From assembly GCA_017303715.1 (NCBI GenBank), contig JAFLBZ010000009.1, positions 1-64,000 on the forward strand: a stretch of DNA of 64,000 bases. The letters are read 5' to 3'. Below the pieces are notes generated by a model. The model was not told where the DNA came from. It made no database searches and worked only from the letters and a program-made list of their open reading frames with translations. How positions within the stretch are numbered: the first letter of the stretch is position 1; each line of letters opens with the position of its first letter. Positions 1-64,000 of the stretch are shown in pieces. This stretch comes from Rhodothermia bacterium. Its GTDB lineage: Bacteria; Bacteroidota; Rhodothermia; Rhodothermales; UBA2364. Made by a program: the position numbers and the translations under genes.

Positions 1-108
1 GTTAAAATGGCGAAAATCATTATTTCTGCAACTTCCAAAACCGATGCAAACATTTTTAATCCCAATACATTGAGAGATATTGCCAAATTTGAGGCGATTA
101 ACCTCTAA
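1..108 (+). CDS. possible C-terminal end of a gene entering from the left
   Basis: Frame 1 is open from base 1 to a TAA at 106-108 and would give 35 residues ending FEAINL. Nothing identifies a family. It may be the tail of a gene whose body lies outside the window, or a chance open frame. The stretch from 109 to 230 holds no gene that I can see. Confidence 0.22.
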   Translation, partial: VKMAKIIISATSKTDANIFNPNTLRDIAKFEAINL

Positions 109-230
109 ATATGGCTAAGATATAGAGGATAAAAGGTATTGTTTTTTTTGGTACTTTCCACCTTCGGCAATGAAGTATGCGATATTTATTCGTAAAGCGT
201 TCCAAAGACAGTTGAGCAAGTACGCATGGT

Positions 231-635
231 TTAATCAAGGGCTACATTTGCATATGGGCGAAAGATCAACAAGGGAAGTAGCACGATAAATCCCATAACA
301 GCAAATCCAAAAAGTCCTTTCCCGTCAGCACTGTATAGACCTCCCCACACGCCAAAACCAATCAATCCCAAAGCAATCAAAAGTGCTTGTAGCCAATTTA
401 GCCAAGTGTTACCCCGTTGGAAATGTATGCTCAAAAAGAGTAGCCAAGTGCCCATGAGAAACATGGTAATGCTGCTAAATACCCAAATGAGAACCAAGTC
501 GTCTTGTGTAGCACCCGTTACAAAGCCTTGCGAGATGGCCTCAAATTGTGCGGCAAGTCCCATCGTGGCATGTGGAATGGCGGCTAAGGTGAGTAGTCCG
601 CCGGAGATACGGCATGCCCATGTAAGTGTTTTCAT
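231..635 (-). CDS. small four-helix membrane protein, unknown function
   Basis: The 134-residue product is almost entirely hydrophobic, with about four predicted membrane segments: an N-terminal segment after MKTLTWACRISGG, one around LVLIWVFSSITMFLMGTWLL, one around LQALLIALGLIGFGVWGG and a C-terminal one around FAVMGFIVLLPLLIF. The frame is open 15 codons further upstream, but the ATG at 635 starts a sequence that leads straight into the first helix, so I prefer it. I recognise no characterised family. It stands alone, divergent from the PhzF-like gene about 150 bp away. It is probably an inner-membrane protein; its role is unknown. Confidence 0.6.
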   Translation of the reverse strand: MKTLTWACRISGGLLTLAAIPHATMGLAAQFEAISQGFVTGATQDDLVLIWVFSSITMFLMGTWLLFLSIHFQRGNTWLNWLQALLIALGLIGFGVWGGLYSADGKGLFGFAVMGFIVLLPLLIFRPYANVALD

Positions 636-787
636 TTGTTGTAGGGTTAAATGATATAATAACTTAGACACGGAAATCAATATACAAAAAAGCCTTACCC
701 CACTAAATTCTTTTCCAGTTCTACCGAACCCGAACCTTTTTTAGGCGTTGTACATGCTTTCGTAGAAGTTCAAAAATTCCCAGAATT

Positions 788-1573
788 ATGCTTTCTGTTT
801 TCCAAGTTGATGCCTTCACAGACCGCCTTTTTGGGGGGAATCCGGCTGCTGTCGTGCCATTAGAACATTGGCTGCCTACAGAAGTAATGTTGTCTATAGC
901 AGCAGAAAACAACCTTGCCGAGACTGCTTTTTTTGTCCCAATAGCGGATGGAGAGTACCATCTTCGTTGGTTCACGCCTGAAATTGAAGTGCCTCTATGT
1001 GGTCATGCCACGCTTGCTACGGCACATATCTTATTTCGGCATCTGGGGGAACAGTCGCCGGAAATTGTGTTTCATTCTGCCAGTGGCCCTCTTATCGTTA
1101 CCCAAAATGGTGACCGTTTGGAACTCAATTTTCCCAGTGAGAAACTCACGCCTATCGAGCCAATAAACGCACTCGTGGAAGGACTGCGAATGCGCCCGGT
1201 GTTTACGGGCATGGCCAAGCATTATCTTCTGGCCGAGTTGCCCGATGAAGACACCGTCCGCTCATTAGAACCCGATTTTGTGGCATTGGCAAAGGTAGAG
1301 GCACTTGGGGTTATTGTTACGTCTCGTGGAAAACAAGCTGATTTCGTCTCGCGATTTTTTGCGCCAAATGCAGGCATCAACGAAGACCCCGTTACAGGTT
1401 CGGCACACTGCGTGTTGGTTCCGTATTGGGCAGAAAAGACAGGTCAAAAAACCTTTTGGGCCTTGCAAGTTTCCAAACGTGGTGGCTCGCTTTGGTGTAC
1501 CTTAGAACATGAGCGGGTGCGGATGTCGGGACATGCAGTAACGTATTTGCAAGGTACTTTTTCATATGAATAG
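788..1573 (+). CDS. PhzF family isomerase/epimerase-like protein
   Basis: Cytoplasmic PhzF-fold protein of 261 residues, slightly short for the family (about 260-300). Diagnostic features are the N-terminal FQVDAFTDRLFGGNPAAVV segment, the general acid/base glutamate at residue 45 in NNLAETAFF, the central CGHATLA motif, and the second-domain EDPVTGSAHC motif that helps form the active site. Most homologues outside phenazine clusters have unknown substrates. No phenazine genes are nearby, so a phenazine role is not supported. The gene overlaps the next lipoprotein gene by 8 bp (ATG at 1566 inside its 3' end), suggesting co-transcription and translational coupling. Confidence 0.88.
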   Translation: MLSVFQVDAFTDRLFGGNPAAVVPLEHWLPTEVMLSIAAENNLAETAFFVPIADGEYHLRWFTPEIEVPLCGHATLATAHILFRHLGEQSPEIVFHSASGPLIVTQNGDRLELNFPSEKLTPIEPINALVEGLRMRPVFTGMAKHYLLAELPDEDTVRSLEPDFVALAKVEALGVIVTSRGKQADFVSRFFAPNAGINEDPVTGSAHCVLVPYWAEKTGQKTFWALQVSKRGGSLWCTLEHERVRMSGHAVTYLQGTFSYE

Positions 1574-2159
1574 TCCTTTTTTACACATGTTGGGATGGGG
1601 GGTGTGGGGCTTGGTCGTTTTTACCTTTGGCGCGTGCGATCTTTTTACCCCAAGAATCCCAGAAAATCCACTTGGGAATGGTGGAACTTGGCGCCAACCG
1701 GATACGCCCGATCGGGTGATTGAGAACCTGCGTAGTGCCATCTCCGAACGAAATGTACAGCACTACACCCGCTCTTTGGCTTCAGATTTGGTCTTCACAC
1801 CCACCATTTCCGCTGAAAATCGGGATCCCGTACTTTGGACAAAGTGGGGAATTACCGAAGAGGAAACCTATTTTGCACGTTTGGCCACCGCCGCCTCTTT
1901 GTTTACCGGACATCATTTAGACCTTTTCGAGACTTCACAAATTATCATTGACAACCGCCACGTAGCATATCAAGCCACTTATACCTTGCAAATGCAACAT
2001 AGCCGCAACAGCGAGGGAATCCCCGTCGAGGTGAAAGGAAAAGTGGTTTGGAATTTGTCCCAGCAACCGGATGGGCTTTGGAAAATTGAGCGTTGGGCAG
2101 ACCAAAGTTTGATCGGAGCGCCTTCTTGGAGCGACTTGAAAGCTGCATTTTTCAAATAA
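1566..2159 (+). CDS. lipoprotein of unknown function (first of a related pair)
   Basis: The 197-residue product has a signal peptide ending in a lipobox (FTFGAC, lipidated Cys about residue 24), so it should be anchored in a cell-envelope membrane. After the Cys comes a proline-rich linker, then a compact domain with the pattern expected of NTF2-like/SnoaL folds (helix RVIENLRSAISERNVQHYTRSL, then strands ending in a conserved W near KIERWADQ). The next gene has the same design, including a matching N-terminal FxPxIxExNP stretch, so the two probably arose by tandem duplication. It overlaps the end of the PhzF-like gene. No molecular function can be assigned. Confidence 0.7.
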   Translation: MNSPFLHMLGWGVWGLVVFTFGACDLFTPRIPENPLGNGGTWRQPDTPDRVIENLRSAISERNVQHYTRSLASDLVFTPTISAENRDPVLWTKWGITEEETYFARLATAASLFTGHHLDLFETSQIIIDNRHVAYQATYTLQMQHSRNSEGIPVEVKGKVVWNLSQQPDGLWKIERWADQSLIGAPSWSDLKAAFFK

Positions 2160-2171
2160 ACCAATCCCAAA

Positions 2172-2693
2172 ATGAGGCGCTTTCGGCAGTACTTGTTCTT
2201 TCTCGGAGTTTGGGGCTTTACCTTTCTTTCGGGATGTAATCCCTTTGCACCCGCGATAGAGGAAGGTAATCCTTATCAAAACCTTCTGGGCGACCCAACC
2301 ACCATTGATGGTTTCTTTACCAATTTTAAGAATGGCTATGAACTACGCGACTTAGCCATCTATCAGCCCTTGATAGATTCTTCGTTCACCTTTATTTATC
2401 GTGATTTCGAGGCAGGTATAGACCGGCAGTGGGGGTATGCGCAGGAAATCGAGTCCACACGCCAAATGTTCCAACGTGCAGACCTGATTCGACTAGATTG
2501 GAACCAAGTGGTGCTTCAGGAAGTGGCGGAGGACAACAAAAGCGCACAAATTATTCGGTCGTTTAACCTGACCATTTCCCTCGGTGCGGGCGAGGTATTT
2601 CGGGGGAATGGACGGGTCATTTTTTTGCTTACAAGACGCCGAAGCGATTTACCTTGGCGGCTTCTACAATGGCGCGACGAGAGTGAAACATAA
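2172..2693 (+). CDS. lipoprotein of unknown function (second of a related pair)
   Basis: 173 residues with a signal peptide and lipobox (FLSGC, Cys about residue 21). The mature part begins NPFAPAIEEGNPYQNLLGDPTT and continues with a helix (IDGFFTNFKNGYELRDLAIYQPLID) and a series of strands ending in a Trp-rich tail (PWRLLQWRDE). The plan matches the preceding gene: lipobox, short linker with an NP pair, an N-terminal helix counting residues before a W/F-rich sheet, and a terminal W. It lies 12 bp after its neighbour on the same strand, so it is likely in the same transcript. NTF2-like fold is an inference; ligand unknown. Confidence 0.7.
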   Translation: MRRFRQYLFFLGVWGFTFLSGCNPFAPAIEEGNPYQNLLGDPTTIDGFFTNFKNGYELRDLAIYQPLIDSSFTFIYRDFEAGIDRQWGYAQEIESTRQMFQRADLIRLDWNQVVLQEVAEDNKSAQIIRSFNLTISLGAGEVFRGNGRVIFLLTRRRSDLPWRLLQWRDESET

Positions 2694-2786
2694 CCTTTTT
2701 CTGTTTCTTGGGCTAATAATTACAATGACCTAAGCAAAAGAACGGGATCAACCCCTTGCGTTCGTCAATCGTTAATTAGTAATCCG

Positions 2787-3458
2787 TTATTGAGCGACTT
2801 CAATTTGCAGTTCTTGAATATGTCCACGTACATCGCTAACCGCCAAAAAATGCAAGGCTTCCGCAATGCGATAGGGATCAATCCACGTATTTGGATCTAT
2901 GCGTGGCATGGCCACCCGATTTCCGGGGGTATCAATAGCGCCCATTGGGAAGACCGTGCTCACCCGTATTCCTGCATGACCCAATTCTTGCGCAAGGGAG
3001 CGTAAATAAACCCGTACTGCCGCCTTTGCAGCACTATACAAGGCCATTCCGCCTGCTCCTTGGATACCAGCCCCTGCCGAAATGCCCGCAATAAAACCAG
3101 TTTTCCGGGCCAACATTCGCGGTAAAACGGCAGTTACTGTATTGAATAATGTATTGAAATTAATGGACATAAGGTATTGTAGATCTTCGGGTACGGCTTC
3201 TTCGGCCACTTGCATTGAGAACCCGCCTGCAATGTTCAAAACCGCATCTGGGGTTTGGGGCAGGGCAAAGACGGCCTCTTTTACGGCTTCAAAATTCGTC
3301 AGATCAACAGCTTGAGTGTTTGCCATTGGGAAGTTCAGTTTTAAACGCTCGTCCGAGACATCAAACAAAATGAGATCCCAGCCATGAGCCGCAAAGACTT
3401 GGCTCACCACCGTGCCGAGTGCGCCCGCAGCACCCGTAATAAGAACAGTTCGTGACAT
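2787..3458 (-). CDS. short-chain dehydrogenase/reductase (SDR)
   Basis: Classical SDR of 223 residues, somewhat short (usual about 250). The Rossmann nucleotide-binding motif TGAAGALG lies at residues 8-15, the NIAGG motif at about 75-79, the catalytic Ser in ISAGAG at about 127, and YSAAK (Tyr141, Lys145) in the active site. The substrate cannot be read from the sequence, and the usual NAD/NADP-selecting position after strand 2 is FDVSDERL, with an Asp that favours NAD(H). It reads leftwards in a group with the ATP-grasp and ilvA genes but is separated from the ATP-grasp gene by 47 bp. Soluble cytoplasmic enzyme. Confidence 0.85.
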   Translation of the reverse strand: MSRTVLITGAAGALGTVVSQVFAAHGWDLILFDVSDERLKLNFPMANTQAVDLTNFEAVKEAVFALPQTPDAVLNIAGGFSMQVAEEAVPEDLQYLMSINFNTLFNTVTAVLPRMLARKTGFIAGISAGAGIQGAGGMALYSAAKAAVRVYLRSLAQELGHAGIRVSTVFPMGAIDTPGNRVAMPRIDPNTWIDPYRIAEALHFLAVSDVRGHIQELQIEVAQ

Positions 3459-3505
3459 GGTACGTATGGTTTTATGGTTAGTGAATCGTTCCTCTTTAAT
3501 CTGTT

Positions 3506-4495
3506 CTATACCAATCCTAAGCGCTTCAATCCGCGTTCCATCACCTCAGCCAGCCAACTTTCATAGGGTTGCCCCATCAATTCGGCAAGAATCGCAAATG
3601 AACCGTCGGGGGCAAAAGTTGGTAATGTATTTACTTCCAGAAACCAAGGGATTCCGTTTTTATCTACCCTAAAATCTACCCGTGCAAAATCTCGGCAATC
3701 TATTCTTTCATAGGCGCGAATGGCAAAATCTTGCATTTCCTGTTCTAATTGTGGCGTAAGCACGCCGGGCAAATCATAGGCCCAGTTGGAGGGGGGCACA
3801 CCTTTGCGTTCCAATACATGCAGACCAATGCCCGTTTTTTGCTCTACCGCCCGCTGAAGAACGGGAAGCGCGACCGCCGGAGCATTTCCCACCACCGCAA
3901 CTGTAAATTCAGCACCTTCTATAAATGGTTCGATTAGCGCATCTTGACGATATAGTTTGTGGATACGCCCCACTTCTTGATGTAAGGCCACTTCGTTGAA
4001 GACTTTTGAGGAAGGCAAAATCCCTTTTGCAGTCCCTTCGTAACGTGGTTTTACAAAAAGCGGGAAGTGATGTTTTGGGATTTGAGGAACCACCCGACGC
4101 TCAAAATCCGCCACCCAATGTGGTACACATGGTACGCCCGTTTGTACCACCAAGTCCTTCGTCCAGACTTTATCTACCGAAAGCGAAAGGGTTAAGGCAT
4201 CCGAACCAAGATGAGGAATTCCCGCAAGTTCAAAAAGAACAGGTGCATAAGCTTCTCTATTTCGCGTTCGTCCTATTTCTGCAATGCTCAACGCCGCATC
4301 CAAGCGTAAGGAAGAATGTTGCTCTAAGAGGTTACGGACGGGGCCGATGCGGAACACATCGTGTCCCAAGCGATGGAAAGCAGCTTCGAGTGCGGCAACA
4401 GTTTCTTCTGGCTCCAACTCTGCATCTGCATCCTCTGGGTCTTCCGGTTGCCAATCAAAATGTTCAAACAAGTCGTAAACTAGGCCAATTCGCAC
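3506..4495 (-). CDS. D-alanine-D-alanine ligase-like ATP-grasp protein
   Basis: 329 residues with the Ddl layout: an N-terminal substrate domain (MRIGLVYD, then an acidic insert rich in D/E), an ATP-grasp core with HFPLFVKPRYEGTAKGI and the ...IEPFIEGAEFTVAVVG strand, and the C-terminal metal-binding DFARVDFRVDKNGIPWFLEVNTLPTF region with the Asp/Glu/Asn ligands of this family. Family members join two small amino or hydroxy acids using ATP. The N-terminal acidic insertion and lack of neighbouring mur genes leave open whether it is the cell-wall ligase or a paralogue. The start codon is GTG at 4495; no in-frame ATG precedes it before the end of ilvA, 11 bp away, so both genes are probably co-transcribed. 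Confidence 0.75.
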   Translation of the reverse strand: MRIGLVYDLFEHFDWQPEDPEDADAELEPEETVAALEAAFHRLGHDVFRIGPVRNLLEQHSSLRLDAALSIAEIGRTRNREAYAPVLFELAGIPHLGSDALTLSLSVDKVWTKDLVVQTGVPCVPHWVADFERRVVPQIPKHHFPLFVKPRYEGTAKGILPSSKVFNEVALHQEVGRIHKLYRQDALIEPFIEGAEFTVAVVGNAPAVALPVLQRAVEQKTGIGLHVLERKGVPPSNWAYDLPGVLTPQLEQEMQDFAIRAYERIDCRDFARVDFRVDKNGIPWFLEVNTLPTFAPDGSFAILAELMGQPYESWLAEVMERGLKRLGLV

Positions 4496-4506
4496 AGAAA
4501 CCTCGG

Positions 4507-5781
4507 TTAAATCAGAAACTGGAATAAATCTGGCTTTTCATTAAGATATTCATAAACAAAGCCTTGTGCCTGCATTCTCGCAACAAGAGGTTCAAAATCC
4601 TCCGCACGTTGTAACTCCAATCCTACGATGGCTGGCCCGCGTTCACGGTTGGTTTTTTTTTGGTATTGGAAGTACGTTATGTCGTCGTCGGGGCCTAAAA
4701 CATTGGTGACGAATTTGCGAAGTGCACCTGACCGTTGGGGAAACCGAATAATGAAATAGTGTTTAATTCTTTCGTAAAGCAAGGAGCGTTCACGGATTTC
4801 TTCTGTTCGCGTGATGTCGTTGTTGGAGCCGGAAATGACGCAAACCACATTTTTTCCGTTGATTTTCTCGCGATAGTCTGGATGACCAAGCGCCGTAACC
4901 GAGAGCGCTCCGGCCGGCTCCACCACCATCCCTTCCTCATCATAGAGTTTAAGAATGGTGGTGCAGACTGCACCCTCATCTACCACGATCATGTCATCGA
5001 GTAAATGTCGGCAAAGATCAAAAGCCTTATCACCCACATGTTTCACGGCAGCGCCATCCACAAATTTATCAATTTTAGCCAAGGTTACGTTTTCCCCTTT
5101 CTCCAAAGAAACCTTCATTGCAGGTGCGCCAGAAGCCTCTACGCCAATAATTTTGGTGTCTTCGCTTAGGTTTTTGAAAACCGCCAAAATACCAGAGAGC
5201 AAACCACCACCACCGACGGGCACAAAGAGGTAATCTATACGGTCTGCACTGTCTTTCAGGATTTCTAAAGCAACCGTGCCTTGGCCTTCGATGACCTTCT
5301 CGTCGTCAAAGGGATGGATAAACGGCACCCGCTCCACCTCGCTATAGGCCATCGCTGCATTGTAGGCATCATCAAACGTATCTCCTGTTAGAATCACCTC
5401 CACAAATTCTTTCCCGAACAATTTTACTTGTCGGACTTTCTGCTTTGGTGTGGGAGTGGGCATAAAAATTTTCCCACGGATTCCCATTTTTTGACAAGAA
5501 TAGGCCACGCCTTGTGCATGGTTTCCTGCGCTGGCACAAACCACCCCTTTATCCAACGTCGCCGGGTCTAAGGTGCATATTTTATTGTATGCGCCCCGTA
5601 ATTTGTACGATCGTACCACCTGTAAATCTTCCCGTTTGAACCAAATATTGGCCGAAAGTTGCTGGGAAAGGTTCACACTCATGATGAGCGGGGTATGGGT
5701 CACAATATGTCTTAAACGTAAATAGGCCCGTTCTATATCGGTTAACGAAGGGATGTAAATGGATTCAGCGATTTCGATCAT
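4507..5781 (-). CDS. ilvA: threonine ammonia-lyase (threonine deaminase)
   Basis: PLP-dependent enzyme that converts threonine to 2-oxobutanoate, the first step of isoleucine synthesis. The PLP lysine is Lys60 in RSYKLRGAYNK, the cofactor phosphate loop is GGGGLLSG, and ASAGNHAQG binds substrate. The protein has 424 residues: a catalytic domain of about 330 and a single C-terminal ACT-like regulatory domain (from about 335, RIKHYFIIRFPQRSGALRKFV), shorter than the two-domain E. coli enzyme and like the common short biosynthetic type, so isoleucine feedback is plausible. No other ilv gene is nearby. The ATG at 5781 gives a normal N-terminus (IERAYLRLRHIVTHTPL). Confidence 0.92.
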   Translation of the reverse strand: MIEIAESIYIPSLTDIERAYLRLRHIVTHTPLIMSVNLSQQLSANIWFKREDLQVVRSYKLRGAYNKICTLDPATLDKGVVCASAGNHAQGVAYSCQKMGIRGKIFMPTPTPKQKVRQVKLFGKEFVEVILTGDTFDDAYNAAMAYSEVERVPFIHPFDDEKVIEGQGTVALEILKDSADRIDYLFVPVGGGGLLSGILAVFKNLSEDTKIIGVEASGAPAMKVSLEKGENVTLAKIDKFVDGAAVKHVGDKAFDLCRHLLDDMIVVDEGAVCTTILKLYDEEGMVVEPAGALSVTALGHPDYREKINGKNVVCVISGSNNDITRTEEIRERSLLYERIKHYFIIRFPQRSGALRKFVTNVLGPDDDITYFQYQKKTNRERGPAIVGLELQRAEDFEPLVARMQAQGFVYEYLNEKPDLFQFLI

Positions 5782-5803
5782 AGTGCATAAAGGTCAAGTC
5801 GAA

Positions 5804-6124
5804 TTAAAGTAAAAACAAGGTTTCTTGTGGGATAGGGATCAGATACTCAGGCGAAAGGGCTTCTAAGTGAACACTGTACATGCCCGTACCACGAAAGTCC
5901 ACAATCACGTATTTGTCTTCTTGTTTGATCACCTCTCCAATCCCATAAAAAGATGGCATTGGGCCGTAATAAACCAATTGGCCGGGGGCTAAAGTCGTAC
6001 TCCGCGCCCGCAAATGAAAGGGGGGAATGGGCTTTAACAGTTCTAAACGGTATATAGGTGCTTTTGATTTGGTTTCCAAGGCAGTAATATTCGGTGATGG
6101 AGAAATTTTCGATTGAAGGGTCAA
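5804..6124 (-). CDS. small protein of unknown function
   Basis: 106 residues. The N-terminal 25 are low complexity; the rest (from about APIYRLELLKPIPPFHLRARS) looks like a compact all-beta module with LAPGQLVYYGP, GIGEVI and YVIVDFRGTGMYSVHLEAL, rather like the short beta-barrels found at the ends of nucleic-acid enzymes, though this is only an impression. It lies 22 bp upstream of ilvA on the same strand. No ATG is available in frame; the likely start is TTG at 6124 and is uncertain. An overlapping frame (5847-6143) has an ATG but reads as a poor protein. Confidence 0.5.
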   Translation of the reverse strand: MTLQSKISPSPNITALETKSKAPIYRLELLKPIPPFHLRARSTTLAPGQLVYYGPMPSFYGIGEVIKQEDKYVIVDFRGTGMYSVHLEALSPEYLIPIPQETLFLL

Positions 6125-6312
6125 ATCCGTATAAAGTTGCCAAAAAACAAGCCCTTTTCCAAATAAATTTATAACCGGTGTTTAAACTTTATGGCAAGCG
6201 TGCTTATATTAAAGGTTAAACCTTACACATCTCTCCCCCAAGGTTGTAAACCCTTTCACATTAATCGTTTTGATCCGGGATCCCACCATGTCCTTGATCA
6301 CTAAAACCGCAT

Positions 6313-6600
6313 ATGGTTATGCAATTACAGACAAAAATCGTGGATAGACAGGTAGGTCGGAATGCCGAACTGTTTGCCCAATCCATCGCTAAGTTAGAAA
6401 ACAAGGAGCGGAGGTATCCTTATTTACGCATTCTAATTAGTATTATGGAACAGGCGCATCCCGAATGGAACCAAGCACCGCACAAAGATTATCAGGTTGC
6501 GCACATCATCCATGTGATGAGTCAAGGTGCTTTAGATTCCGACGAAATCGCAGAAGTTGTCCGTGTTCGTGATGAAGAACGTGGTATTTTCTACGATTGA
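6313..6600 (+). CDS. DUF4290 family protein
   Basis: 95-residue soluble protein that resembles the DUF4290 family, found almost only in Bacteroidota and relatives. Recognisable elements are VGRNAELFAQSIAKLENKERRYPYLRILISIME, which matches the usual YGRN...I..I.dreeR...A..II.iM pattern, and the following HPEWNQAPHKDYQVAHIIHVMS helix. The family is usually about 200 residues, so this copy keeps only the N-terminal half. No function is known. It sits alone, divergent from the small unknown gene at 5804-6124, with a 188-bp intergenic region that should contain both promoters; no clear promoter motif could be picked there. Confidence 0.6.
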   Translation: MVMQLQTKIVDRQVGRNAELFAQSIAKLENKERRYPYLRILISIMEQAHPEWNQAPHKDYQVAHIIHVMSQGALDSDEIAEVVRVRDEERGIFYD

Positions 6601-6653
6601 GCATCCCCTTTGACACAAGCATTTGGGGCGATACCAATAGGTGTTGCCCTTTT

Positions 6654-7190
6654 TTATGACTTAACCCGCTCCGGGTTTGCCGCGATAAACCGTTCCCACG
6701 TCTTTTCACGACCACCCGCACCGGTTTTTTCCCTTCCGGCATGGCATAAAGCCACTGCCAAGGCATCCGAGGCATCAAAACCTTTGTCATCCACGACCTT
6801 CAGCAACGTTTTTACCATAAACCATACCTGCTCTTTGGCTGCATTGCCATTGCCCGTAACCGATTTTTTGACCTCCTTTGGCGTATATTGTACCACCGGA
6901 AGACCAGCATTGAGGGCGGCCAATACTGCGGCTGCTTGCGCACGTCCCAATTTGAGCATGGCCTGGGCATTGCGGCCATAAACGGGCATTTCTATCGCGC
7001 AAACCGTCGGCTTATTCCGTTGGATCACGGCTTCGATCCGGTCAAAAATGGTTTTTAGGCGATCGAAGTGCGCTTCTTGCTTCTCCAATTGCAAAAATCC
7101 ATATTCAAGCACCGTTTCCGTTCGCCCAACAACCTGAAGGATGCCGTAGCCAGTGAAATTACTGCCGGGGTCTATGCCAAGAATAACCAA
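6654..7190 (-). CDS. ruvC: Holliday junction endonuclease RuvC
   Basis: RuvC resolves Holliday junctions made by RuvAB during recombinational repair. The 178-residue length is normal. The four acidic catalytic residues are visible: the Asp in ILGIDPGSNFTGYGI, the Glu in CAIEMPVYGRNAQAMLKLGRAQ, and the two Asp in GFDASDALAVALCH. The DNA-contacting YTPKEVKKSVTGNGNAAKEQV segment is also intact. The start is TTG at 7190, since no ATG or GTG occurs in frame before the stop 30 bp upstream. The gene follows a GNAT gene and yebC on the same strand; the yebC-ruvC pairing is a recurrent bacterial arrangement. Confidence 0.93.
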   Translation of the reverse strand: MVILGIDPGSNFTGYGILQVVGRTETVLEYGFLQLEKQEAHFDRLKTIFDRIEAVIQRNKPTVCAIEMPVYGRNAQAMLKLGRAQAAAVLAALNAGLPVVQYTPKEVKKSVTGNGNAAKEQVWFMVKTLLKVVDDKGFDASDALAVALCHAGREKTGAGGREKTWERFIAANPERVKS

Positions 7191-7217
7191 AGTTTTAAGG
7201 GTTGTAGTGGAAGTTGC

Positions 7218-7715
7218 TTAGTCCGTTAAAGACGCCGAAAGTTGCTTGAGGTGTTCTCCGGTTACGCGGAACGTCGTCCATTCGTCCATTGAAACTGCCC
7301 CCAATTTTTTATAAAACGAAATCGCTGGCTCGTTCCAGTCCAACACCGACCATTCTAACCGCCCGCAAGAGCGCGACACGGCCAATTGTGCCAAATAGCG
7401 CAACAAAGCCTCTCCATAACCCTTGCCACGATGTTCAGACAACACAAAAAGGTCTTCTAAGTAGATGCCGGGCTGTGCCAAAAAGGTGGAATAATTATGA
7501 AAGAACAAGGCAAATCCAACGGGAATGTCCGCCTCCAATGCCAAAACCACTTCGGCATAAGGTCGTTCCCCAAACAAGGAATGTTGTAGGGCGGCTTCTG
7601 TAGCCACAACCTCGTGCCTCAGTTTCTCATAATCAGCCAATTCGGTGATAAACCGCAAAATCACGGGAATGTCTTGTGGTGTGGCCGAGCGAATGATAAA
7701 CGTGGGTGCAGACAT
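7218..7715 (-). CDS. GNAT family N-acetyltransferase
   Basis: 165-residue single GNAT domain. The N-terminal IRSATPQDIPVILRFITELADYEKL and the acetyl-CoA-binding LYVLSEHRGKGYGEALLRYLA-type motif (here LEDLFVLSEHRGKGYG) match the diamine/thialysine acetyltransferase-like branch (SAT family), as do the ALFFHNYSTFLAQPGIYLEDLF strand and the C-terminal LDWNEPAISFYKKLGA. The substrate is probably a small polyamine-like or thialysine-like amine, but this is inferred from resemblance only. It lies between yebC (6 bp) and ruvC (27 bp) on one strand and is likely co-transcribed with them. Confidence 0.82.
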   Translation of the reverse strand: MSAPTFIIRSATPQDIPVILRFITELADYEKLRHEVVATEAALQHSLFGERPYAEVVLALEADIPVGFALFFHNYSTFLAQPGIYLEDLFVLSEHRGKGYGEALLRYLAQLAVSRSCGRLEWSVLDWNEPAISFYKKLGAVSMDEWTTFRVTGEHLKQLSASLTD

Positions 7716-7721
7716 ATGTGT

Positions 7722-8468
7722 TTAACCGATTGCCTCAAGGGTTTCGTCGTCTAGTTCAAGGGTATGGTACACCTCTTGAACATCATCATAATCTTCGAGC
7801 ATGTCTATTAATTTCATGACCTTAACGGCTTCTTCCGGCTTTAGTTTGTTGGTGGTGGTCGGGATGCGCTCCAAATTGGCTTCAATAGGTTTAAGGTCCG
7901 CCTCGGTCAAGGCTTGCTGAACCGCACCAAATGCCTCCACGGGGGTCGTAATAATATAGCGATCTGCTTCCTCCTCTAAATCATCTGCACCGGCATCAAC
8001 GACCAATTCAAACAAGTCGTCGTGGGCAATGGCCGAGGAGGAGACTTCGATGATGCCTTTATGGTCAAACAAATACCCCACCGATCCCGTAGTTCCCAAA
8101 TTTCCACCATGCTTATTGAAGGCATGACGGACATCTGCCACCGTCCGTACCGAATTGTCCGTGAGCGTTTCCACAAAAACGGCAATGCCAAATGGTGCAT
8201 AACCTTCGTAATTCAGTTCTTCGTAGTCTGCACCCGCAATTTCCCCCGTTCCACGTTTAATGGCACGCTGCATATTGTCTTTGGGCATATTCTCTGCACG
8301 TGCACGCTCCAATGCTGCCGCAAGTTTGGCATTCATGCTGGGGTCGCCACCGCCATCTCGTGAGGCCACCATAATTTCGCGGGTGATGCGTTGCCATACC
8401 TTAGAACGCTTCCCGTCCACAACAGCTTTGATTCTCTTTACCTTAGACCACTTATTATGTCCAGCCAT
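7722..8468 (-). CDS. YebC/PmpR (TACO1) family protein
   Basis: 248-residue YebC-type protein. The signature start MAGHNKWSKVKRIKAVVDGKRSKVW is complete, followed by the KDNMQRAIKRGTGE segment and the three-domain layout of the family, with the acidic C-terminus ending LDDETLEAIG. Members act as DNA-binding regulators or, as shown for some bacterial and mitochondrial members, as ribosome-associated factors that help translation. The choice between these cannot be made here. The frame stays open 8 codons further upstream (to 8492), but the family signature fixes the ATG at 8468. First gene of the yebC-GNAT-ruvC group. Confidence 0.92.
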   Translation of the reverse strand: MAGHNKWSKVKRIKAVVDGKRSKVWQRITREIMVASRDGGGDPSMNAKLAAALERARAENMPKDNMQRAIKRGTGEIAGADYEELNYEGYAPFGIAVFVETLTDNSVRTVADVRHAFNKHGGNLGTTGSVGYLFDHKGIIEVSSSAIAHDDLFELVVDAGADDLEEEADRYIITTPVEAFGAVQQALTEADLKPIEANLERIPTTTNKLKPEEAVKVMKLIDMLEDYDDVQEVYHTLELDDETLEAIG

Positions 8469-8662
8469 AAGAAGTACAATGATTAAGTTCAATTAAATAA
8501 AAGAATTTTTAAGTTAAGAAAATCTGGCCATGTTTCTTGTAAAAAACAGTTCAAGTACCGGTCTATAATAAAATTTAGGGACTTTGCAGATTCTCGGCGG
8601 ATTAATTTCTCCGATAGGCCGTTCTGGTTGTATCTTTCCCAAAATCTGACCTCAAAACACCT

Positions 8663-9661
8663 ATGAAAAATCTCTTAAAGTTTTTATTACTCGCCTTTTT
8701 GGGTCTGACGGCCTGTTCTGGTCCCAAAACCCCAGAAACGTCCGCCCCGCTGTTTAAACCAGACCCAATAGTGGAACTTAAGTGCGACGGCATCCGAGTG
8801 GCACACCTGAATGTCGAGTTTTTGTTCGATGGGGTCGGGGATGAAGGCGGTGCAGATTTTGATTGGAAGGGCGATCCCGTAAAAGCAGCCGAACACCGGA
8901 AGCGGGTGGGGGATGTCCTTAAAAACCTAAATGCCGATGTCATCCACTTGGCCGAGGTGGAAAATGCCGAGGTTTTAGAAGCCCTGATCCAAGAATCTAT
9001 GCCCAATAAAGGCTATAAAGTGCATTTTGTACAAGGCGAGGACTCTTTCTTGGGGCAAGATGTGGCCGTCATAAGCCGAATCCCCATCACGGAATCCGGT
9101 AGATCCAACGACCGTGTGAAAGTGGGGGATACAGATCGGGTTTATGGCGTTTCCAAAAACCTCTATGTCCGTTTTAATATTGGCGACTTGCCGGTGTCGT
9201 TGGTCGGACTGCACTTCTTAGCACAGCCAGATAACATTGAACGGAAACCACAGCGTGAGGCACAAGCTGAGGTCATCCGCCGAGTTGCAGAACGTGAGGC
9301 TAAATTAGGACGCGCGGTTATCGTGACCGGAGACTTTAACGATTTTGATGATGTGGTTTTAGACCGGAATGGGAACCGACCCATTAGTAGCGTATTGCAA
9401 ACCATCAAGGCCGTTGGTAGAAGCACCACCGAGGACGACCTCCATAACATTATGGCTGATATTCCACAAGCCTTGCGTTTTACCTCGCTCTGGGATAAAA
9501 ACCAAGACAATATCGCGACACAAAATGAACTAAGCGCCATAGATCATATGTTGATTTCGCGATCGCTCTATGGCCGGCTTCGGAGCATTGGGTTTATTCA
9601 TTCATACAACCCGCTGGAAGTAACCGACCACTTCCCCGTTACCGCTTGTTTTGCCAAATAA
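8663..9661 (+). CDS. secreted endonuclease/exonuclease/phosphatase family lipoprotein
   Basis: 332 residues. A lipobox (FLGLTAC, Cys about residue 19) shows it is exported and lipidated. The catalytic domain has the EEP-fold signatures: VAHLNVEFLFDG, the metal-ligand Glu in VIHLAEVENAEVL, VIVTGDFNDFDD with the Asp-Asn pair, and the terminal DHFPVTACF with the catalytic His. The family contains nucleases, sphingomyelinases and other phosphodiesterases; the SAIDHMLISRSL pattern and the short loops look like secreted nuclease/phosphatase-type members. It has its own strand between two leftward groups and is followed by a likely terminator, so it is probably monocistronic. Confidence 0.84.
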   Translation: MKNLLKFLLLAFLGLTACSGPKTPETSAPLFKPDPIVELKCDGIRVAHLNVEFLFDGVGDEGGADFDWKGDPVKAAEHRKRVGDVLKNLNADVIHLAEVENAEVLEALIQESMPNKGYKVHFVQGEDSFLGQDVAVISRIPITESGRSNDRVKVGDTDRVYGVSKNLYVRFNIGDLPVSLVGLHFLAQPDNIERKPQREAQAEVIRRVAEREAKLGRAVIVTGDFNDFDDVVLDRNGNRPISSVLQTIKAVGRSTTEDDLHNIMADIPQALRFTSLWDKNQDNIATQNELSAIDHMLISRSLYGRLRSIGFIHSYNPLEVTDHFPVTACFAK

Positions 9662-9684
9662 ATACGTCATTGGATGTGCTATCG

Positions 9685-9727
9685 ATCCGCTAACATACCA
9701 TATATAACTTGTTGGCGGATTTCCTTT
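9685..9727 (+). terminator. hairpin terminator after the EEP lipoprotein gene
   Basis: An 11-bp stem, ATCCGCTAACA paired with TGTTGGCGGAT (one G.T), closes a 14-nt loop and is followed by TTCCTTTTGTT. It lies 23 bp after the stop codon at 9661 and would end rightward transcription. Confidence 0.55.
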
Positions 9728-9851
9728 TGTTGCGTTGTTTAGCGGTAAACAAGGGTCGCCCGTCTTTGAAAAAACGTGGTTTTTCCCGTGAAAATACCCA
9801 TGTGGTGACACGTAAGGATCGCAATGTTTGTATGTAAAGCACCATAAAGCC

Positions 9852-10586
9852 TCATTGCCCGATGGCGGTGTACAACTCTTGCAAATACATTTCGCTGACA
9901 GGGAGCCATGTGTCTCCAATAAGTACCCGCTGGTTCCGAATAGCGGCAATTTGCCGGATGGCAACAATATAGGATTTATGAATCCGACAGAATAGGCTGC
10001 TGGAGAGCTTTTCTTGTAAAGACTTAAGGGTCATGCGGGTGATGAGAGGGCGTTGCTGCGAGGATAGATGGAAACGCAAATAGTCTTTTTCGCTTTCTAC
10101 GTAAAGCAGTTCTTCCAATCGGATGGGTACAAGGGCATAGTCTGCATTGACCCAGATGACGTCGCTTGGCGGTTGGGCAGTGGTCGTTTTATTTGAAGGC
10201 GGTGTTGGGGATGGACTTTCCGAGGGATTAAGCATGTCTAATGCCTTCTGGCAGGCTTGAAGGAAACGCTCGAAGGGCACGGGCTTCAACAAGTAGTCCA
10301 CTACATTCAGTTCATAACCTTCTAACGCATAATGGCTATAAGCCGTCACAAAGATGACTTTTTGTTGTGGTCGTAAATTGCGTAGAAACTGAACCCCTGT
10401 GATGCCGGGAAGTTGTATATCTAAGAAAATCAAGTCTATAGGTGCTTTGTTCAGCCATTGTAACGCATCTGGCACCGTTCGGCAACAGGCCACCAATTCC
10501 AAAAAAGGAACTTGCCGGATATTGTCCTCCAGCAAGTCTAAGGCCAAGGGTTCATCATCTACTGCAAGGCAACGGAGGCTGGGCAT
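9852..10586 (-). CDS. LytTR family response regulator
   Basis: 244 residues. The receiver domain (1-120) has the acidic pair in LAVDDEPLALD, the phospho-acceptor Asp56 in LIFLDIQLPGITG, the conserved Thr in VIFVTAYS and the Lys in LLKPVPFERF. A short proline/threonine linker precedes a C-terminal LytTR DNA-binding domain (about 140-244; YALVPIRLEELLYVESEKDYLRFH, then FCRIHKSYIVAIRQI). It is the last gene of a leftward operon with the LytS-type kinase and a cation ATPase (11 bp from the ATPase), so the kinase at 13160-14341 is its likely partner. LytTR regulators usually bind direct repeats upstream of targets; the target here is not identifiable. Confidence 0.9.
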   Translation of the reverse strand: MPSLRCLAVDDEPLALDLLEDNIRQVPFLELVACCRTVPDALQWLNKAPIDLIFLDIQLPGITGVQFLRNLRPQQKVIFVTAYSHYALEGYELNVVDYLLKPVPFERFLQACQKALDMLNPSESPSPTPPSNKTTTAQPPSDVIWVNADYALVPIRLEELLYVESEKDYLRFHLSSQQRPLITRMTLKSLQEKLSSSLFCRIHKSYIVAIRQIAAIRNQRVLIGDTWLPVSEMYLQELYTAIGQ

Positions 10587-10597
10587 AAGATTTTGTT

Positions 10598-13147
10598 TTA
10601 GAATGAATTAGCCAAAATTTGTGAGGAGTGTTTGTCCTTGTTTCTTTGGTGGTGTTTCCAGCTTTCTATCCATAACACTCCAAAACTTGCTGCCAAAAAC
10701 GACCCCAAGAGTTGCATTCCCGTTAGGGTGGAAAAATCGAACAAATCCCGAACAATCGGAACGAACAAAGCCATAGAAAGCACGAAAAGGGACAATAATA
10801 AAATAAGCGGTATCAAGTAGTTTTGGTACTTGAGGGTGTTAAGGATGCTGTAATAAAACGACCTGTTTACCAAGGTCAGTAGGAAGTTGCTAAAAATGAG
10901 CGTAGTGAAAACGGTGGTACGGACGGTGTTTTCGGGTTCGCCGCTGGTCATCCAGAAATAGCCTACGGCAAGACAGGCGATAGAAATAGCAAGACCTTGT
11001 AAGATGCTAATGGCCAATTCGGGAAGCGAGAAGAACGAGGTGGTCATCTTTCGAGGTGGCTTTTTCATCGAATTGGCTTCGATCGGTTCGTTTTCAAAAA
11101 TAATAGAGCAGGTTGGCCCCATGATCAGTTCTAAGAAAATGACGTGAAGAGGCGAGAATAAATCGGTAAAACGCCAGAAGAGCATGAGCGGGACGGTAAC
11201 GATCATTAAAATGGGGATGTGGATGGAGATGATGTACCGAATGGCTTTTTTGAGGTTTTCGTAGATGCGTCTTCCGAGGGCAATGGCTTCGGGCATTCGG
11301 CCCAAATCATCGTCCGTTAAGATTAAAGAGGCAACCGATTTTGCGGTTTCGGATCCTCTTTTACCCATTGCAATACCGATGTGGGCGGCTTTTAGGGCTG
11401 GACCATCATTTACACCATCACCCGTCATGGCCACCACTTCTTGGTTGGCTTTCAATGCCTCGATCACCTTCAGTTTGGCTTCAGGGAACATTCTTGCGTA
11501 GAGGTGAACCGAAGGAACCTTTTCTCGGAGTTGCTCTGGCGACATTTCCATTACTTCTTGCCCTGTGAGGTAGGTATCAATATCGCGCATCTTAATCTGA
11601 TGACCAATGGCGCGTGCCGTTTCTACAAAGTCCCCTGTTATCATTTTTACTTGAATTCCGGCTTGGTAAAAATCTTGAAGGGTCTGGCTGATGTTGGACT
11701 TGGGTGGATCATAAAAAGCGACCATTCCTAAAAAACGGAACCGCAAATCGGTTTGATTTTCGGGAAGATGAGCGATGTCGTGATCCGAAGTACCAACTCC
11801 CAGAATACGATAACCTTTTTCAGCTAGACGATGCGCCAAGTTCAGGATATGGGAACATTGGTTGGACTGAACATCAGAAACCTTTAAAATGGCTTCAATA
11901 GCGCCTTTACACGCAATAATGGGTGGCCCATTTTGAGAAGTAAAAACGTGGGTCATGAATGGTGGCGTGCCTCCTAAAGGGTATTCAGCGGTAAGGGAAT
12001 AGGAAGGCCGCAGGTCGTGGTGGCTTGTATTTGCGTAGGCGGCATGGAGTGCCTGCTCCATCGGATCAAAAGGATAAGGCTCGGAAGCCCACATTGCAAC
12101 TTCCAATACAGGACTCGCAGTAAGGGCTGTGGTCGTGAGATCGTATAAGTGGTCTTTTTCTGCATCGTATAGCGCGACCAACTTCATCTCGTTTTCCGTA
12201 AGCGTTCCGGTTTTGTCTGTACAAATAACGGTTGCAGCACCTAAGGTCTCTACGGTCATCGGGGACTTGGCAATGATGTTCTTCTTGTAAAGGCGATATG
12301 CACCTAAAGCCATAAACGTGCTAAAAGCGACGGGAATCTCTTCCGGTAAAACCGACATCGCCAATGTGAGACCATGCAACAAGGCGGGTAGTAGTTCGCC
12401 AGATTGCCAATAGTTGAACCCCCAAACGAAGAAGAACGCGACTGCTCCAAAACCCACCATCCGATGTACAAAGGTACGAATTTGACGTTGAAGCGGCGTA
12501 GAAGTACTTTGGACTTCGCGCAAGGCGTCTCCTATCTTTCCCAACTCCGTTTTTTTGCCCACCGTCGTCACTTGGGCAACACAAGAACCACCCTCAACCA
12601 ATGTGCCGCCGTAAACGAGGTTCGGAAGCGGTGAAACCCCCTTAGAAACCGACAAAGATTCGCCTGTAAGCATACTTTCATTCACAGAAAAGTCGTGAGA
12701 TTCCAGAATTTGTGCATCGGCTGGGATGAGATCGCCGTCTTCTAAAACAATTACATCGCCTACCACTACCTCTTCCGCCGAGACCGATTCTCTTACCCCA
12801 TCTCGGATCACTTTTGCGGGCGGATTGGCCAATTTACGTAACGTGGAAACTGCATTGCGGCTCCGGTTCTCCTGAAAAATAGAAATGCCTGAAACCAAAG
12901 CCAAAGCCACCATCATGATAATCCCCTCTTCTACTTCACCCAATAAAAAGTAGATGATCGCAGCACCGATGAGAATCATAAACATGGGTTCGGAGGCCAC
13001 TTCCTTTAAAACTTGCACCAAAGTATTCTTCTCTTCTTCTACCAAAATATTGGGGCCAAACTCGGCACGAGAAGTCGCTACCTTGTGTTTTGTAAGTCCT
13101 TGAAATTGATAGGCTTGTTTAGTTTCTTTAGCTTCAAGTGACGACAT
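10598..13147 (-). CDS. P2-type cation-transporting ATPase
   Basis: 849-residue P-type pump. It shows an N-terminal cation-ATPase domain, the actuator TGES at 161-164, the M4 motif PEEIP at about 269 (PEGLP in Ca2+ pumps), the phosphorylated Asp311 in DKTGTLTENEM, and the hinge MTGDGVNDGPALK. M6 carries LELIMGPTCSIIFENEP, typical of a bacterial P2 subgroup whose ion (often assumed to be Ca2+) is mostly untested. There is no N-terminal metal-binding domain or CPC motif, so it is not a heavy-metal pump. It is inserted between the kinase and regulator of a two-component system with gaps of only 12 and 11 bp, so all three should be one transcript. Confidence 0.9.
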   Translation of the reverse strand: MSSLEAKETKQAYQFQGLTKHKVATSRAEFGPNILVEEEKNTLVQVLKEVASEPMFMILIGAAIIYFLLGEVEEGIIMMVALALVSGISIFQENRSRNAVSTLRKLANPPAKVIRDGVRESVSAEEVVVGDVIVLEDGDLIPADAQILESHDFSVNESMLTGESLSVSKGVSPLPNLVYGGTLVEGGSCVAQVTTVGKKTELGKIGDALREVQSTSTPLQRQIRTFVHRMVGFGAVAFFFVWGFNYWQSGELLPALLHGLTLAMSVLPEEIPVAFSTFMALGAYRLYKKNIIAKSPMTVETLGAATVICTDKTGTLTENEMKLVALYDAEKDHLYDLTTTALTASPVLEVAMWASEPYPFDPMEQALHAAYANTSHHDLRPSYSLTAEYPLGGTPPFMTHVFTSQNGPPIIACKGAIEAILKVSDVQSNQCSHILNLAHRLAEKGYRILGVGTSDHDIAHLPENQTDLRFRFLGMVAFYDPPKSNISQTLQDFYQAGIQVKMITGDFVETARAIGHQIKMRDIDTYLTGQEVMEMSPEQLREKVPSVHLYARMFPEAKLKVIEALKANQEVVAMTGDGVNDGPALKAAHIGIAMGKRGSETAKSVASLILTDDDLGRMPEAIALGRRIYENLKKAIRYIISIHIPILMIVTVPLMLFWRFTDLFSPLHVIFLELIMGPTCSIIFENEPIEANSMKKPPRKMTTSFFSLPELAISILQGLAISIACLAVGYFWMTSGEPENTVRTTVFTTLIFSNFLLTLVNRSFYYSILNTLKYQNYLIPLILLLSLFVLSMALFVPIVRDLFDFSTLTGMQLLGSFLAASFGVLWIESWKHHQRNKDKHSSQILANSF

Positions 13148-13159
13148 GTTTTCTGTGTT

Positions 13160-14341
13160 TTAAACTAAAGAAGGAGCGGTTTGTGGGGAGCTTGAAAATA
13201 CCCGTATGGGATGATGAAGGTTGACCTTTAGAACCACCCGGAATTGCCCTGCTGTTTGTGTAATTTCCAAGGTATGAGCGTTGGGGTAAAGCAAGTCTAA
13301 CCTCCTCCGAATATTGGCCAATCCAATGCCAGAAGCAGGGTCTTTAGGGCTATTGCCCGTCTCGGCGGTGGTGTTTTTTACTTCAAACTGCAACAAGCCA
13401 TTTTGTAGGCTGAGTGATATATATATAGATGGATTCGCAACATTAGACCCATGTTTGAAGGCGTTTTCCACAAATGGTATTAAGAGGAGCGGTTCAATGG
13501 TGGCTTGCTCAACCACATCGGAGAGTTCTACCGTGAGATGGAGAATCTCTCCGAACCGCATCTTTTGTAAATCTAAGTAGCTTTTTAGGTACGTAATTTC
13601 TCGTTCCAACGGGACGCGGTCTTCGGGTACTTCGTAGAGCGTATAACGAATCAAGTTAGAAAGGGTCATAAGTGCCGATTCCAACTTGTCCGACTTTTTG
13701 CGGGCCAGCGAGACCATGCCGTTTAGCACATTAAACAAAAAGTGTGGACTTACTTGCGAGCGCAAAAAGGCCAGTTCTGCGGCCAAGCGTTCTTTTTCGC
13801 GTTCTTCGGTTTCTTGTTTAGAACGTTGCCATTCTCGGATGAAATACTGCGTTAAGCCTACAAAGACCACCAATACCAATTGCGTGATTGTAGAAAAATA
13901 GCGATAGGAGGCCGAGTAGTTTGTGGGGCGATGGTTGTGTTTTGTATTGGGTGTGGGCGGGGGCTGTTCAAACGGGGAGCCGAACGTGCCTGTGATCCAA
14001 TCCCGAAAATACATGTAACTCTCTGTAATCACCCAAATGGCCAAAACCGAAGACAAAATGTACCATAGGGTTTTGTGCTGGGATAAAAGTCGTGGAATGA
14101 GAATCCAAAGGTTGCCATAATAAAGAGACATCATAAAAAGTACTTGACTCAATTGGATGCTCCAGAAAATAATAGGATCGCGTAGGCGGATGGGAAGGCC
14201 GAAAATGATGGGCATCAGCATGATGAGTGTCCAAACAAGGATATGAATGGAAAGCCTTAGAGACCAATGGCGGTTTCGGAGTGTTTCGGATAAGGGCATG
14301 AGGAATATGAGTAAGGCTGGCAAAGGGCGAAGAAGAACCAT
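13160..14341 (-). CDS. LytS/YehU-type sensor histidine kinase
   Basis: 393 residues. Four hydrophobic segments in the first 165 residues (about 33-50, 58-75, 93-110 and 150-167) form the membrane sensor, followed by a short coiled coil (QETEEREKERLAAELAFLRSQ). The His_kinase domain (PF06580 type) has the phospho-acceptor His200 in VSPHFLFNVLNG, an N box in PFVENAFKHG and a G box in SGIGLANIRRRLDLLYP. No extracellular domain is large enough to suggest a ligand; the signal may be within the membrane. It is the first gene of the kinase-ATPase-regulator operon. The upstream 220 bp up to ppdK must hold divergent promoters. Confidence 0.9.
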   Translation of the reverse strand: MVLLRPLPALLIFLMPLSETLRNRHWSLRLSIHILVWTLIMLMPIIFGLPIRLRDPIIFWSIQLSQVLFMMSLYYGNLWILIPRLLSQHKTLWYILSSVLAIWVITESYMYFRDWITGTFGSPFEQPPPTPNTKHNHRPTNYSASYRYFSTITQLVLVVFVGLTQYFIREWQRSKQETEEREKERLAAELAFLRSQVSPHFLFNVLNGMVSLARKKSDKLESALMTLSNLIRYTLYEVPEDRVPLEREITYLKSYLDLQKMRFGEILHLTVELSDVVEQATIEPLLLIPFVENAFKHGSNVANPSIYISLSLQNGLLQFEVKNTTAETGNSPKDPASGIGLANIRRRLDLLYPNAHTLEITQTAGQFRVVLKVNLHHPIRVFSSSPQTAPSLV

Positions 14342-14564
14342 AGTAAACTTTATAAACCAATAAGTTACACCGTGCGACGGAGAAGATCAAGTTGAGGCCA
14401 GAAGTTCTGTCTATACGCAATTTTCCTACAACCATCGGCTTTATTTCCCTACACATCTAACCAATAAATCCATGAAAAGGTTTTTCTGGGTATGGGTTAA
14501 TCTTACGCAAGTTTTTTGCCGTTCCTAAGCGGTATTTCTTTTTTCAATTTAATTATGTATTCAA

Positions 14565-17297
14565 ATGGACATCTCTGGTAAATATGTGTATCTCTTCGGG
14601 CCAGAAGGAACCGAGGGTCGCGCTGATATGAAAAACCTCTTGGGTGGAAAAGGAGCCAATATGGCCGAAATGTGCTTACTGGGCATCCCCGTTCCGGCGG
14701 GCTTTACCGTAACCACCGAAGCTTGTACACAATACACCAAGTATGGCCGTGAAACGGTTCAAAACTTGATCGCAGAAGAGGTTAAAAGTGGTGTTGCTTA
14801 TGTGGAAAAAATTATGGGAAAAAAATTCGGGGACGCTACAGACCCCTTATTGCTATCCGTCCGTTCGGGAGCGCGTGCCTCTATGCCGGGTATGATGGAC
14901 ACCATCTTGAACCTAGGTCTAAACGATAAAGCGGTACTGGGTCTGATCGAAAAGTCGGGAGATGCACGGTTTGCTTGGGACTCCTACCGCCGCTTTGTAC
15001 AAATGTATGGCGATGTGGTGATGGGCCTTAAGCCGGAACGTAAAGAAGACGAAGACCCTTTTGAAAAGATCATTGAATTTGTTAAGCATGAACGTGGGGT
15101 CAAGTTGGATACCGACCTTACGGCGGATGATTTAAAAGAATTGGTTCGTCGGTTCAAAGCCCTCATTTTGGCTCGTTTAGGAAAAGACTTCCCCGACGAT
15201 CCTTGGGAACAACTCTGGGGGGCTATTATGGCCGTTTTCCAAAGTTGGAACAACGATCGGGCACAGGTTTATCGCGCACTCAATGATATTCCAGAAAGTT
15301 GGGGAACGGCGGTAAACGTACAGGCGATGGTCTATGGAAACCACTCAAGCAATAGTGCAACGGGTGTGGCCTTTACACGAGATGCCGCAACCGGTGAAGA
15401 CATTTTTAATGGCGAATTCCTCTTTAATGCACAAGGTGAAGATGTGGTGGCTGGGATCCGTACACCACAACAAGTGACCTTGGTGGGATCGCAACGGTGG
15501 GCAGAATTGGCCTGCATCAGCGAGGAAAACCGAAAGGAAAATTATCCCTCCTTAGAAGAGGTGATGCCAGAGGTGTTCGCACAACTCATCCATGCCGAAA
15601 CCACGCTCGAAAACCACTTTAAGGACATGCAAGACGTAGAGTTTACCATCGAGGATGGCAAACTCTGGATGCTCCAAACCCGTAACGGAAAACGTACTGG
15701 CGCTGCAATGGTCAAGATTGCCATGGATATGCTGCGTCAAGGCATGATAAACGAGGAAGCCGCCATTCTGCGGGTAGATCCACACCGCTTAGACGAATTG
15801 TTGCATCCCGTTTTTGATGGAAAAGCCATTAAGAATGCGAAAATTATTGCACGCGGTCTTCCTGCATCGCCCGGTGCTTCTACAGGACAGATTGTTTTCT
15901 TCGCAGATGAGGCCGAGCAATGGGCAAAACGTGGCAAAGACGTGATCTTGGTGCGCGTGGAAACCAGCCCAGAAGACCTACGTGGAATGCACGCAGCCAA
16001 GGGGATTCTTACGGCAAGAGGTGGGATGACCTCCCATGCAGCGGTAGTGGCACGAGGAATGGGTAAATGTTGCGTCTCTGGTGCGGGTGCTATTCACGTA
16101 GATTATAAGTCTCGCGAGATGACCGTAGATGGTGTAACCTATCGAGAAGGGACATGGATTTCACTCAATGGCTCTACTGGCGAGGTTTATGAAGGGCGGG
16201 TAGATACCCGTGAGGCCGAATTGAGCGGCGATTTTGGCGAATTGATGAACCTTGCCCAAAAATATGCCCGACTCGGCGTCAGAACCAATGCTGATACGCC
16301 AGACGAAGCCCGACAAGCAGTTAGCTTTGGCGCTACGGGGATCGGGTTATGCCGTACCGAACATATGTTCTTTGAGGGAGACCGGATTCTCTCGGTTCGT
16401 GAAATGATCCTTGCCGATGATGAGGCAGGCCGCCGCAAAGCGTTAGACAAGCTGCTACCCATCCAACGGAGTGATTTTGAAGGGCTGTTTGAGGTGATGC
16501 ACGACCTCCCAGTCACTATCCGCTTGCTCGATCCACCCCTCCACGAATTTTTGCCTCATGAAGACGCAAGCCAACATGTCATGGCAAAGCAAATGCACGT
16601 CTCCATAAATAAGATTCGGGAACGCATCGAGGAACTTAAGGAACAAAATCCCATGCTGGGGCATCGCGGTTGCCGCTTAGGGATTACCTATCCTGAAATT
16701 ACGGAAATGCAAACACGCGCCATCCTTGAAGCAGCGCTCAATGTTCATGCTAAAGGCATCAATGTATTGCCGGAAATCATGGTTCCATTGGTTGTGACCG
16801 TCCGCGAATTTGCCGAGCAAGAAAAGGTTATCCGCAAGGTGGCTGCACAAGTCTTTGCCGAACGTGGCGTTGAAATTCCGTACCAAGTGGGAACCATGAT
16901 CGAGACGCCACGCGCCGCTTTGATGGCCGATAGCATTGCACGGAAAGCAGAGTTCTTCTCTTTTGGGACAAATGACCTTACACAGATGACTTTTGGGTTC
17001 TCGCGGGATGATGCCAATAAGTTCTTGCCCATTTATCTGCAAAAAGGATTGGTAGATCTCGATCCATTTAAATCTATAGATGAAAAAGGAATCGGTCAAT
17101 TGATAAATATGGCCGTTGAGAAAGGGCGCTCGGTAAATGCGCACCTACATCTGGGGGTTTGTGGGGAACATGGCGGCGATCCCACCTCGGTAGGCTTCGC
17201 GTGTCGAGCTGGCTTAGATTATGTAAGTTGTTCGCCATTCCGCGTTCCGATTGCGCGAATCGCAGCCGCTCAAGCCACCATCCGAGGTCGGCAATAA
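14565..17297 (+). CDS. ppdK: pyruvate, phosphate dikinase
   Basis: Interconverts pyruvate + ATP + Pi and PEP + AMP + PPi, giving a reversible link between glycolysis and gluconeogenesis. At 910 residues it is of normal size. Visible are the nucleotide-binding start (LLGGKGANMAEM), the swivelling phosphohistidine domain with the catalytic His at about 491 in GGMTSHAAVVARGMGK, and the C-terminal PEP/pyruvate domain with IGLCRTEHMFF, ETPRAALMAD, SFGTNDLTQM and the proton-donor Cys in LGVCGEHGGDP. It stands alone, preceded by a 220-bp divergent region and followed by a terminator. The malic enzyme at 27 kb could supply its pyruvate. Confidence 0.97.
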   Translation: MDISGKYVYLFGPEGTEGRADMKNLLGGKGANMAEMCLLGIPVPAGFTVTTEACTQYTKYGRETVQNLIAEEVKSGVAYVEKIMGKKFGDATDPLLLSVRSGARASMPGMMDTILNLGLNDKAVLGLIEKSGDARFAWDSYRRFVQMYGDVVMGLKPERKEDEDPFEKIIEFVKHERGVKLDTDLTADDLKELVRRFKALILARLGKDFPDDPWEQLWGAIMAVFQSWNNDRAQVYRALNDIPESWGTAVNVQAMVYGNHSSNSATGVAFTRDAATGEDIFNGEFLFNAQGEDVVAGIRTPQQVTLVGSQRWAELACISEENRKENYPSLEEVMPEVFAQLIHAETTLENHFKDMQDVEFTIEDGKLWMLQTRNGKRTGAAMVKIAMDMLRQGMINEEAAILRVDPHRLDELLHPVFDGKAIKNAKIIARGLPASPGASTGQIVFFADEAEQWAKRGKDVILVRVETSPEDLRGMHAAKGILTARGGMTSHAAVVARGMGKCCVSGAGAIHVDYKSREMTVDGVTYREGTWISLNGSTGEVYEGRVDTREAELSGDFGELMNLAQKYARLGVRTNADTPDEARQAVSFGATGIGLCRTEHMFFEGDRILSVREMILADDEAGRRKALDKLLPIQRSDFEGLFEVMHDLPVTIRLLDPPLHEFLPHEDASQHVMAKQMHVSINKIRERIEELKEQNPMLGHRGCRLGITYPEITEMQTRAILEAALNVHAKGINVLPEIMVPLVVTVREFAEQEKVIRKVAAQVFAERGVEIPYQVGTMIETPRAALMADSIARKAEFFSFGTNDLTQMTFGFSRDDANKFLPIYLQKGLVDLDPFKSIDEKGIGQLINMAVEKGRSVNAHLHLGVCGEHGGDPTSVGFACRAGLDYVSCSPFRVPIARIAAAQATIRGRQ

Positions 17298-17318
17298 GAG
17301 GATTACGTTAGCATGACC

Positions 17319-17357
17319 AATGCCTCAATCTTGAACGGGTTGAGGCATTTTGTGTTT
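17319..17357 (+). terminator. rho-independent terminator after ppdK
   Basis: Perfect 10-bp stem AATGCCTCAA/TTGAGGCATT around an 11-nt loop, followed by TTGTGTTTTT. It starts 22 bp after the ppdK stop. The rest of the gap to 17591 contains nothing that I recognise. Confidence 0.75.
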
Positions 17358-17591
17358 TTAAAAACGTTTTAGATGCGGAAAATGAGTGCTTTTGATGCGT
17401 ATTTGATTTGTATGGCTTCCTTCCATGGAAATATATGTAGTCCAAAATCCTACGCCATGCCCGATCTGCCTTACAAAAAGCACCGAAGTTCAATCACGAC
17501 TCCAAAACCGGAAATTGCGTATCCTTAGCCCAGATGCAAAGGCTGTTAAAACCAACTTGCACAATCTAGTTCATTAAACCCCCTTAAAGCT

Positions 17592-18158
17592 ATGAAACGC
17601 ATTTTATGGATCCTTCCGCTTTTTTTCTTGCTTTCAATAAATACGATGGCACAAGGTTATAAAATTAATCGAAGTGCTGTAGGCATGAAAGGAACATCCA
17701 CCCTGCACGATTGGGCTGCAAACGTGACAAGAGTTCGTGGAAATGGTGATGTCAAAGTGGAGAATGGAGAGTTAAAGGCAGTGAACAGCCTCTCTGTGAC
17801 GATGGATGTTGCTTCCATCAAAAGTACCAAAGGACAGATGATGGATAAAAACATCCTTTCCACGTTCGAGGCTTCAAAATACGCCACCATAGCCTTCCAA
17901 CTCAGCTCAACCAAAATCACCAAACAAGGAAACGGTTATCAAGTAGCTGCAAAAGGCAACCTAACCATGCACGGTGTTACCAAGCCCGTTGACCTTACCG
18001 TAACCGCTATCGTCAATTCCGATGGCAGTGTGCAATTTAAAGGCTCTAAAAAACTCAAGATGTCCGAGTTTAAAATGACTGCTCCCGTCCTCTTTATGGG
18101 AACGCTCAAAACATCAGATGATGTCACGGTTAATCTTGATGTGACGATGGGTAAATAA
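17592..18158 (+). CDS. YceI family periplasmic protein
   Basis: 188 residues with a signal peptide (MKRILWILPLFFLLSINTMAQ). The mature part is a YceI lipocalin-like barrel: YKINRSAVGMKGTSTLHDWAANVT is the first strand pair, followed by VTMDVASIKST, the ILSTFEASKYATIAFQLSS stretch and the LTMHGVTKPVDLTV strand with a conserved Gly-Val-Thr. YceI proteins bind long polyisoprenoid or amphipathic ligands in the periplasm; the natural ligand in this lineage is unknown. It lies 50 bp before a porin-like gene and is repeated in form by a divergent YceI-like gene two genes downstream. The three form a likely transport-related set. Confidence 0.88.
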   Translation: MKRILWILPLFFLLSINTMAQGYKINRSAVGMKGTSTLHDWAANVTRVRGNGDVKVENGELKAVNSLSVTMDVASIKSTKGQMMDKNILSTFEASKYATIAFQLSSTKITKQGNGYQVAAKGNLTMHGVTKPVDLTVTAIVNSDGSVQFKGSKKLKMSEFKMTAPVLFMGTLKTSDDVTVNLDVTMGK

Positions 18159-18208
18159 AACCCAATTACTTACCTCTGAAAATCCCTGTTTAACTTACTG
18201 TTACCATC

Positions 18209-19537
18209 ATGAAACACCAAACCCAAGTTTTAGCAGTATTATTCCTGCTCTTCGTCGGCCTTGTGTCGTCTATAACTGCGCAAAGCGCATACACGAACTA
18301 CCGTCCTTACGACAAAGATGGACTAAATGTGTTTGAAACGCCAAAACAAGTCACCAACTGGACGGGAGATGTCAAGGTACGTTTAGGGGGGAGCTTTACC
18401 CAACAATACCAACACCTGAGCCACTCCAGTGCGTTTTTTACAGATGCAAACAACGACAAAGTAAATGACAACCTTTATAACCTCGCCCCCGGCTTTAACT
18501 TAGCAACGGCTAACCTCAATGTAGATGTTTGGCTCGCCGATGGCGTGCGGATGAACCTCGTTACCTATCTCTCCGCCCGTCATCACAACGAAGCATGGGT
18601 GAAAGGCGGTTATATCCAATTTGATAAGCTGCCCTTTATTAAAAGCGATGCGGTAGATAAATTAATGGAAAACGTCACCATCCGAGTTGGTCACAACGAA
18701 CTTAACTACGGCGATGGACACTACCGCCGCACCGATAATGGCAATGCCGTATATAATCCATTTGTGGGCAATTACATCTTGGATGCATTCAATACAGAAA
18801 TTGGTGGTGAAGTCACCTACCAAAAAAATGGCCTTTTGGCTGATTTTGCCATGACCACAGGCGCCATTAACGGTGTAATTACCCGGCCTGCGGCAACTAC
18901 CAACGATCCAGACAACAGCCGGAAACCTGCATATATTGGAAAATTGGGTTTTGATAAACAACTGAATGACGACTTCCGCATTCGTGCCACGGGTAGCCTC
19001 TATACCATCTCCAGCACTAGTCGAAATGTGCTTTATAATGGCGACCGTGCCGGATCTCGTTATTATTTGGTAGTAGAACCTGCCACGGCTAATGCCACGG
19101 CGCAGGCTTGGTCTGGCAGCATCCAGCCCGGTTTCACCGATAAAGTAACGGCAATCATGGGGAACTTATTCATGAAATATAAAGGCATTGAGTTCTTCGG
19201 TACTTATGAAACTGCACAAGGTCGTAGCAATGCCGAAAAAGACGAACGGACAGCAGGCCAAATTGCGGCAGACCTGATCTATCGTTTTGGCGCAGATGAA
19301 AACTTCTTTGTTGGAGGACGATACAATAAAGTTGATGCACAATTTGTATTTAGTGGTGCAATTAAAGACGTGAGTGCCTCCCGTTTGCAAGGCGTCTTGG
19401 GCTGGTTTGTCACCAAGAATATGGTTGCGAAATTGGAATATGTAAACCAAGATTATTCTGGTGATTTCCCTGCAAACGATATTCGCAAAGGGGCTAACTT
19501 TAAGGGCTTGATGCTCGAAGCCGCCGTTGGCTTCTAA
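18209..19537 (+). CDS. porin-like outer-membrane beta-barrel protein
   Basis: 442 residues with a signal peptide ending about VSSITAQ. The mature protein alternates hydrophobic and polar residues and ends with a strand and a C-terminal Phe (LMLEAAVGF), the classic outer-membrane barrel ending. The N-terminal part (VKVRLGGSFTQQYQHLSH, then LNVDVWLADGVRMNLVTYLSARHHNEAWVKGGYIQFDKL) resembles alginate-export/DcaP-type barrels found in Bacteroidota, which are mostly uncharacterised. It lies between two YceI-type genes, so a role in passage of a lipophilic or small organic solute is a reasonable inference. A strong terminator follows. Confidence 0.75.
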   Translation: MKHQTQVLAVLFLLFVGLVSSITAQSAYTNYRPYDKDGLNVFETPKQVTNWTGDVKVRLGGSFTQQYQHLSHSSAFFTDANNDKVNDNLYNLAPGFNLATANLNVDVWLADGVRMNLVTYLSARHHNEAWVKGGYIQFDKLPFIKSDAVDKLMENVTIRVGHNELNYGDGHYRRTDNGNAVYNPFVGNYILDAFNTEIGGEVTYQKNGLLADFAMTTGAINGVITRPAATTNDPDNSRKPAYIGKLGFDKQLNDDFRIRATGSLYTISSTSRNVLYNGDRAGSRYYLVVEPATANATAQAWSGSIQPGFTDKVTAIMGNLFMKYKGIEFFGTYETAQGRSNAEKDERTAGQIAADLIYRFGADENFFVGGRYNKVDAQFVFSGAIKDVSASRLQGVLGWFVTKNMVAKLEYVNQDYSGDFPANDIRKGANFKGLMLEAAVGF

Positions 19538-19565
19538 GCCCGCTTGATTAAAATCTCGAAACTTT

Positions 19566-19602
19566 AAGGAGGCTCCAGTTAATTGATGGAGCCTCCTTTT
19601 TT
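19566..19602 (+). terminator. rho-independent terminator after the porin-like gene
   Basis: The stem AAGGAGGCTCCA pairs perfectly with TGGAGCCTCCTT around a 9-nt loop and runs into a TTTTTT tract. It lies 28 bp after the porin stop. It overlaps an in-frame ATG of the next gene at 19583, so that ATG cannot be the real start and the ATG at 19619 is preferred. Confidence 0.85.
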
Positions 19603-19618
19603 AAAAGAATTGGGCGTT

Positions 19619-20230
19619 ATGAGGCATTTTTTGAGCATTATTTTCTTTGGAATCCTACTGCAAACTACCTTGGGACAAACAAGGGAGCAATATCAGAACA
19701 AAGGGGCATGGGCGGTGTTAGCAGGTAGTCAGGTGGAAATTTTGGGCAAAACCAGTCTGAGCGATTTTAGGTGTGCTGCCCCACTAAGATTACCCGGAAA
19801 AGCGTTTGAGTGGCAGGAGTCCCAAAGCTACAACGTAAGAAATGTGTTACTCCCTATCTATATCCGCTCTTTGAACTGCGGTAATCGGCTTTTTAACGAA
19901 GTCATGTATGGCGCATTACGGGCCAAAAAATTTCCCAACATCGTGATTGAGGTACGCGAAGTGGTCATTCCATTAATACCTGTCTCCAACGAAATGTCCG
20001 TGCGGTTTTATGCCACCGTTCAGCTCAATGGCTACACAAAAGCGTATTGGATTTCTGCAAAAACAAGCCGAAGATCGTCGAATACATTTAGGGTCATTGG
20101 TAAACAAGCCCTTAAAATGACGGATTTTGGTGTACAGCCCCCTATTGCGGTTGGTGGCGTGGTACGAACGATGAACGACATCGTCATTGGGTTTGATATT
20201 TTGCTTTCCATGCAGTCAAACCCCAACTGA
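19619..20230 (+). CDS. divergent YceI-like periplasmic protein
   Basis: 203 residues starting MRHFLSIIFFGILLQTTLGQ, a good signal peptide. Comparison with the YceI gene at 17592 shows the same landmarks in the same order: KTSLSDFRC against GTSTLHDW near the N-terminus, LRAKKFPNIVIEV against FEASKYATIAF in the middle, and LKMTDFGVQPP..GGVVRTMNDIVIGFDI against LKMSEFKMTAP..MGTLKTSDDVTVNLDV at the end. It is therefore a strongly diverged YceI-fold protein. It is separated from the porin gene by a terminator, so it needs its own promoter in the short 19603-19618 gap or depends on readthrough. Confidence 0.72.
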   Translation: MRHFLSIIFFGILLQTTLGQTREQYQNKGAWAVLAGSQVEILGKTSLSDFRCAAPLRLPGKAFEWQESQSYNVRNVLLPIYIRSLNCGNRLFNEVMYGALRAKKFPNIVIEVREVVIPLIPVSNEMSVRFYATVQLNGYTKAYWISAKTSRRSSNTFRVIGKQALKMTDFGVQPPIAVGGVVRTMNDIVIGFDILLSMQSNPN

Positions 20231-20342
20231 AACCAGATCAACGAGTTTGCGTAAAACGGGTTCTTAAACAATGTAAGTTGCAAAAACGTTATAAGATGAC
20301 GCCGTGCAAATAGCATAATTTTCCCTTTGTCTTCCTAAAACA

Positions 20343-20741
20343 ATGATTTATATCGTAATCGCGGGCATTATTGCTGCTGCACTTGTCTCTGTTGTAAAAA
20401 TGGGCATCGAGCATGATAAATTTACAAGGGAGATGAAAGAGCGCATGAGGCTGCAATCGCCACAGGCACAACCCAAAAACATCAAGCTACCTTTCTTCGA
20501 AATGGAGTTCGAACGGAACGCACCGCAGGCCGATAACTCACTCTCTCGAAGCGAGTTGAAATCCTTGATCCGTGAAACCATGTTAGAGGTGGTCAATCCC
20601 TTAGAAGAACGCCTTTCAGCTTTAGAAAACAATACCTCTTTAAAAAATAGTTCAGGAATACAAGAAAAAACCATACCAGATGAATCATCCGATATGGTGG
20701 AGGACTTGGAAAAACGAATTGGGCGACAACGTACTTCTTAA
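20343..20741 (+). CDS. membrane-anchored coiled-coil protein, unknown function
   Basis: 132 residues. One N-terminal membrane helix (IYIVIAGIIAAALVSVVKM) is followed by a charged, mostly helical tail with two predicted coiled-coil stretches (HDKFTREMKERMRL and RSELKSLIRETMLEVVNPLEERLSALEN). The rest is polar and ends RIGRQRTS. No family recognised. The layout suggests an inner-membrane protein with a cytoplasmic oligomerising tail. It converges on the gene at 20760-21350, with a 22-bp tandem duplication separating the two stop codons. Confidence 0.6.
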   Translation: MIYIVIAGIIAAALVSVVKMGIEHDKFTREMKERMRLQSPQAQPKNIKLPFFEMEFERNAPQADNSLSRSELKSLIRETMLEVVNPLEERLSALENNTSLKNSSGIQEKTIPDESSDMVEDLEKRIGRQRTS

Positions 20742-20781
20742 TTTCCTGAACCCAGCAAATTAATTTCCTGAACCCAGCAAA
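20738..20781. repeat. perfect 22-bp tandem duplication across convergent stop codons
   Basis: Two identical copies of a 22-bp unit beginning TTAATTTCCTGAACCC lie end to end (20738-20759 and 20760-20781). The forward gene stops at TAA 20739-20741 in the first copy, and the reverse gene stops at TTA 20760-20762 in the second copy. Before the duplication the two genes would have overlapped by their stop codons in a TTAA. Confidence 0.9.
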
Positions 20782-21350
20782 ACTTCCGCCTTAAGACCTA
20801 CTTTAGGGGCAACCATACTTACTTGTGCCCGAACTTCGCCGATGGACTGCATTAATTGCCGGATTTCAATTTCTTCAAGTTGTTTTTGGGAGGCAAGTCT
20901 TTCTGGTAAATTGGGATGGTTCCTTATGGCCGCCTCAACATCATTAACCGTAAAACCTGCTTGCCGCAAGGCCGCACGCATCATATCAGGAGAAGGTGGG
21001 CTTCGTTTGATGGAAAGCGTATAAGCAACTTCGGTTGCCATTGTTGGGAACTCATCGGGAAATACTTGTTTAATCTTGCTGATCGTGGTGCGAGGGCCAA
21101 CTGCAAGGGCTGCAATCTCCTTCAGAGTCTCCATTCGGGAAAGTTGGGGCTGAATGGTGGCCAATGTTAATTGTTTCTCTGTAAGCAATCGTTGTTTTTC
21201 ATAAAACCGAGCAACCAATTGGTCTAATAGGAGCCGATCGGCTTCACTTGGGGCTGTACCTAAACTTTTTGTTTGTGCCACCACCAAGGAGGGGAAGATA
21301 AAGAAAAGCAGAAGCGCTATGCCTGCTCTAAAAACACAACTTGACATCAT
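20760..21350 (-). CDS. secreted or periplasmic helical protein, unknown function
   Basis: 196 residues from the ATG at 21350. The signal peptide (MMSSCVFRAGIALLLFFIFPSLVVAQ) fixes this start; the open frame runs 41 codons further upstream but has no signal-peptide character. The mature part is rich in helices with alternating charge (EADRLLLDQLVARFYEKQRLLTEKQLTLATIQPQL) and a helical hairpin near the end (LASQKQLEEIEIRQLMQSIGEVRAQVSMV). I recognise no family. It stands alone, convergent with the preceding gene. Confidence 0.58.
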   Translation of the reverse strand: MMSSCVFRAGIALLLFFIFPSLVVAQTKSLGTAPSEADRLLLDQLVARFYEKQRLLTEKQLTLATIQPQLSRMETLKEIAALAVGPRTTISKIKQVFPDEFPTMATEVAYTLSIKRSPPSPDMMRAALRQAGFTVNDVEAAIRNHPNLPERLASQKQLEEIEIRQLMQSIGEVRAQVSMVAPKVGLKAEVLLGSGN

Positions 21351-21770
21351 AAAAAAAGGGTAAAATTGAGGAAGGTAGCTTTTGTTGGTGGTGAGGTGAA
21401 CTTCGGTTGAAGTGCGCATCAAAATACAGGAAATTTGAAAGGATTGCAAGGAGTCCGAACACAAAACGTTCACATACGAAGGGTTGAAAACACATGCTTT
21501 TCGGGTTAAACAGACGACAAACCCATTTTTGAAAGGACGGGCAACCTTATCAGGACGGAATCTTCGTAGAAAACCGTTTCGGAACTAACGGCAGAGCACA
21601 ATCGGTTCGGCATATGCTTCTTTTCAAGGGTGCAGATGCACGGTCGTGTATCTGCCATAAGACCATTTATGCAACAACGCGAAAGTGCGCTTCCTCTTCA
21701 GTCCTCTGAAAGCACCCATAGCCCTTAACCCTACGAAGAAGGCTTCTTGGCTCTTGATTATTTTTCTTCA
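21351..21770. other. 420-bp gene-free stretch with a lone copy of the 45.8-kb repeat core
   Basis: No open frame of any quality. Bases 21560-21574 (ATCTTCGTAGAAAAC) match exactly the conserved spacer of the hairpin repeats at 45.8-46.2 kb, so a degenerate solitary unit probably lies here. A change to AT-rich sequence occurs near 21780 and marks the left edge of the accessory patch. Confidence 0.5.
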
Positions 21771-21794
21771 TAACAACTTCGAGATATTCCTTAT

Positions 21795-22481
21795 GTGTTA
21801 GCTGATAATAAATTTATTTCATTAACAAAGGCAATTGACACTATGCGTGAAAAAGATTTGCATCATTTTTTAGAGTCCTATACTATGAGTAATTTTAACT
21901 CATCTATTTTAAATCAAAATGGTGAGATTCAAGTAGGTGATTCTATTTATGTTGTAAAAGGTGATTTTGTAGAAGTTCATCCGGCTGCTACTTTTGGTAA
22001 ATTGAATAAGAGTACCATAATTAATTCTATTCAGAAAGCTACTTCTACAAATACTTGTACATCTGAATTAAAAATAAATGATAATTATTACAGGCTTAGA
22101 GGCACTGTTTTTATTAATTTCTATGGATATATGGCAGAAGCAGGTCTTGCTTCTTTTTGGGAAAAACGCAGGAAAATCCTTTTTGCAACACGCTGGGAGG
22201 AGACATGGGATAATCTTAATCGGATAAGTGATTACCGCCTTTTCAGTTTAACTACCACACCCATTTTTAGCCCACCTTACAACTTTTTGTACGGTGGAGC
22301 CACAACTACCTTACATTCTACAAATTTTATCTTGGGTTCTCCCTCATTTTCGAGTTATGTGATTCCGCCAACATACACAGGTACGAGAATTTCAGGTCAA
22401 ATATCTGCAACACATGAGGTTCGGCCTACTTCTGGTCATATAGTAAGTTGTAATTCATTTGTAGCTGAGTGGTGGTACTAG
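21795..22481 (+). CDS. unknown protein, probably 5'-truncated
   Basis: The frame is open from just after a stop at 21771 and gives 228 residues from a GTG at 21795, yet the residues before that GTG (LRDIPYV) read naturally into ADNKFISLTKAID, so the true N-terminus may be missing. The middle, NSSILNQNGEIQVGDSIYVVKGDFVEVHP, resembles a small beta module that recurs in secreted Bacteroidota proteins. The C-terminal part (FILGSPSFSSYVIPP...HIVSCNSFVAEWWY) is Ser/Thr/aromatic rich. There is no signal peptide. Codon use is AT-rich compared with genes to the left. Probably a remnant of an acquired gene; function unknown. Confidence 0.5.
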   Translation: MLADNKFISLTKAIDTMREKDLHHFLESYTMSNFNSSILNQNGEIQVGDSIYVVKGDFVEVHPAATFGKLNKSTIINSIQKATSTNTCTSELKINDNYYRLRGTVFINFYGYMAEAGLASFWEKRRKILFATRWEETWDNLNRISDYRLFSLTTTPIFSPPYNFLYGGATTTLHSTNFILGSPSFSSYVIPPTYTGTRISGQISATHEVRPTSGHIVSCNSFVAEWWY

Positions 22482-22503
22482 TTTAGACCCGTTTTAGCCT
22501 AAT

Positions 22504-22597
22504 CTATTAATATTTGTCCGGCCTCTATATTTCTGTGATGATGTTTCATTCTTGGTAAGTGGTCGGACAAATATGTTTATTTCTTGAAGATTAATAG
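22504..22597. repeat. nested inverted repeat downstream of the truncated ORF
   Basis: ATATTTGTCCG (22510-22520) is the exact reverse complement of CGGACAAATAT (22564-22574), and outside it CTATTAAT (22504-22511) matches ATTAATAG (22590-22597). It could be a folded transcript end or the scar of a small mobile element. It has no T-tract of terminator type. Confidence 0.5.
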
Positions 22598-22689
22598 AGG
22601 TGTTGTCTATCTTTTTAAATGGGTAGTATCTACATAAACTAAGATTATTTCAGTAGGACTATTTCAGGAGAATAATTAATTTCATAAAC

Positions 22690-24978
22690 ATGGCTAAAAG
22701 ACTTTCTCTTCTTCTTTTTCTTTTTCAAACAAGTTTACAAGCCCAGAATGTTGTTACCATTTATGGTTTTGTGCAAGATGCACAGACCTCTGAAAAACTG
22801 ATTGGTGCGGTAATTTGGCAACCTAAACTCAAAATGGGTACGTCCACGAACAAACAAGGCTACTTTTCATTGACTTTGCCTCGCGACACCACATCCTTAT
22901 GGGTGTCATTTGTTGGTTACGCGCCTCAGAAATTACCTCAAGGCCACTTCCAAGATGCTCCAATAGTGGTAAACCTTGTTCCTTTCTCTCAAAATGTGGT
23001 AGTAGAAGTGCAAGCAAGACGGCGCGAGGACGAGTTTACGCAAATGAGTGTGCTAAACTTGCCTGTTTCTCAAATCCAACGCACACCTACCATATTGGGC
23101 GAACAAGATGTGTTTAAGATACTCCAATTAATACCTGGTATAAAAGGTGGGATAGAAGGAAGCAGTAACTTTTATGTGAGAGGGGGCGGTGCAGATCAAA
23201 ACTTAATTCTTTTGGATGGAACACCCATTTATAATCCACTTCATTTATTTGGCTTTTTCTCTGTAATTAATGCCAGTAGCATCAATGATGTAGAAGTCTA
23301 TAAAGGAGCATTTCCGGCACGTTATGGCGGCCGTCTTTCCTCTGTTATAGATATTACAACCAAGGATGGGCGGAAAAATAAATTCCATGCCGATACTAAT
23401 TTAGGCATGATAAGTAATACACTTGCAATTGAAGGGCCATTATATGGTAAAAAAGGCTCTTTTTCAGTAGGTGGAAGGCTGTCTAATCTTAGTCTTTGGC
23501 TCAATTTATTACAGGATAAAGACCCAAATGCACCACGTCTAAAAAGTAGGTTTAATGACTTTAATACAAAATTATCAGCAGATCTTTCAAAGAAAGACCG
23601 TATTCATCTTAGCGTATATTCGAGTAAAGACAATTTTAGAATCATAACTTCTACGGATTATTTAGCCCAAAGCAACGAACTAAGTTGGGAAAATAAATTG
23701 AGGAGCTTAAATTGGATACATGTTTTAAATTCAAAACTATTAAGTTCAGTACGTCTTTATCAAACCAATTATGATGCTTCAGTGGAATTAGGTAGAAGTT
23801 CATTATTGGAAAAAGAAAAAATATCTTATTCGTCATCAATTCAAGAAAAGGGTTTTAAAAGTGATTGGGAATATAAGCCAAGTATAACTCATTATTTGAG
23901 ATTTGGTTTTTATTACAACCGATATATATTTAATCCTAATACATCATTTTATATGAAAAATGATGTATTAGATACACTTATTACTTTTCAAAATCTTTAT
24001 TTTCAAAATAATTTATACGCATTATATTTAGAAAACGATGTTAGGATTACAGGGAATTTTGGTGTAAATTTGGGTGTTAACACCTCGTTTTTAAGAACAC
24101 CAAAAAAAGATTTTGTATCCTTAGAACCGCGGCTCGGGTTGCGCCTAAAACTACCATCTTTCACAATAAAAAGCGGTTACGTGCATATGCAACAACCCTT
24201 GCACTTGGCCGTTTCGTCGGGAATAGGCCTTCCAACCGATATGTGGTTCCCTGTGACGAGCAAGTTAAAGCCCCAAACCTCGAAACAATTTAGTTTGGGC
24301 TTGGCCAAATCGTTACCAAAATTTGTAACGGAGCTGAGCATTGAAGGGTATTATAAAACAATGCAAAACATGGTTGAGTATAAGCCTGAGGCACTTGTTT
24401 TTCTTGAGCTAAGTGATAATATTGAAACGTTATTATTGCAAGGAAAAGGCACTTCTTATGGCCTTGAAGCTTTGGTCCACAAAAAAGAAGGGGCTTGGAG
24501 TGGCTGGCTTGGCTATACCTTATCTCACACAAGCCGTCTCTTTGAAGGACTGAATGATGGGGCTTCTTTTCCCTTTAGATATGATAGAAGGCACGACATT
24601 TCTATTGTGATGAACTACCAATTTCCACAAAAACACCACTTTGGGATTGTGTGGGTCTATGGAACGGGAAGCCCGATCACACTGCCTGAATCTACCTATG
24701 AAACCGTAGGTTTTAAGGATAATCTGGGTATAAATTACGATTTTCAAAAAATAAATGCACATCGTCTCGATCCAAGTCATAGATTAGATATTAACTTTAA
24801 ATTTAATATTAGCCCAAAAGGTAGAGATAGCGGTATTGTTATTGGTGTTTATAATGTATATAACCGAAAAAATCCAGTGTTTGCATATGCAACTCTAAAT
24901 TCAAATCAGATATTGGAGTTTAGACAAGTTTCTATGATTCCTTTACTTCCCTATCTTAATTTTAATCTAAAAATATAG
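22690..24978 (+). CDS. TonB-dependent receptor with N-terminal carboxypeptidase-like domain
   Basis: 762-residue outer-membrane receptor. Order: signal peptide (ends about SLQAQ), a carboxypeptidase-regulatory-like beta domain (about 22-105; TIYGFVQDAQTSEKLIGAVI...SFVGYAPQ), a plug domain (about 110-240; QDVFKILQLIPGIKGG, then FYVRGGGADQNLILLDGTPIYNPLHLFGFFSV and GAFPARYGGRLSSVIDITTKDG) and the barrel. It is shorter than most SusC proteins and resembles the receptors paired with DUF4249 lipoproteins rather than SusD. The DUF4249 gene starts 2 bp downstream. Substrate unknown. Codon use in the middle (23.4-24.1 kb) is noticeably AT-rich, suggesting acquisition. Confidence 0.92.
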   Translation: MAKRLSLLLFLFQTSLQAQNVVTIYGFVQDAQTSEKLIGAVIWQPKLKMGTSTNKQGYFSLTLPRDTTSLWVSFVGYAPQKLPQGHFQDAPIVVNLVPFSQNVVVEVQARRREDEFTQMSVLNLPVSQIQRTPTILGEQDVFKILQLIPGIKGGIEGSSNFYVRGGGADQNLILLDGTPIYNPLHLFGFFSVINASSINDVEVYKGAFPARYGGRLSSVIDITTKDGRKNKFHADTNLGMISNTLAIEGPLYGKKGSFSVGGRLSNLSLWLNLLQDKDPNAPRLKSRFNDFNTKLSADLSKKDRIHLSVYSSKDNFRIITSTDYLAQSNELSWENKLRSLNWIHVLNSKLLSSVRLYQTNYDASVELGRSSLLEKEKISYSSSIQEKGFKSDWEYKPSITHYLRFGFYYNRYIFNPNTSFYMKNDVLDTLITFQNLYFQNNLYALYLENDVRITGNFGVNLGVNTSFLRTPKKDFVSLEPRLGLRLKLPSFTIKSGYVHMQQPLHLAVSSGIGLPTDMWFPVTSKLKPQTSKQFSLGLAKSLPKFVTELSIEGYYKTMQNMVEYKPEALVFLELSDNIETLLLQGKGTSYGLEALVHKKEGAWSGWLGYTLSHTSRLFEGLNDGASFPFRYDRRHDISIVMNYQFPQKHHFGIVWVYGTGSPITLPESTYETVGFKDNLGINYDFQKINAHRLDPSHRLDINFKFNISPKGRDSGIVIGVYNVYNRKNPVFAYATLNSNQILEFRQVSMIPLLPYLNFNLKI

Positions 24979-24980
24979 AC

Positions 24981-25895
24981 ATGAAAAAAATATTATCTTA
25001 CTGCGTATATATTTTATTCCTCTCAGGATGTGATTATGCTTCATATGTAAGCACATTTGAAGTACCCTATCAACCAAAAATTGTTGTTGGTGGAATATTT
25101 GCGCCATATAAATCGTGGAATATTTCGATTAAGAAAAGCACCTCACTTCCAAGTAAAACCGTCTCTTCACAAAATAAGTCAGAAAACATACCTGACGCAG
25201 AAGTTCAATTGTTTGAAAATGGTCAATTTATAGACCGATTGGTCTTTGATGTTCAAAAAGAAGCGTTTTATAGTAGTAAAAATCATCTTCCATTACCGGG
25301 GAAAAAGTACAAAATTATTGTATCCGCGATAGGCTTACCCACCGCTACGGCTGAAACATCTGTTCCATTTCAAAGCACCGTCGAAGCATTTAACTATGTG
25401 TTTGAGAATGAGGTGTCTTTAAAAAATAAAAATGGAAGCATCTCATTTTCTATTGATGATGTCGCCAATCAAAGAGACTTTTACCAGATCTCTTTTTTTT
25501 CATTAGACGGGACTGTTTCCCATACACTCTCTATAAAAGACAATCATATTATAGCGAACTTAGATGCCTTTGACAGGTTGTCTAATTACGATAAAGGTCA
25601 ATATAGTTGTTATTCTTGTTCTTTCTCAGATATCTTTTTCAATGGAAACAAACATGAATTTGATTTTGGCATTGTACCTCTTCAGTCGAGCGAAAAAACA
25701 ACATCTCGCCCCCATAAAATTGTAGTCCGGCAAATGGGAGAAGATTTACACCTTTTCCTTAAGTCTCAAGAAAAACAATCTGTTAGTCAAGGCGATCCAT
25801 TATCGGGACTAACCGTTGTCCAGAGCAATGTAAATGGAGGTTTAGGAGTATTTGCTGCGTTCTACTCAACTGAGTACTCGCTTTTAATAGATTAA
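24981..25895 (+). CDS. DUF4249 family lipoprotein
   Basis: 304 residues with a lipobox (LFLSGC, Cys about residue 17). Landmarks of DUF4249 are VPYQPKIVVGGIFAP near the N-terminus, a first Ig-like beta domain with PDAEVQLFENGQ, and LPGKKYKIIVSAIGLPTATAETSVP, the strongly conserved PGxxYxLxVxAxGxPTxxAxTxVP stretch. These proteins are outer-membrane lipoproteins encoded next to TonB receptors and are thought to form a cap or partner for them. The 2-bp spacing to the receptor gene fits one transcript and one complex. Not to be confused with SusD, which it does not resemble. Confidence 0.85.
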   Translation: MKKILSYCVYILFLSGCDYASYVSTFEVPYQPKIVVGGIFAPYKSWNISIKKSTSLPSKTVSSQNKSENIPDAEVQLFENGQFIDRLVFDVQKEAFYSSKNHLPLPGKKYKIIVSAIGLPTATAETSVPFQSTVEAFNYVFENEVSLKNKNGSISFSIDDVANQRDFYQISFFSLDGTVSHTLSIKDNHIIANLDAFDRLSNYDKGQYSCYSCSFSDIFFNGNKHEFDFGIVPLQSSEKTTSRPHKIVVRQMGEDLHLFLKSQEKQSVSQGDPLSGLTVVQSNVNGGLGVFAAFYSTEYSLLID

Positions 25896-25962
25896 TTTAC
25901 TGTGGCCTTGTAGCTGAAGACGATAGACTTGTTGCGCTTGTTTTTATTGCGTTTAGAGTGCG

Positions 25963-26160
25963 TTATCTTTGAGCGAATAATTCATGTTTTGAATTTTTGA
26001 GTCTTAAATTGCATAATCCCGCACAAATTTTCAGTATCATTTCAGCAGTCTCTCTTTTCATACGTCTAAGTTTTTCAGACAATACTCGGAATCGTTTTAA
26101 GGTCCCAATTTTTTTACACGTTTTGACGTTTTGTACCGTCACAACAGCGTGATCACAAAA
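25963..26160 (-). pseudogene. decayed transposase C-terminal fragment
   Basis: Read leftwards, 26152-25963 encodes DHAVVTVQNVKTCKKIG followed by TLKRFRVLSEKLRRMKRETA and then EMILKICAGLCNLRLKN, ending in a stop at 25963-25965. The pattern VQNVK...LKRFRVLSEKLRR...ICAGLCN has the shape of the C-terminal end of IS5-like DDE transposases. The preceding coding sequence (KTHILFADRIIFVITLL) is in another frame and interrupted by stops, so the gene is frameshifted and truncated. No terminal inverted repeats were found. Confidence 0.42.
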
Positions 26161-26230
26161 ATAATCCTATCTGCAAACAGGATATGGGTTTTCAATTCCA
26201 CATCTTCTTAATAACAACCCTCTTTCAGAG

Positions 26231-26670
26231 TGGCAAAACCAATATGGGGATTATTGGGTAATTGCTTTGGGCAAGTACAAAAAAAGAGGTACATCCTTTT
26301 CTGTTGAAGTAGCGTATCCCAATTGGACATACAAGTACTTGGACATACAAGTACAACGAAAAAGGGATTGGTTTGAGAAAAAAAGAATCGGCTAAATCAA
26401 TAGTCCTCCAAATTGATGTGGAATAAAAAAATGGTGCAAACGAAGCGCGTGGATATTGGAGTTGGTTTAGGGTTACACCATGAGCGGAATTATCTTTCGG
26501 AAGCAACGTATGTTGATGGTTTTGGCAAAATCGGAGAGCCTAGTGTTTTTGATGTATCATATACAGATGCAGGCTTGGTAGGGCGGTTGGCAAGTGCTTT
26601 GAAAATCCGAATCGCTGAACTTGAATTTCAAGCCCAAATGTATGGGTTATATGCGTATAAAAAACCATGA
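26231..26670 (+). pseudogene. broken gene, possibly an outer-membrane protein
   Basis: Two protein-like frames lie in succession. 26231-26395 reads WQNQYGDYWVIALGKYKKRG then TSFSVEVAYPNWTYKYLD and stops. 26416-26670 in another frame reads MWNKKMVQTKRVDIGVGLGLHH and ...FDVSYTDAGLVGRLASALKIRIAEL. Both show alternating polar/hydrophobic strands like a beta-barrel or a surface beta-sheet protein. There is no acceptable start or signal peptide upstream. The stretch from 26671 to 26918 holds no credible gene. Confidence 0.35.
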
Positions 26671-26918
26671 TTTATCTTGAACCCAACCCCAAAGTACCCT
26701 TAAACTCACTTAGCACTAGATTTATTAACCAAATTGAAAACCACCTTAGACTACACGAATTATCAAAGAACCACTTTCCTATATTTATCTTAAGGCTGAT
26801 TCCCTTTTTTGTTCCAAAACCTTCTACAGCTTCTTTGCAATATATTCATGAATGGGTACTAAACACTTTGGGTTGCACGGCCTCTTGGTAGAAATACATT
26901 AGGCCATATATTAAGATA

Positions 26919-26945
26919 GCCTCCCCCAAGAATCTCGGAGGAGGC
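26919..26945 (-). terminator. hairpin at the end of the malic enzyme gene
   Basis: GCCTCCTCC pairs with GGGGGAGGC (one G.T pair) around a 9-nt loop, 26 bp after the stop of the leftward malic enzyme gene. The following bases (TATCTTAATATA) contain few consecutive Ts, so termination strength is uncertain. Confidence 0.45.
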
Positions 26946-26971
26946 AAAAACACTAAGAATCCAACTTCAAA

Positions 26972-28387
26972 TTATTTGATCCGCCGAGCAACGCCAGAGG
27001 CAGATGCTGCTTTTTTTACCGCTTCGGCTACTTTTGTGGCGACACTTTTGTCGAACACACTTGGAATAATATAGGAAGGATAGAGTTCTTCCTCCGATAT
27101 TGAATTGGCTATGGCATGTGCAGCAGCGAGTTTCATTTCCATGTTGATGTCACTTGCCCGACACTCCAAGACGCCCTTAAACAAACCCGGAAAGCACAAT
27201 ACATTGTTAATTTGGTTTGGGTAATCACTCCGTCCCGTTGCCATGACCGCAACATGAGGGTAAGCCAATTCTGGTTTAATTTCGGGGTCTGGGTTGGCCA
27301 TTGCAAATACAATAGGATCCGGAGCCATCTTTTTAAGGTCATCAACCGTAATTTGATCTGGCGCTGAAAGCCCAATAAAGACATCTGCATCTTTAAGAAT
27401 ATCGTGAATGCTTCCCGATTCAAGGTTGGGATTTGTGCGTAGCGCATATGCCATCTTTTCCGGGGAAAGGTCGGTTCTTTCGCGATGAATGGCGCCGCTA
27501 CGGTCTGCACCGATGATATTAATTACGCCCATTTCGAGCAACATATCGGTACAAGCGGTTCCCGCAGCCCCAATACCGAGCATCACCACCTTAAGGTCTT
27601 CCGGCCTTTTTTTGACCATCTTGAGAGCGTTAATGATGCCCGCAGCCATTACAACAGCCGTACCATGCTGATCGTCATGGAAGACCGGAATATCCAACTC
27701 GGCTTTTAAACGTCGCTCGATTTCGAAGCAGCGCGGCGCAGAAATGTCTTCAAGGTTAATCCCGCCAAATGTGGGTGAAAGCCGCTTTACGGTTTCCACA
27801 ATCTCATCCACATCTTTCGTAGCAAGGCAGATCGGGAAGGCGTTCACACCCGCAAACTCTTTAAAAAGCTGCGCTTTACCTTCCATAACAGGCATTGCGG
27901 CTTCTGGGCCAATATCGCCCAAACCCAGAACAGCGGTTCCGTCTGAGACCACCGCCACGGTATTCCCCTTGATGGTGAGTCTGTGTACTTTCTCTGGTGC
28001 ATGGTGGATTGCCATACAAACACGCGCTACACCCGGTGTATAGGCCATAGACAACTGATCACGGGACTTTAGTGGAACCTTGCTTCTGATGTCCAATTTG
28101 CCGCCCAAGTGCATGATAAAGGTTTGGTCAGACCAATGGAGCACGTCAACGCCCTCGATCCCATTTAAAACATCGTTGATTTCTTGAATATGGTCATCTC
28201 CGCCAGTGTTAACCGTAATATCGCGGATTAACTTGTTTTGTTCTACACGCACAATATCAATCGCACCAATATTGCCACCTGCCTCACCTATTGCAGACAT
28301 GGCCTTGGCCAAGGTTCCCGGTATGTTATCCAGACGGAGTCTGAATGTGATCGAGTTACTGGCACTCGTAGATCTAAATGAAGGCAT
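26972..28387 (-). CDS. NAD-type malic enzyme with N-terminal ACT domain
   Basis: Oxidatively decarboxylates malate to pyruvate. The 471-residue protein starts with an ACT domain (about 11-85; FRLRLDNIPGTLAKAMSAIGEAGGNIGAIDIV), then a malic enzyme core: AYTPGVARVC, VVSDGTAVLGLGDIGPEAAMPVMEGKAQLFK with the catalytic Lys, the metal-ligand pair in INLEDISAPRCFEIE, HDDQHGTA, and an NAD-binding domain with MLGIGAAGTA. The ACT domain points to allosteric control by an amino acid or other small ligand. NAD preference is likely for this short bacterial form but not proven. Its pyruvate could feed ppdK. Transcribed away from the act operon, with a 362-bp intergenic region between them. Confidence 0.92.
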   Translation of the reverse strand: MPSFRSTSASNSITFRLRLDNIPGTLAKAMSAIGEAGGNIGAIDIVRVEQNKLIRDITVNTGGDDHIQEINDVLNGIEGVDVLHWSDQTFIMHLGGKLDIRSKVPLKSRDQLSMAYTPGVARVCMAIHHAPEKVHRLTIKGNTVAVVSDGTAVLGLGDIGPEAAMPVMEGKAQLFKEFAGVNAFPICLATKDVDEIVETVKRLSPTFGGINLEDISAPRCFEIERRLKAELDIPVFHDDQHGTAVVMAAGIINALKMVKKRPEDLKVVMLGIGAAGTACTDMLLEMGVINIIGADRSGAIHRERTDLSPEKMAYALRTNPNLESGSIHDILKDADVFIGLSAPDQITVDDLKKMAPDPIVFAMANPDPEIKPELAYPHVAVMATGRSDYPNQINNVLCFPGLFKGVLECRASDINMEMKLAAAHAIANSISEEELYPSYIIPSVFDKSVATKVAEAVKKAASASGVARRIK

Positions 28388-28749
28388 AAAAACTACTGTT
28401 AATGAAAAGGTTAGGCATTTAAGATACTACCCATAATCACCAAAAAAGCGGTTCCGCTTCAGGTTCCCAAAAAGTTTGTTTTTAATTTTGTCGTGAAGCA
28501 GTGCTTGGATTAGGCAAAAATGCTCGTATCTTGCACTCACCTGCCACATTAATCGAAAATGTTCCCCTTGCCAGACACCTTTTTATGCTTGTAATTTAGA
28601 TTGATTCTAAAACTTGATTGAAATCTGACTTTTATTTCAATAGGTTTTCAATCTCCAGTTGCAACCACCTTTGTACATTGGCTCTGCTCTGGTAAAAATG
28701 GTGTGGCAAGTTCCACAATTTGCTTTTTTCTTTAATCCCCATAAGGTAT
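28388..28749. other. 362-bp divergent intergenic region upstream of actA
   Basis: It must contain the promoters for the malic enzyme gene and the respiratory operon. Near 28665-28672 CACCTTTG resembles the TAnnTTTG element of Bacteroidota promoters, but the -33 partner is unclear. No terminator, riboswitch or ORF was recognised. Confidence 0.3.
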
Positions 28750-29421
28750 ATGGCACAAATTTTCAGCAAGGCATCTAACCGAATCCCCTTAATCGCCATC
28801 GTTGGTGGACTTGGTTTCCTACTGTTTACAATTTGGTTTATTTCATATTATTTCTCTCCCAAATATACCGATGTGGGGTATGCACCCAAGCAGCCAGTTC
28901 CCTACAGCCATCAGCTGCACGCGGGTGAATTGGGCATGGATTGCCGCTATTGCCATAGCAATGTGGAAACGGGTGCAATAGCCAATTTGCCGGCCACCCA
29001 AACGTGCATGAATTGCCATCACCAGATCAAGCCGGAGTCGGTTAAATTGTTGCCTGTTCGGGAAAGTTGGGCTTCAGGAAAGCCGGTTGAATGGGTAAAA
29101 GTACATATGCTACCTGAGTATGCCCATTTTAATCACTCCGTACACGTAAATGCGGGGTCAAAGGGAGGCTTGGCCGTCGGTTGCGAAACATGCCATGGTC
29201 GTATAGATGAAATGGAGGTGGTGAGCCAAGTACAACCACTTTCGATGAGTTGGTGCTTGGAATGTCATGCTACTCCCGAAAAGTTCTTGCGCCCAGCCGA
29301 TTTGATTACCAAAATGGGTTATGACAAAAACCGTCCTGCCGAGCAAGAAAGCCAAAACCTACAAGTGATTAAAGAAAAAGGCATTGCACCGCCAACAAAT
29401 TGTTCTGCGTGCCATTATTAA
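28750..29421 (+). CDS. actA: alternative complex III, pentahaem cytochrome subunit ActA
   Basis: ActA is the membrane-anchored multihaem c-type cytochrome of alternative complex III (ACIII), the quinol:acceptor oxidoreductase that replaces cytochrome bc1. The 223-residue protein has one N-terminal membrane helix (IPLIAIVGGLGFLLFTIWFISYYF) and exactly five CXXCH haem sites: CRYCH, CMNCH, CETCH, CLECH and CSACH, the last three residues from the C-terminus. The frame is open 10 codons further upstream, but the ATG at 28750 (MAQIFSKASNR) suits the family. First gene of the operon; the 90-bp gap to actB is the largest within the act set. Confidence 0.93.
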   Translation: MAQIFSKASNRIPLIAIVGGLGFLLFTIWFISYYFSPKYTDVGYAPKQPVPYSHQLHAGELGMDCRYCHSNVETGAIANLPATQTCMNCHHQIKPESVKLLPVRESWASGKPVEWVKVHMLPEYAHFNHSVHVNAGSKGGLAVGCETCHGRIDEMEVVSQVQPLSMSWCLECHATPEKFLRPADLITKMGYDKNRPAEQESQNLQVIKEKGIAPPTNCSACHY

Positions 29422-29511
29422 TATAAGATTACGCCTTTAAGCCTTACCTTATAAATCTTCGGTCATTCTTGGAAATATCGTTCAGTCTTTTGAACATCGC
29501 CCAAATAAATC

Positions 29512-32500
29512 ATGTTTCTTGAATTAGATATTCTGGATTCGTCTGCAAAAGACGATGTATCCAATCCCGATTTGTCTGTTGAAAAGCCGAAAAGAACTTT
29601 TTGGCGGAGTATGGAGCACTTGGAAAGCTCCCCGCAATACAACGAGTTCGTAAAAAACGAGTTCAAATCTGGTGCATTGGATACAGCCGATATAGTTCCC
29701 GGCTCACGTCGTCGGTTCCTTCAACTCATGGGAGCTTCTGCTGCTATGATGGGATTGGCCGCATGTCGAAAACCCTTTGAAAAGGTTGTACCATATACCC
29801 GTCAGCCAGAAGAAATCATTCCGGGACGCCCACTTATGTACGCCACGGCGATGCCCTTCGGAGATCATGTTCGTCCAGTTTTGGTTGAAAGTCATGAGGG
29901 GCGACCTACAAAAATTGAGGGTAATGCAGAGCATCCACAAAACAAAGGCGTAGGGGCCACAAGTCCCTTTGAACAAGCATCTATCCTGAATATGTTTGAT
30001 CCAGATAGAATGCGGCTTCCGAAGTTCAAAGGAGGATCCTCTAATTGGAATAAGTTTCAGCAAGAAGTGGTTGCGGGATTGACCGGAAAGCGTGTGGCGG
30101 TACTTACGCCAAGTATCGCTTCTCCGACGTTGGCGGGTCTTTTGGCAACGGCACGTAACCAAGGTTGGAATACCTTTACCTATGATGCCGCTGGGGATGA
30201 TGTAGAGGCTTTAGGATACCAAATGGCATTTGGGCGGGCTTTAAGACCTGTTTATCAGTTTTCGCAAGCAAAAGTCATTGTTAGTTTAGATGCCGACTTT
30301 TTGGCTGCTACCGATAAAAACATGGTGCATAATGCCCGTGAATTTGCAGCTGGACGTCGTGTAATGTCTAAAAATGACGAAATGAGCCGACTCTATGTTG
30401 TTGAAAGTGCTTTTACAACAACGGGGGGGATGGCAGATAATCGCCTAAAACTCCGTTCCTCCGAAATACCAGCCTTTGCTGCTGCTTTAGCCGCTGCCAC
30501 TGGTGTAACGGCTGCTGCACCCAAAGCCGCTGCCTTTGCGGATCACCAATGGGTAAAAGAAATTGCAGCAGATCTTCGTCGGAATACGGGAAAAGTCGTT
30601 GTCGTAGCGGGAATGAACCAGCCGCCTGTTGTACATGCCTTGGCTGCCGCCATCAACAGTACCTTGGGAGCAATCGGTACAACTGTTACCGTTTATGACC
30701 ATCCATCGGGTGGTACTTTGATCCCACAAGTTTCACAAATGGGGGCACTAACGGCTGCCATGAAAGCTGGCCAAGTGGATGTACTCCTGATGCTTGGGGT
30801 GAATCCGGTTTATAATGCGCCGTCCGATTTGGACTTTACGAGTGCGCTCAAGAAAGTTCCCGTTTCAGTTCATGCAGGCCATTTGATGGACGAGACCGGC
30901 CAAGCGGCAACATGGCATTTGCCTTTGTCCTATTATTTAGAGGCTTGGGGAGATGGGCTTTCCTACACCGGAGTTCGTAGCATCATTCAGCCCTTGATTG
31001 CACCGATGTGGGACAGTAAATCAGATCTTGAAATTGTGAATTGGTTGGTCACTGGAACGCAAAAAAGTGGCTTTGACCTCGTAAAAGCGGCAAATAGTGG
31101 TATTAATTGGGAAAAGTCGCTTAATGACGGCTTTATAGAAGGTAGTGGCTTTGCGTCTGTTGCCGTTGCATCGTCCAATCTTCCGGCAGACGCCTTAAAT
31201 ACCATCAATACGGTTGATAAAAATACGGTAGAAGTCGTTTTTAAACCACATTTGGCCATTTATGACGGAGCGTTCTCCAACAATGCTTGGATGCAAGAGT
31301 TGCCCGAACATGTTACGAAAATTGTCTGGGATAATGCCGCAATCATGAGTCCAGAGACGGCCAACCGCTTAGGCTTAGTCGTGGTAAACAAAGCGGGTAA
31401 CCATTATGTGGATACCATCAACCTTAAGGTAAATGATCGGAGTGTTAGCACGCCAGTTTGGATTGTACCGGGAACTGCTGATAATTCCATCACGGTCTCT
31501 TTGGGTTATGGCCGCCAAATTAAGAGCGATAGCGAAACATGGTCGCACGACTTTTTCTCGAAAGAAGTAGGTATTTATCAAAACGGCCCAATTTCAAATG
31601 GTATTGGTGTTGCAATTGAAAAGCTGAGAACGTCCAAAGCCATGCAGGTGGGGCTTCATGCTGAGGTCAACAAAACGGGTGAGACCTACCAGATTGTGAC
31701 AACTCAAGACCATGGTGCATTACCAGAAGATTGGGAGTCTCAAGGTGCGGTACAACACCAGCAAAATCGCCGTATTGTTCGGATGCAATCTCTTGAGGAG
31801 TTTAAGAAGAAGCCTCGTTTTGCAAAAGATTTTGAGCATAAAGTAGATGGAAAAGAAGTAAATTGGAGCCAATACCCCTCGTTATGGGAAGATGATCGTG
31901 CAGATATTCAAGAACACGTCACCTCCAGTCCTTGGTACCAATATCAGTGGGGAATGGTCATAGACCTGAATGCTTGTACCGGTTGCTCGGCATGTATTAC
32001 GGCTTGCCAAAGTGAAAATAATATTCCGGTTGTGGGTAAAGAACAAGTTTCCATGGGGCGTGATATGTACTGGATGCGTCTTGATCGCTATTTCTATGGA
32101 GATCAAGAAGAACCCGGTATGGTGATCCAACCGATGCTTTGCCAACACTGCGAAAATGCCCCTTGTGAACAAGTTTGCCCCATTAATGCGACCTCTCACT
32201 CGCCAGATGGTATCAATGAAATGACCTACAATCGCTGTGTAGGAACCCGTTATTGCGCAAACAACTGTCCGTACAAAGTCCGTCGCTATAACTTCTTAAA
32301 CTGGACAAAAGACCTCCCGGCCACCGTCCAGATGACGAACAACCCCAACGTAACCGTTCGTTTCCGTGGGGTCATGGAGAAGTGTACCTTCTGTGTACAA
32401 CGGATTCGTGAAGCAGGAATAGATGCACGGCGCGAACAAAGAACCTTGAAAGAGGGCGATGTGGTCACGGCATGTCAACAAGCATGTCCTTCACAAGCGA

Positions 32501-32703
32501 TTGCCTTCGGGAATTTGCGGGATAAAAACAGTGCCGTATATAAAATGAAGAAAAACGATCGGAATTACGAAGTCTTGGCTGACCTTGCCAACCGCCCTCG
32601 TATTTCTTACTTCGCTCGGATTACCAATCCTAATACCGCACTGAAAAGTCCGGAATACCGCGATGGTGCGCATCATCACGACGATCATGCAGAACACGCC
32701 TGA
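29512..32703 (+). CDS. actB: alternative complex III, iron-sulphur subunit ActB
   Basis: 1063 residues. The N-terminus carries the extended TAT-type segment of this family: a cytoplasmic-like stretch with TFWRSMEHLESSP, then RRRFLQLMGASAAMMGLAAC at 66-85. A molybdopterin-oxidoreductase-like domain follows (about 90-740), known in this family to lack the molybdenum cofactor. The C-terminal part (about 800-1010) holds the Fe-S clusters: CTGCSACITAC, CQHCENAPCEQVC, CVGTRYCANNC and CTFCVQRI with a final CQQACP. These carry electrons from quinol toward the haem subunits. The tail is His rich (DGAHHHDDHAEH). It lies between actA and actC in the canonical order. Confidence 0.94.
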   Translation: MFLELDILDSSAKDDVSNPDLSVEKPKRTFWRSMEHLESSPQYNEFVKNEFKSGALDTADIVPGSRRRFLQLMGASAAMMGLAACRKPFEKVVPYTRQPEEIIPGRPLMYATAMPFGDHVRPVLVESHEGRPTKIEGNAEHPQNKGVGATSPFEQASILNMFDPDRMRLPKFKGGSSNWNKFQQEVVAGLTGKRVAVLTPSIASPTLAGLLATARNQGWNTFTYDAAGDDVEALGYQMAFGRALRPVYQFSQAKVIVSLDADFLAATDKNMVHNAREFAAGRRVMSKNDEMSRLYVVESAFTTTGGMADNRLKLRSSEIPAFAAALAAATGVTAAAPKAAAFADHQWVKEIAADLRRNTGKVVVVAGMNQPPVVHALAAAINSTLGAIGTTVTVYDHPSGGTLIPQVSQMGALTAAMKAGQVDVLLMLGVNPVYNAPSDLDFTSALKKVPVSVHAGHLMDETGQAATWHLPLSYYLEAWGDGLSYTGVRSIIQPLIAPMWDSKSDLEIVNWLVTGTQKSGFDLVKAANSGINWEKSLNDGFIEGSGFASVAVASSNLPADALNTINTVDKNTVEVVFKPHLAIYDGAFSNNAWMQELPEHVTKIVWDNAAIMSPETANRLGLVVVNKAGNHYVDTINLKVNDRSVSTPVWIVPGTADNSITVSLGYGRQIKSDSETWSHDFFSKEVGIYQNGPISNGIGVAIEKLRTSKAMQVGLHAEVNKTGETYQIVTTQDHGALPEDWESQGAVQHQQNRRIVRMQSLEEFKKKPRFAKDFEHKVDGKEVNWSQYPSLWEDDRADIQEHVTSSPWYQYQWGMVIDLNACTGCSACITACQSENNIPVVGKEQVSMGRDMYWMRLDRYFYGDQEEPGMVIQPMLCQHCENAPCEQVCPINATSHSPDGINEMTYNRCVGTRYCANNCPYKVRRYNFLNWTKDLPATVQMTNNPNVTVRFRGVMEKCTFCVQRIREAGIDARREQRTLKEGDVVTACQQACPSQAIAFGNLRDKNSAVYKMKKNDRNYEVLADLANRPRISYFARITNPNTALKSPEYRDGAHHHDDHAEHA

Positions 32704-32750
32704 TATTTTAGCAAGCCTCCAACCGTAAACTCAGAATATTTAAAACGCGC

Positions 32751-34187
32751 ATGAGCAATCTTGCAACACATACGTCCTACGATCCACCCTTGGTTGATGG
32801 AAGCCCTTCTTTCCACGACATTACGGAATGGGTATCGGTTCATAACGAACGGAAAGCCAAGCCTTATTGGTGGGCTGGATTCTCAATAGCCACCATGCTG
32901 ACCCTTATGCTGGTAACGTGCTTCTTATACCTATTCTGGAACGGGATTGGTGTTTGGGGCAACAACAATCCGGTTGGCTGGGCTTGGGATATTGTTAACT
33001 TCGTATTCTGGGTCGGGATTGGTCACGCTGGAACCCTCATTTCTGCGGTACTTTTCTTGTTCCGACAAGAATGGCGAACAGCCATCAACCGCTCCGCCGA
33101 AGCGATGACGATCTTCGCCGTTATTTGTGCATTGATTTTCCCCGCTTTCCACATTGGTCGGCAGTGGATGGCCTATTACCTTTTCCCCATTCCCGGACAA
33201 ATGGGAATGTGGCCCAACTTCCGTAGCCCGCTTCTTTGGGACGTCTTTGCGGTAGGTACATACTTCACGACGTCGCTCATTTTCTGGTACACCGGTCTTA
33301 TTCCCGATATTGCAACCTTGCGTGATCGTGCAAAATTAGGCAGCCTCCGTCAAAAGTTCATGGGTTTTCTTTCCTTAGGCTGGACGGGAAGCATGAAAAA
33401 CTGGCTTCACTACGAAAAAGCATACACCATTTTTGCTGCACTTTCCACCCCATTGGTTCTCTCGGTACACTCGGTGGTATCCTTTGACTTTGCGGTATCG
33501 CAGTTGCCCGGTTGGCACACCACCATCTTTCCGCCATACTTTGTTGCTGGGGCTATTTTCTCCGGCTTTGCGATGGTTGCAACCCTGCTTGTTCCATTAC
33601 GCAAATTATATAGTTTAGAGAATATCATAACCGTTCGCCACATCGAGAAAATGAACATCATTATTTTGGTGACTGGCTCGATGGTAGGGTTTGCATATAT
33701 GATGGAGTTTTTCGTTGCATGGTACTCCGGTGTTCAATACGAAATTTATGCCTTTGTAAACCGTGCCTTTGGCCAATACTGGTGGGCCTATTGGACTATG
33801 TTTACCTGCAACGTCGTAACCCCACAGTTGTTCTGGTTCAAGAAGCTCCGTACCAGTATGACGGCAACCTTTATCCTGTCCATATTTGTTAATATTGGGA
33901 TGTGGTTCGAGCGCTTCGTTATTACTGTTACCTCATTACACCGCGACTTTTTACCTTCTTCGTGGGATTACTACACGCCAACGATCATAGATATTCTTAC
34001 CTTCATTGGTAGCTTTGGTCTGTTCTTCTTCTTGTTCTTCATCTTCATGCGTCACTTACCTGTGATTGCTGTTGCAGAGGTGAAGATGGTCTTGCCACAG
34101 GCTGATCCACACTTTTATGAAGACCATGCCGGTGATGGACATCATGCTCATGAAGCGGCTCCACAAATAGCGCCCAGCCGTTCATAA
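32751..34187 (+). CDS. actC: alternative complex III, NrfD-like membrane subunit ActC
   Basis: 478-residue polytopic protein with about ten membrane helices, of the NrfD/PsrC type. The N-terminal region ([29 protein letters not shown]) and the first helices ([26 protein letters not shown], with a conserved His in the quinol-site region) are typical of ActC. It should hold the quinol site and contact the Fe-S subunit ActB at the periplasmic side. ActF is its paralogue. The C-terminus is a soluble His-rich tail ([17 protein letters not shown]). Spacing to actB is 47 bp and to actD 41 bp. Confidence 0.93.
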
Positions 34188-34228
34188 TCCTACCTTAAAA
34201 CCCGAATTAACCGATAGCTAATAATTTT

Positions 34229-34792
34229 ATGGCAGAAGCAGTCAAAACCGCAACACCACTTCGATTTACCGGAATGGTTGCCGAGTTTGCGAATCCAAAA
34301 ACGCTTTCTGATGCAGCCTTACAAGTACGGGAGGCTGGGTTTAAAAAGTGGGATTGCTATACCCCATTCCCGATTCACGGACTTGATAAAGCCATGGGAC
34401 TCCGGCCTTCGCCGCTCGGCTTTATCGTATTTTTTGGGGGGTTAACAGGTCTTGGGCTTGCATTACTCATGATGTGGTGGATGAATTCTTATGACTATCC
34501 CGTGAGCATCAGCAACAAGCCACTCTTTTCTGTTTGGCCCGTTATTCCGGTGATGTTCGAGTGTACGGTGTTGTTCTCCGTATTTACCAACATAGGTACC
34601 ATGCTTGCCCTCAACAGTTTACCCAAGCCGTACCACCCACTTTTTAATGTTTCCGAATTTGCACGTGTGACCGATGATAAATTCTTTATTTACATCGAAT
34701 CCAGTGATGATAAATATGACGAACACAAGACGGAATCGTTCTTGAAAAGTATTGGTGCGGTACAGGTTGAAGCTGTGCCTGAGTACGAATAA
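34229..34792 (+). CDS. actD: alternative complex III subunit ActD (DUF3341)
   Basis: 187 residues with two membrane helices (PLGFIVFFGGLTGLGLALLMMWW and the FSVWPVIPVMFECTVLFSVFTNIGTMLAL hairpin) between soluble ends. The N-terminal FANPKTLSDAALQVREAGFKKWDCYTPFPIHGLDKAMGL is the DUF3341 signature, including the conserved DCYTPFPIHG. ActD binds the membrane face of the complex without cofactors. The C-terminal ferredoxin-like tail includes RVTDDKFFIYIESSDDKYDE. Order and spacing fit the act operon. Confidence 0.93.
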   Translation: MAEAVKTATPLRFTGMVAEFANPKTLSDAALQVREAGFKKWDCYTPFPIHGLDKAMGLRPSPLGFIVFFGGLTGLGLALLMMWWMNSYDYPVSISNKPLFSVWPVIPVMFECTVLFSVFTNIGTMLALNSLPKPYHPLFNVSEFARVTDDKFFIYIESSDDKYDEHKTESFLKSIGAVQVEAVPEYE

Positions 34793-34853
34793 AGTTTGTT
34801 TAAGCAAGTAAATTCGGTCTTTTTCCAGAAACCCGTATCAGTATAACAGCATA

Positions 34854-35486
34854 ATGAAGAATCTCTTCGCCATTAGTTTAGGGCTGATCATGTTAGTGCT
34901 CGCAGGTTGCCGAGGCACTACTACAGACCAACCCCCGATTCACCTGAACCTCAATATGGATTTTCAGGAGAAATATAGAGCACAATCGGATAATCCCCTT
35001 TTTAAAGATGGCCGCTCCATGCGTACACCGGTTGAAAATACCGTAGCACGCGGCAAATACCTTGCAAGTGATGCAGATCGGGTACTTAAAACTGGGAAAG
35101 ATGCTTCTGGCGTCTATACCCAATTTAACCCCGTGAAAATAGATGAAGCCCTCTTAAAACGAGGTCAAGAACGCTTTCATGTCTATTGCGCACCTTGTCA
35201 CTCGGAGGTGGGAGACGGGAAGGGCGTTGTTGCAATCTATGGCCAGCGTTCCAATGGTTATACGCTTCCAGCCTCGATCCACCAAGATCGGTTACGGCAG
35301 GAGAAAGATGGATATCTGTATGATGTAGTGGTCAAAGGGATCAACAATATGCCGGGTTATGCGGCGCAGATTCCAGACCACAAAGACCGTTGGGCCATTG
35401 TAGCTTGGATGCGTGTGCTACAACGTAGCCAATACGCCAACGAGTCTGATGTTCCTACAGCAGAAAAAGCTAAAATTCGTAAGTAA
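34854..35486 (+). CDS. actE: alternative complex III, monohaem cytochrome c subunit ActE
   Basis: 210 residues with a lipobox (LVLAGC, Cys about residue 19), consistent with the lipid anchor known for ActE. A single cytochrome c domain has the haem site CAPCH in ERFHVYCAPCHSEVGDGKG and the axial Met probably in INNMPGYAAQIP. The region before it (MRTPVENTVARGKYLASD) is shared with family members. ActE is a route for electrons leaving the complex toward a cytochrome c or the oxidase. It is 61 bp after actD and 30 bp before actF. Confidence 0.93.
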   Translation: MKNLFAISLGLIMLVLAGCRGTTTDQPPIHLNLNMDFQEKYRAQSDNPLFKDGRSMRTPVENTVARGKYLASDADRVLKTGKDASGVYTQFNPVKIDEALLKRGQERFHVYCAPCHSEVGDGKGVVAIYGQRSNGYTLPASIHQDRLRQEKDGYLYDVVVKGINNMPGYAAQIPDHKDRWAIVAWMRVLQRSQYANESDVPTAEKAKIRK

Positions 35487-35516
35487 ATAAACCGTTTGCC
35501 TTAAAGACTGCCAACT

Positions 35517-36800
35517 ATGAGTACGAAATATCAGTTTACGACCGAGAACAAAACTTGGCAACTGCCCATGATAGCAGGTATTGGCCTCCTTTTGGTGAGC
35601 GGTATCTATGGGATTATTGCGGGTGATATGCACGGCTTTTGGGCCTCTTATCACGTCGGGTTCCTGTTTACACTGGGCATCAACATCGGGGCTTTGTTTC
35701 TCGTGATGATTATGACCATCGCCAAGGCGCATTGGCACATTGTTATCCGGAGATTCCACGAGACCATTGCTTGGTCGTTCCCTATTTTGGCGATTGCGGG
35801 CTTGCCTATGGTTATCTTGCTCTTCACGTCTGATCACCACCCCTTGTTCGAGTGGGCGCATAAAGACGTGGTTGCGAAAGACCTGATTCTTCAAGGGAAG
35901 TCAGGTTACTTAAATCCAACTTTTTTTACCTTCCGTTACCTTATCTACTTTTTTGTTTGGAGTTGGTTGGCCTTTCGTTTGCACAAACTCTCAACTCAGG
36001 AAGATGAAAATCCAGATCCGAGCAATCTTAATATTGGGCCGCTGACTCGAGTAGGTCTTAAGATGCATATTGCAGGAACGGGTGAGGTTTTAGAAAACCG
36101 CTTAGAGTACTTCCAGCTTCGTCGCTTAACGTCGGCTTGGGGCATCCCTGTTGCGGCATTGTGTGTTGCTTTTGCCTCCTTCGACTTCTTGATGTCTATG
36201 CAGCCACATTGGTTCTCGACCATTTTTGGTGTTCACTTTTTCATCGGAGGCTGGGTAACTTCTCATGCGGTACTTTTGCTGGTCTCCTTGTACTTCGTTC
36301 GCAATGGCAAGTTGGCAGAGGTGATTTCAGATGAACACTTCCATGATATGGGTAAATTAATGTTTGCCTTTACGGTGTTTTGGGCCTATATCGCTGTGAG
36401 CCAAGCATTGTTATACTGGTACGCAAACCTGCCGGAAGAAACGATCTTTTACAAGATACGCTATGAAACTGGCTGGTTGGGCTGGAGTTGGTTCTTGTTG
36501 TTTGGACATTTTGTCTTGCCATTTGTACTGCTCATCGGGCGTAAAATAAAACGTCAAAAAGAAGCGCTTGGCGTGATGGCGGTTTGGTTTTTGGTTGTCC
36601 ACTTTGTGGACGTTTATTGGAATGCGATGCCCGCACTGTACAAAACTGGACCACATTACAGCATCCTAGATCTGACCTGCTGGCTTGGCTTTATATTCTT
36701 ATTTGTAGGGCTTTTCTTCTACAAAATCCGCCAACATAGCTTGGTTCCATATAACGATATTTACTTCCAAAAATCTCTCCATTTCCACCAAAGCTTCTAA
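35517..36800 (+). CDS. actF: alternative complex III, NrfD-like membrane subunit ActF
   Basis: 427-residue polytopic protein with about ten helices, a shorter paralogue of ActC. Typical stretches are WQLPMIAGIGLLLVSGIYGI, YHVGFLFTLGINIGALFLVMIM, FSWSWLAFRLHKLS-type helices and the loop ETIFYKIRYETGWLGWSWFLLFGHFVLPF. It has no cofactor-binding motif. In ACIII structures ActC and ActF sit side by side; ActF provides possible proton paths. Usual last gene of the core act set, 30 bp after actE. Confidence 0.93.
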   Translation: MSTKYQFTTENKTWQLPMIAGIGLLLVSGIYGIIAGDMHGFWASYHVGFLFTLGINIGALFLVMIMTIAKAHWHIVIRRFHETIAWSFPILAIAGLPMVILLFTSDHHPLFEWAHKDVVAKDLILQGKSGYLNPTFFTFRYLIYFFVWSWLAFRLHKLSTQEDENPDPSNLNIGPLTRVGLKMHIAGTGEVLENRLEYFQLRRLTSAWGIPVAALCVAFASFDFLMSMQPHWFSTIFGVHFFIGGWVTSHAVLLLVSLYFVRNGKLAEVISDEHFHDMGKLMFAFTVFWAYIAVSQALLYWYANLPEETIFYKIRYETGWLGWSWFLLFGHFVLPFVLLIGRKIKRQKEALGVMAVWFLVVHFVDVYWNAMPALYKTGPHYSILDLTCWLGFIFLFVGLFFYKIRQHSLVPYNDIYFQKSLHFHQSF

Positions 36801-36839
36801 GTTTAAAATACTTTGAAACCTTGGTAAAACAGAACTAAA

Positions 36840-37244
36840 ATGTCAGAAATGTATCCACGATACCTACAGGTAGTTGAGCCTGAGTACGAAGGGCTTGAAG
36901 AATACAACGAGGTTCAGGAAGAAGGTATTAGTACTGGCTGGCTTGCTCGTATCGTTGTTGTAATTGTTGTGGTTGTAGCTGTGATCATGATTGTGGTCTA
37001 TCAATTTATTAATTTCGAGCGTTCAGCGACGAATGATAAACTCTCAACTGGCTATACCTATGCTGAGCAGGCGAAGCAAACCGAAAAGGTGAGGCAAAAG
37101 TTGAAGCAATATGCTGTGGTTGATGCGGCGAATGGCAAGTATCAAATACCTGTAGAGCGTGCGGCAGAGCTTATATTGCGCGAGGCTAAAAACCGTTCCA
37201 CCGTCACCACGCCAAAATCTGCGCCAACCTCAGCTAACAACTGA
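36840..37244 (+). CDS. small membrane protein between actF and sco
   Basis: 134 residues: an acidic N-terminus (EPEYEGLEEYNEVQEEG), one strongly hydrophobic helix rich in Val/Ile (about 35-61, ARIVVVIVVVVAVIMIVVYQF), and a polar tail (YAEQAKQTEKVRQKLKQYAVV...AAELILREAKNRS). Position and co-orientation imply a role linked to the act/cox complexes, perhaps as a small accessory subunit, but I cannot name the family. Its low-complexity membrane segment limits similarity arguments. It ends 19 bp before sco. Confidence 0.65.
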   Translation: MSEMYPRYLQVVEPEYEGLEEYNEVQEEGISTGWLARIVVVIVVVVAVIMIVVYQFINFERSATNDKLSTGYTYAEQAKQTEKVRQKLKQYAVVDAANGKYQIPVERAAELILREAKNRSTVTTPKSAPTSANN

Positions 37245-37263
37245 TTCCAAAAGGGCAACACAC

Positions 37264-38121
37264 ATGAAACACCTTTTTGTATGCTGTTTCGTTGTAATAG
37301 GCGGTTTACAAGGAGTGTGGGCCCAAATGTTGAACAGTGAGCGCACCTTTGGAGATAAGATTCAAAACACAGCGCCCGAAATTCAACAAGCAACAGGGAT
37401 TGATGAGCATCTAGGTGCATTTATCCCGCTCGATGCTACATTCCGCGACGAAGAGGGCAAGACGGTAAAATTGTCTTCCTACTTTAAGGGTGAAAAACCG
37501 GTTCTTTTAAATTTTGCATACCATACCTGCCCACTTTTGTGCCACTATGTCTTGGATGGAATTGTAGCTGGTGCTAAAAGTATGCCTTGGGTGCCCGGTA
37601 AGGAATATGAAATTATTTCCATAAGCATCCAACCTACCGAAACACCTGAATTGGCAAAACGCCAAAAGAAAAATTATTTGGCTAAACTAAATAAAATAGG
37701 TGCTGAAAAAGGATGGCATTTTTTAACCGGCGACGAAGCCGAAATCCGAAAAGTTGCCAATACGGTTGGTTTTAGGTATAAATGGGACGAAAAATCTAAA
37801 CAGTTTTCCCATTCCGCCGCAATCATGTTACTCAGTGGCGAGGGGAAAATTAGTCGTTATTTATATGGTATTCGGTACAGTTCAAAAGACCTAAGAAACG
37901 GCTTATTGGAAGCCGCTGAAGGTAAAGTGGGAACAACCATAGATAAAGTCTTCTTATGGTGCTACCACTACGATCCTACCGAAAAATCATATGTGCTAAA
38001 TGCGTATCGCCTTATGCAAATTGGGATGGGAATTGTGTTGACCCTCGTTGCTGTTGGCTTGGTGTGGTATTGGAAAACTGAATCTAAAACAAAATCTTTG
38101 AATCCAGAGGATTTTGTTTAA
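37264..38121 (+). CDS. SCO1/SenC/PrrC family copper chaperone
   Basis: 285 residues. Signal sequence (MKHLFVCCFVVIGGLQGVWAQ), then a thioredoxin-like domain with the copper-binding pair CPLLC in FAYHTCPLLCHYVLDG and the distal His in FSHSAAIMLLSGEG. A C-terminal helix (LMQIGMGIVLTLVAVGLVWYW) anchors it from the other end, which is unusual compared with N-anchored Sco proteins. Sco delivers copper to, or reduces, the CuA site of oxidase subunit II, encoded next. The frame stays open upstream to 37159, overlapping the previous gene, but the signal sequence fixes ATG 37264. Confidence 0.88.
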   Translation: MKHLFVCCFVVIGGLQGVWAQMLNSERTFGDKIQNTAPEIQQATGIDEHLGAFIPLDATFRDEEGKTVKLSSYFKGEKPVLLNFAYHTCPLLCHYVLDGIVAGAKSMPWVPGKEYEIISISIQPTETPELAKRQKKNYLAKLNKIGAEKGWHFLTGDEAEIRKVANTVGFRYKWDEKSKQFSHSAAIMLLSGEGKISRYLYGIRYSSKDLRNGLLEAAEGKVGTTIDKVFLWCYHYDPTEKSYVLNAYRLMQIGMGIVLTLVAVGLVWYWKTESKTKSLNPEDFV

Positions 38122-38165
38122 GCTGATAAAATCTGATAAATAATTGATTTAACCTAAATAGTCGA

Positions 38166-39242
38166 ATGACGCCGAAACACAACAATAATCGCACAATGAT
38201 AGGAGTCCTAGCCACTGGGATTCTGGCGATCATCTATATGATCTATGTCATGGTTGCCCCACAAGGTGAGCATATACAAGGTTGGACGCCACGCGCGTCA
38301 TCAACGCTGGCTGAAGGGACCGATTGGGTGTTCAACTTTATCAATTATTGGAACTACTTGTTCTTTATTGGTGTAGTTGCAGCAATGGGCTATTTCATCT
38401 ATAAATTTCAGCGCAAGTCCGATTCAGAACGGACGGAAAAGGTGGAAGATAGCCTCGCGTTCGAAATGTTCTGGGTGATTTTTCCGACGCTTTTGGTCAT
38501 GGTGGTCTTTGTCTTAGGGGCAAGAGACTATATGAGCCATAGGGTAACGCCCAAAAATGTCTATGAAATACAGGCCACTGCGTTTCAATGGGGATGGACA
38601 TTCACTTACCCCAATGGTGGAATTTCCGATAGCTTGGTTGTTCCTGCAAATCAACCTGTACGTATGGTTATGACCAGTAACGATGTTTTACATAGTTTTT
38701 ATATTCCAGATTTCCGCGTTAAGCAGGATGTCATCCCAAACCGGTTCACCTATGTTTGGTTTAATGCGCCAAAAGCAACGCTGAAATACAATCGTCCAAA
38801 CGATTCTACGCTTACCGTTTCCACCTTGGAAAGGAGGCACATTTTACATTGTACGGAATATTGTGGCAATTCGCACTCTGGAATGGATCGAAATGTACAA
38901 GTGATGGCAGATGCCGATTTTACCACTTGGTTAGAGGAGTTGACAAAGGTTGATGAATCCGCCGAAGGTGGCAAAAAAGTATTTGAAAGCAAGTGCCAAT
39001 CTTGCCATTCTGCCGATGGGACCCCCGGAATCGGGCCGTCGTGGAAAGGGCTTTGGGGAAGTAACCGAAGTGTCTCGCCGGGTGGATCGGTTCCTGCAGA
39101 TGAAAATTACATTCGGGAGTCTATCCTGAATCCGGGTGCAAAAGTGGCCAATGGCTTTCCCAATGCGATGACCAATTTTACGGGTCTCATTAAAGATGGC
39201 GAGATAAAAGCCCTTATAGAGTACATGAAAACCTTGAAGTAA
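38166..39242 (+). CDS. coxB: cytochrome c oxidase subunit II with fused cytochrome c (caa3 type)
   Basis: 358 residues. Two membrane helices (about 13-33 and 60-80, then a third hydrophobic stretch FEMFWVIFPTLLVMVVFVLGA) lead to the periplasmic CuA domain, with the His in DVLHSFYIPDFRVKQDVIPN and the Cys-Cys-His-Met ligands in CTEYCGNSHSGMDRNVQVM. The C-terminal part (about 260-358) is a cytochrome c domain with haem site CQSCH and a likely Met ligand in FPNAMTNF. This fusion makes it a caa3 oxidase able to take electrons directly from ACIII. Followed 27 bp later by coxA. Confidence 0.95.
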   Translation: MTPKHNNNRTMIGVLATGILAIIYMIYVMVAPQGEHIQGWTPRASSTLAEGTDWVFNFINYWNYLFFIGVVAAMGYFIYKFQRKSDSERTEKVEDSLAFEMFWVIFPTLLVMVVFVLGARDYMSHRVTPKNVYEIQATAFQWGWTFTYPNGGISDSLVVPANQPVRMVMTSNDVLHSFYIPDFRVKQDVIPNRFTYVWFNAPKATLKYNRPNDSTLTVSTLERRHILHCTEYCGNSHSGMDRNVQVMADADFTTWLEELTKVDESAEGGKKVFESKCQSCHSADGTPGIGPSWKGLWGSNRSVSPGGSVPADENYIRESILNPGAKVANGFPNAMTNFTGLIKDGEIKALIEYMKTLK

Positions 39243-39269
39243 TCCCTTTTTATTGTAAACAAGAGAAAC

Positions 39270-40958
39270 ATGAGCGTTACTATGATTGAGCCGGGTCAAA
39301 CCATGCCCGCTATCGAACACCACTACCTCAATGCCGAAAAGGGAATCAAGAGTTGGCTGACGACAGTTGACCACAAGCGGATTGGGATTATGTATCTCAT
39401 TTCGGTTGCACTCTTCTTTGCTGTCGGTGGTTTACTTGCCGTCTTTGTTCGTTTAGAACTGTTAACCCCCGGCAGAACCATTATGGATGCAGCCATGTAC
39501 AACCGCGTCTTTAGTGCACACGGTATCGTGATGGTCTTCCTCTTTATTATTCCTTCGATTCCGGCTTCGCTTGGTAACTTTTTGTTACCAATTATGATTG
39601 GCGCCAAGGACGTTGCTTTCCCACGATTAAACCTTGCCAGTTTTTATATTTACTGGGCTGGGGGGATATTAGGGATTATCGGCATGTTGTCGGGAGCCGT
39701 AGATACAGGTTGGACGTTTTATGCACCTTATTCTACTACAACCACAACGGTCGTATGGATGACACTTGCGGTATTTGTCGCTGGCTTTTCTTCTATCCTG
39801 ACTGGACTTAATTTTGTGGTCACCATCCATAAAATGCGTGCGCCGGGTATGACATGGACTCGATTACCACTTTTCTTGTGGGGGATTTATGCCACCGCCA
39901 TTATTCAGGTTTTGGCTACTCCGGTAATTGGGATTACCATGTTGCTTCTTATGATGGAAAAGTTGATCGGAATTGGAATCTTTGATCCAAAATTGGGTGG
40001 CGATCCAGTTCTGTACCAACACTTTTTCTGGTTCTATTCGCATCCGGCGGTTTACATTATGATTTTGCCCGCAATGGGTGTGGTTTCCGAGTTAATGGCA
40101 ACCTTTTCTCGTCAAAAAATATTCGGCTATAAAGCCATTGCGCTTTCTTCTATGGCCATTGCATTGGTAAGCTTTTTAGTTTGGGGACACCACATGTTTG
40201 TTGCCGGACAATCCGAAGTTGCTGCCATTATTTTCTCTGCAATTACCTATTTGGTCGGCGTTCCAACAGGAATTAAGGTAATTAGCTGGGTAGGAACAAT
40301 GTATAAAGGCTCTATTTCGTTGAGAGCGCCCATGATTTATGCACAGATGTTTCTCTTCTTATTCACCATTGGGGGGCTAACGGGGATCATGCTTGGCTCT
40401 CTGAATGTGGATGTCCATTTGCACGATACGTATTATGTTGTCGCTCACTTCCATTATGTTATGATGGGAGGAACGGTGATCGCGTTCTTAGGTGGCTTAC
40501 ACTATTGGTGGCCCAAAATGACGGGCAAAATGTATAACGAGTCATTGGCGAAATGGGCGGCTGGTTTAATCTTTATTGGTTTTAACGTAACCTTCTTTAC
40601 CCAATTTATCATGGGTAGTCAAGGGATGCCGCGGCGTTATTACGATTATGTACCAGAGTATGCCCATCTCCATGCCTTCTCAACGTATGGTTCGTGGATT
40701 TTAGGTCTCGGTTTATTGATTGCATTTATCTGCTTTATCCATTCTCTATTTAAGGGCGAGCAAGTGGGTGCTGATCCATGGGGCGGCACAACCTTAGAAT
40801 GGCTAACAACTTCTCCTCCGGATGCCCACAACTTTAAGCGCGTTCCATTGGTTACACGTAATCCATATGATTACGATGCTGCATACGATGACCTCCTAGG
40901 AGATGGTATGGGGGACGGTGCATCCAGAACACCGACCGTCACCCCCACAAAAGCCTAA
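39270..40958 (+). CDS. coxA: cytochrome c oxidase subunit I (A2-type haem-copper oxidase)
   Basis: 562 residues, twelve helices. Haem and CuB ligands are visible: the first haem His in [12 protein letters not shown], the CuB His in FYSHPAVYI, the His pair in [10 protein letters not shown], and the C-terminal His pair in [11 protein letters not shown]. In place of the Glu of the HPEVY motif the sequence is YSHPAVY, the signature of A2-type enzymes with an altered D channel, as in Rhodothermus and Thermus caa3 oxidases. The N-terminal region ([18 protein letters not shown]) is standard. This is the proton-pumping catalytic subunit. Confidence 0.96.
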
Positions 40959-41003
40959 GTGTGTTATTTCTCATTTTGTAAGTTTTTCCGATAACTAAGT
41001 TTT

Positions 41004-41702
41004 ATGAGCACCATAGCAACCGCAATTGAGACGGGTCATCAAGACCACGATCATGATCATCCTGAATATCTGCAACACCACTTTGTGAGTGCAGATCAGC
41101 AGTTCGACTCCGCCAAGATGGGTATATGGCTCTTTTTGGTAACCGAAGTGCTCTTGTTTAGTGGGATATTTGTGGCATATGCCGTATTCCGGAATTGGTA
41201 CCCCGATTCGTTCCACGAAACCTTTTCCACCTTAAATATTGTTTATGGATTTGTCAATACCTGTGTACTTTTGACATCGTCGTACACGATGGTATTGGCA
41301 ATCAACAGTATTCAAAACAACCAAGTGGACAAAATGGTGAACTATTTGTTCACGACCGTTGCCTTGGGCGCTGTTTTTATGCTCATCAAGACCATAGAGT
41401 ATAAAGAGAAGTATGATGGTGGCATTTTCTTCTGGCTTTGGGAGCCGCACGGCCATCACTACGAACACTTGGCGAATGTTGCATACGCTTCTATCTTCAT
41501 GAAGCTATATTTTGTCGCAACGGGTATCCACGGCTTGCACGTATTGATTGGCATGTTCCTCTTGTTGTGGGTAGCTTGGAAAGGAAAAGAAGGCCGCTGG
41601 TCTGCTGACTACTACAACTATGTTGAAGTCTCCGGACTTTACTGGCACTTGGTGGACATTGTTTGGATATTCTTGTTCCCCTTATTGTACCTGACATCAT
41701 AA
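41004..41702 (+). CDS. coxC: cytochrome c oxidase subunit III
   Basis: 232 residues with five to six helices. Family landmarks: AKMGIWLFLVTEVLLFSGIFVAYAVFRNWYPDSF near the N-terminus, SSYTMVLAINSIQNN, KLYFVATGIHGLHVLIGMF with the conserved His-Gly-His, and the C-terminal VSGLYWHLVDIVWIFLFPLLYL. There are no redox cofactors; it stabilises subunit I. The short N-terminal extension is His/Asp rich (ETGHQDHDHDHPEYLQHH), which may bind metal but could be incidental. 45 bp after coxA. Confidence 0.94.
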   Translation: MSTIATAIETGHQDHDHDHPEYLQHHFVSADQQFDSAKMGIWLFLVTEVLLFSGIFVAYAVFRNWYPDSFHETFSTLNIVYGFVNTCVLLTSSYTMVLAINSIQNNQVDKMVNYLFTTVALGAVFMLIKTIEYKEKYDGGIFFWLWEPHGHHYEHLANVAYASIFMKLYFVATGIHGLHVLIGMFLLLWVAWKGKEGRWSADYYNYVEVSGLYWHLVDIVWIFLFPLLYLTS

Positions 41703-41759
41703 AGCAAGGGTGCGGCGAACGCAAAAGATCTTAACCTCAAAATTTTACACAACCTGAGT

Positions 41760-42248
41760 ATGGCACACGGACATAGCCACGAAGGCGGCGGACATCATAT
41801 TACTCCGCAAAGCGTTTTGAAAAATACTTTTATTGCCCTTTTGGTACTCACCTTGATAACTGTTGGAACGTCTATGTTCCTTCATGCAGTTCCTTCATTG
41901 GGCTTTCTGGGCATTCCATTGGCCATTCTACTGGCAACCGGAAAGGCCAGTTTGGTGGTCTTGTATTTTATGGGCATTAAATATGACAAGCCTATAAACG
42001 GTGTAATTGCCGTTGGAATGGTGCTATTTGTTGTAATCTTTCTTGTTTTCACTTTGATGGATACCACCACGCGGAAAGCCTTTGGGGATCGTTTTGGCAC
42101 CACACAGATGGAAGACGCGGAGCATTGGAAAACCCTGAAAGCGCGTGAAAAAGAGATTTTAGAAGGCGCGAAAAAAGTCCCGCTTACCCCTGCTGATTAT
42201 CAAAGGCTGGGTGCTGCTCCCGTAGCGGATACTACCGCAGCACAATAA
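41760..42248 (+). CDS. coxD: cytochrome c oxidase subunit IV (prokaryotic type)
   Basis: 162 residues. Three helices (about 22-44, 49-72, 78-100) in the arrangement of bacterial subunit IV: TFIALLVLTLITVGTSMFL, LGIPLAILLATGKASLVVLYFMGIKYD and GVIAVGMVLFVVIFLVFTLMD. The N-terminus is His rich (MAHGHSHEGGGHH). The C-terminal tail of about 50 residues is charged (AEHWKTLKAREKEILEGAKK) and longer than usual. No catalytic role; last recognised oxidase subunit of the operon. Confidence 0.88.
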   Translation: MAHGHSHEGGGHHITPQSVLKNTFIALLVLTLITVGTSMFLHAVPSLGFLGIPLAILLATGKASLVVLYFMGIKYDKPINGVIAVGMVLFVVIFLVFTLMDTTTRKAFGDRFGTTQMEDAEHWKTLKAREKEILEGAKKVPLTPADYQRLGAAPVADTTAAQ

Positions 42249-42325
42249 TTTTACTTTGTAGTCAAAAGCTCTTGATTCTTCGGTGGTATGGTGTTAAACT
42301 GTATCACCGCTTTTGCTTTAAAGAA

Positions 42326-42637
42326 ATGGTCACGTTTATCTTTTTATTTATTTTAATGTTTGCGCCTGTATTTTTTATTCTACTGGCGTGGTTGCTGACG
42401 ACCATTTTACGTCTTTATTTCCCTGAAAAAATGATGCCTATCCAATATGACCCAGTATGGCAGAGAAAAGAGGCGACAAAAAAGGGGATGATGGTTCCTG
42501 TTGGTGTTCAGGAGATTTATGAGGATCAGCAACGTTTGCGGCGAGAAAAGCCTCCCGTGTTTTATGCGTATGACGGTGTGCGATCGGATGGTTTCCCGTG
42601 TGAATGGGAAAATGAATTGTATGAAAGAAGAAACTGA
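42326..42637 (+). CDS. small membrane protein at the end of the cox operon
   Basis: 103 residues from ATG 42326; the frame is open to a TTG at 42272. One or two N-terminal hydrophobic segments (VTFIFLFILMFAPVFFILLAWLLTTILRLYF) are followed by a polar domain (QYDPVWQRKEATKKGMMVPVGVQEIYEDQQRLRREKP). No family recognised. It follows coxD by about 80 bp on the same strand and could be an oxidase-associated protein, but there is no direct evidence. The 210 bp after it, up to 42849, contain no gene. Confidence 0.55.
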   Translation: MVTFIFLFILMFAPVFFILLAWLLTTILRLYFPEKMMPIQYDPVWQRKEATKKGMMVPVGVQEIYEDQQRLRREKPPVFYAYDGVRSDGFPCEWENELYERRN

Positions 42638-42849
42638 TAAACCAACCCCATAGGAAATCGTCGCCTGATGTTTAGGGGTATTCCCGCATTTTGGGCCTGT
42701 AACACCTTTTTTATACCATTTCTATAGCCCACTGATATTTGCGCAAAGAATTGAAAGCACAAAGATTATCCAATCACCAATCTTCAACTGCAAAGTAAAT
42801 AATTACTTAAGGTGATTCCTTGATACGTCTGACCTTATAAAGGAAAGAG

Positions 42850-43452
42850 CTATATTAGCTTTTGGGCAATGGCATCTAATAAAAAGTTACTGATTTGTTG
42901 ATAGCTTTTTTGTAGCGTTGTTTTAATCGGAACGTTTTTGGACTCGCCAATAGCTGCTTTTACGACAGAACACGGTACACCATTCGAGGCGGCTACAAAC
43001 ACCATTGCATAGGCTTCCATATCGCTTAGGTCAGCAATTTTCTGCCAATACACCCGATCCTTGGGGTCTTTAGAAACATGTTCTTGGGTCACTAAAATGC
43101 CTTCCCGAAGGTTTTTAAAAGGTGTTTCGATGGTAAGCCGGGGATATATGGGCATGGTGAATTCGATTCTATCACCCTCAAAAACCTGTGTACAGGCTAT
43201 AAATTCCCCATCGTTGAATTGAGCATTGTACTTCGTAGCAGTTCCAATATGAAGAACTTTAGAGGGTTTGATGCTTTTAATGAATTGTTCCGATCTTAAG
43301 GTAGCCTTGATTTTCCCGACGCCTGTAATCGCAATGGCTATCGTGTTGTCCTGATCGAATTGCCCTTCTTCGAGGCCATCGAACCGGCCAGCATGGTATG
43401 CTTTTAAAAAAAAATGTGCTTCTTGCTGGGTAGAGAAAAAAATGGCTGTCAT
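42850..43452 (-). CDS. nucleosidase-like protein (MTA/SAH nucleosidase superfamily)
   Basis: 200 residues with the PNP/UDP-phosphorylase fold. Diagnostic parts are IAIAITGVGKIKATLRSE, KVLHIGTATKYNAQF with the glycine stretch before it, DRIEFTMPIYP and especially SDMEAYAMVFVAASNGVP, which contains the substrate-binding Met-Glu pair. Where the superfamily normally has the catalytic Asp in an ISD motif, this protein has KAAIGESKN, so the base-activating residue may differ or activity may be lost. It is divergent from metF, with a 42-bp gap, which would fit a role in the methionine/SAM salvage cycle. Confidence 0.72.
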   Translation of the reverse strand: MTAIFFSTQQEAHFFLKAYHAGRFDGLEEGQFDQDNTIAIAITGVGKIKATLRSEQFIKSIKPSKVLHIGTATKYNAQFNDGEFIACTQVFEGDRIEFTMPIYPRLTIETPFKNLREGILVTQEHVSKDPKDRVYWQKIADLSDMEAYAMVFVAASNGVPCSVVKAAIGESKNVPIKTTLQKSYQQISNFLLDAIAQKLI

Positions 43453-43494
43453 GTCTCAATAGGTTTGTCTTGATCAACAAAAAAACGTGGGAAT

Positions 43495-44448
43495 ATGAAA
43501 GTAATAGACATCATTGAACGTGCCAAAAACCCCTTGGTCTCATATGAAATTATTCCACCGAAACGTGGTGGAACTATCCAACAGATATTTGAACTCATCG
43601 AACCGTTGCAAAAATTCAACCCTCCATTCATTGATGTGACCAGTCATGCCGCCGAAGTGCAGTACGAGGAGTTGGCGAATGGTGTTGTCAAGCGGACGGT
43701 AAAGCGGAAAAGGCCAGGGACATTGGGTATGTGTGCTGCCATTAAAGGGAAGTTTGGTATCGAAACGGTTCCTCATTTACTTTGTGAGGGCTTTACACGC
43801 GAAGAAACAGAAGATGCGCTGATCGAGTTGAATTATCTTGGGATCCAAAATGTTTTGGCCCTGCGAGGGGATCAGCATGGATTTTCAAAGCCCATTGCGA
43901 CAAACCGCTCCCGTAATGATTTTGCTTCGGACTTGGTAAAGCAGATAACAGCCATGAATCGCGGTGAGTATTTAGAAGAGATGTTGGATGCCGCGGGAAC
44001 CGATTTTTGCATTGGTGTGGCCGGTTATCCGGAAAAGCATTTTGAGTCGCCGAATATGCAGCGGGACATACATTATTTAAAGCAAAAAGTGGATGCTGGT
44101 GCGGCTTATATTGTAACGCAAATGTTTTTTGACAATCGGCATTTCTTTACATTCGTGGAGACTTGTCGTGCCGCTGGAATTACGGTTCCGATTATTCCAG
44201 GTCTTAAAGTTTTGACGACAAAGAACCATCTAAAATCGTTGCCCAAAAGCTTTTATTTAGAACTGCCAGAAGAATTGGTACAAGAGATCGAACAAGCACC
44301 TAAAGAAAGGGTGCCGGAGATTGGTATGAAGTGGGCGATAAAACAGGCGGAAGAATTGCTGTCAAATGGATATAATGTACATTTTTACATTATGCAACAA
44401 GCCAAACACATTGTGCCAGTGGTAGAAGCCCTATATAAAATGGCGTAA
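43495..44448 (+). CDS. metF: methylenetetrahydrofolate reductase
   Basis: FAD enzyme reducing 5,10-methylene-THF to 5-methyl-THF, the methyl donor for methionine synthase. 317 residues, a normal bacterial length. Seen are the TIM-barrel start LVSYEIIPPKRGGTIQQIFELIEPL with the catalytic Glu, DVTSHAA, the FAD loop NVLALRGDQ, IGVAGYPEKHFES, KVDAGAAYIVTQMFFDNRHF and the C-terminal IPGLKVLTTK. No folate or cobalamin gene is adjacent. The 42-bp divergent gap is too small for a SAM riboswitch, and none is visible. Confidence 0.95.
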   Translation: MKVIDIIERAKNPLVSYEIIPPKRGGTIQQIFELIEPLQKFNPPFIDVTSHAAEVQYEELANGVVKRTVKRKRPGTLGMCAAIKGKFGIETVPHLLCEGFTREETEDALIELNYLGIQNVLALRGDQHGFSKPIATNRSRNDFASDLVKQITAMNRGEYLEEMLDAAGTDFCIGVAGYPEKHFESPNMQRDIHYLKQKVDAGAAYIVTQMFFDNRHFFTFVETCRAAGITVPIIPGLKVLTTKNHLKSLPKSFYLELPEELVQEIEQAPKERVPEIGMKWAIKQAEELLSNGYNVHFYIMQQAKHIVPVVEALYKMA

Positions 44449-44559
44449 ATAAGAACTACGGGAACTTAAAGGTATCTGAGCAAAACAATTTGCACATTGT
44501 CTAACGAAATGAGGCTTTTTGGGTCTGTACTACCATGTGGTTGGGATAAGATTTCTGGA

Positions 44560-45177
44560 TCACCTCCGGAGTACAGCCCTCATAAATCGCCCAATTTCGG
44601 TACCTCGGATATCTTGTGTACCTTCCGTAAAAACATCAATCAAATAGGCCAAGCGGTCATCTTCGCTAAGGGTATTTGCATGATCCATGATGGTCTGAAG
44701 CATTTCCCTTAAACGTAAACCGTGTTGGTCGGATGTATAATGGTCTTGCTTTTCTTCGGTTAATTCGGGCAAAGGTAAAAAGCTACTTGGTGTAAGGGCT
44801 TTTTCTGCCTTTAGAACGCCAAGGGAATCCCCAGAGGCGCGACTAAGTTGGGAGATCGTGGGAGCATCGGGTATGGGAGAAGCCGAAAAGATTGGCTCCA
44901 CTAAAATTCGTCCCAATACGATAGCTGCTTGTGGTTTTAAAGGATATGCAACATTTGACACCAGCCTTTGCCCTTCTAACCACGTTCCATTATGACTCCC
45001 CAAATCCATGATTTTCCAAATCCCATTTTCAAGGTAAATGCGGACATGTTTCCGACTAAGCAAACAACCCGGATCATCGAGTGGAATATCGCATTGTGCA
45101 GACCTGCCCAAGGTTACGGCTTTTTGGTTTATCTTGACCTCGTGAGGGAGGCCATTGAGGGTGTATTTTAAAATCAT
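44560..45177 (-). CDS. FHA-domain protein
   Basis: 205 residues. An N-terminal forkhead-associated domain (about 20-85) has GRSAQCDIPLDDPGCLLSRKHVRIYLE and DLGSHNGTWLEGQRL, which include the Arg/Ser and Asn residues that bind phosphothreonine. The rest is low complexity followed by a helical C-terminal region (LREMLQTIMDHANTLSEDDRLAYLIDVFTEGTQ). The ligand is unknown. Its stand-alone position with no kinase nearby gives no partner. Convergent with metF, 111 bp apart. Confidence 0.83.
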   Translation of the reverse strand: MILKYTLNGLPHEVKINQKAVTLGRSAQCDIPLDDPGCLLSRKHVRIYLENGIWKIMDLGSHNGTWLEGQRLVSNVAYPLKPQAAIVLGRILVEPIFSASPIPDAPTISQLSRASGDSLGVLKAEKALTPSSFLPLPELTEEKQDHYTSDQHGLRLREMLQTIMDHANTLSEDDRLAYLIDVFTEGTQDIRGTEIGRFMRAVLRR

Positions 45178-45230
45178 GGGAGAATTTTCCTTGGTAGCAA
45201 ATAATTAAGATTCAAAACTTATGCCATAGT

Positions 45231-45539
45231 TTATACAAAAGACGAAATAATGGCAGAAGGCATCAAATATTTTTGATATACCAACAAACAACTTTCTTCG
45301 CTACAATAAACGGACGACCATAATTCGTCTAATTCAAGCATATCCTCGCTTCTTCGAAGCATTTGGAATACGCCCCCAAGCCCAAGCCTCGTCTCCCAAG
45401 CCCAAGCCTTGCATTTATCCTTGCGATTCCCCACTCCTTTTCTACCGCTTTTGACGATGTGTTCGGAACCACATTTACGGCAGTATTGATGTTTGATAAC
45501 CGTAACCGAGGTTTTTGTAGCAAAGTTAAACATTACCAT
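45231..45539 (-). pseudogene. IS1-like transposase remnant
   Basis: The 102-residue frame starts with an IS1 InsA-like zinc-finger region (YCRKCGSEHIVKSGRKGVGNRKDKCK) but the second CXXC half is replaced by AWAWETRLGLGG, encoded by a repeated 15-bp sequence. It then continues with LELDELWSSVYCSEES, which resembles the start of the InsB catalytic region (EVDEMWSF). The transposase is therefore internally rearranged and truncated. No terminal inverted repeats were found. It lies at the left edge of the foreign region. Confidence 0.65.
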
Positions 45540-45672
45540 CAGGAGGTGGGATCTGGTGGCTTTAGCTTCTGGAAACGGGAACTACGTTATCGGCTTGTTA
45601 TTAATCCATTTGAAGGTATCATTGGGTGCATGTGTTTGGCATTTGGGGTTAGGGCTATTTTTGTTTGATGCC

Positions 45673-45743
45673 AGAGCTACGCTCCTCTTTCTTTAATTGA
45701 ATGTACCTGCATCTACGAAGATTTTAGAGCTACGCTCCTCTTT
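45673..45743 (-). repeat. two-unit hairpin repeat, 53-bp period (GAGCGTAGCTC type)
   Basis: AGAGCTACGCTCCTCTTT occurs at 45673-45690 and 45726-45743, exactly 53 bp apart. Read on the minus strand, each unit is a hairpin (GAGC GTAG CTC) and the copies are joined by a spacer containing ATCTTCGTAGA, the same core as in the next array. It is therefore the same design in the opposite orientation with a different stem. Confidence 0.75.
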
Positions 45744-45773
45744 GCTTTTGTGTGTACAAAAATTGCTCCCTGT

Positions 45774-46250
45774 AAAAAACAGAAGCGTTAGCACCGCCAT
45801 CTTCATAGAATAAGGTATTACAAGGGCAAAAAACAGGGGCGTCAGCCCCGCCATCTTGATAGAAAAGGTATTGCAAGCGCAAAAACAGGGGCGTTCGCCC
45901 TGCCATCTTGATAGAAAAGATATTGCAAGCGCAAAACAGGGACATTAGCACCGCCATCTTCATAGAAAAGATATTGCAAGCGCAAAAAACAGGGGCGTCA
46001 GCCCCGCCATCTTGATAGAATAAGGTATTGCAAGGGCAAAAACAGAAGCGTTAGCACCGCCATCTTCGTAGAAAACGTATTGCAAGCGCAAAAAACAGAG
46101 GCGTTAGCCCTGCCATCTTCGTAGAAAACGTATTGCAAGCGCAAAAAACAGGGGCGTCAGCCCCGCCATCTTGATAGAATAAGGTATTGAAAGGGCAAAA
46201 ACAGGGGCGTCAGCCCTGCCATCTTCGTAGAAAAAAGCATTGTAATAGCG
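45774..46250 (+). repeat. nine-unit tandem array of 51-54 bp hairpin repeats
   Basis: Nine consecutive units fill 477 bp. Each begins with an A-tract and CAG, then a palindrome-like core (best copies GGGGC GTCA GCCCC, perfect 5-bp stem; others GAAGC GTTA GCACC, GGGGC GTTC GCCCT), then the conserved CCATCTT(G/C)(A/G)TAGAA and a spacer ending GCAAG(C/G)GC. Units 5 and 8 are near-identical and suggest duplication of blocks of units. No ORF explains them; the reverse frames that stay open through them are a by-product of the repeat. Compare REP-type intergenic repeats; no RAYT transposase is visible in the window. Confidence 0.85.
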
Positions 46251-46355
46251 AAAAGTGGAGCGAGCAAGCTTGTTCAAACCCACCTAAACAACCCGACCCG
46301 CTACTTGTACGTTTTGAGGTGTAAACAGTACGCGCAGTTAGATCGTACAATGGCG

Positions 46356-46658
46356 TTGCGGCAATATCCAATAATCCCCTATAACCCGAAACTTAGGGTG
46401 GCTTAACGGACTTGAAAGAAGTACCATCTACAAAAAAATCATTGGTGAAGTGGTGGTAAATCCTTATATTAAGGTGCATTCATGGTGTCCTTTCCTCTAT
46501 TTACCTGCAAAAAAGATAAGGACAATCCTTAATGTAATAGGAAGACCATCAAGTGCTTGGCTCTTACACCCTCTTCCTGAGAGGGCTGTCATTAAGCTTC
46601 ACAAACGCTCGGTGAATGCGGATATTGCCGCAATATTGCGGCAATATAGATGTTGTGC
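46356..46658. repeat. inverted repeat and 26-bp palindrome at the left edge of the cassette-like region
   Basis: TTGCGGCAATATCC (46356-46369) is the exact reverse complement of GGATATTGCCGCAA (46620-46633). The right side continues into a perfect 26-bp palindrome at 46622-46647 (half-site ATATTGCCGCAAT) and then GTTGTGC at 46652-46658, whose complement GCACAAC marks the start of the next element at 47102. About 250 bp between the arms contain no credible gene. Confidence 0.6.
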
Positions 46659-47101
46659 AATATGCCGCCAAAAATTCCGCTGACAAACAAATTTCCAACT
46701 TTTTTTAATCTTGAAGAAACTGAATCCAGACCAAATATGCGTGAAAAAAAGGTCTGAATTCATTTTCTATAAAATGGACTGAAAACAAAACGCAGAACCT
46801 GAATATTAACGAAAATTTTTGACAGCATATCTTACAACGGAATCAAATATTGCATTCCTAACTCTTTGAATAAAAGCAACGCTGACAAAAACTTAACGGA
46901 AAAATTTTTGAAAATATCAATGACAAATTTTCGGCTCTGAATTTTACAAACTTGTGAAAAAAATTGCTTGACAAAAAAATTTACATCTAAAGAAATGTCG
47001 TTCTGACAAAAATTAGTCGGTGTTTGATAAAAAAATTCTATACTTGAAAATAAATAATTTCTGACCTGACAAAAAAATCTAAAAAATGAAAAAGGCACAT
47101 C
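46659..47101. other. gene-poor AT-rich module with recurring TGACAAA motifs
   Basis: This stretch between two elements has no convincing ORF. A motif TGACAAA/TGACAAAAA recurs at least five times on the plus strand (for example near 46671, 46891, 46970, 47006 and 47077). A short frame from ATG 46662 (31 residues) and a 113-residue minus-strand frame are open but show no protein character beyond AT-rich codon filling. Confidence 0.5.
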
Positions 47102-47295
47102 GCACAACATGGTATTTGTGAAAGCGGGGCTGAAGTGCTCTTGCGTTGAAAGTTCAAGAATTCTTTGCCGCAAAAAAAGTTTTTACATTTTTTGTGAAAA
47201 TTTGAAAAATGTAAAATCTTTTTTGCTACCTTTGGTTTTAATACAACGAAACGGTATTTTTTGCCCCGCCTTCACAAATACCCGATCGTTGGCAG
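47102..47295. repeat. long imperfect inverted-repeat element D (cassette boundary)
   Basis: The left arm ACAACATGGTATTTGTG...GCGGGGC (47104-47130) pairs with GCCCCGCC...CACAAATACC...GTTGG (47263-47292). The left end is GCACAAC and the right end GTTGGCAG. The 130-bp interior contains a possible promoter. The right-end bases GTTGGCAG are matched by CTGCCAAC at 55906-55913 at the other end of the metal module. Confidence 0.75.
47201..47234 (+). promoter_or_regulatory. possible Bacteroidota-type promoter inside element D
   Basis: TTTG at 47201-47204 and TACCTTTG at 47227-47234 are spaced 22 bp and fit the TTTG / TAnnTTTG consensus of Bacteroidota housekeeping promoters. It would direct transcription into the metal efflux module. 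Confidence 0.35.
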
Positions 47296-47414
47296 CAATG
47301 GTAACGGACGACACTACCAAGACCAAACGGACAGAAAAAACGAGCAGACAATGACACAAGACAAAGATTTAATTTTTGCCCAACACACATTTTTTTGTTT
47401 TTCTGCCACCGCAC

Positions 47415-47479
47415 AAGTGGCACATTTGGTTTTGCCCGACACACAACGCCAACGCTTCGCAAAACCAAAAGAGCCACTT
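47415..47479. repeat. hairpin H1 with covarying stem and two conserved A.A mismatches
   Basis: AAGTGGCACATTTGGTTTTGC (first base 47415) pairs with 47459-47479 at 19 of 21 positions. The two mismatches are A.A pairs inside CACATTTG/CAAAAGAG. The 23-nt loop contains CGACACACAACGCCAA, and the stem is followed by CTTTTTCCC. The partner copy is H2 at 55730-55797. Confidence 0.7.
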
Positions 47480-47533
47480 TTTCCCTATCGAACTTAGACA
47501 GCGTTTTAAATTTTTAAGTATCTTTACCAGCGA

Positions 47534-47857
47534 ATGAAGTGTTTTTTAATCATATTCAGTGTTTATTTCTTGGCATTATCGCTAATGCCTTGTACTGATG
47601 CACTCGGTATGAATGCCCCCAATACTTCAAAAACAGAAATTACTAAAACGCACAATGGCGATGCAGAACATAACGATTTTTGCAGTCCGTTTTGTATTTG
47701 TAGTTGTTGTAATACCCCTGTTAATATAACCTTTGATTCGTTTAGCATAAAGGTAAATAAACCTGTCGCAACTTCACTTAAAATACCCGTTTTTAATTTC
47801 TTTTTCGCTTCCAATTACTACGGAAACATTTGGCAACCGCCTAAGATTAACGCTTAA
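47534..47857 (+). CDS. small secreted Cys-rich protein (DUF6660-like) of the metal module
   Basis: 107 residues with a signal-like N-terminus (MKCFLIIFSVYFLALSLMPCTDA). The mature part has a His/Asp-rich region (THNGDAEHNDFCSPFCICSCCN) with a CxxxCxCxCC cluster suited to metal binding, then a beta-rich end (SIKVNKPVATSLKIPVFNFFF...GNIWQPPKINA). Similar small proteins (DUF6660 in my recollection) precede CzcA-type efflux genes in Bacteroidota. A periplasmic metal-sensing or binding role is inferred from position and Cys content. 146 bp before the RND gene. Confidence 0.65.
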   Translation: MKCFLIIFSVYFLALSLMPCTDALGMNAPNTSKTEITKTHNGDAEHNDFCSPFCICSCCNTPVNITFDSFSIKVNKPVATSLKIPVFNFFFASNYYGNIWQPPKINA

Positions 47858-48003
47858 TTTTTTTGGTTTAATGTACTATCGGTACAAGCATAACGCTATG
47901 CGTTAGTTGCTGTATTTACCGTGCTTTCGTGCATTTACCTTTCTTTCTGTTTCCTACGGAAAGTGTTTAAATCCATTCGTGTTAATCAATAATCAAATAA
48001 ATT

Positions 48004-51000
48004 GTGTTAGACAGTATTATAAAATTTAGCATAAAAAACAAGTTAGTCATTGGAATAATGACCTTGTTACTCATCTTATGGGGAAGTTGGAGTGCTACCA
48101 AACTGCCCATTGATGCCGTTCCTGATATTACCAATAATCAGGTGCAAATAATTACGCTTTGTCCTACATTGGCAGGACAGGAAGTAGAGCAATTAGTTAC
48201 ATTTCCTATTGAACAAAGCATTGCCAACCTGCCCGATTTAGAAGAAACCCGAAGTATTTCACGGTTTGGGCTTTCGGTTATTACGGTTGTATTTGATGAT
48301 GATGTGGATATATATTTTGCCCGACAGCTTGTCAATGAAAAACTGAAAGAAGCCGAAGAAAAAATCCCAAAAGGCATTGGCACACCCGAACTTGCACCTG
48401 TAAGCACAGGTTTGGGCGAAGTGTACCAATACATCATACACCCCAAAAAAGGGAGTGAACATAAATACAATGCCAAAGACTTGCGTACTATGCAGGATTG
48501 GATTGTTGCCCGACAGCTAAACGGAACAAAAGGCATAGCCGAAGTAAACAGTTTTGGTGGCGAACTGAAACAATATGAAGTAGCCGTAAATCCCAACCGC
48601 TTAAAGGCAATGGGTGTAAGTGTTACCGATATTTTCAATGCTCTTGAAAAGAACAATCAGAATACAGGTGGTGCATACATTGACAAAAAACCAAATGCTT
48701 ACTTCATTCGGGGTATTGGTTTGGTTACTTCGTTGGAAGATGTAAAAAACATAGCTGTAAAAAACACTAACGGAAGTATTCCGATTTTTATAAAAGATGT
48801 TGCAGAAGTTCGTTTTGGTAATGCGGTTCGCTACGGAGCATTAACCTACAATGGCGAAGTAGATGCCGTTGGCGGTGTGGTAATGATGCTCAAAGGCGAA
48901 AACAGCAACGAAGTAGTAAAACGTATCAAAGAAAAATTGCCTGTCATTCAGAAATCTTTGCCCGATGATATTGTCATTGAGCCTTATTTGGACAGAACAG
49001 ATTTAGTTGGCAGAGCAATCAGCACCGTAGAAAAGAATTTAATTGAGGGAGCGTTGATTGTCATTTTCGTGTTGGTGCTGTTTTTGGGAAATTTAAGAGC
49101 AGGTTTAATTGTGGCTTCCGCTATTCCGTTGTCAATGCTGTTTGCTTTGGGAATGATGAATGTTTTCGGAGTAAGTGCCAATTTAATGAGTTTAGGAGCT
49201 ATTGACTTTGGTTTGATTGTGGACGGTGCAGTTATTATTGTAGAAGCCACTTTGCACCATTTGGGTTTGCGAAAATCAATGAACAAGCTGACACAGCAGG
49301 AAATGGACAACGAAGTTTTTGTGTCCGCTTCCAAAATCAGAAACAGTGCAGCGTTTGGCGAAATCATTATTTTAATCGTGTACATTCCTATTCTCACATT
49401 GGTAGGCGTTGAGGGCAAAATGTTTACACCAATGGCTAAAACAGTAGGATTTGCCATTTTGGGAGCATTGATTTTGTCGCTTACTTATATACCAATGATG
49501 TGTGCTTTGTTTTTGTCAAAAAAAGTTTCACACAAAGAAACCATTTCAGACAAGATGATGAACTACCTGCAAAGCATTTACCAACCGCTTTTGCAGAAAG
49601 CCGTAAAAATAAAATATTGGATTGTTGCTTCGACCGCTCTACTCTTTGCCTTTTCCCTTTTGCTCTTTAAAAATTTAGGTGGCGAATTTATACCACAATT
49701 ACAAGAGGGCGATTTTGCGTTTCATTGCATATTGCCACAAGGCAGTTCGTTGAGCCAAAGTATTGAAACTTCAATGCAGGCATCAAGAATTATCAAAGAG
49801 TTTGACGAAGTAAAAATGGTAGTCGGCAAAACAGGTGCAGCAGAAGTTCCTACCGACCCAATGCCACCCGAAGCCACCGATATGATGATAATTCTGAAAC
49901 CGCAAAAAGATTGGAAAACAAAAAAGAGTTATGATGAGTTAGCCGATGAAATTTTTGAAAAATTAGAAGTCATTCCGGGTATATTCTTTGAAAAAAATCA
50001 ACCTATCCAAATGCGTTTCAACGAACTGATGACAGGCATACGGCAAGATGTAGCGGTTAAGATTTTCGGGGAAAATTTAGACAGTCTTGCCATTTATGCA
50101 GATAAGGTAAGTAAGGTTATTCAAACAGTAAACGGAGCGACTTCGCCACAGGTAGAACGGGTTAGCGGATTGCCACAAATCAATGTAGAATACGATAGAA
50201 CACGACTTGCCAATTACGGTATCAATGTAGAAGATGTAAACAATGTAGTAAGCACCGCATTTGCAGGAAAAAGTGCAGGACAGGTTTTTGAAAACGAAAG
50301 GCGTTTTGATTTGGTTGTGCGGTTAGACAGCACTTATAGAACCGATATAGACGATGTAAGTAATTTGATGATACCGACCAATACAGGCAATCAAATACCA
50401 TTATCGCAGGTAGCAACTATCAGTTACAAATTAGGTGCTGCACAAATCAGCCGTGAAAGTAGCAAACGCAGAATTGTAATCGGTTTCAATGTATCGGGTA
50501 GAGATGTACAAAGTGTGGTAGAAGATATTCAGCAGAAATTGAACGAACAGGTAAAATTGCCGACAGGTTATTATTTCACTTATGGCGGACAGTTTGAGAA
50601 TTTGCAAAAAGCAAGTAAACGCCTGATGATTGCTGTACCTGTTTCGCTGTTTCTCATTTTTTCATTGCTGTACTTTACATTCCGTTCACTCAAACAGGCA
50701 AGTCTGATTTTTACCGCAATCCCAATGAGTGCCATAGGTGGCGTGTTTGCGTTGCTGTTGCGTGGTATGCCTTTCAGCATTTCGGCAGGTATCGGCTTTA
50801 TTGCTTTGTTTGGTGTAGCAGTATTAAACGGAATTGTCTTAATCGGAACTTTCAACCAATTAGAAAAAGACGGAGTTAAAGACATTTTCAAACGAGTATT
50901 TGACGGCACAAAGGAAAGGTTGCGACCTGTACTAATGACGGCAACCGTAGCAAGTTTGGGCTTTTTGCCTATGGCATTAAGCACAGGTGCAGGAGCAGAA

Positions 51001-52371
51001 GTACAAAAACCATTGGCAACCGTTGTTATTGGCGGATTGATTACGGCTACTTTCCTTACGCTGTTTGTACTGCCTTTGCTGTATATCATTTTCAATTCAA
51101 AAATCAACATCAGAAAAAAAGGAAAAATGAAATCCGTTACAACCGTAATTGTGTTGTTGCTTTCTGTTTTAAGTTTCAATGCAAATGCTCAAAACAAAAA
51201 AATAATTGGTGTAGATGAAGCGATAAACATTGCATTGCAAAACAACGGAAATATAAAAGCGAAAGATTTTGAAATAAAATCGGCTCAAAGTCTGAAAAGA
51301 ACATCGGGCGAATTACCGAAATTAGATTTTAATGCACAGTTGGGACAATACAACAGTATAAAGTTTGACCAATCTTTTCAAGTAGCACAAACGATACCGT
51401 TTCCGACTTTGTTCGGTGCTAAAAAACAACTGATAAATGCCGAAGTAAAAGGCAAAGAATTACAAAGTGAAATAACCGTATTGGAGTTAAAAAATCAAGT
51501 GCGTACTTATTTCTATCAAATTCAGTATTTGCAGAATAATCAAAAGCAGTTGTTGTATTTGGATAGTTTGTACAATGATTTTATCAAAGTGGCAGAACTG
51601 CGTTACAAAACAGGCGACACCAAAAAAGTAGAAATCAGTACAGCACAAGCCAAGCAAGGCGAAATCAATTTATTGCTGAAACAAAATGGAGTTTATCTCA
51701 ATAATGCTTATCAAAATTTACAGGCATTGATGAATACAAAAGAACCGTTTGAAGTTGCCAATGATACAGATTTTAAGCCTTTGCAGGTAAGCACTTTGTT
51801 AGACAGCACAGCCATTGCAAACCACCCGACAATTAAGGCGTTGTATCAAGATATAATCATTGCAGAACAAACAAAAAAGGTAGAGAAAGCACAGGGTTTG
51901 CCCGATTTTACGATTGGTTACACTAATCAGTCTTTAATAGGTTTTCAAACTATAAACGGACAGGAGCAGTATTTTAATTCGGGCAATCGGTTCAGTTATG
52001 TAAGCGTTGGTGTTTCTATTCCTTTGACTTTCGGAGCTACAAAAGCAAGGATAAAATCTTTGGACTATCAAAAACAAGCCATTGAAGCCAACACCAAGCA
52101 ACAGCAAATTTTGTTGGAAACACAGTTTCAAAATGCCATACAGCAGTATCAGCAGGATTTGCAGGAGTTCAATTACTATCAGCAACAAGCCTTGCCTAAT
52201 GCAAACGATATTGTTTCATCGGCTCAATTAGGTTATCGCACAGGCGATATAAGCTATGTGGAGTATTTGTATGCTTTGCAAACGGCAACAGACATTCAGT
52301 TGAATTACCTAAAAAGTATTCAGCAGGTCAATCAATCGGTCATCAATATTTATTCAATAATCAATCAATAA
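48004..52371 (+). CDS. CzcA/CusA-type heavy-metal RND pump fused to a TolC-like outer-membrane factor
   Basis: 1455 residues. Residues 1-1040 are a complete heavy-metal RND exporter: signature start FSIKNKLVIGIMTLLLILWG, the TM4 proton-relay GAIDFGLIVDGAVIIVEA, porter domains with GMNVFGVSANLMSLG and the C-terminal six-helix half. From Met1042 (ATG at 51127) a second signal-peptide-like segment, KSVTTVIVLLLSVLSFNANAQ, starts an outer-membrane-factor domain (DEAINIALQNNGNIKAKDFEI...). The start is GTG at 48004. The fusion is a recurrent form in Bacteroidota. The adaptor gene begins 6 bp later. The exported ion (Co/Zn/Cd or Cu/Ag) cannot be set from the motifs seen. Confidence 0.93.
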   Translation: MLDSIIKFSIKNKLVIGIMTLLLILWGSWSATKLPIDAVPDITNNQVQIITLCPTLAGQEVEQLVTFPIEQSIANLPDLEETRSISRFGLSVITVVFDDDVDIYFARQLVNEKLKEAEEKIPKGIGTPELAPVSTGLGEVYQYIIHPKKGSEHKYNAKDLRTMQDWIVARQLNGTKGIAEVNSFGGELKQYEVAVNPNRLKAMGVSVTDIFNALEKNNQNTGGAYIDKKPNAYFIRGIGLVTSLEDVKNIAVKNTNGSIPIFIKDVAEVRFGNAVRYGALTYNGEVDAVGGVVMMLKGENSNEVVKRIKEKLPVIQKSLPDDIVIEPYLDRTDLVGRAISTVEKNLIEGALIVIFVLVLFLGNLRAGLIVASAIPLSMLFALGMMNVFGVSANLMSLGAIDFGLIVDGAVIIVEATLHHLGLRKSMNKLTQQEMDNEVFVSASKIRNSAAFGEIIILIVYIPILTLVGVEGKMFTPMAKTVGFAILGALILSLTYIPMMCALFLSKKVSHKETISDKMMNYLQSIYQPLLQKAVKIKYWIVASTALLFAFSLLLFKNLGGEFIPQLQEGDFAFHCILPQGSSLSQSIETSMQASRIIKEFDEVKMVVGKTGAAEVPTDPMPPEATDMMIILKPQKDWKTKKSYDELADEIFEKLEVIPGIFFEKNQPIQMRFNELMTGIRQDVAVKIFGENLDSLAIYADKVSKVIQTVNGATSPQVERVSGLPQINVEYDRTRLANYGINVEDVNNVVSTAFAGKSAGQVFENERRFDLVVRLDSTYRTDIDDVSNLMIPTNTGNQIPLSQVATISYKLGAAQISRESSKRRIVIGFNVSGRDVQSVVEDIQQKLNEQVKLPTGYYFTYGGQFENLQKASKRLMIAVPVSLFLIFSLLYFTFRSLKQASLIFTAIPMSAIGGVFALLLRGMPFSISAGIGFIALFGVAVLNGIVLIGTFNQLEKDGVKDIFKRVFDGTKERLRPVLMTATVASLGFLPMALSTGAGAEVQKPLATVVIGGLITATFLTLFVLPLLYIIFNSKINIRKKGKMKSVTTVIVLLLSVLSFNANAQNKKIIGVDEAINIALQNNGNIKAKDFEIKSAQSLKRTSGELPKLDFNAQLGQYNSIKFDQSFQVAQTIPFPTLFGAKKQLINAEVKGKELQSEITVLELKNQVRTYFYQIQYLQNNQKQLLYLDSLYNDFIKVAELRYKTGDTKKVEISTAQAKQGEINLLLKQNGVYLNNAYQNLQALMNTKEPFEVANDTDFKPLQVSTLLDSTAIANHPTIKALYQDIIIAEQTKKVEKAQGLPDFTIGYTNQSLIGFQTINGQEQYFNSGNRFSYVSVGVSIPLTFGATKARIKSLDYQKQAIEANTKQQQILLETQFQNAIQQYQQDLQEFNYYQQQALPNANDIVSSAQLGYRTGDISYVEYLYALQTATDIQLNYLKSIQQVNQSVINIYSIINQ

Positions 52372-52377
52372 TTCGGT

Positions 52378-53667
52378 ATGAAATTCAATATAAAAAATTC
52401 AATCGTTTTTCCTTTGGCACTATGCACTTTGCTTGTGATAAGCAGTTGCGGTAGCAAAGACAATCATTCGCATAATGACGAAAATACAAAAGAAACAGGT
52501 ACTTCTGACGGACACAACCACGAAGAAGAAACGCCAACCATTGCCACGCTTACACAAGAGCAGATAAAAGCCGTTGGCATCACGTTGGGCAAAGTAGAAA
52601 ACAAGGAACTCACAGCCACTATAAAGGCAAATGGTATGCTTAAAGTTCCAAACAACAACAAAGCAAATGCCACTTCTTTGTATGGTGGAGTTATCAAAAC
52701 GCTGAATGTGCAAATTGGCGATTATGTAAAGAAAGGACAGGTAATTGCTACGATTGCCAATCCGCAGTTTATACAGTTGCAGGAAGAATATTTGACTATT
52801 GGCAGTAAAATCACTTTTGCAGAACAGGAAGTACAACGCCAAAATGAACTCAATGCAGGAAACGCAGGAGCTTTGAAAAATCTGCAAAACGCAACGGCAG
52901 AACTCAATACGCTTCGCACCCGAAAAGCATCATTGCAACAGCAAATACAGCTAATGGGCATCAATCCAAATTCGGTATCAAACAGCAACTTGAAATCTGC
53001 ATTGGTAGTTACAAGTCCGTTGAATGGAACAATAAGCAATTTGTTTGCAAAGATTGGCAGTTATGTAGATGTTTCTTCGCCTGTTGCCGAAATCGTAGAT
53101 AACAGTTCATTGCATTTGGATTTACAAGTGTTTGAAAAAGATTTACCGCTTTTGAAAATCGGGCAAACCATTCATTTTACCTTAACCAATAATCCTACTA
53201 ATGAATACGATGCAAAAGTGTTTAGCATTGGTTCATCATTTGAAAACGAGAGCAAAACCATTGCCGTGCATTGCACCGTTACAGGAAACAAAATAGGTTT
53301 GATTGACGGAATGAACATTACAGGAATTGTGAGTTTGAGCAATGCCCTAACACCTGCCGTACCCAATGAAGCCATTGTAAACGCAGACGGAAAAGACTAC
53401 ATTTTTGTTGTTACTGATAAAAAAGCGGAAGAACACCACGAAGAAGAAAGCGAAGAACACAACCACGAAAGTGAAGACCGTAAACACAGCAATGAAGAAA
53501 ACGGCAACATCAATTTTGAAAAAATAGAAGTTGTAAAAGGCGTTTCCAATATGGGCTACACCGCAATAACTTTTGTACAGGACATTCCTGCCAATGCTCA
53601 AATTGTAATCAAAGGAGCATTTTTTGTCAATGCCAAATTATCTAACACAGGAGGACACAATCATTAA
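52378..53667 (+). CDS. CzcB-type periplasmic adaptor lipoprotein
   Basis: 429 residues. Lipobox VISSC (Cys about residue 24) followed by a His/Asp/Glu-rich stretch (DNHSHNDENTKETGTSDGHNHEEE) suited to metal binding. The adaptor body has the lipoyl-like halves (GGVIKTLNVQIGDYVKKGQVIATI and LVVTSPLNGTISNLFAKIGSYVDVSSPVAEIVD) around a helical hairpin (LQEEYLTIGSKITFAEQEVQRQNELN...). A second His/Glu-rich insert (EEHHEEESEEHNHESEDRKHSNEE) lies near residue 350, and the C-terminus ends GGHNH. It links the RND pump to the outer-membrane factor. 12 bp before the P-type ATPase gene. Confidence 0.92.
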   Translation: MKFNIKNSIVFPLALCTLLVISSCGSKDNHSHNDENTKETGTSDGHNHEEETPTIATLTQEQIKAVGITLGKVENKELTATIKANGMLKVPNNNKANATSLYGGVIKTLNVQIGDYVKKGQVIATIANPQFIQLQEEYLTIGSKITFAEQEVQRQNELNAGNAGALKNLQNATAELNTLRTRKASLQQQIQLMGINPNSVSNSNLKSALVVTSPLNGTISNLFAKIGSYVDVSSPVAEIVDNSSLHLDLQVFEKDLPLLKIGQTIHFTLTNNPTNEYDAKVFSIGSSFENESKTIAVHCTVTGNKIGLIDGMNITGIVSLSNALTPAVPNEAIVNADGKDYIFVVTDKKAEEHHEEESEEHNHESEDRKHSNEENGNINFEKIEVVKGVSNMGYTAITFVQDIPANAQIVIKGAFFVNAKLSNTGGHNH

Positions 53668-53679
53668 AAATTAAAAGCA

Positions 53680-55713
53680 ATGATAAATACAGATAAAAAT
53701 CACAAGCATATTTACAATGTACAAGGTAAGCAGCTTTGTTGCACACAGGAAGAAAAAATTTACACCAATGCAGGTGCAAAAGAGTTGATAAAAGAAAAGC
53801 ATCAACACGACCATAGCGATGATGACGGACACGACCACAGCCACAGTGATAGCAACCTTTTCAAAGTGTTTTTGCCAAGCATTATTTCATTGGTGCTATT
53901 GCTTGTTGCCGTTTATTTAGACAATTTCCTAAAACCAGAATGGTTTACAGGTTTGGTAAGGATTGTTTGGTATGTGGTGGCTTATATTCCTGTTGGGTTT
54001 CCTGTAATCAAAGAAGCCGTTGAAAGCATTGCCAAAGGCGAGATATTTTCCGAATTTCTGTTGATGAGCATTGCCACAATCGGAGCGTTTGCCATTGGCG
54101 AATATCCGGAGGGCGTAGCCGTAATGTTGTTTTATGCTGTTGGCGAAGTGTTTCAGACATTGGCGGTAAAAAGAGCAAAAGCAAATATCAAATCTTTGCT
54201 TGACCAAAGACCCGATGAAGTAACCGTTTTGCGAAACAACCAACCCCAAACCGTAAAGGCAGAAAGCGTAAACATTGGCGAAATCATACAATTAAAATCG
54301 GGCGAAAAATTGGGATTAGACGGAGTTTTGTTATCCGAAACAGCATCATTTAACACCGCAGCTTTAACAGGCGAAAGCAAACCCGATACCAAAGCCAAAG
54401 GCGAAACAGTTTTGGCAGGAATGATAAACCTAAACACCGTTGCACAGATAGAAGTTACCACAGCATACACCGATAGTAAGTTGAGTAAAATTTTAGAATT
54501 GGTACAAAATGCCACTTCACAAAAAGCACCTACGGAATTGTTTATCCGCAAGTTTGCAAAAATCTACACACCAATAGTAGTGTTGTTAGCCGTTGCCATT
54601 TGTTTGCTTCCTTACTTTTTTGTGGCAGATTATCAGTTTACAGATTGGTTGTACAGGGCTTTGGTTTTCTTGGTAATTTCTTGCCCTTGTGCGTTGGTTA
54701 TTTCCATTCCGTTGGGTTATTTCGGTGGCATTGGTGCAGCAAGTAAAAACGGTATTTTGTTTAAAGGAAGTAACTTTTTAGATGTACTTGCCAATATCCA
54801 AAACGTAGTAATGGATAAAACAGGAACAATGACAGAGGGCGTTTTCAAAGTGCAGGAAGTAGTTTTTGACAAAGCATTTAATCAAACAGAAATGCTACAA
54901 ATGGTGGACGCTTTGGAACGATTGAGTACGCACCCCGTAGCAACTGCCATTCACGAATATGTTGGCAAAACAAATAATGAAATCAAATTAGAAAACACCG
55001 AAGAAATTGCAGGACACGGACTGAAAGCCGAAGTAAACGGAAAACAATTATTAGTAGGAAATTTCAAATTGATGAACAAGTTTAACATTCAGCACGATGT
55101 TGATGTAAGTAAAATTGTTTACACCATAATTGCCGTTGCTTACGACAACAAATTTGTAGGTTATCTTACAGTTGCCGACAGCATAAAACAAGACTCACAA
55201 AATACCATTGACAAGCTGAAAATGCTCAACGTAAAACCGACAATGTTGAGTGGCGACAAAAGTTCGGTTGTGAAATTTGTTGCCGAACAATTAGGAATTG
55301 CAAACGCTTTTGGCGACTTGTTGCCCGAAGACAAAGTAAGCAAGGTAAAAGAAATCAAAGCCAAAAATGAAACCGTTGCCTTTGTCGGAGACGGTGTAAA
55401 TGATGCACCTGTTGTAGCGTTAAGTGATGTCGGTATTGCAATGGGCGGTTTAGGTAGCGATGCCACCATTGAAACAGCAGACGTAGTAATACAAGACGAC
55501 AAGCCGAGTAAAATACCTATGGCAATCAATATCGGTAAACAGACAAAGAAAATTGTTTGGCAAAATATCACATTGGCATTTGTAGTAAAAGGAATTGTTT
55601 TAATACTTGGTGCAGGTGGCTTGGCAACAATGTGGGAAGCCGTTTTTGCCGATGTAGGTGTAGCATTATTGGCAATCTTAAACGCAGTACGAATACAACG
55701 AATGAAATTTTGA
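53680..55713 (+). CDS. heavy-metal P1B-type ATPase (Zn/Cd/Pb group)
   Basis: 677 residues. The N-terminus has a Cys pair (KQLCCTQEE) and a His/Asp-rich stretch (HQHDHSDDDGHDHSHSDSN) in place of a typical HMA domain. Then come the eight-helix pump with the membrane CPC motif at 335-337 (SCPCALVISIPLGYFGG), the phosphorylated Asp379 in DKTGTMTEG, the HP motif in LSTHPVA, and GDGVNDAPVVALSDVGIAMG. The CPC with a later Asp-containing helix suits Zn2+/Cd2+/Pb2+ export from the cytoplasm. It moves metal to the periplasm where the RND system can expel it. Last gene of the module. Confidence 0.92.
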   Translation: MINTDKNHKHIYNVQGKQLCCTQEEKIYTNAGAKELIKEKHQHDHSDDDGHDHSHSDSNLFKVFLPSIISLVLLLVAVYLDNFLKPEWFTGLVRIVWYVVAYIPVGFPVIKEAVESIAKGEIFSEFLLMSIATIGAFAIGEYPEGVAVMLFYAVGEVFQTLAVKRAKANIKSLLDQRPDEVTVLRNNQPQTVKAESVNIGEIIQLKSGEKLGLDGVLLSETASFNTAALTGESKPDTKAKGETVLAGMINLNTVAQIEVTTAYTDSKLSKILELVQNATSQKAPTELFIRKFAKIYTPIVVLLAVAICLLPYFFVADYQFTDWLYRALVFLVISCPCALVISIPLGYFGGIGAASKNGILFKGSNFLDVLANIQNVVMDKTGTMTEGVFKVQEVVFDKAFNQTEMLQMVDALERLSTHPVATAIHEYVGKTNNEIKLENTEEIAGHGLKAEVNGKQLLVGNFKLMNKFNIQHDVDVSKIVYTIIAVAYDNKFVGYLTVADSIKQDSQNTIDKLKMLNVKPTMLSGDKSSVVKFVAEQLGIANAFGDLLPEDKVSKVKEIKAKNETVAFVGDGVNDAPVVALSDVGIAMGGLGSDATIETADVVIQDDKPSKIPMAINIGKQTKKIVWQNITLAFVVKGIVLILGAGGLATMWEAVFADVGVALLAILNAVRIQRMKF

Positions 55714-55729
55714 CAAACCAACGCTAAAA

Positions 55730-55797
55730 GCAAGCACATTTGCAAACCGCACAAGGCGACACACAAGCCAAAGTTTGCAAAAGAGCTTGCTTTTTCC
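55730..55797. repeat. hairpin H2, covarying partner of H1
   Basis: GCAAGCACATTTGCAAAC (55730-55747) pairs with GTTTGCAAAAGAGCTTGC (55773-55790) at 16 of 18 positions. The same two A.A mismatches as in H1 lie in CACATTTG/CAAAAGAG, while the bases on both sides differ from H1 on both strands and still pair. The loop holds GGCGACACACAAGCCAA, and CTTTTTCC follows, as in H1. Confidence 0.7.
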
Positions 55798-55905
55798 AAC
55801 GCACGACAGAAAAAACAAAAAAATCTTTCCACGCTTCGCAAAAAATTAAATCTGCCGACACACCAAACCTGACAGACAAATACGAACGGACGGAAAAAAC
55901 CACAG

Positions 55906-56041
55906 CTGCCAACATCGGTTTGGCGTTATGGCGGCTGACGTGCATAATTTGAGCTTAGTGCTACTATTAAACTTTTGTGCTAAATTTGGGCTGATGTTCC
56001 CTGATTGCCGCCACAAACGCCAAGCCGTGAACCGTTGTATG
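55906..56041. repeat. long imperfect inverted-repeat element A (cassette boundary)
   Basis: Left arm CTGCCAACATCGGTTTGGCG then TTATGGCGGC; right arm GCCGCCACAAACGCCAAG then CCGTGAACCGTTGTATG. The interior contains TTTTGTGCTAAATTTGGGCTGAT, related to the interiors of elements B and C. It ends at GTT 56034-56036. Confidence 0.8.
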
Positions 56042-56171
56042 AAATGGCGGCTAAAGACAGTTTTCGTCTAATCATTTAAAGTGCGGTGAACAATTCCCGC
56101 CCATATTTTGGCACTGTCGTGAGAACTGCTCGCCGGGTTTGATTTTGACTAAGCCGCCACATTCATACAAC
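56034..56171. repeat. inverted-repeat element A2, a gene-less module
   Basis: GTTGTATGAAATGGCGGCT at the left end pairs with AGCCGCCACATTCATACAAC at the right end with one extra base. No ORF of useful length is inside. It shares the inner ATGGCGGC/GCCGCCAC arms with element A and abuts both neighbours by about 8 bp. Confidence 0.75.
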
Positions 56172-56257
56172 ATTGCATTGGCGCAATGCCTTTGCAAATA
56201 TCGTTTTATTTTAAAGAACTTGTTTGGCACTTCGCCAATGCTTTGCCGTTATGTGCT
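56164..56257. repeat. inverted-repeat element A3
   Basis: CATACAACATTGCATTGGCG on the left and CGCCAATGCTTTGCCGTTATG on the right, joined by AT-rich DNA. Only the ATTGGCG/CGCCAAT part pairs well, so it is the shortest and loosest element. Its right end GTTATGTGCT is exactly complementary to AGCACATAAC at 57431-57440. Confidence 0.65.
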
Positions 56258-56296
56258 ATGAAAAAGCACGATGAAATAATTTAAAAAAATTAAATT

Positions 56297-57424
56297 ATGT
56301 CTTGGAATTATCGAAAACGAATTAAAATTATACCAGGTGTTCACCTGAATTTTAGTAAAAATGGAATAAGCACTTCGATTGGATTTAAAGGTGCAAGTTT
56401 AAATTTTGGGAAAAATGGAACTTATTTAAATACAAGTATTCCTGGAACAGGTTTGTATAATCGTCAAAAATTATCTGGAAATAATTCTAATAATCAACCT
56501 GAAAATATTGAAGTTCAACAACCAATTTTAGAAGATAATATTTTTAGTGCAGATATTCAAGAGATAACAAGCCAAGATTTACAAGGTATTAAGGAAGCAA
56601 TTTTAGGAGCACACGACCAAAGACAAGAATTAAATAATGATTTATTTAAAATCAAATCGACATTAGCAAAAACTAAATTCAAATTAGCCGCAAGTTACAT
56701 ATTTTTGTATGGTATTATCAATAAGACTATTAAAGAAAGTTACAAATCAGATATAGTTGCACAAAAAGACGCTATAAAACAATTACAAGAGCAAATTTCA
56801 AATTGTTATGTTAATTTTGAAATTGAGTTTGACGACGAGATTAAACAAAAATATGAAAAAGTTGTAAGCACATTTAAACAATTAATATCTTGTCATAAAA
56901 TTTGGGATGTAACAAGTGCAAATTATCAAGATACACGTGTAACTCGCTCTGCGGCTGGAACTGTTGTTCAAAAACGAGAAGTGAGATTTGGAATTAAATC
57001 ATTGCCTGATGTTAAATCTACTTATGAACCGCTTTGGTTTAAAAATGCAAATGGAGCAGATTTGTATTTTTTTCCCAATTTTATAATAATGTATTCTACA
57101 AGAACTAAATTTGCAGTAATTGGGTTAGAAGAATTAGAATTTTATAATAGTTACACAAGATTTGTAGAAACAGGAACTGTTCCTCGTGATACAAAAATTA
57201 TTGATAAGACTTGGGCGAAAGTAAATAAAAATGGAACACCAGATAAACGATTTAAAGGGAATTATCAAATTCCAATAGTAAGATACGGTGAAATTAAATT
57301 ACGAACCAAAACAGGATTAAACGAAGAATATGAATTTAGTAATTACGAATTTACAGAAGAATTTGCTAAATCATTTAAAGATTATCAAGATACAATTTCA
57401 AGATTAAACCAGATAAATAAATGA
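56297..57424 (+). CDS. DUF4236 domain protein
   Basis: 375 residues. Residues 1-55 (MSWNYRKRIKIIPGVHLNFSKNGISTSIGFKGASLNFGKNGTYLNTSIPGTGLYNRQKL) are a DUF4236 domain, a short beta-rich module of unknown role. The middle has helical segments (IKEAILGAHDQRQELNNDLFKIKSTLAK) and the C-terminal part is a globular domain with WFKNANGADLYFFPNFIIMYST. No membrane helix or signal is predicted. Coding is strongly AT-rich. It is the only gene of its module, between elements A3 and B. The function is unknown; some proteins with this domain occur in mobile or defence settings. Confidence 0.8.
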   Translation: MSWNYRKRIKIIPGVHLNFSKNGISTSIGFKGASLNFGKNGTYLNTSIPGTGLYNRQKLSGNNSNNQPENIEVQQPILEDNIFSADIQEITSQDLQGIKEAILGAHDQRQELNNDLFKIKSTLAKTKFKLAASYIFLYGIINKTIKESYKSDIVAQKDAIKQLQEQISNCYVNFEIEFDDEIKQKYEKVVSTFKQLISCHKIWDVTSANYQDTRVTRSAAGTVVQKREVRFGIKSLPDVKSTYEPLWFKNANGADLYFFPNFIIMYSTRTKFAVIGLEELEFYNSYTRFVETGTVPRDTKIIDKTWAKVNKNGTPDKRFKGNYQIPIVRYGEIKLRTKTGLNEEYEFSNYEFTEEFAKSFKDYQDTISRLNQINK

Positions 57425-57430
57425 TAATAA

Positions 57431-57570
57431 AGCACATAACATACAATATGCGATAATTGCGGGCTTTTGTGGTAGGTTGAAACATTGTGCAAGAAAGAAA
57501 CATTTGTGCTAACTTGAAATGATAGTGCCTTGAAATCCCGCAACATACGCATATTGTTTTTCGTTAGCAG
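57431..57570. repeat. long imperfect inverted-repeat element B (cassette boundary)
   Basis: Left arm AGCACATAACATACAATATGCG then TTGCGGGC; right arm ATCCCGCAACATACGCATATTG then TTTTTCGTTAGCAG. The 70-bp interior contains GTGCTAACTTGAAATGATAGTGCCTTGAAAT, related to A and C. It begins 7 bp after the DUF4236 stop codon. Confidence 0.8.
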
Positions 57571-57611
57571 TCAGCTTAAAAGACGACACCAACAAGACAA
57601 AATTGACATAA

Positions 57612-58499
57612 ATGGCAAGAAAAAAACAGAATAGTAACCTTCCTTCATTTGACGAACTTATCGTTCCGACAGTTAAGGCACTTATTGAATTGGGTGGCTC
57701 GGGGACAATTGAAGAGATTAACACGAAAGTTTATGAAATTGCAAACATACCAGACGACATTTTGCAAATTCCGCACGGTGACGAAGGGACAACTATTGAA
57801 GTAGATTACCGACTTGCTTGGAGTAGAACATACTTGAAAAAATTCGGACTATTAGAAAATTCAAGTAGAGGTATTTGGGCATTATCAAAGGCAGACATTA
57901 ACGTTACGAAACTTGACCATATAGAAATAGTAAGAGCAGTTAGAGAGCAAAACAAGCCAACTCAACCAAAAACAAAAACCACCAAGACAACTGAAGAGGA
58001 AATTCAACAAGAAGTAACAAACGAAGTTGACAACACCGAAGAATGGAAAGAAAAATTATTGAACGTTCTTTACAATATTTCACCAGCCGCATTTGAGCGA
58101 CTTGCACAACGAGTTTTAAGAGAAAGTGGCTTTTTCCAAGTAGAAGTTACAGGTAAAGTTGGTGACGGTGGAATTGATGGAAAAGGAATTGTAAGAGTAA
58201 GTGGACTTTTAAGTTTCCACGTTATTTTTCAATGCAAACGATACAAAGGTTCGGTAACACCAAGTCAAGTCAGAGACTTTAGAGGTGCTATGCAAGGACG
58301 AGCAGATAAAGGCTTAATAATAACAACAGGAACATTTACAAGAGAAGCAATCAAAGAAGCAACGAGAGATGGAGCACCTCCAATTGACCTTATTGACGGA
58401 GAACTTTTATGCGACAAGTTAAAAGAATTAAAATTAGGAGTGGACACTAAATTGACAGAAACAATAGAAGTTAAAAATGAATGGTTTAACAATCTATAA
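57612..58499 (+). CDS. Mrr-type restriction endonuclease
   Basis: 295 residues. The N-terminal half (1-95) is the Mrr_N winged-helix domain (LPSFDELIVPTVKALIELGGSGTIEEINTKVYEIANIPDD). After a Lys/Thr-rich linker the C-terminal Mrr catalytic domain (about 150-285) has the PD-(D/E)XK pattern GDGGIDGKGIVRVSGLLSFHVIFQCKRYKG, with the Asp of GIDG and the Gln-x-Lys catalytic pair, then SQVRDFRGAMQGRADKGLIITTGTF. Mrr cleaves DNA carrying certain modified bases; no cognate methylase is encoded nearby, in line with a modification-dependent enzyme. Single gene between elements B and C. Product would be a cytoplasmic defence nuclease. Confidence 0.9.
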   Translation: MARKKQNSNLPSFDELIVPTVKALIELGGSGTIEEINTKVYEIANIPDDILQIPHGDEGTTIEVDYRLAWSRTYLKKFGLLENSSRGIWALSKADINVTKLDHIEIVRAVREQNKPTQPKTKTTKTTEEEIQQEVTNEVDNTEEWKEKLLNVLYNISPAAFERLAQRVLRESGFFQVEVTGKVGDGGIDGKGIVRVSGLLSFHVIFQCKRYKGSVTPSQVRDFRGAMQGRADKGLIITTGTFTREAIKEATRDGAPPIDLIDGELLCDKLKELKLGVDTKLTETIEVKNEWFNNL

Positions 58500-58522
58500 T
58501 GTGGACAGAAAAGAAGCCCGAA

Positions 58523-58658
58523 CTACCAACATCGGTTTGGCAATAGTGGGGCAGACAGTTGTAAACTCAATATTTTTGCTTCTATTGGGCATTTATGCAA
58601 ATGTTGGGCTGAAGATTTTCATATCGGCCACCTTCGCCAAGCCGTAAACCGTTGGCAG
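58523..58658. repeat. long imperfect inverted-repeat element C (cassette boundary)
   Basis: Left arm CTACCAACATCGGTTTGGC...GTGGGGC; right arm TCGGCCAC...GCCAAGCCGTAAACCGTTGGCAG. The left 17 bases match element A almost exactly. The interior has ATGTTGGGCTGAAGATTTT, related to A. It starts 24 bp after the Mrr stop. Confidence 0.75.
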
Positions 58659-58741
58659 CAATTTTCAGGTACCATAATTATAATAAAACCATGACCTTAA
58701 TAAGGATCATTTTGAATGTATTATTATTATTTGAATGTATT

Positions 58742-58922
58742 ATGATGAACAGTATTTTTCAATGTAAATGCTATTGCACAAAACAGTTTTCAATACGGTG
58801 ACAAAGTGCCAATATATTTAGCAATTGAAATAGGAGAGCTTGAATTCGCACAAGTTTTTACCCTTCAAGAAGGTAAAAGTATTTGGGGAAAAATTGGTTT
58901 TAGTACAAGATGCAGAAGTTGA
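58742..58922 (+). pseudogene. remnant of a small secreted protein gene
   Basis: An ATG at 58743 opens MMNSIFQ in one frame; after a shift of one base the sequence reads FFNVNAIAQNSFQYGDKVPI then YLAIEIGELEFAQVFTLQEG to a stop at 58920-58922. The ...NAIAQ boundary looks like a signal peptidase site. The gene is frameshifted and its 3' end is missing. It lies between element C and the backbone gene at 58947, at the right edge of the foreign region. Confidence 0.45.
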
Positions 58923-58946
58923 AAACCAATCAGTAGGTGCTATATA

Positions 58947-59579
58947 TTAGGAGACAATACCTTTTCCGTGCAATGCCTCTACAAAATTGGCCTTCAATGC
59001 CTCTACTTGTGAATTTCGCACGGCTACCGTTATCTCCGTTATCTCAGAATACTGCGTTTGTACAATCGGTGCATCGAATTGCTGAATACAGTGCATGGCC
59101 GATGAAGTATCTGGATAGGCAAATGCCAACCGAACTTCCTTACGGAGGACAACTTCTTTAGGCTCACACAATTGTAAGACCGCATCAGCCGCCTCGCCAT
59201 AAGCCCGAACCAGCCCGCCAGTCCCCAATTTGGTTCCGCCAAAATACCGTGTTACTACCACAAAAACATCTGTAAATCCATAACGCTCAATCTGACGAAG
59301 GATAGGAATGCCCGCACTTCCACTTGGTTCACCATCATCATTTGCACGGGTAGTCACTGGCTCCATCCCCACTTTATACGCCCAGCACCAATGGGTGGCA
59401 TTGTATTCTCGTTTCTTGATCTCGGTCAAGAATAATTGAATATCGGTAATATCACAGATTGGGAATGCCTCAGCGATAAATCTTGAGCTTTTTATCTTCG
59501 GAATTTCATGGATTACTGGATGATTAATGGTTCTGTATGTATCTTGAATCGGTAGTTGAGAAGTATGATTTATTGTCAT
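58947..59579 (-). CDS. IMPACT/YigZ family protein
   Basis: 210 residues. The UPF0029/IMPACT N-terminal domain has KSSRFIAEAFPI, the conserved ATHWCWAYKVG, the NDDGEPSGSAGIPILRQIE motif and VVVTRYFGGTKLGTGGLVRAYGEAADAV. The C-terminal part is a short ferredoxin-like domain. Bacterial YigZ is often said to act in translation control or as a proline-peptidase-associated factor, but the role is not settled. Start ATG 59579 is preferred; another ATG in frame at 59591 is possible. Divergent from the next gene with a 54-bp gap. Confidence 0.88.
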   Translation of the reverse strand: MTINHTSQLPIQDTYRTINHPVIHEIPKIKSSRFIAEAFPICDITDIQLFLTEIKKREYNATHWCWAYKVGMEPVTTRANDDGEPSGSAGIPILRQIERYGFTDVFVVVTRYFGGTKLGTGGLVRAYGEAADAVLQLCEPKEVVLRKEVRLAFAYPDTSSAMHCIQQFDAPIVQTQYSEITEITVAVRNSQVEALKANFVEALHGKGIVS

Positions 59580-59633
59580 TTTACCTATCATTTTGTTTAA
59601 CTTAGGGAAAATAAATAAAAAAGTTGCCCCCTT

Positions 59634-62186
59634 ATGCCAGCACCTAATGGTTTTACGCACACCCTTCTTGTTATTGTGTGCTTAATTGGTTTTATTCAGC
59701 ATACGATTGCTCAAGCACCTCCAACCAAACAGGTGTTACAAACCCAACTTACGAAAGAAGTGATCCGGATTGACGGGCTGTTAGATGAAACTGCATGGGA
59801 AACAGTTCTTCCGGCGACCGATTTTACACAAGTGGAACCGATTGAGAACGCCCCACCTTCTTTTAAAAGTGAGGTTAAAATTCTTTATAGCGAATCGGCG
59901 ATATATGTAAGTGCCATTTTGTACGATAACGAACCGAGTAAAATTTTCAAACCCCTTGGCCGAAGAGACGAGCAGTTGACCACCGACCAGTTTTCTTTTG
60001 CCTTAGACTCGGCTTTTGACCGGAAAACCGCGTTTATTTTCTCGGTAAATCCTGCAAACGTCCAAAGAGATGGGGTGTTTGCAGAAGGTACGGGGGGCGG
60101 CGGTGGCGGAAATCGGAGCGATATGGATAGCTCTTGGGATGCAGTTTGGGACTCAGCCACCCGCATTATTGAGAAGGGGTGGGTGGTAGAAATGCGTATT
60201 CCGTATGCCATGTTACGTTTCTCGAATCAAGCGAAGCAAACATGGGGCATCAACTTTAGGCGTACCATCGGGAGACTCGGTGAAGTTCATTCGTGGGTAT
60301 ATATTCCACGGACGGAACGCTCCATTATTGCCAATTATGGGCATTTGGTGGGTATCGAAAACATTAAGCCAAAGCGCAACATTCAAATCACGCCTTATAC
60401 CTTAGGTCAATTCAGCCATTACAAAGAGGACGGGGTTGTTCACAAAACTCCAGTTTCAAAAATTGGTACGGACGTTAAGGTTGGGATTACTTCAAACACC
60501 ATCTTAGACCTAACCATTAACCCAGATTATGGACAAGTAGATGCCGATCCCGCAGAACTAAACCTAACCGCTTTTGAGACGGTACTTCAAGAAAAACGTC
60601 CTTTTTTTACCGAAGGTGCTCAAATCTTTGACTTCATCTTCGGTGGGCAAGAAGGTGGGATGCTCTACACTCGCCGCATTGGTGAACTGGCACCGATTAT
60701 CTCGGCCGCAAAAATCACGGGACGGACGGCACAGGGGCTTTCTTTTGGTACGTTAGGCGCCATTACGGGAGAAGATTTTTCGCCGTATCAGGTTTTTAGT
60801 GCTTCAAGAATCAAAAAAGAATTAGGGGCTTATTCTAAAATTGGGAGCGGGGTTACCTTTTATAACCAGACCGATAACCTTAGAAACAGTGTTGTAGGCG
60901 GCATTGATTGGGATATACGGAACAAAACCAATACATACCAAATCAATGGTCACGGAACCTTTACCCATGTCCAACTTCCTATGGACGGCACAAAAGAAAC
61001 GGGCTACTTTGGTGCTATGCGGGTCTTTAAAATACAAGGTGTTACCCAGTTTGGGAGTGGTTTAGAGGTCTATTCTCCGCTTGCAGACCCCTCGGACGTA
61101 GGGCGCTTAAGAGACCGCGACTTCATCGAGTGGTTTGGCAATTTTAGGCGTTTTCTCCACAACAACAAGCCCTTCGGCCCTGTTCAACGTGGACAAGTGA
61201 ATACCTTTTTTTGGAACCGCTGGTCTTATTCTCAACCCGTTTGGCTCGGCTTTGGGTGGTTCATGAACAGCAATTTCCAATTGAAATCCTATCGGCGCAT
61301 CTCCATTGGCTCGAATGTAGATGAAATTGGTGGTTATAACATTCGGGAAACGCGCGACCTCGAGGAAGCTGTTAAACTACCTTCAATGTACAACTTTAGC
61401 CTAAATGGAGCCTCCGATGCGCGTAAACATTATCTCATTGAACCTAATTTTAGGTTAGGACTTCAGGAAGGTGGCGGAAGAAGCTATCGGGGAAATCTTG
61501 AGTTTTCGTGGACGGTTTCCTCGAATTGGGCTTTAGAAGCAGAATTTACCTATATGCGAACAAAAAACGTTTTGTCGTGGATAACGAACCAAACCTTTAA
61601 GAAAATCAATGAAAACACTTGGGGAATCCAGACCAACGACTATGTAGGAGATGAAAAAGACTTCCCACCAACGGCTTTTACCCCGATGCTCAATACCCAT
61701 CTGATGTCTGTTTTCGGCAACCGAAAACCGATGGAACGCGCACCTGATCTTTATTATAATGCCCTTTTTGGAGAAAGGGATAGCATCACTGATGAGTTGT
61801 CCTTACGTTCAAACTTTACGTTTACCCCAAACATATCGCTCCAACTTTATGCGCAGATTTATGTAACCAAAGGGCAATACAACAACTTGAAATTGATTCA
61901 AGACAAAGATCATCTTGTGGCCTTCCCCGGTACATACCCTAAACGTCACGACTTCCGGTACAGCAACTTCCAAAGTAATACCGTTTTTCGTTGGGAATAT
62001 CGTCCCGGTTCCACGCTATACGTGGTTTGGTCGCACGCAAGAGGTGACGAACGCTTCGAGACGTCTTTCCCCGGCCAAACGCCTTCTCCATACGAAGACT
62101 CCACGAAAGACCTTCTTCATAATACCTTTTCGGCATTTCCTTCGCAAGGAATCATCCTGAAAATAAACTACTTGTTGATGCGTTGA
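59634..62186 (+). CDS. DUF5916 / carbohydrate-binding family 9-like protein
   Basis: 850 residues with a signal peptide (ends about FIQHTIAQ). The N-terminal domain (about 40-240) is CBM9-like: TKEVIRIDGLLDETAWETVLPATDFTQVEP, KILYSESAIYVSAILYDNEPSKIF, VVEMRIPYAMLRFSNQAKQTWGINFRR. The rest (about 250-850) is a DUF5916 outer-membrane beta-barrel with INPDYGQVDADPAELNLTAFETVLQEKRPFFTEGA, a highly conserved segment of the family, and a barrel-type end. The protein is common in Bacteroidota and Rhodothermota; the ligand is unknown. Its stop codon overlaps the convergent DinB gene by 19 bp. Confidence 0.9.
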   Translation: MPAPNGFTHTLLVIVCLIGFIQHTIAQAPPTKQVLQTQLTKEVIRIDGLLDETAWETVLPATDFTQVEPIENAPPSFKSEVKILYSESAIYVSAILYDNEPSKIFKPLGRRDEQLTTDQFSFALDSAFDRKTAFIFSVNPANVQRDGVFAEGTGGGGGGNRSDMDSSWDAVWDSATRIIEKGWVVEMRIPYAMLRFSNQAKQTWGINFRRTIGRLGEVHSWVYIPRTERSIIANYGHLVGIENIKPKRNIQITPYTLGQFSHYKEDGVVHKTPVSKIGTDVKVGITSNTILDLTINPDYGQVDADPAELNLTAFETVLQEKRPFFTEGAQIFDFIFGGQEGGMLYTRRIGELAPIISAAKITGRTAQGLSFGTLGAITGEDFSPYQVFSASRIKKELGAYSKIGSGVTFYNQTDNLRNSVVGGIDWDIRNKTNTYQINGHGTFTHVQLPMDGTKETGYFGAMRVFKIQGVTQFGSGLEVYSPLADPSDVGRLRDRDFIEWFGNFRRFLHNNKPFGPVQRGQVNTFFWNRWSYSQPVWLGFGWFMNSNFQLKSYRRISIGSNVDEIGGYNIRETRDLEEAVKLPSMYNFSLNGASDARKHYLIEPNFRLGLQEGGGRSYRGNLEFSWTVSSNWALEAEFTYMRTKNVLSWITNQTFKKINENTWGIQTNDYVGDEKDFPPTAFTPMLNTHLMSVFGNRKPMERAPDLYYNALFGERDSITDELSLRSNFTFTPNISLQLYAQIYVTKGQYNNLKLIQDKDHLVAFPGTYPKRHDFRYSNFQSNTVFRWEYRPGSTLYVVWSHARGDERFETSFPGQTPSPYEDSTKDLLHNTFSAFPSQGIILKINYLLMR

Positions 62187-62671
62187 ACATTCTCTAATTG
62201 CTCCTTCCGGATAACGCCTACTAATTGCAGGATGGTATAGAGGTGATGTGCTTCGTGGATAAGGAAAAATTCAACCCAAAATGGGATTGGAATGGCCCCA
62301 TACAAAGGATGAATAGCAGTTCTATCCAAATCGGAAGGGTGAAGATCGGTCAAAAGTTTCGCCAGCGCTTGTCGTCCGGCCACCAAACCAGACCACAGTA
62401 CCCACCAATCTAAGGCACACCACTTTTTGAAATGCGGGTCTTCTTCCGCGCTATACCGATCAAATGCTGGTGTTTCTTCCAGAAGTAGCCGACGAATCCG
62501 CTCCGGCATCAACTCCTGATACCGCGCCAAATGCGCCACGTGCTCCAGAATACTCCACTTTTGAGGATTAGGACGATAACGAAGAAGCGGCTCCTGCATC
62601 CCATTCAAGATGAACGGAATAGATTCGTGCTGCGATCGTAGCCGACTTATGGCAGAATGGGTGAGTTGCAT
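62168..62671 (-). CDS. DinB family putative metalloenzyme
   Basis: 167 residues of the DinB/YfiT four-helix bundle. The three expected metal-binding His are present: one in WSILEHVAHLARYQE (helix 2) and two in FFLIHEAHHLYTI (HxxxH spacing in helix 4). Family members are mostly of unknown function; some are thiol transferases using bacillithiol or mycothiol. The Arg/Pro-rich N-terminal LRYRPNPQKWSILEH is normal. Convergent and overlapping by 19 bp with the DUF5916 gene. Confidence 0.85.
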   Translation of the reverse strand: MQLTHSAISRLRSQHESIPFILNGMQEPLLRYRPNPQKWSILEHVAHLARYQELMPERIRRLLLEETPAFDRYSAEEDPHFKKWCALDWWVLWSGLVAGRQALAKLLTDLHPSDLDRTAIHPLYGAIPIPFWVEFFLIHEAHHLYTILQLVGVIRKEQLENVQRINK

Positions 62672-62772
62672 GAAATTGCCTTTAACCGACCAATCTAATG
62701 GAATGTGTACAGTTTATGCCCAATCCAATAAACGGAACCAGACATGAGAAAGGATCATGCGCGGTAAATGTG

Positions 62773-63453
62773 TTATTTCGGAGCAATAAACAAACTCGTG
62801 GTATTCACATTAAACAAGACCTCGTTCACCGTTTTGGTCATGCGGGTTGTAATGACCTCCTTGAAAGGGAACCAGAATCCATTCACCACCCGATAATCTT
62901 CGTACCATTGCGGATCGGGGCTGGTATCAAAGTAATTCCAATCCACCGCAACCAATAGCAGACTTGATTTTTCAAAGTAAAACTTATGACGGAACTTCTT
63001 ATTGCGGGTGGGCTGACTTACTACGTAATACACCTTGCCTTTAAGGGTTTCGTCCTTTTCTAATCTTGCAGTCGGATCGTGTAGCAAGGTCAGTTCGTGT
63101 ACCGGAAAAACCTTGCTTTTTATTCCGGCAGAGGTCAGGATTCGTTTGGTATCTGCTTCGTAGCGCCAGCTTTTTTGTGGCGTTTGGGCTTCAGTCACCA
63201 CCACCGATCTGCCATTGGTCGTGATGGTGCTTTTGCTATAATATTGGTTTGGCAACTGCCAGACCTCGATTCGCGCTTTGTCCAAATAATCCATGCGACT
63301 ATTTACCTGAACACTTTTTAGGGTTTGCCATTTATCCCAGCCTGTTTTTTTTGTAACGGCGGTGAGTAGGCTTTTGGCATCTTTATAAGGTTGCGCAGCA
63401 ATAAGAGGGGCAACCGCCAAGAGATACATTGCAATATGGAGTATCTTTCGCAT
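62773..63453 (-). CDS. periplasmic protein resembling outer-membrane lipoprotein carriers (LolA-like)
   Basis: 226 residues with a signal peptide (MRKILHIAMYLLAVAPLIAAQ). The mature part is a single half-barrel: repeated strands YYSKSTITTNGRSVVVTEA, VYYVVSQPTRNKKFRHKFYFEKSSLLLVAVDWNYFDTSPDPQWYEDYRVVNGFWFPFKE. The DYRVVNGFWFPFKE stretch and the half-open barrel pattern resemble the LolA/LolB fold and related Bacteroidota proteins. A role in binding a hydrophobic ligand is an inference. The frame is open 4 codons further up, but ATG 63453 gives the signal peptide. 20 bp after era on the same strand. Confidence 0.7.
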   Translation of the reverse strand: MRKILHIAMYLLAVAPLIAAQPYKDAKSLLTAVTKKTGWDKWQTLKSVQVNSRMDYLDKARIEVWQLPNQYYSKSTITTNGRSVVVTEAQTPQKSWRYEADTKRILTSAGIKSKVFPVHELTLLHDPTARLEKDETLKGKVYYVVSQPTRNKKFRHKFYFEKSSLLLVAVDWNYFDTSPDPQWYEDYRVVNGFWFPFKEVITTRMTKTVNEVLFNVNTTSLFIAPK

Positions 63454-63473
63454 AACAACATCCAAATTAAAGG

Positions 63474-64000
63474 TTAGTTAGGACGATAACCGTAGGCATT
63501 CAGAAAATGTTCTTTGCTTCGCCAATCATCACGCACTTTCACATGAAGTTGGAGAAATACCTTTTTTCCGACCATTTCCTCAATATCTTTTCGTGCCTCG
63601 CTGCCCACTTCCTTCAAAGCACTGCCTTTTTTACCAATCAGAATCCCTTTTTGTGTTTCGCGTTCCACCACAATTTCCGCATCAATCAAATCCGCTCGGC
63701 CTTCCCGTTCCTCGTAGGCTACAATATTAACTTGTGTGGCATAGGGTACTTCTTGATGGAAGCGTTGGAAGATCTTCTCGCGAATGATTTCCGAAATAAA
63801 AAACCGTTCTGGGTGTTCACTAATCTGATCTGGAGGATAGAACGGAACCCCAAAAGGTAAACGGCTGATGATCTCTTGCAGTAACGTATCCAACTGTTTT
63901 CCCTTAAGTGCCGAAATGGGAACGACCGCCTCGAAGTTCCGAACAGCCAAGCACCTGCTTACAAGCGGGAGTGCCTTTTCTTGTGCCACCAGATCCATTT
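63474..64000 (-). CDS. era: GTPase Era, C-terminal part
   Basis: Runs off the right edge; 175 codons visible. The visible part includes the NKxD-type segment (K-M-D-L-V at the window edge), the SALKG G5 motif in VVPISALKGKQLDTLL, and the KH RNA-binding domain (about residues 90-170 of the visible part; ETQKGILIGKKGSALKEVGSEARKDIEE with the GxxG loop IGKKG). Era binds 16S rRNA in 30S subunit assembly. The P-loop and first 120 or so residues lie outside the window. The terminal tail ends AYGYRPN. Next gene (LolA-like) lies 20 bp downstream. Confidence 0.93.
   Translation of the reverse strand, partial: MDLVAQEKALPLVSRCLAVRNFEAVVPISALKGKQLDTLLQEIISRLPFGVPFYPPDQISEHPERFFISEIIREKIFQRFHQEVPYATQVNIVAYEEREGRADLIDAEIVVERETQKGILIGKKGSALKEVGSEARKDIEEMVGKKVFLQLHVKVRDDWRSKEHFLNAYGYRPN

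Follow-up and report, generated by a model that had tools for sequence, protein, structure and literature searches.

Two sets of short hairpins lie side by side in opposite orientation in a Rhodothermia bacterium genome, and the question that this locus raises is what kind of repeat they are and what put them there. The window analysed here is a stretch of 64,000 nucleotides (assembly GCA_017303715.1, contig JAFLBZ010000009.1, positions 1 to 64,000). A first-pass annotation of its sequence had described both sets as repeating at about 53 bp with one common spacer after the hairpin, and had likened them to REP-type repeats mobilised by RAYT transposases. Tandem Repeats Finder, a repeat search and R1, a 38-nt sequence model built from 29 units, between them located the two sets where that annotation had placed them. 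The repetition also held in both: the plus array (45774–46234) has a period of 53, 8.7 copies and a score of 622 in Tandem Repeats Finder, which reported a higher-order period of 159 bp as well, and the two GAGC units that the repeat search found at 45673 and 45726 are separated by 53 bp. In the 64-kb window R1 recovered nine plus units (45777–46235), one full and one truncated minus unit, and no further full-length unit (Table 1). Distances from unit to unit in the window arrays are 51–54 bp.

The minus hairpins have the stem GGAGC-GTA-GCTCT and the plus hairpins GGGGC-NNNN-GCCCC, with variants. The common spacer was borne out in part. An exact ATCTTCGTAGA tail is present in three of the nine plus units (at 46062, 46115 and 46221) and in one of the two minus units, the distal one, but the remaining units differ: four plus units carry TTGATAGA and two TTCATAGA, and the minus unit proximal to the gene relic described below ends in ...GGCATC. 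A lone bare tail, ATCTTCGTAGAAAA, lies at 21557–21574 between ORFs, without a hairpin unit.

Table 1 Features of the repeat locus, in window coordinates.
Feature	Position	Strand	Evidence or remarks
IS1-like transposase remnant (ORF 45231–45539) and its end	45231..45599	-	partial copies at C6, C57
Relic of first ~33 nt of subclass 1.2 Y1 gene	45610..45642	-	blastn 91% to C61:417-449, E 5e-7
A-family unit nearest gene relic, truncated after GGCATC	45667..45690	-	R1 15.2 bits, model 2-25 only
A-family unit, full, ATCTTCGTAGA tail	45709..45743	-	R1 27.8 bits
Linker common to composite copies (GCTTTTGTGTGTACAAAAATTGCTCCCTG...)	45744..45773	.	also C6, C13 (two loci), C20, C24
B unit 1, TTCATAGA tail	45777..45813	+	R1 28.4 bits
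B unit 2, TTGATAGA	45831..45867	+	R1 30.7 bits
B unit 3, TTGATAGA	45883..45918	+	R1 31.9 bits
B unit 4, TTCATAGA	45934..45969	+	R1 32.4 bits
B unit 5, TTGATAGA	45987..46023	+	R1 29.9 bits
B unit 6, TTCGTAGA	46040..46076	+	R1 31.1 bits
B unit 7, TTCGTAGA	46093..46129	+	R1 36.6 bits
B unit 8, TTGATAGA	46146..46182	+	R1 29.9 bits
B unit 9, TTCGTAGA	46199..46235	+	R1 37.1 bits
Right end common to composite copies (about AAAAGCATTGTAATAGCG)	46233..46252	+	also C2, C6, C13 (two loci), C24

A mobile origin had been held unlikely should the repeats occur only here, in a genome that lacks a RAYT gene. That objection did not apply: the genome holds 27 copies of ATCTTCGTAGAAAA against none of the reversed pattern, and a search for a Y1 gene (PF01797) returned one match, at contig C61. 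With R1, which scored 150 candidates per genome, at least 148 units were found in this 4.35 Mb genome; congener G002 gave 16 and congener G001 gave 3, all weak. They fall into three stem families with a common tail, A (GAGC/GCTC), B (GGGGC/GCCCC) and C (GCCCC-GTA-GGGGT), the last absent from the window, and their layout is hairpin-nGnCATCT-TCGTAGA. A stem of at least 4 bp lies just 5′ of the tail in 85% of tail-anchored sites genome-wide, versus 10% in shuffles, and neighbouring units are spaced 50–54 bp apart (mode 52); this enrichment and constant spacing exclude chance. Tail-anchored runs hold 1–9 units. Several arrays lie near contig ends (e.g., C20, C37, C39, C41, C45, C50, C61), and thus the copy number is probably underestimated. 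The C39 array has a two-unit higher-order period of 102 bp. C-family arrays at L014, L084, L085, L087 and L094 (C14, C38, C46, C25 and C17) alternate with other hairpins, GTTCAGGGCTAAAGCCC, GCCCTGAAGGACGG and AACCCCATGCTTCAGCGTGGGGTT, in blocks that repeat every ~300–450 bp. A CRISPR array was rejected because the spacers recur (e.g., AAGRTATTGCAAGCGCAAAA in 8 copies).

The units are nearly all extragenic, with 8 of 133 tail-anchored sites inside ORFs versus an ORF coverage of 45%, and three B units resemble intrinsic terminators on the minus strand (GGGGCTGACGCCCC then TGTTTTTT), as would suit arrays retained because they act as terminators, attenuators or small-RNA genes. We find this reading barely credible, since the plus strand has no T-run, an Rfam scan of 44.5–47.5 kb gave sub-threshold, chance-type matches and no family at gathering score, folding of single units is no better than that of shuffles beyond z −1.5, and the conserved CATCTTCGTAGA outside the stem is left unexplained by termination. 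A possible further hairpin within the tail (TCT-TCGT-AGA) would have 3–4 bp, and its folding energy is not significant.

The gene at C61 encodes a product of 154 aa (P0001) and begins shortly 3′ of three A units; further 5′ lie B units in the opposite orientation and one more A unit. Its G002 orthologue, 76% identical, has similar hairpins on both sides, inverted downstream. P0001 scores above the threshold of the NCBIfam model transpos_IS200 (NF033573; 75.3 bits, cut-off 55) and below that of the RAYT model REP_Tyr_transpos (NF047646; 32.4 bits, cut-off 80). Residues D54, H55, H57, W95, Q96, Y115, Q119, H122 and H123 are invariant in 23 homologues, and the P0001 family has the motifs (DHxH, WQ, Y...Q..HH) and the length (about 150 aa) of TnpA subclass 1.2. 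By its sequence, and with the subclass assigned at motif level, P0001 is therefore a TnpA subclass 1.2-type enzyme rather than a canonical RAYT. Its AlphaFold model (mean pLDDT 87) best matches the TnpA structures of ISDra2 and IS608, with the E. coli RAYT structure 4er8 ranking lower, which predicts an IS200/IS605 TnpA fold. A second Y1 gene of the genome (L218:1111-1725; G000:C7 ~49.6–50.1 kb) is subclass 2.4-like (NHVH, WQ, YIWNNP). An internal palindrome, GTAGAGACGTTGCATTGCAACGTCTCTAC, lies in frame within it, and the genes on its two sides resemble a type III restriction-modification pair. Given its subclass and its different palindrome, we judged it an unlikely owner of the arrays.

The passed IS200 model and the closeness to ISDra2 and IS608 TnpA would also be expected of an ordinary IS200/IS605-type insertion sequence with the hairpins as its ends, in which case the arrays would be debris of IS copies and solo ends, without a REP-like life. 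This is unlikely in our judgement: there is one intact gene for at least 148 units, gene relics are far fewer than array units, at homologous genes the hairpins on one side are inverted relative to those on the other, and the far homologues of P0001 are diverged and low-copy, unlike near-identical multicopy insertion sequences. A RAYT/REP-like origin of the arrays is well supported, because the Y1 gene adjoins the same hairpins and the window array holds a relic of its 5′ end. In this respect the first-pass annotation stood. The RAYT that it had invoked gave way to an enzyme that passes the IS200 model and fails that for RAYTs, and the insertion hot spot that it had proposed is a conjecture that the IS1-like piece next to the relic and the G+C-poor stretch to the right do not by themselves bear out. 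Mobilisation of the units by the transposase would follow as an inference from this association.

The relic in the window belongs to a composite whose parts are common to several loci, in the order seen here: gene relic, two A units (minus), linker, n B units (plus) and GCATTGTAATAGC. Five arrays besides that of the window carry relics of the gene start, with 33 nt at 91% identity at C6, as in the window; the relics at C13 and C20 span 58 nt (88%), that at a second C13 locus 43 nt and that at C19 32 nt. Left of the window relic, the sequence reads as an IS1-like remnant that adjoins the Y1 relic and is outside the repeat unit itself; it ends at ~45595–45599, beside or within the relic, and its ORF has no Pfam match at E 0.01. 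A sequence of ~40 bp at 45555–45595, GGTGRCTTTAGCTTCTGGAAACGGGAGCTACGTTATCGG, is apparently the end of this element (also at L019, L016 and L021); it lies left of the array in the window and at C6, and right of it at C24 and C13.

Since hairpins precede the Y1 gene and a remnant of its first nucleotides adjoins the window array, we read the array as a block left by a decayed unit. Taken as a whole, the findings are probably best explained by a REP-plus-transposase unit (REPtron) that has decayed and whose repeat block is the window array. Counted against this explanation are the single copy of the subclass 1.2-type gene in this genome, with other arrays lacking the gene, and the higher-order periods of 102 and 159 bp, which fit plain slippage or recombination as well. 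The segment past an MTHFR-like gene (43495–44448) is absent from the matching place in G001 and G002, and the array is therefore not ancestral there. We sought an empty site at the orthologous place in these two congeners; the whole segment differs and no clean insertion could be read. Just to the right of the array begins a G+C-poor stretch. Between 46300 and 59000 the G+C content is 0.32–0.41, versus 0.43–0.46 around it, with a gene-poor left edge, and a 1455-aa ORF in this stretch (48004–52371) reads as an RND efflux pump with an outer-membrane efflux part.

The association of hairpin, tail and gene extends well beyond this genome. The layout was first seen by eye in homologues L110–L137 and was then tested on a different collection of 80 named loci, mostly from Bacteroidota, with some from Ignavibacteria, Planctomycetota, Marinimicrobia and others, in which perfect hairpins with a stem of at least 5 were scored. 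A GTAG placed 9 nt 3′ of a hairpin was found 61 times in 76 kb near the gene versus once in 336 kb far from it. For distances of 7–10 nt the density was 1.35/kb near versus 0.048/kb far, or ~28-fold, and only 0.107/kb at class-2 RAYT loci of the same phylum (n=28). The canonical REP rule, GT[AG]G 0–2 nt 5′ of a hairpin, gave 0.066/kb near the 80 genes, with no clear enrichment over far flanks. The start codon has a hairpin within 60 nt in 44 of 79 cases, the stop codon in 47 of 79 and both do in 31 of 78, versus 5% of random 60-mers. These hairpins mostly have a GTA loop and a GAC(A/C)T tail and are inverted between the two sides of the gene. GTAG is missing from the gene-proximal upstream hairpins in 49 of 49 scorable cases, many of which stop after GACCTG or GACATC, and is present in 29 of 113 distal ones. 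A further point counted against the REPtron explanation is that the strict hairpin-GTAG definition applies within 500 nt at only 35 of the 80 loci. Array periods in other genera are mostly 48–55 bp. Near-constant periods occur in unrelated genomes at L140 (49 bp), L156 (54), L170 (53) and L185 (51–52), which is about five turns of the helix.

Over 392 genomes, the abundance of the tail is associated with presence of the gene. The gene family occurs in about a third of the sampled genomes of the phylum, and the tail pattern is commonest in the genome studied here (99 versus 5 reversed). A tail excess of at least 12 was found in 7 of 127 other gene-positive versus 0 of 264 gene-negative genomes (Fisher p 3e-4, Mann-Whitney p 0.03, with post hoc thresholds and kinship among genomes ignored). 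This correlation, the conserved catalytic residues and the period kept in unrelated genera all speak against an account in which the transposase spread the units once and their growth and spread are now left to the host alone, through slippage, recombination and hitch-hiking with mobile DNA, with the current gene uninvolved. We give that account little credence, even though the periods of 102 and 159 bp, the flanks common to composite copies over tens of bp and the lack of a nearby gene at most arrays are in line with it.

Following the REPtron explanation, the extragenic unit of ~52 nt, with a GC stem of ~5 bp, a loop of 3–4 nt, the tail nGnCATCTTCGTAGA and an A-rich spacer, would serve as substrate for a subclass 1.2 TnpA, a Y1/HUH transposase that acts on single strands. 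The enzyme would bind the unit in its folded, single-stranded form and cut on the 3′ side of the hairpin, close to the CATC/CCTG step, as suggested by the gene-proximal hairpins that stop there in several families and species. It could move single units or groups of units, and arrays would thereby be seeded by insertion. These may then grow and shrink by whole units, through the enzyme or replication slippage, to 2–9 copies. At the window locus the gene would have decayed, an IS1-like element would have landed in or beside its relic, and the array would have been left behind. More tentatively, the Y1 transposases of subclass 1.2 in Bacteroidota and neighbouring phyla might own a separate REP class of reversed polarity (hairpin, GACCTG/GACATC, TTnGTAG) and, jointly with this, the ~52-nt unit might form a full cassette for single-strand transposition, its left end being TTCGTAGA and its right end hairpin-CATC. 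We regard the two ideas together as possible rather than probable. If the unit is such a cassette, a new one could insert directly 3′ of an old one, and the enzyme itself would build head-to-tail arrays of fixed period.

A search of open-access texts turned up neither this hairpin class nor any REPs assigned to subclass 1.2, and a search for the repeat sequences returned unrelated papers only. Quentin et al. (2018) give subclass 1.2 the motifs DHxH, WQ and Y...Q..HH, list it with ‘no’ in the REP column and describe it as generally without typical IS200 terminal structures; their automatic REP search was built on the 5′-GTAG rule (PMC6006769). Such a rule would miss the hairpin class tied here to subclass 1.2 genes. 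This class offers a concrete substrate for the biochemistry of an uncharacterised enzyme group between IS200 transposases and domesticated RAYTs, and may lie behind some of the contig breaks and intergenic repeats in the phylum's genomes.

With TnpA subclass 1.2 the system shares motifs, a length of about 150, low copy number and occurrence in Bacteroidetes (PMC6006769); unlike the subclass as described, it has hairpins within 60 nt of over half of the genes on each side. Like IS200/IS605 elements (IS608, ISDra2), it has the TnpA fold, the catalytic residues, subterminal hairpins and, presumably, a cut 3′ of the right-end hairpin; unlike them, its flanking hairpins are inverted, its gene is single-copy and its solo hairpin arrays far outnumber the gene. 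The TIRtrons/TIRYTs likewise comprise a Y1 gene flanked by inverted repeats that are also dispersed as dimers or clusters, but in the main text of their description the TIRs carry GGGGWSAS or are unrelated, and a hairpin-9 nt-GTAG tail does not appear there (Di Nocera 2013, PMC3733652). The units resemble REPs and REPINs with class 2 RAYTs in being short, GC-rich, extragenic, high-copy hairpins, both dispersed and clustered (PMC2817692, PMC3116915, PMC8266576), and, as in a class 2 REPtron, hairpins flank a single-copy Y1/HUH gene, often inverted, with several stem subfamilies per gene. The cut sites of TnpA_REP enzymes are CT or CA, selected by way of GTAG (PMC8266576), and in the unit tails here CT or CA stands a few bases ahead of GTAG. 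The differences from class 2 are that GTAG lies 7–10 nt 3′ of the hairpin rather than 0–2 nt 5′, that stems are short and stand in head-to-tail arrays of a constant ~52 bp, and that the enzyme fails the RAYT model. We do not file the system as a canonical REP because it failed both the 5′-GTAG rule and the RAYT model when these were tried. Thus, the arrays and the Y1 gene are a variant of the REP/RAYT kind that works like a REP system.
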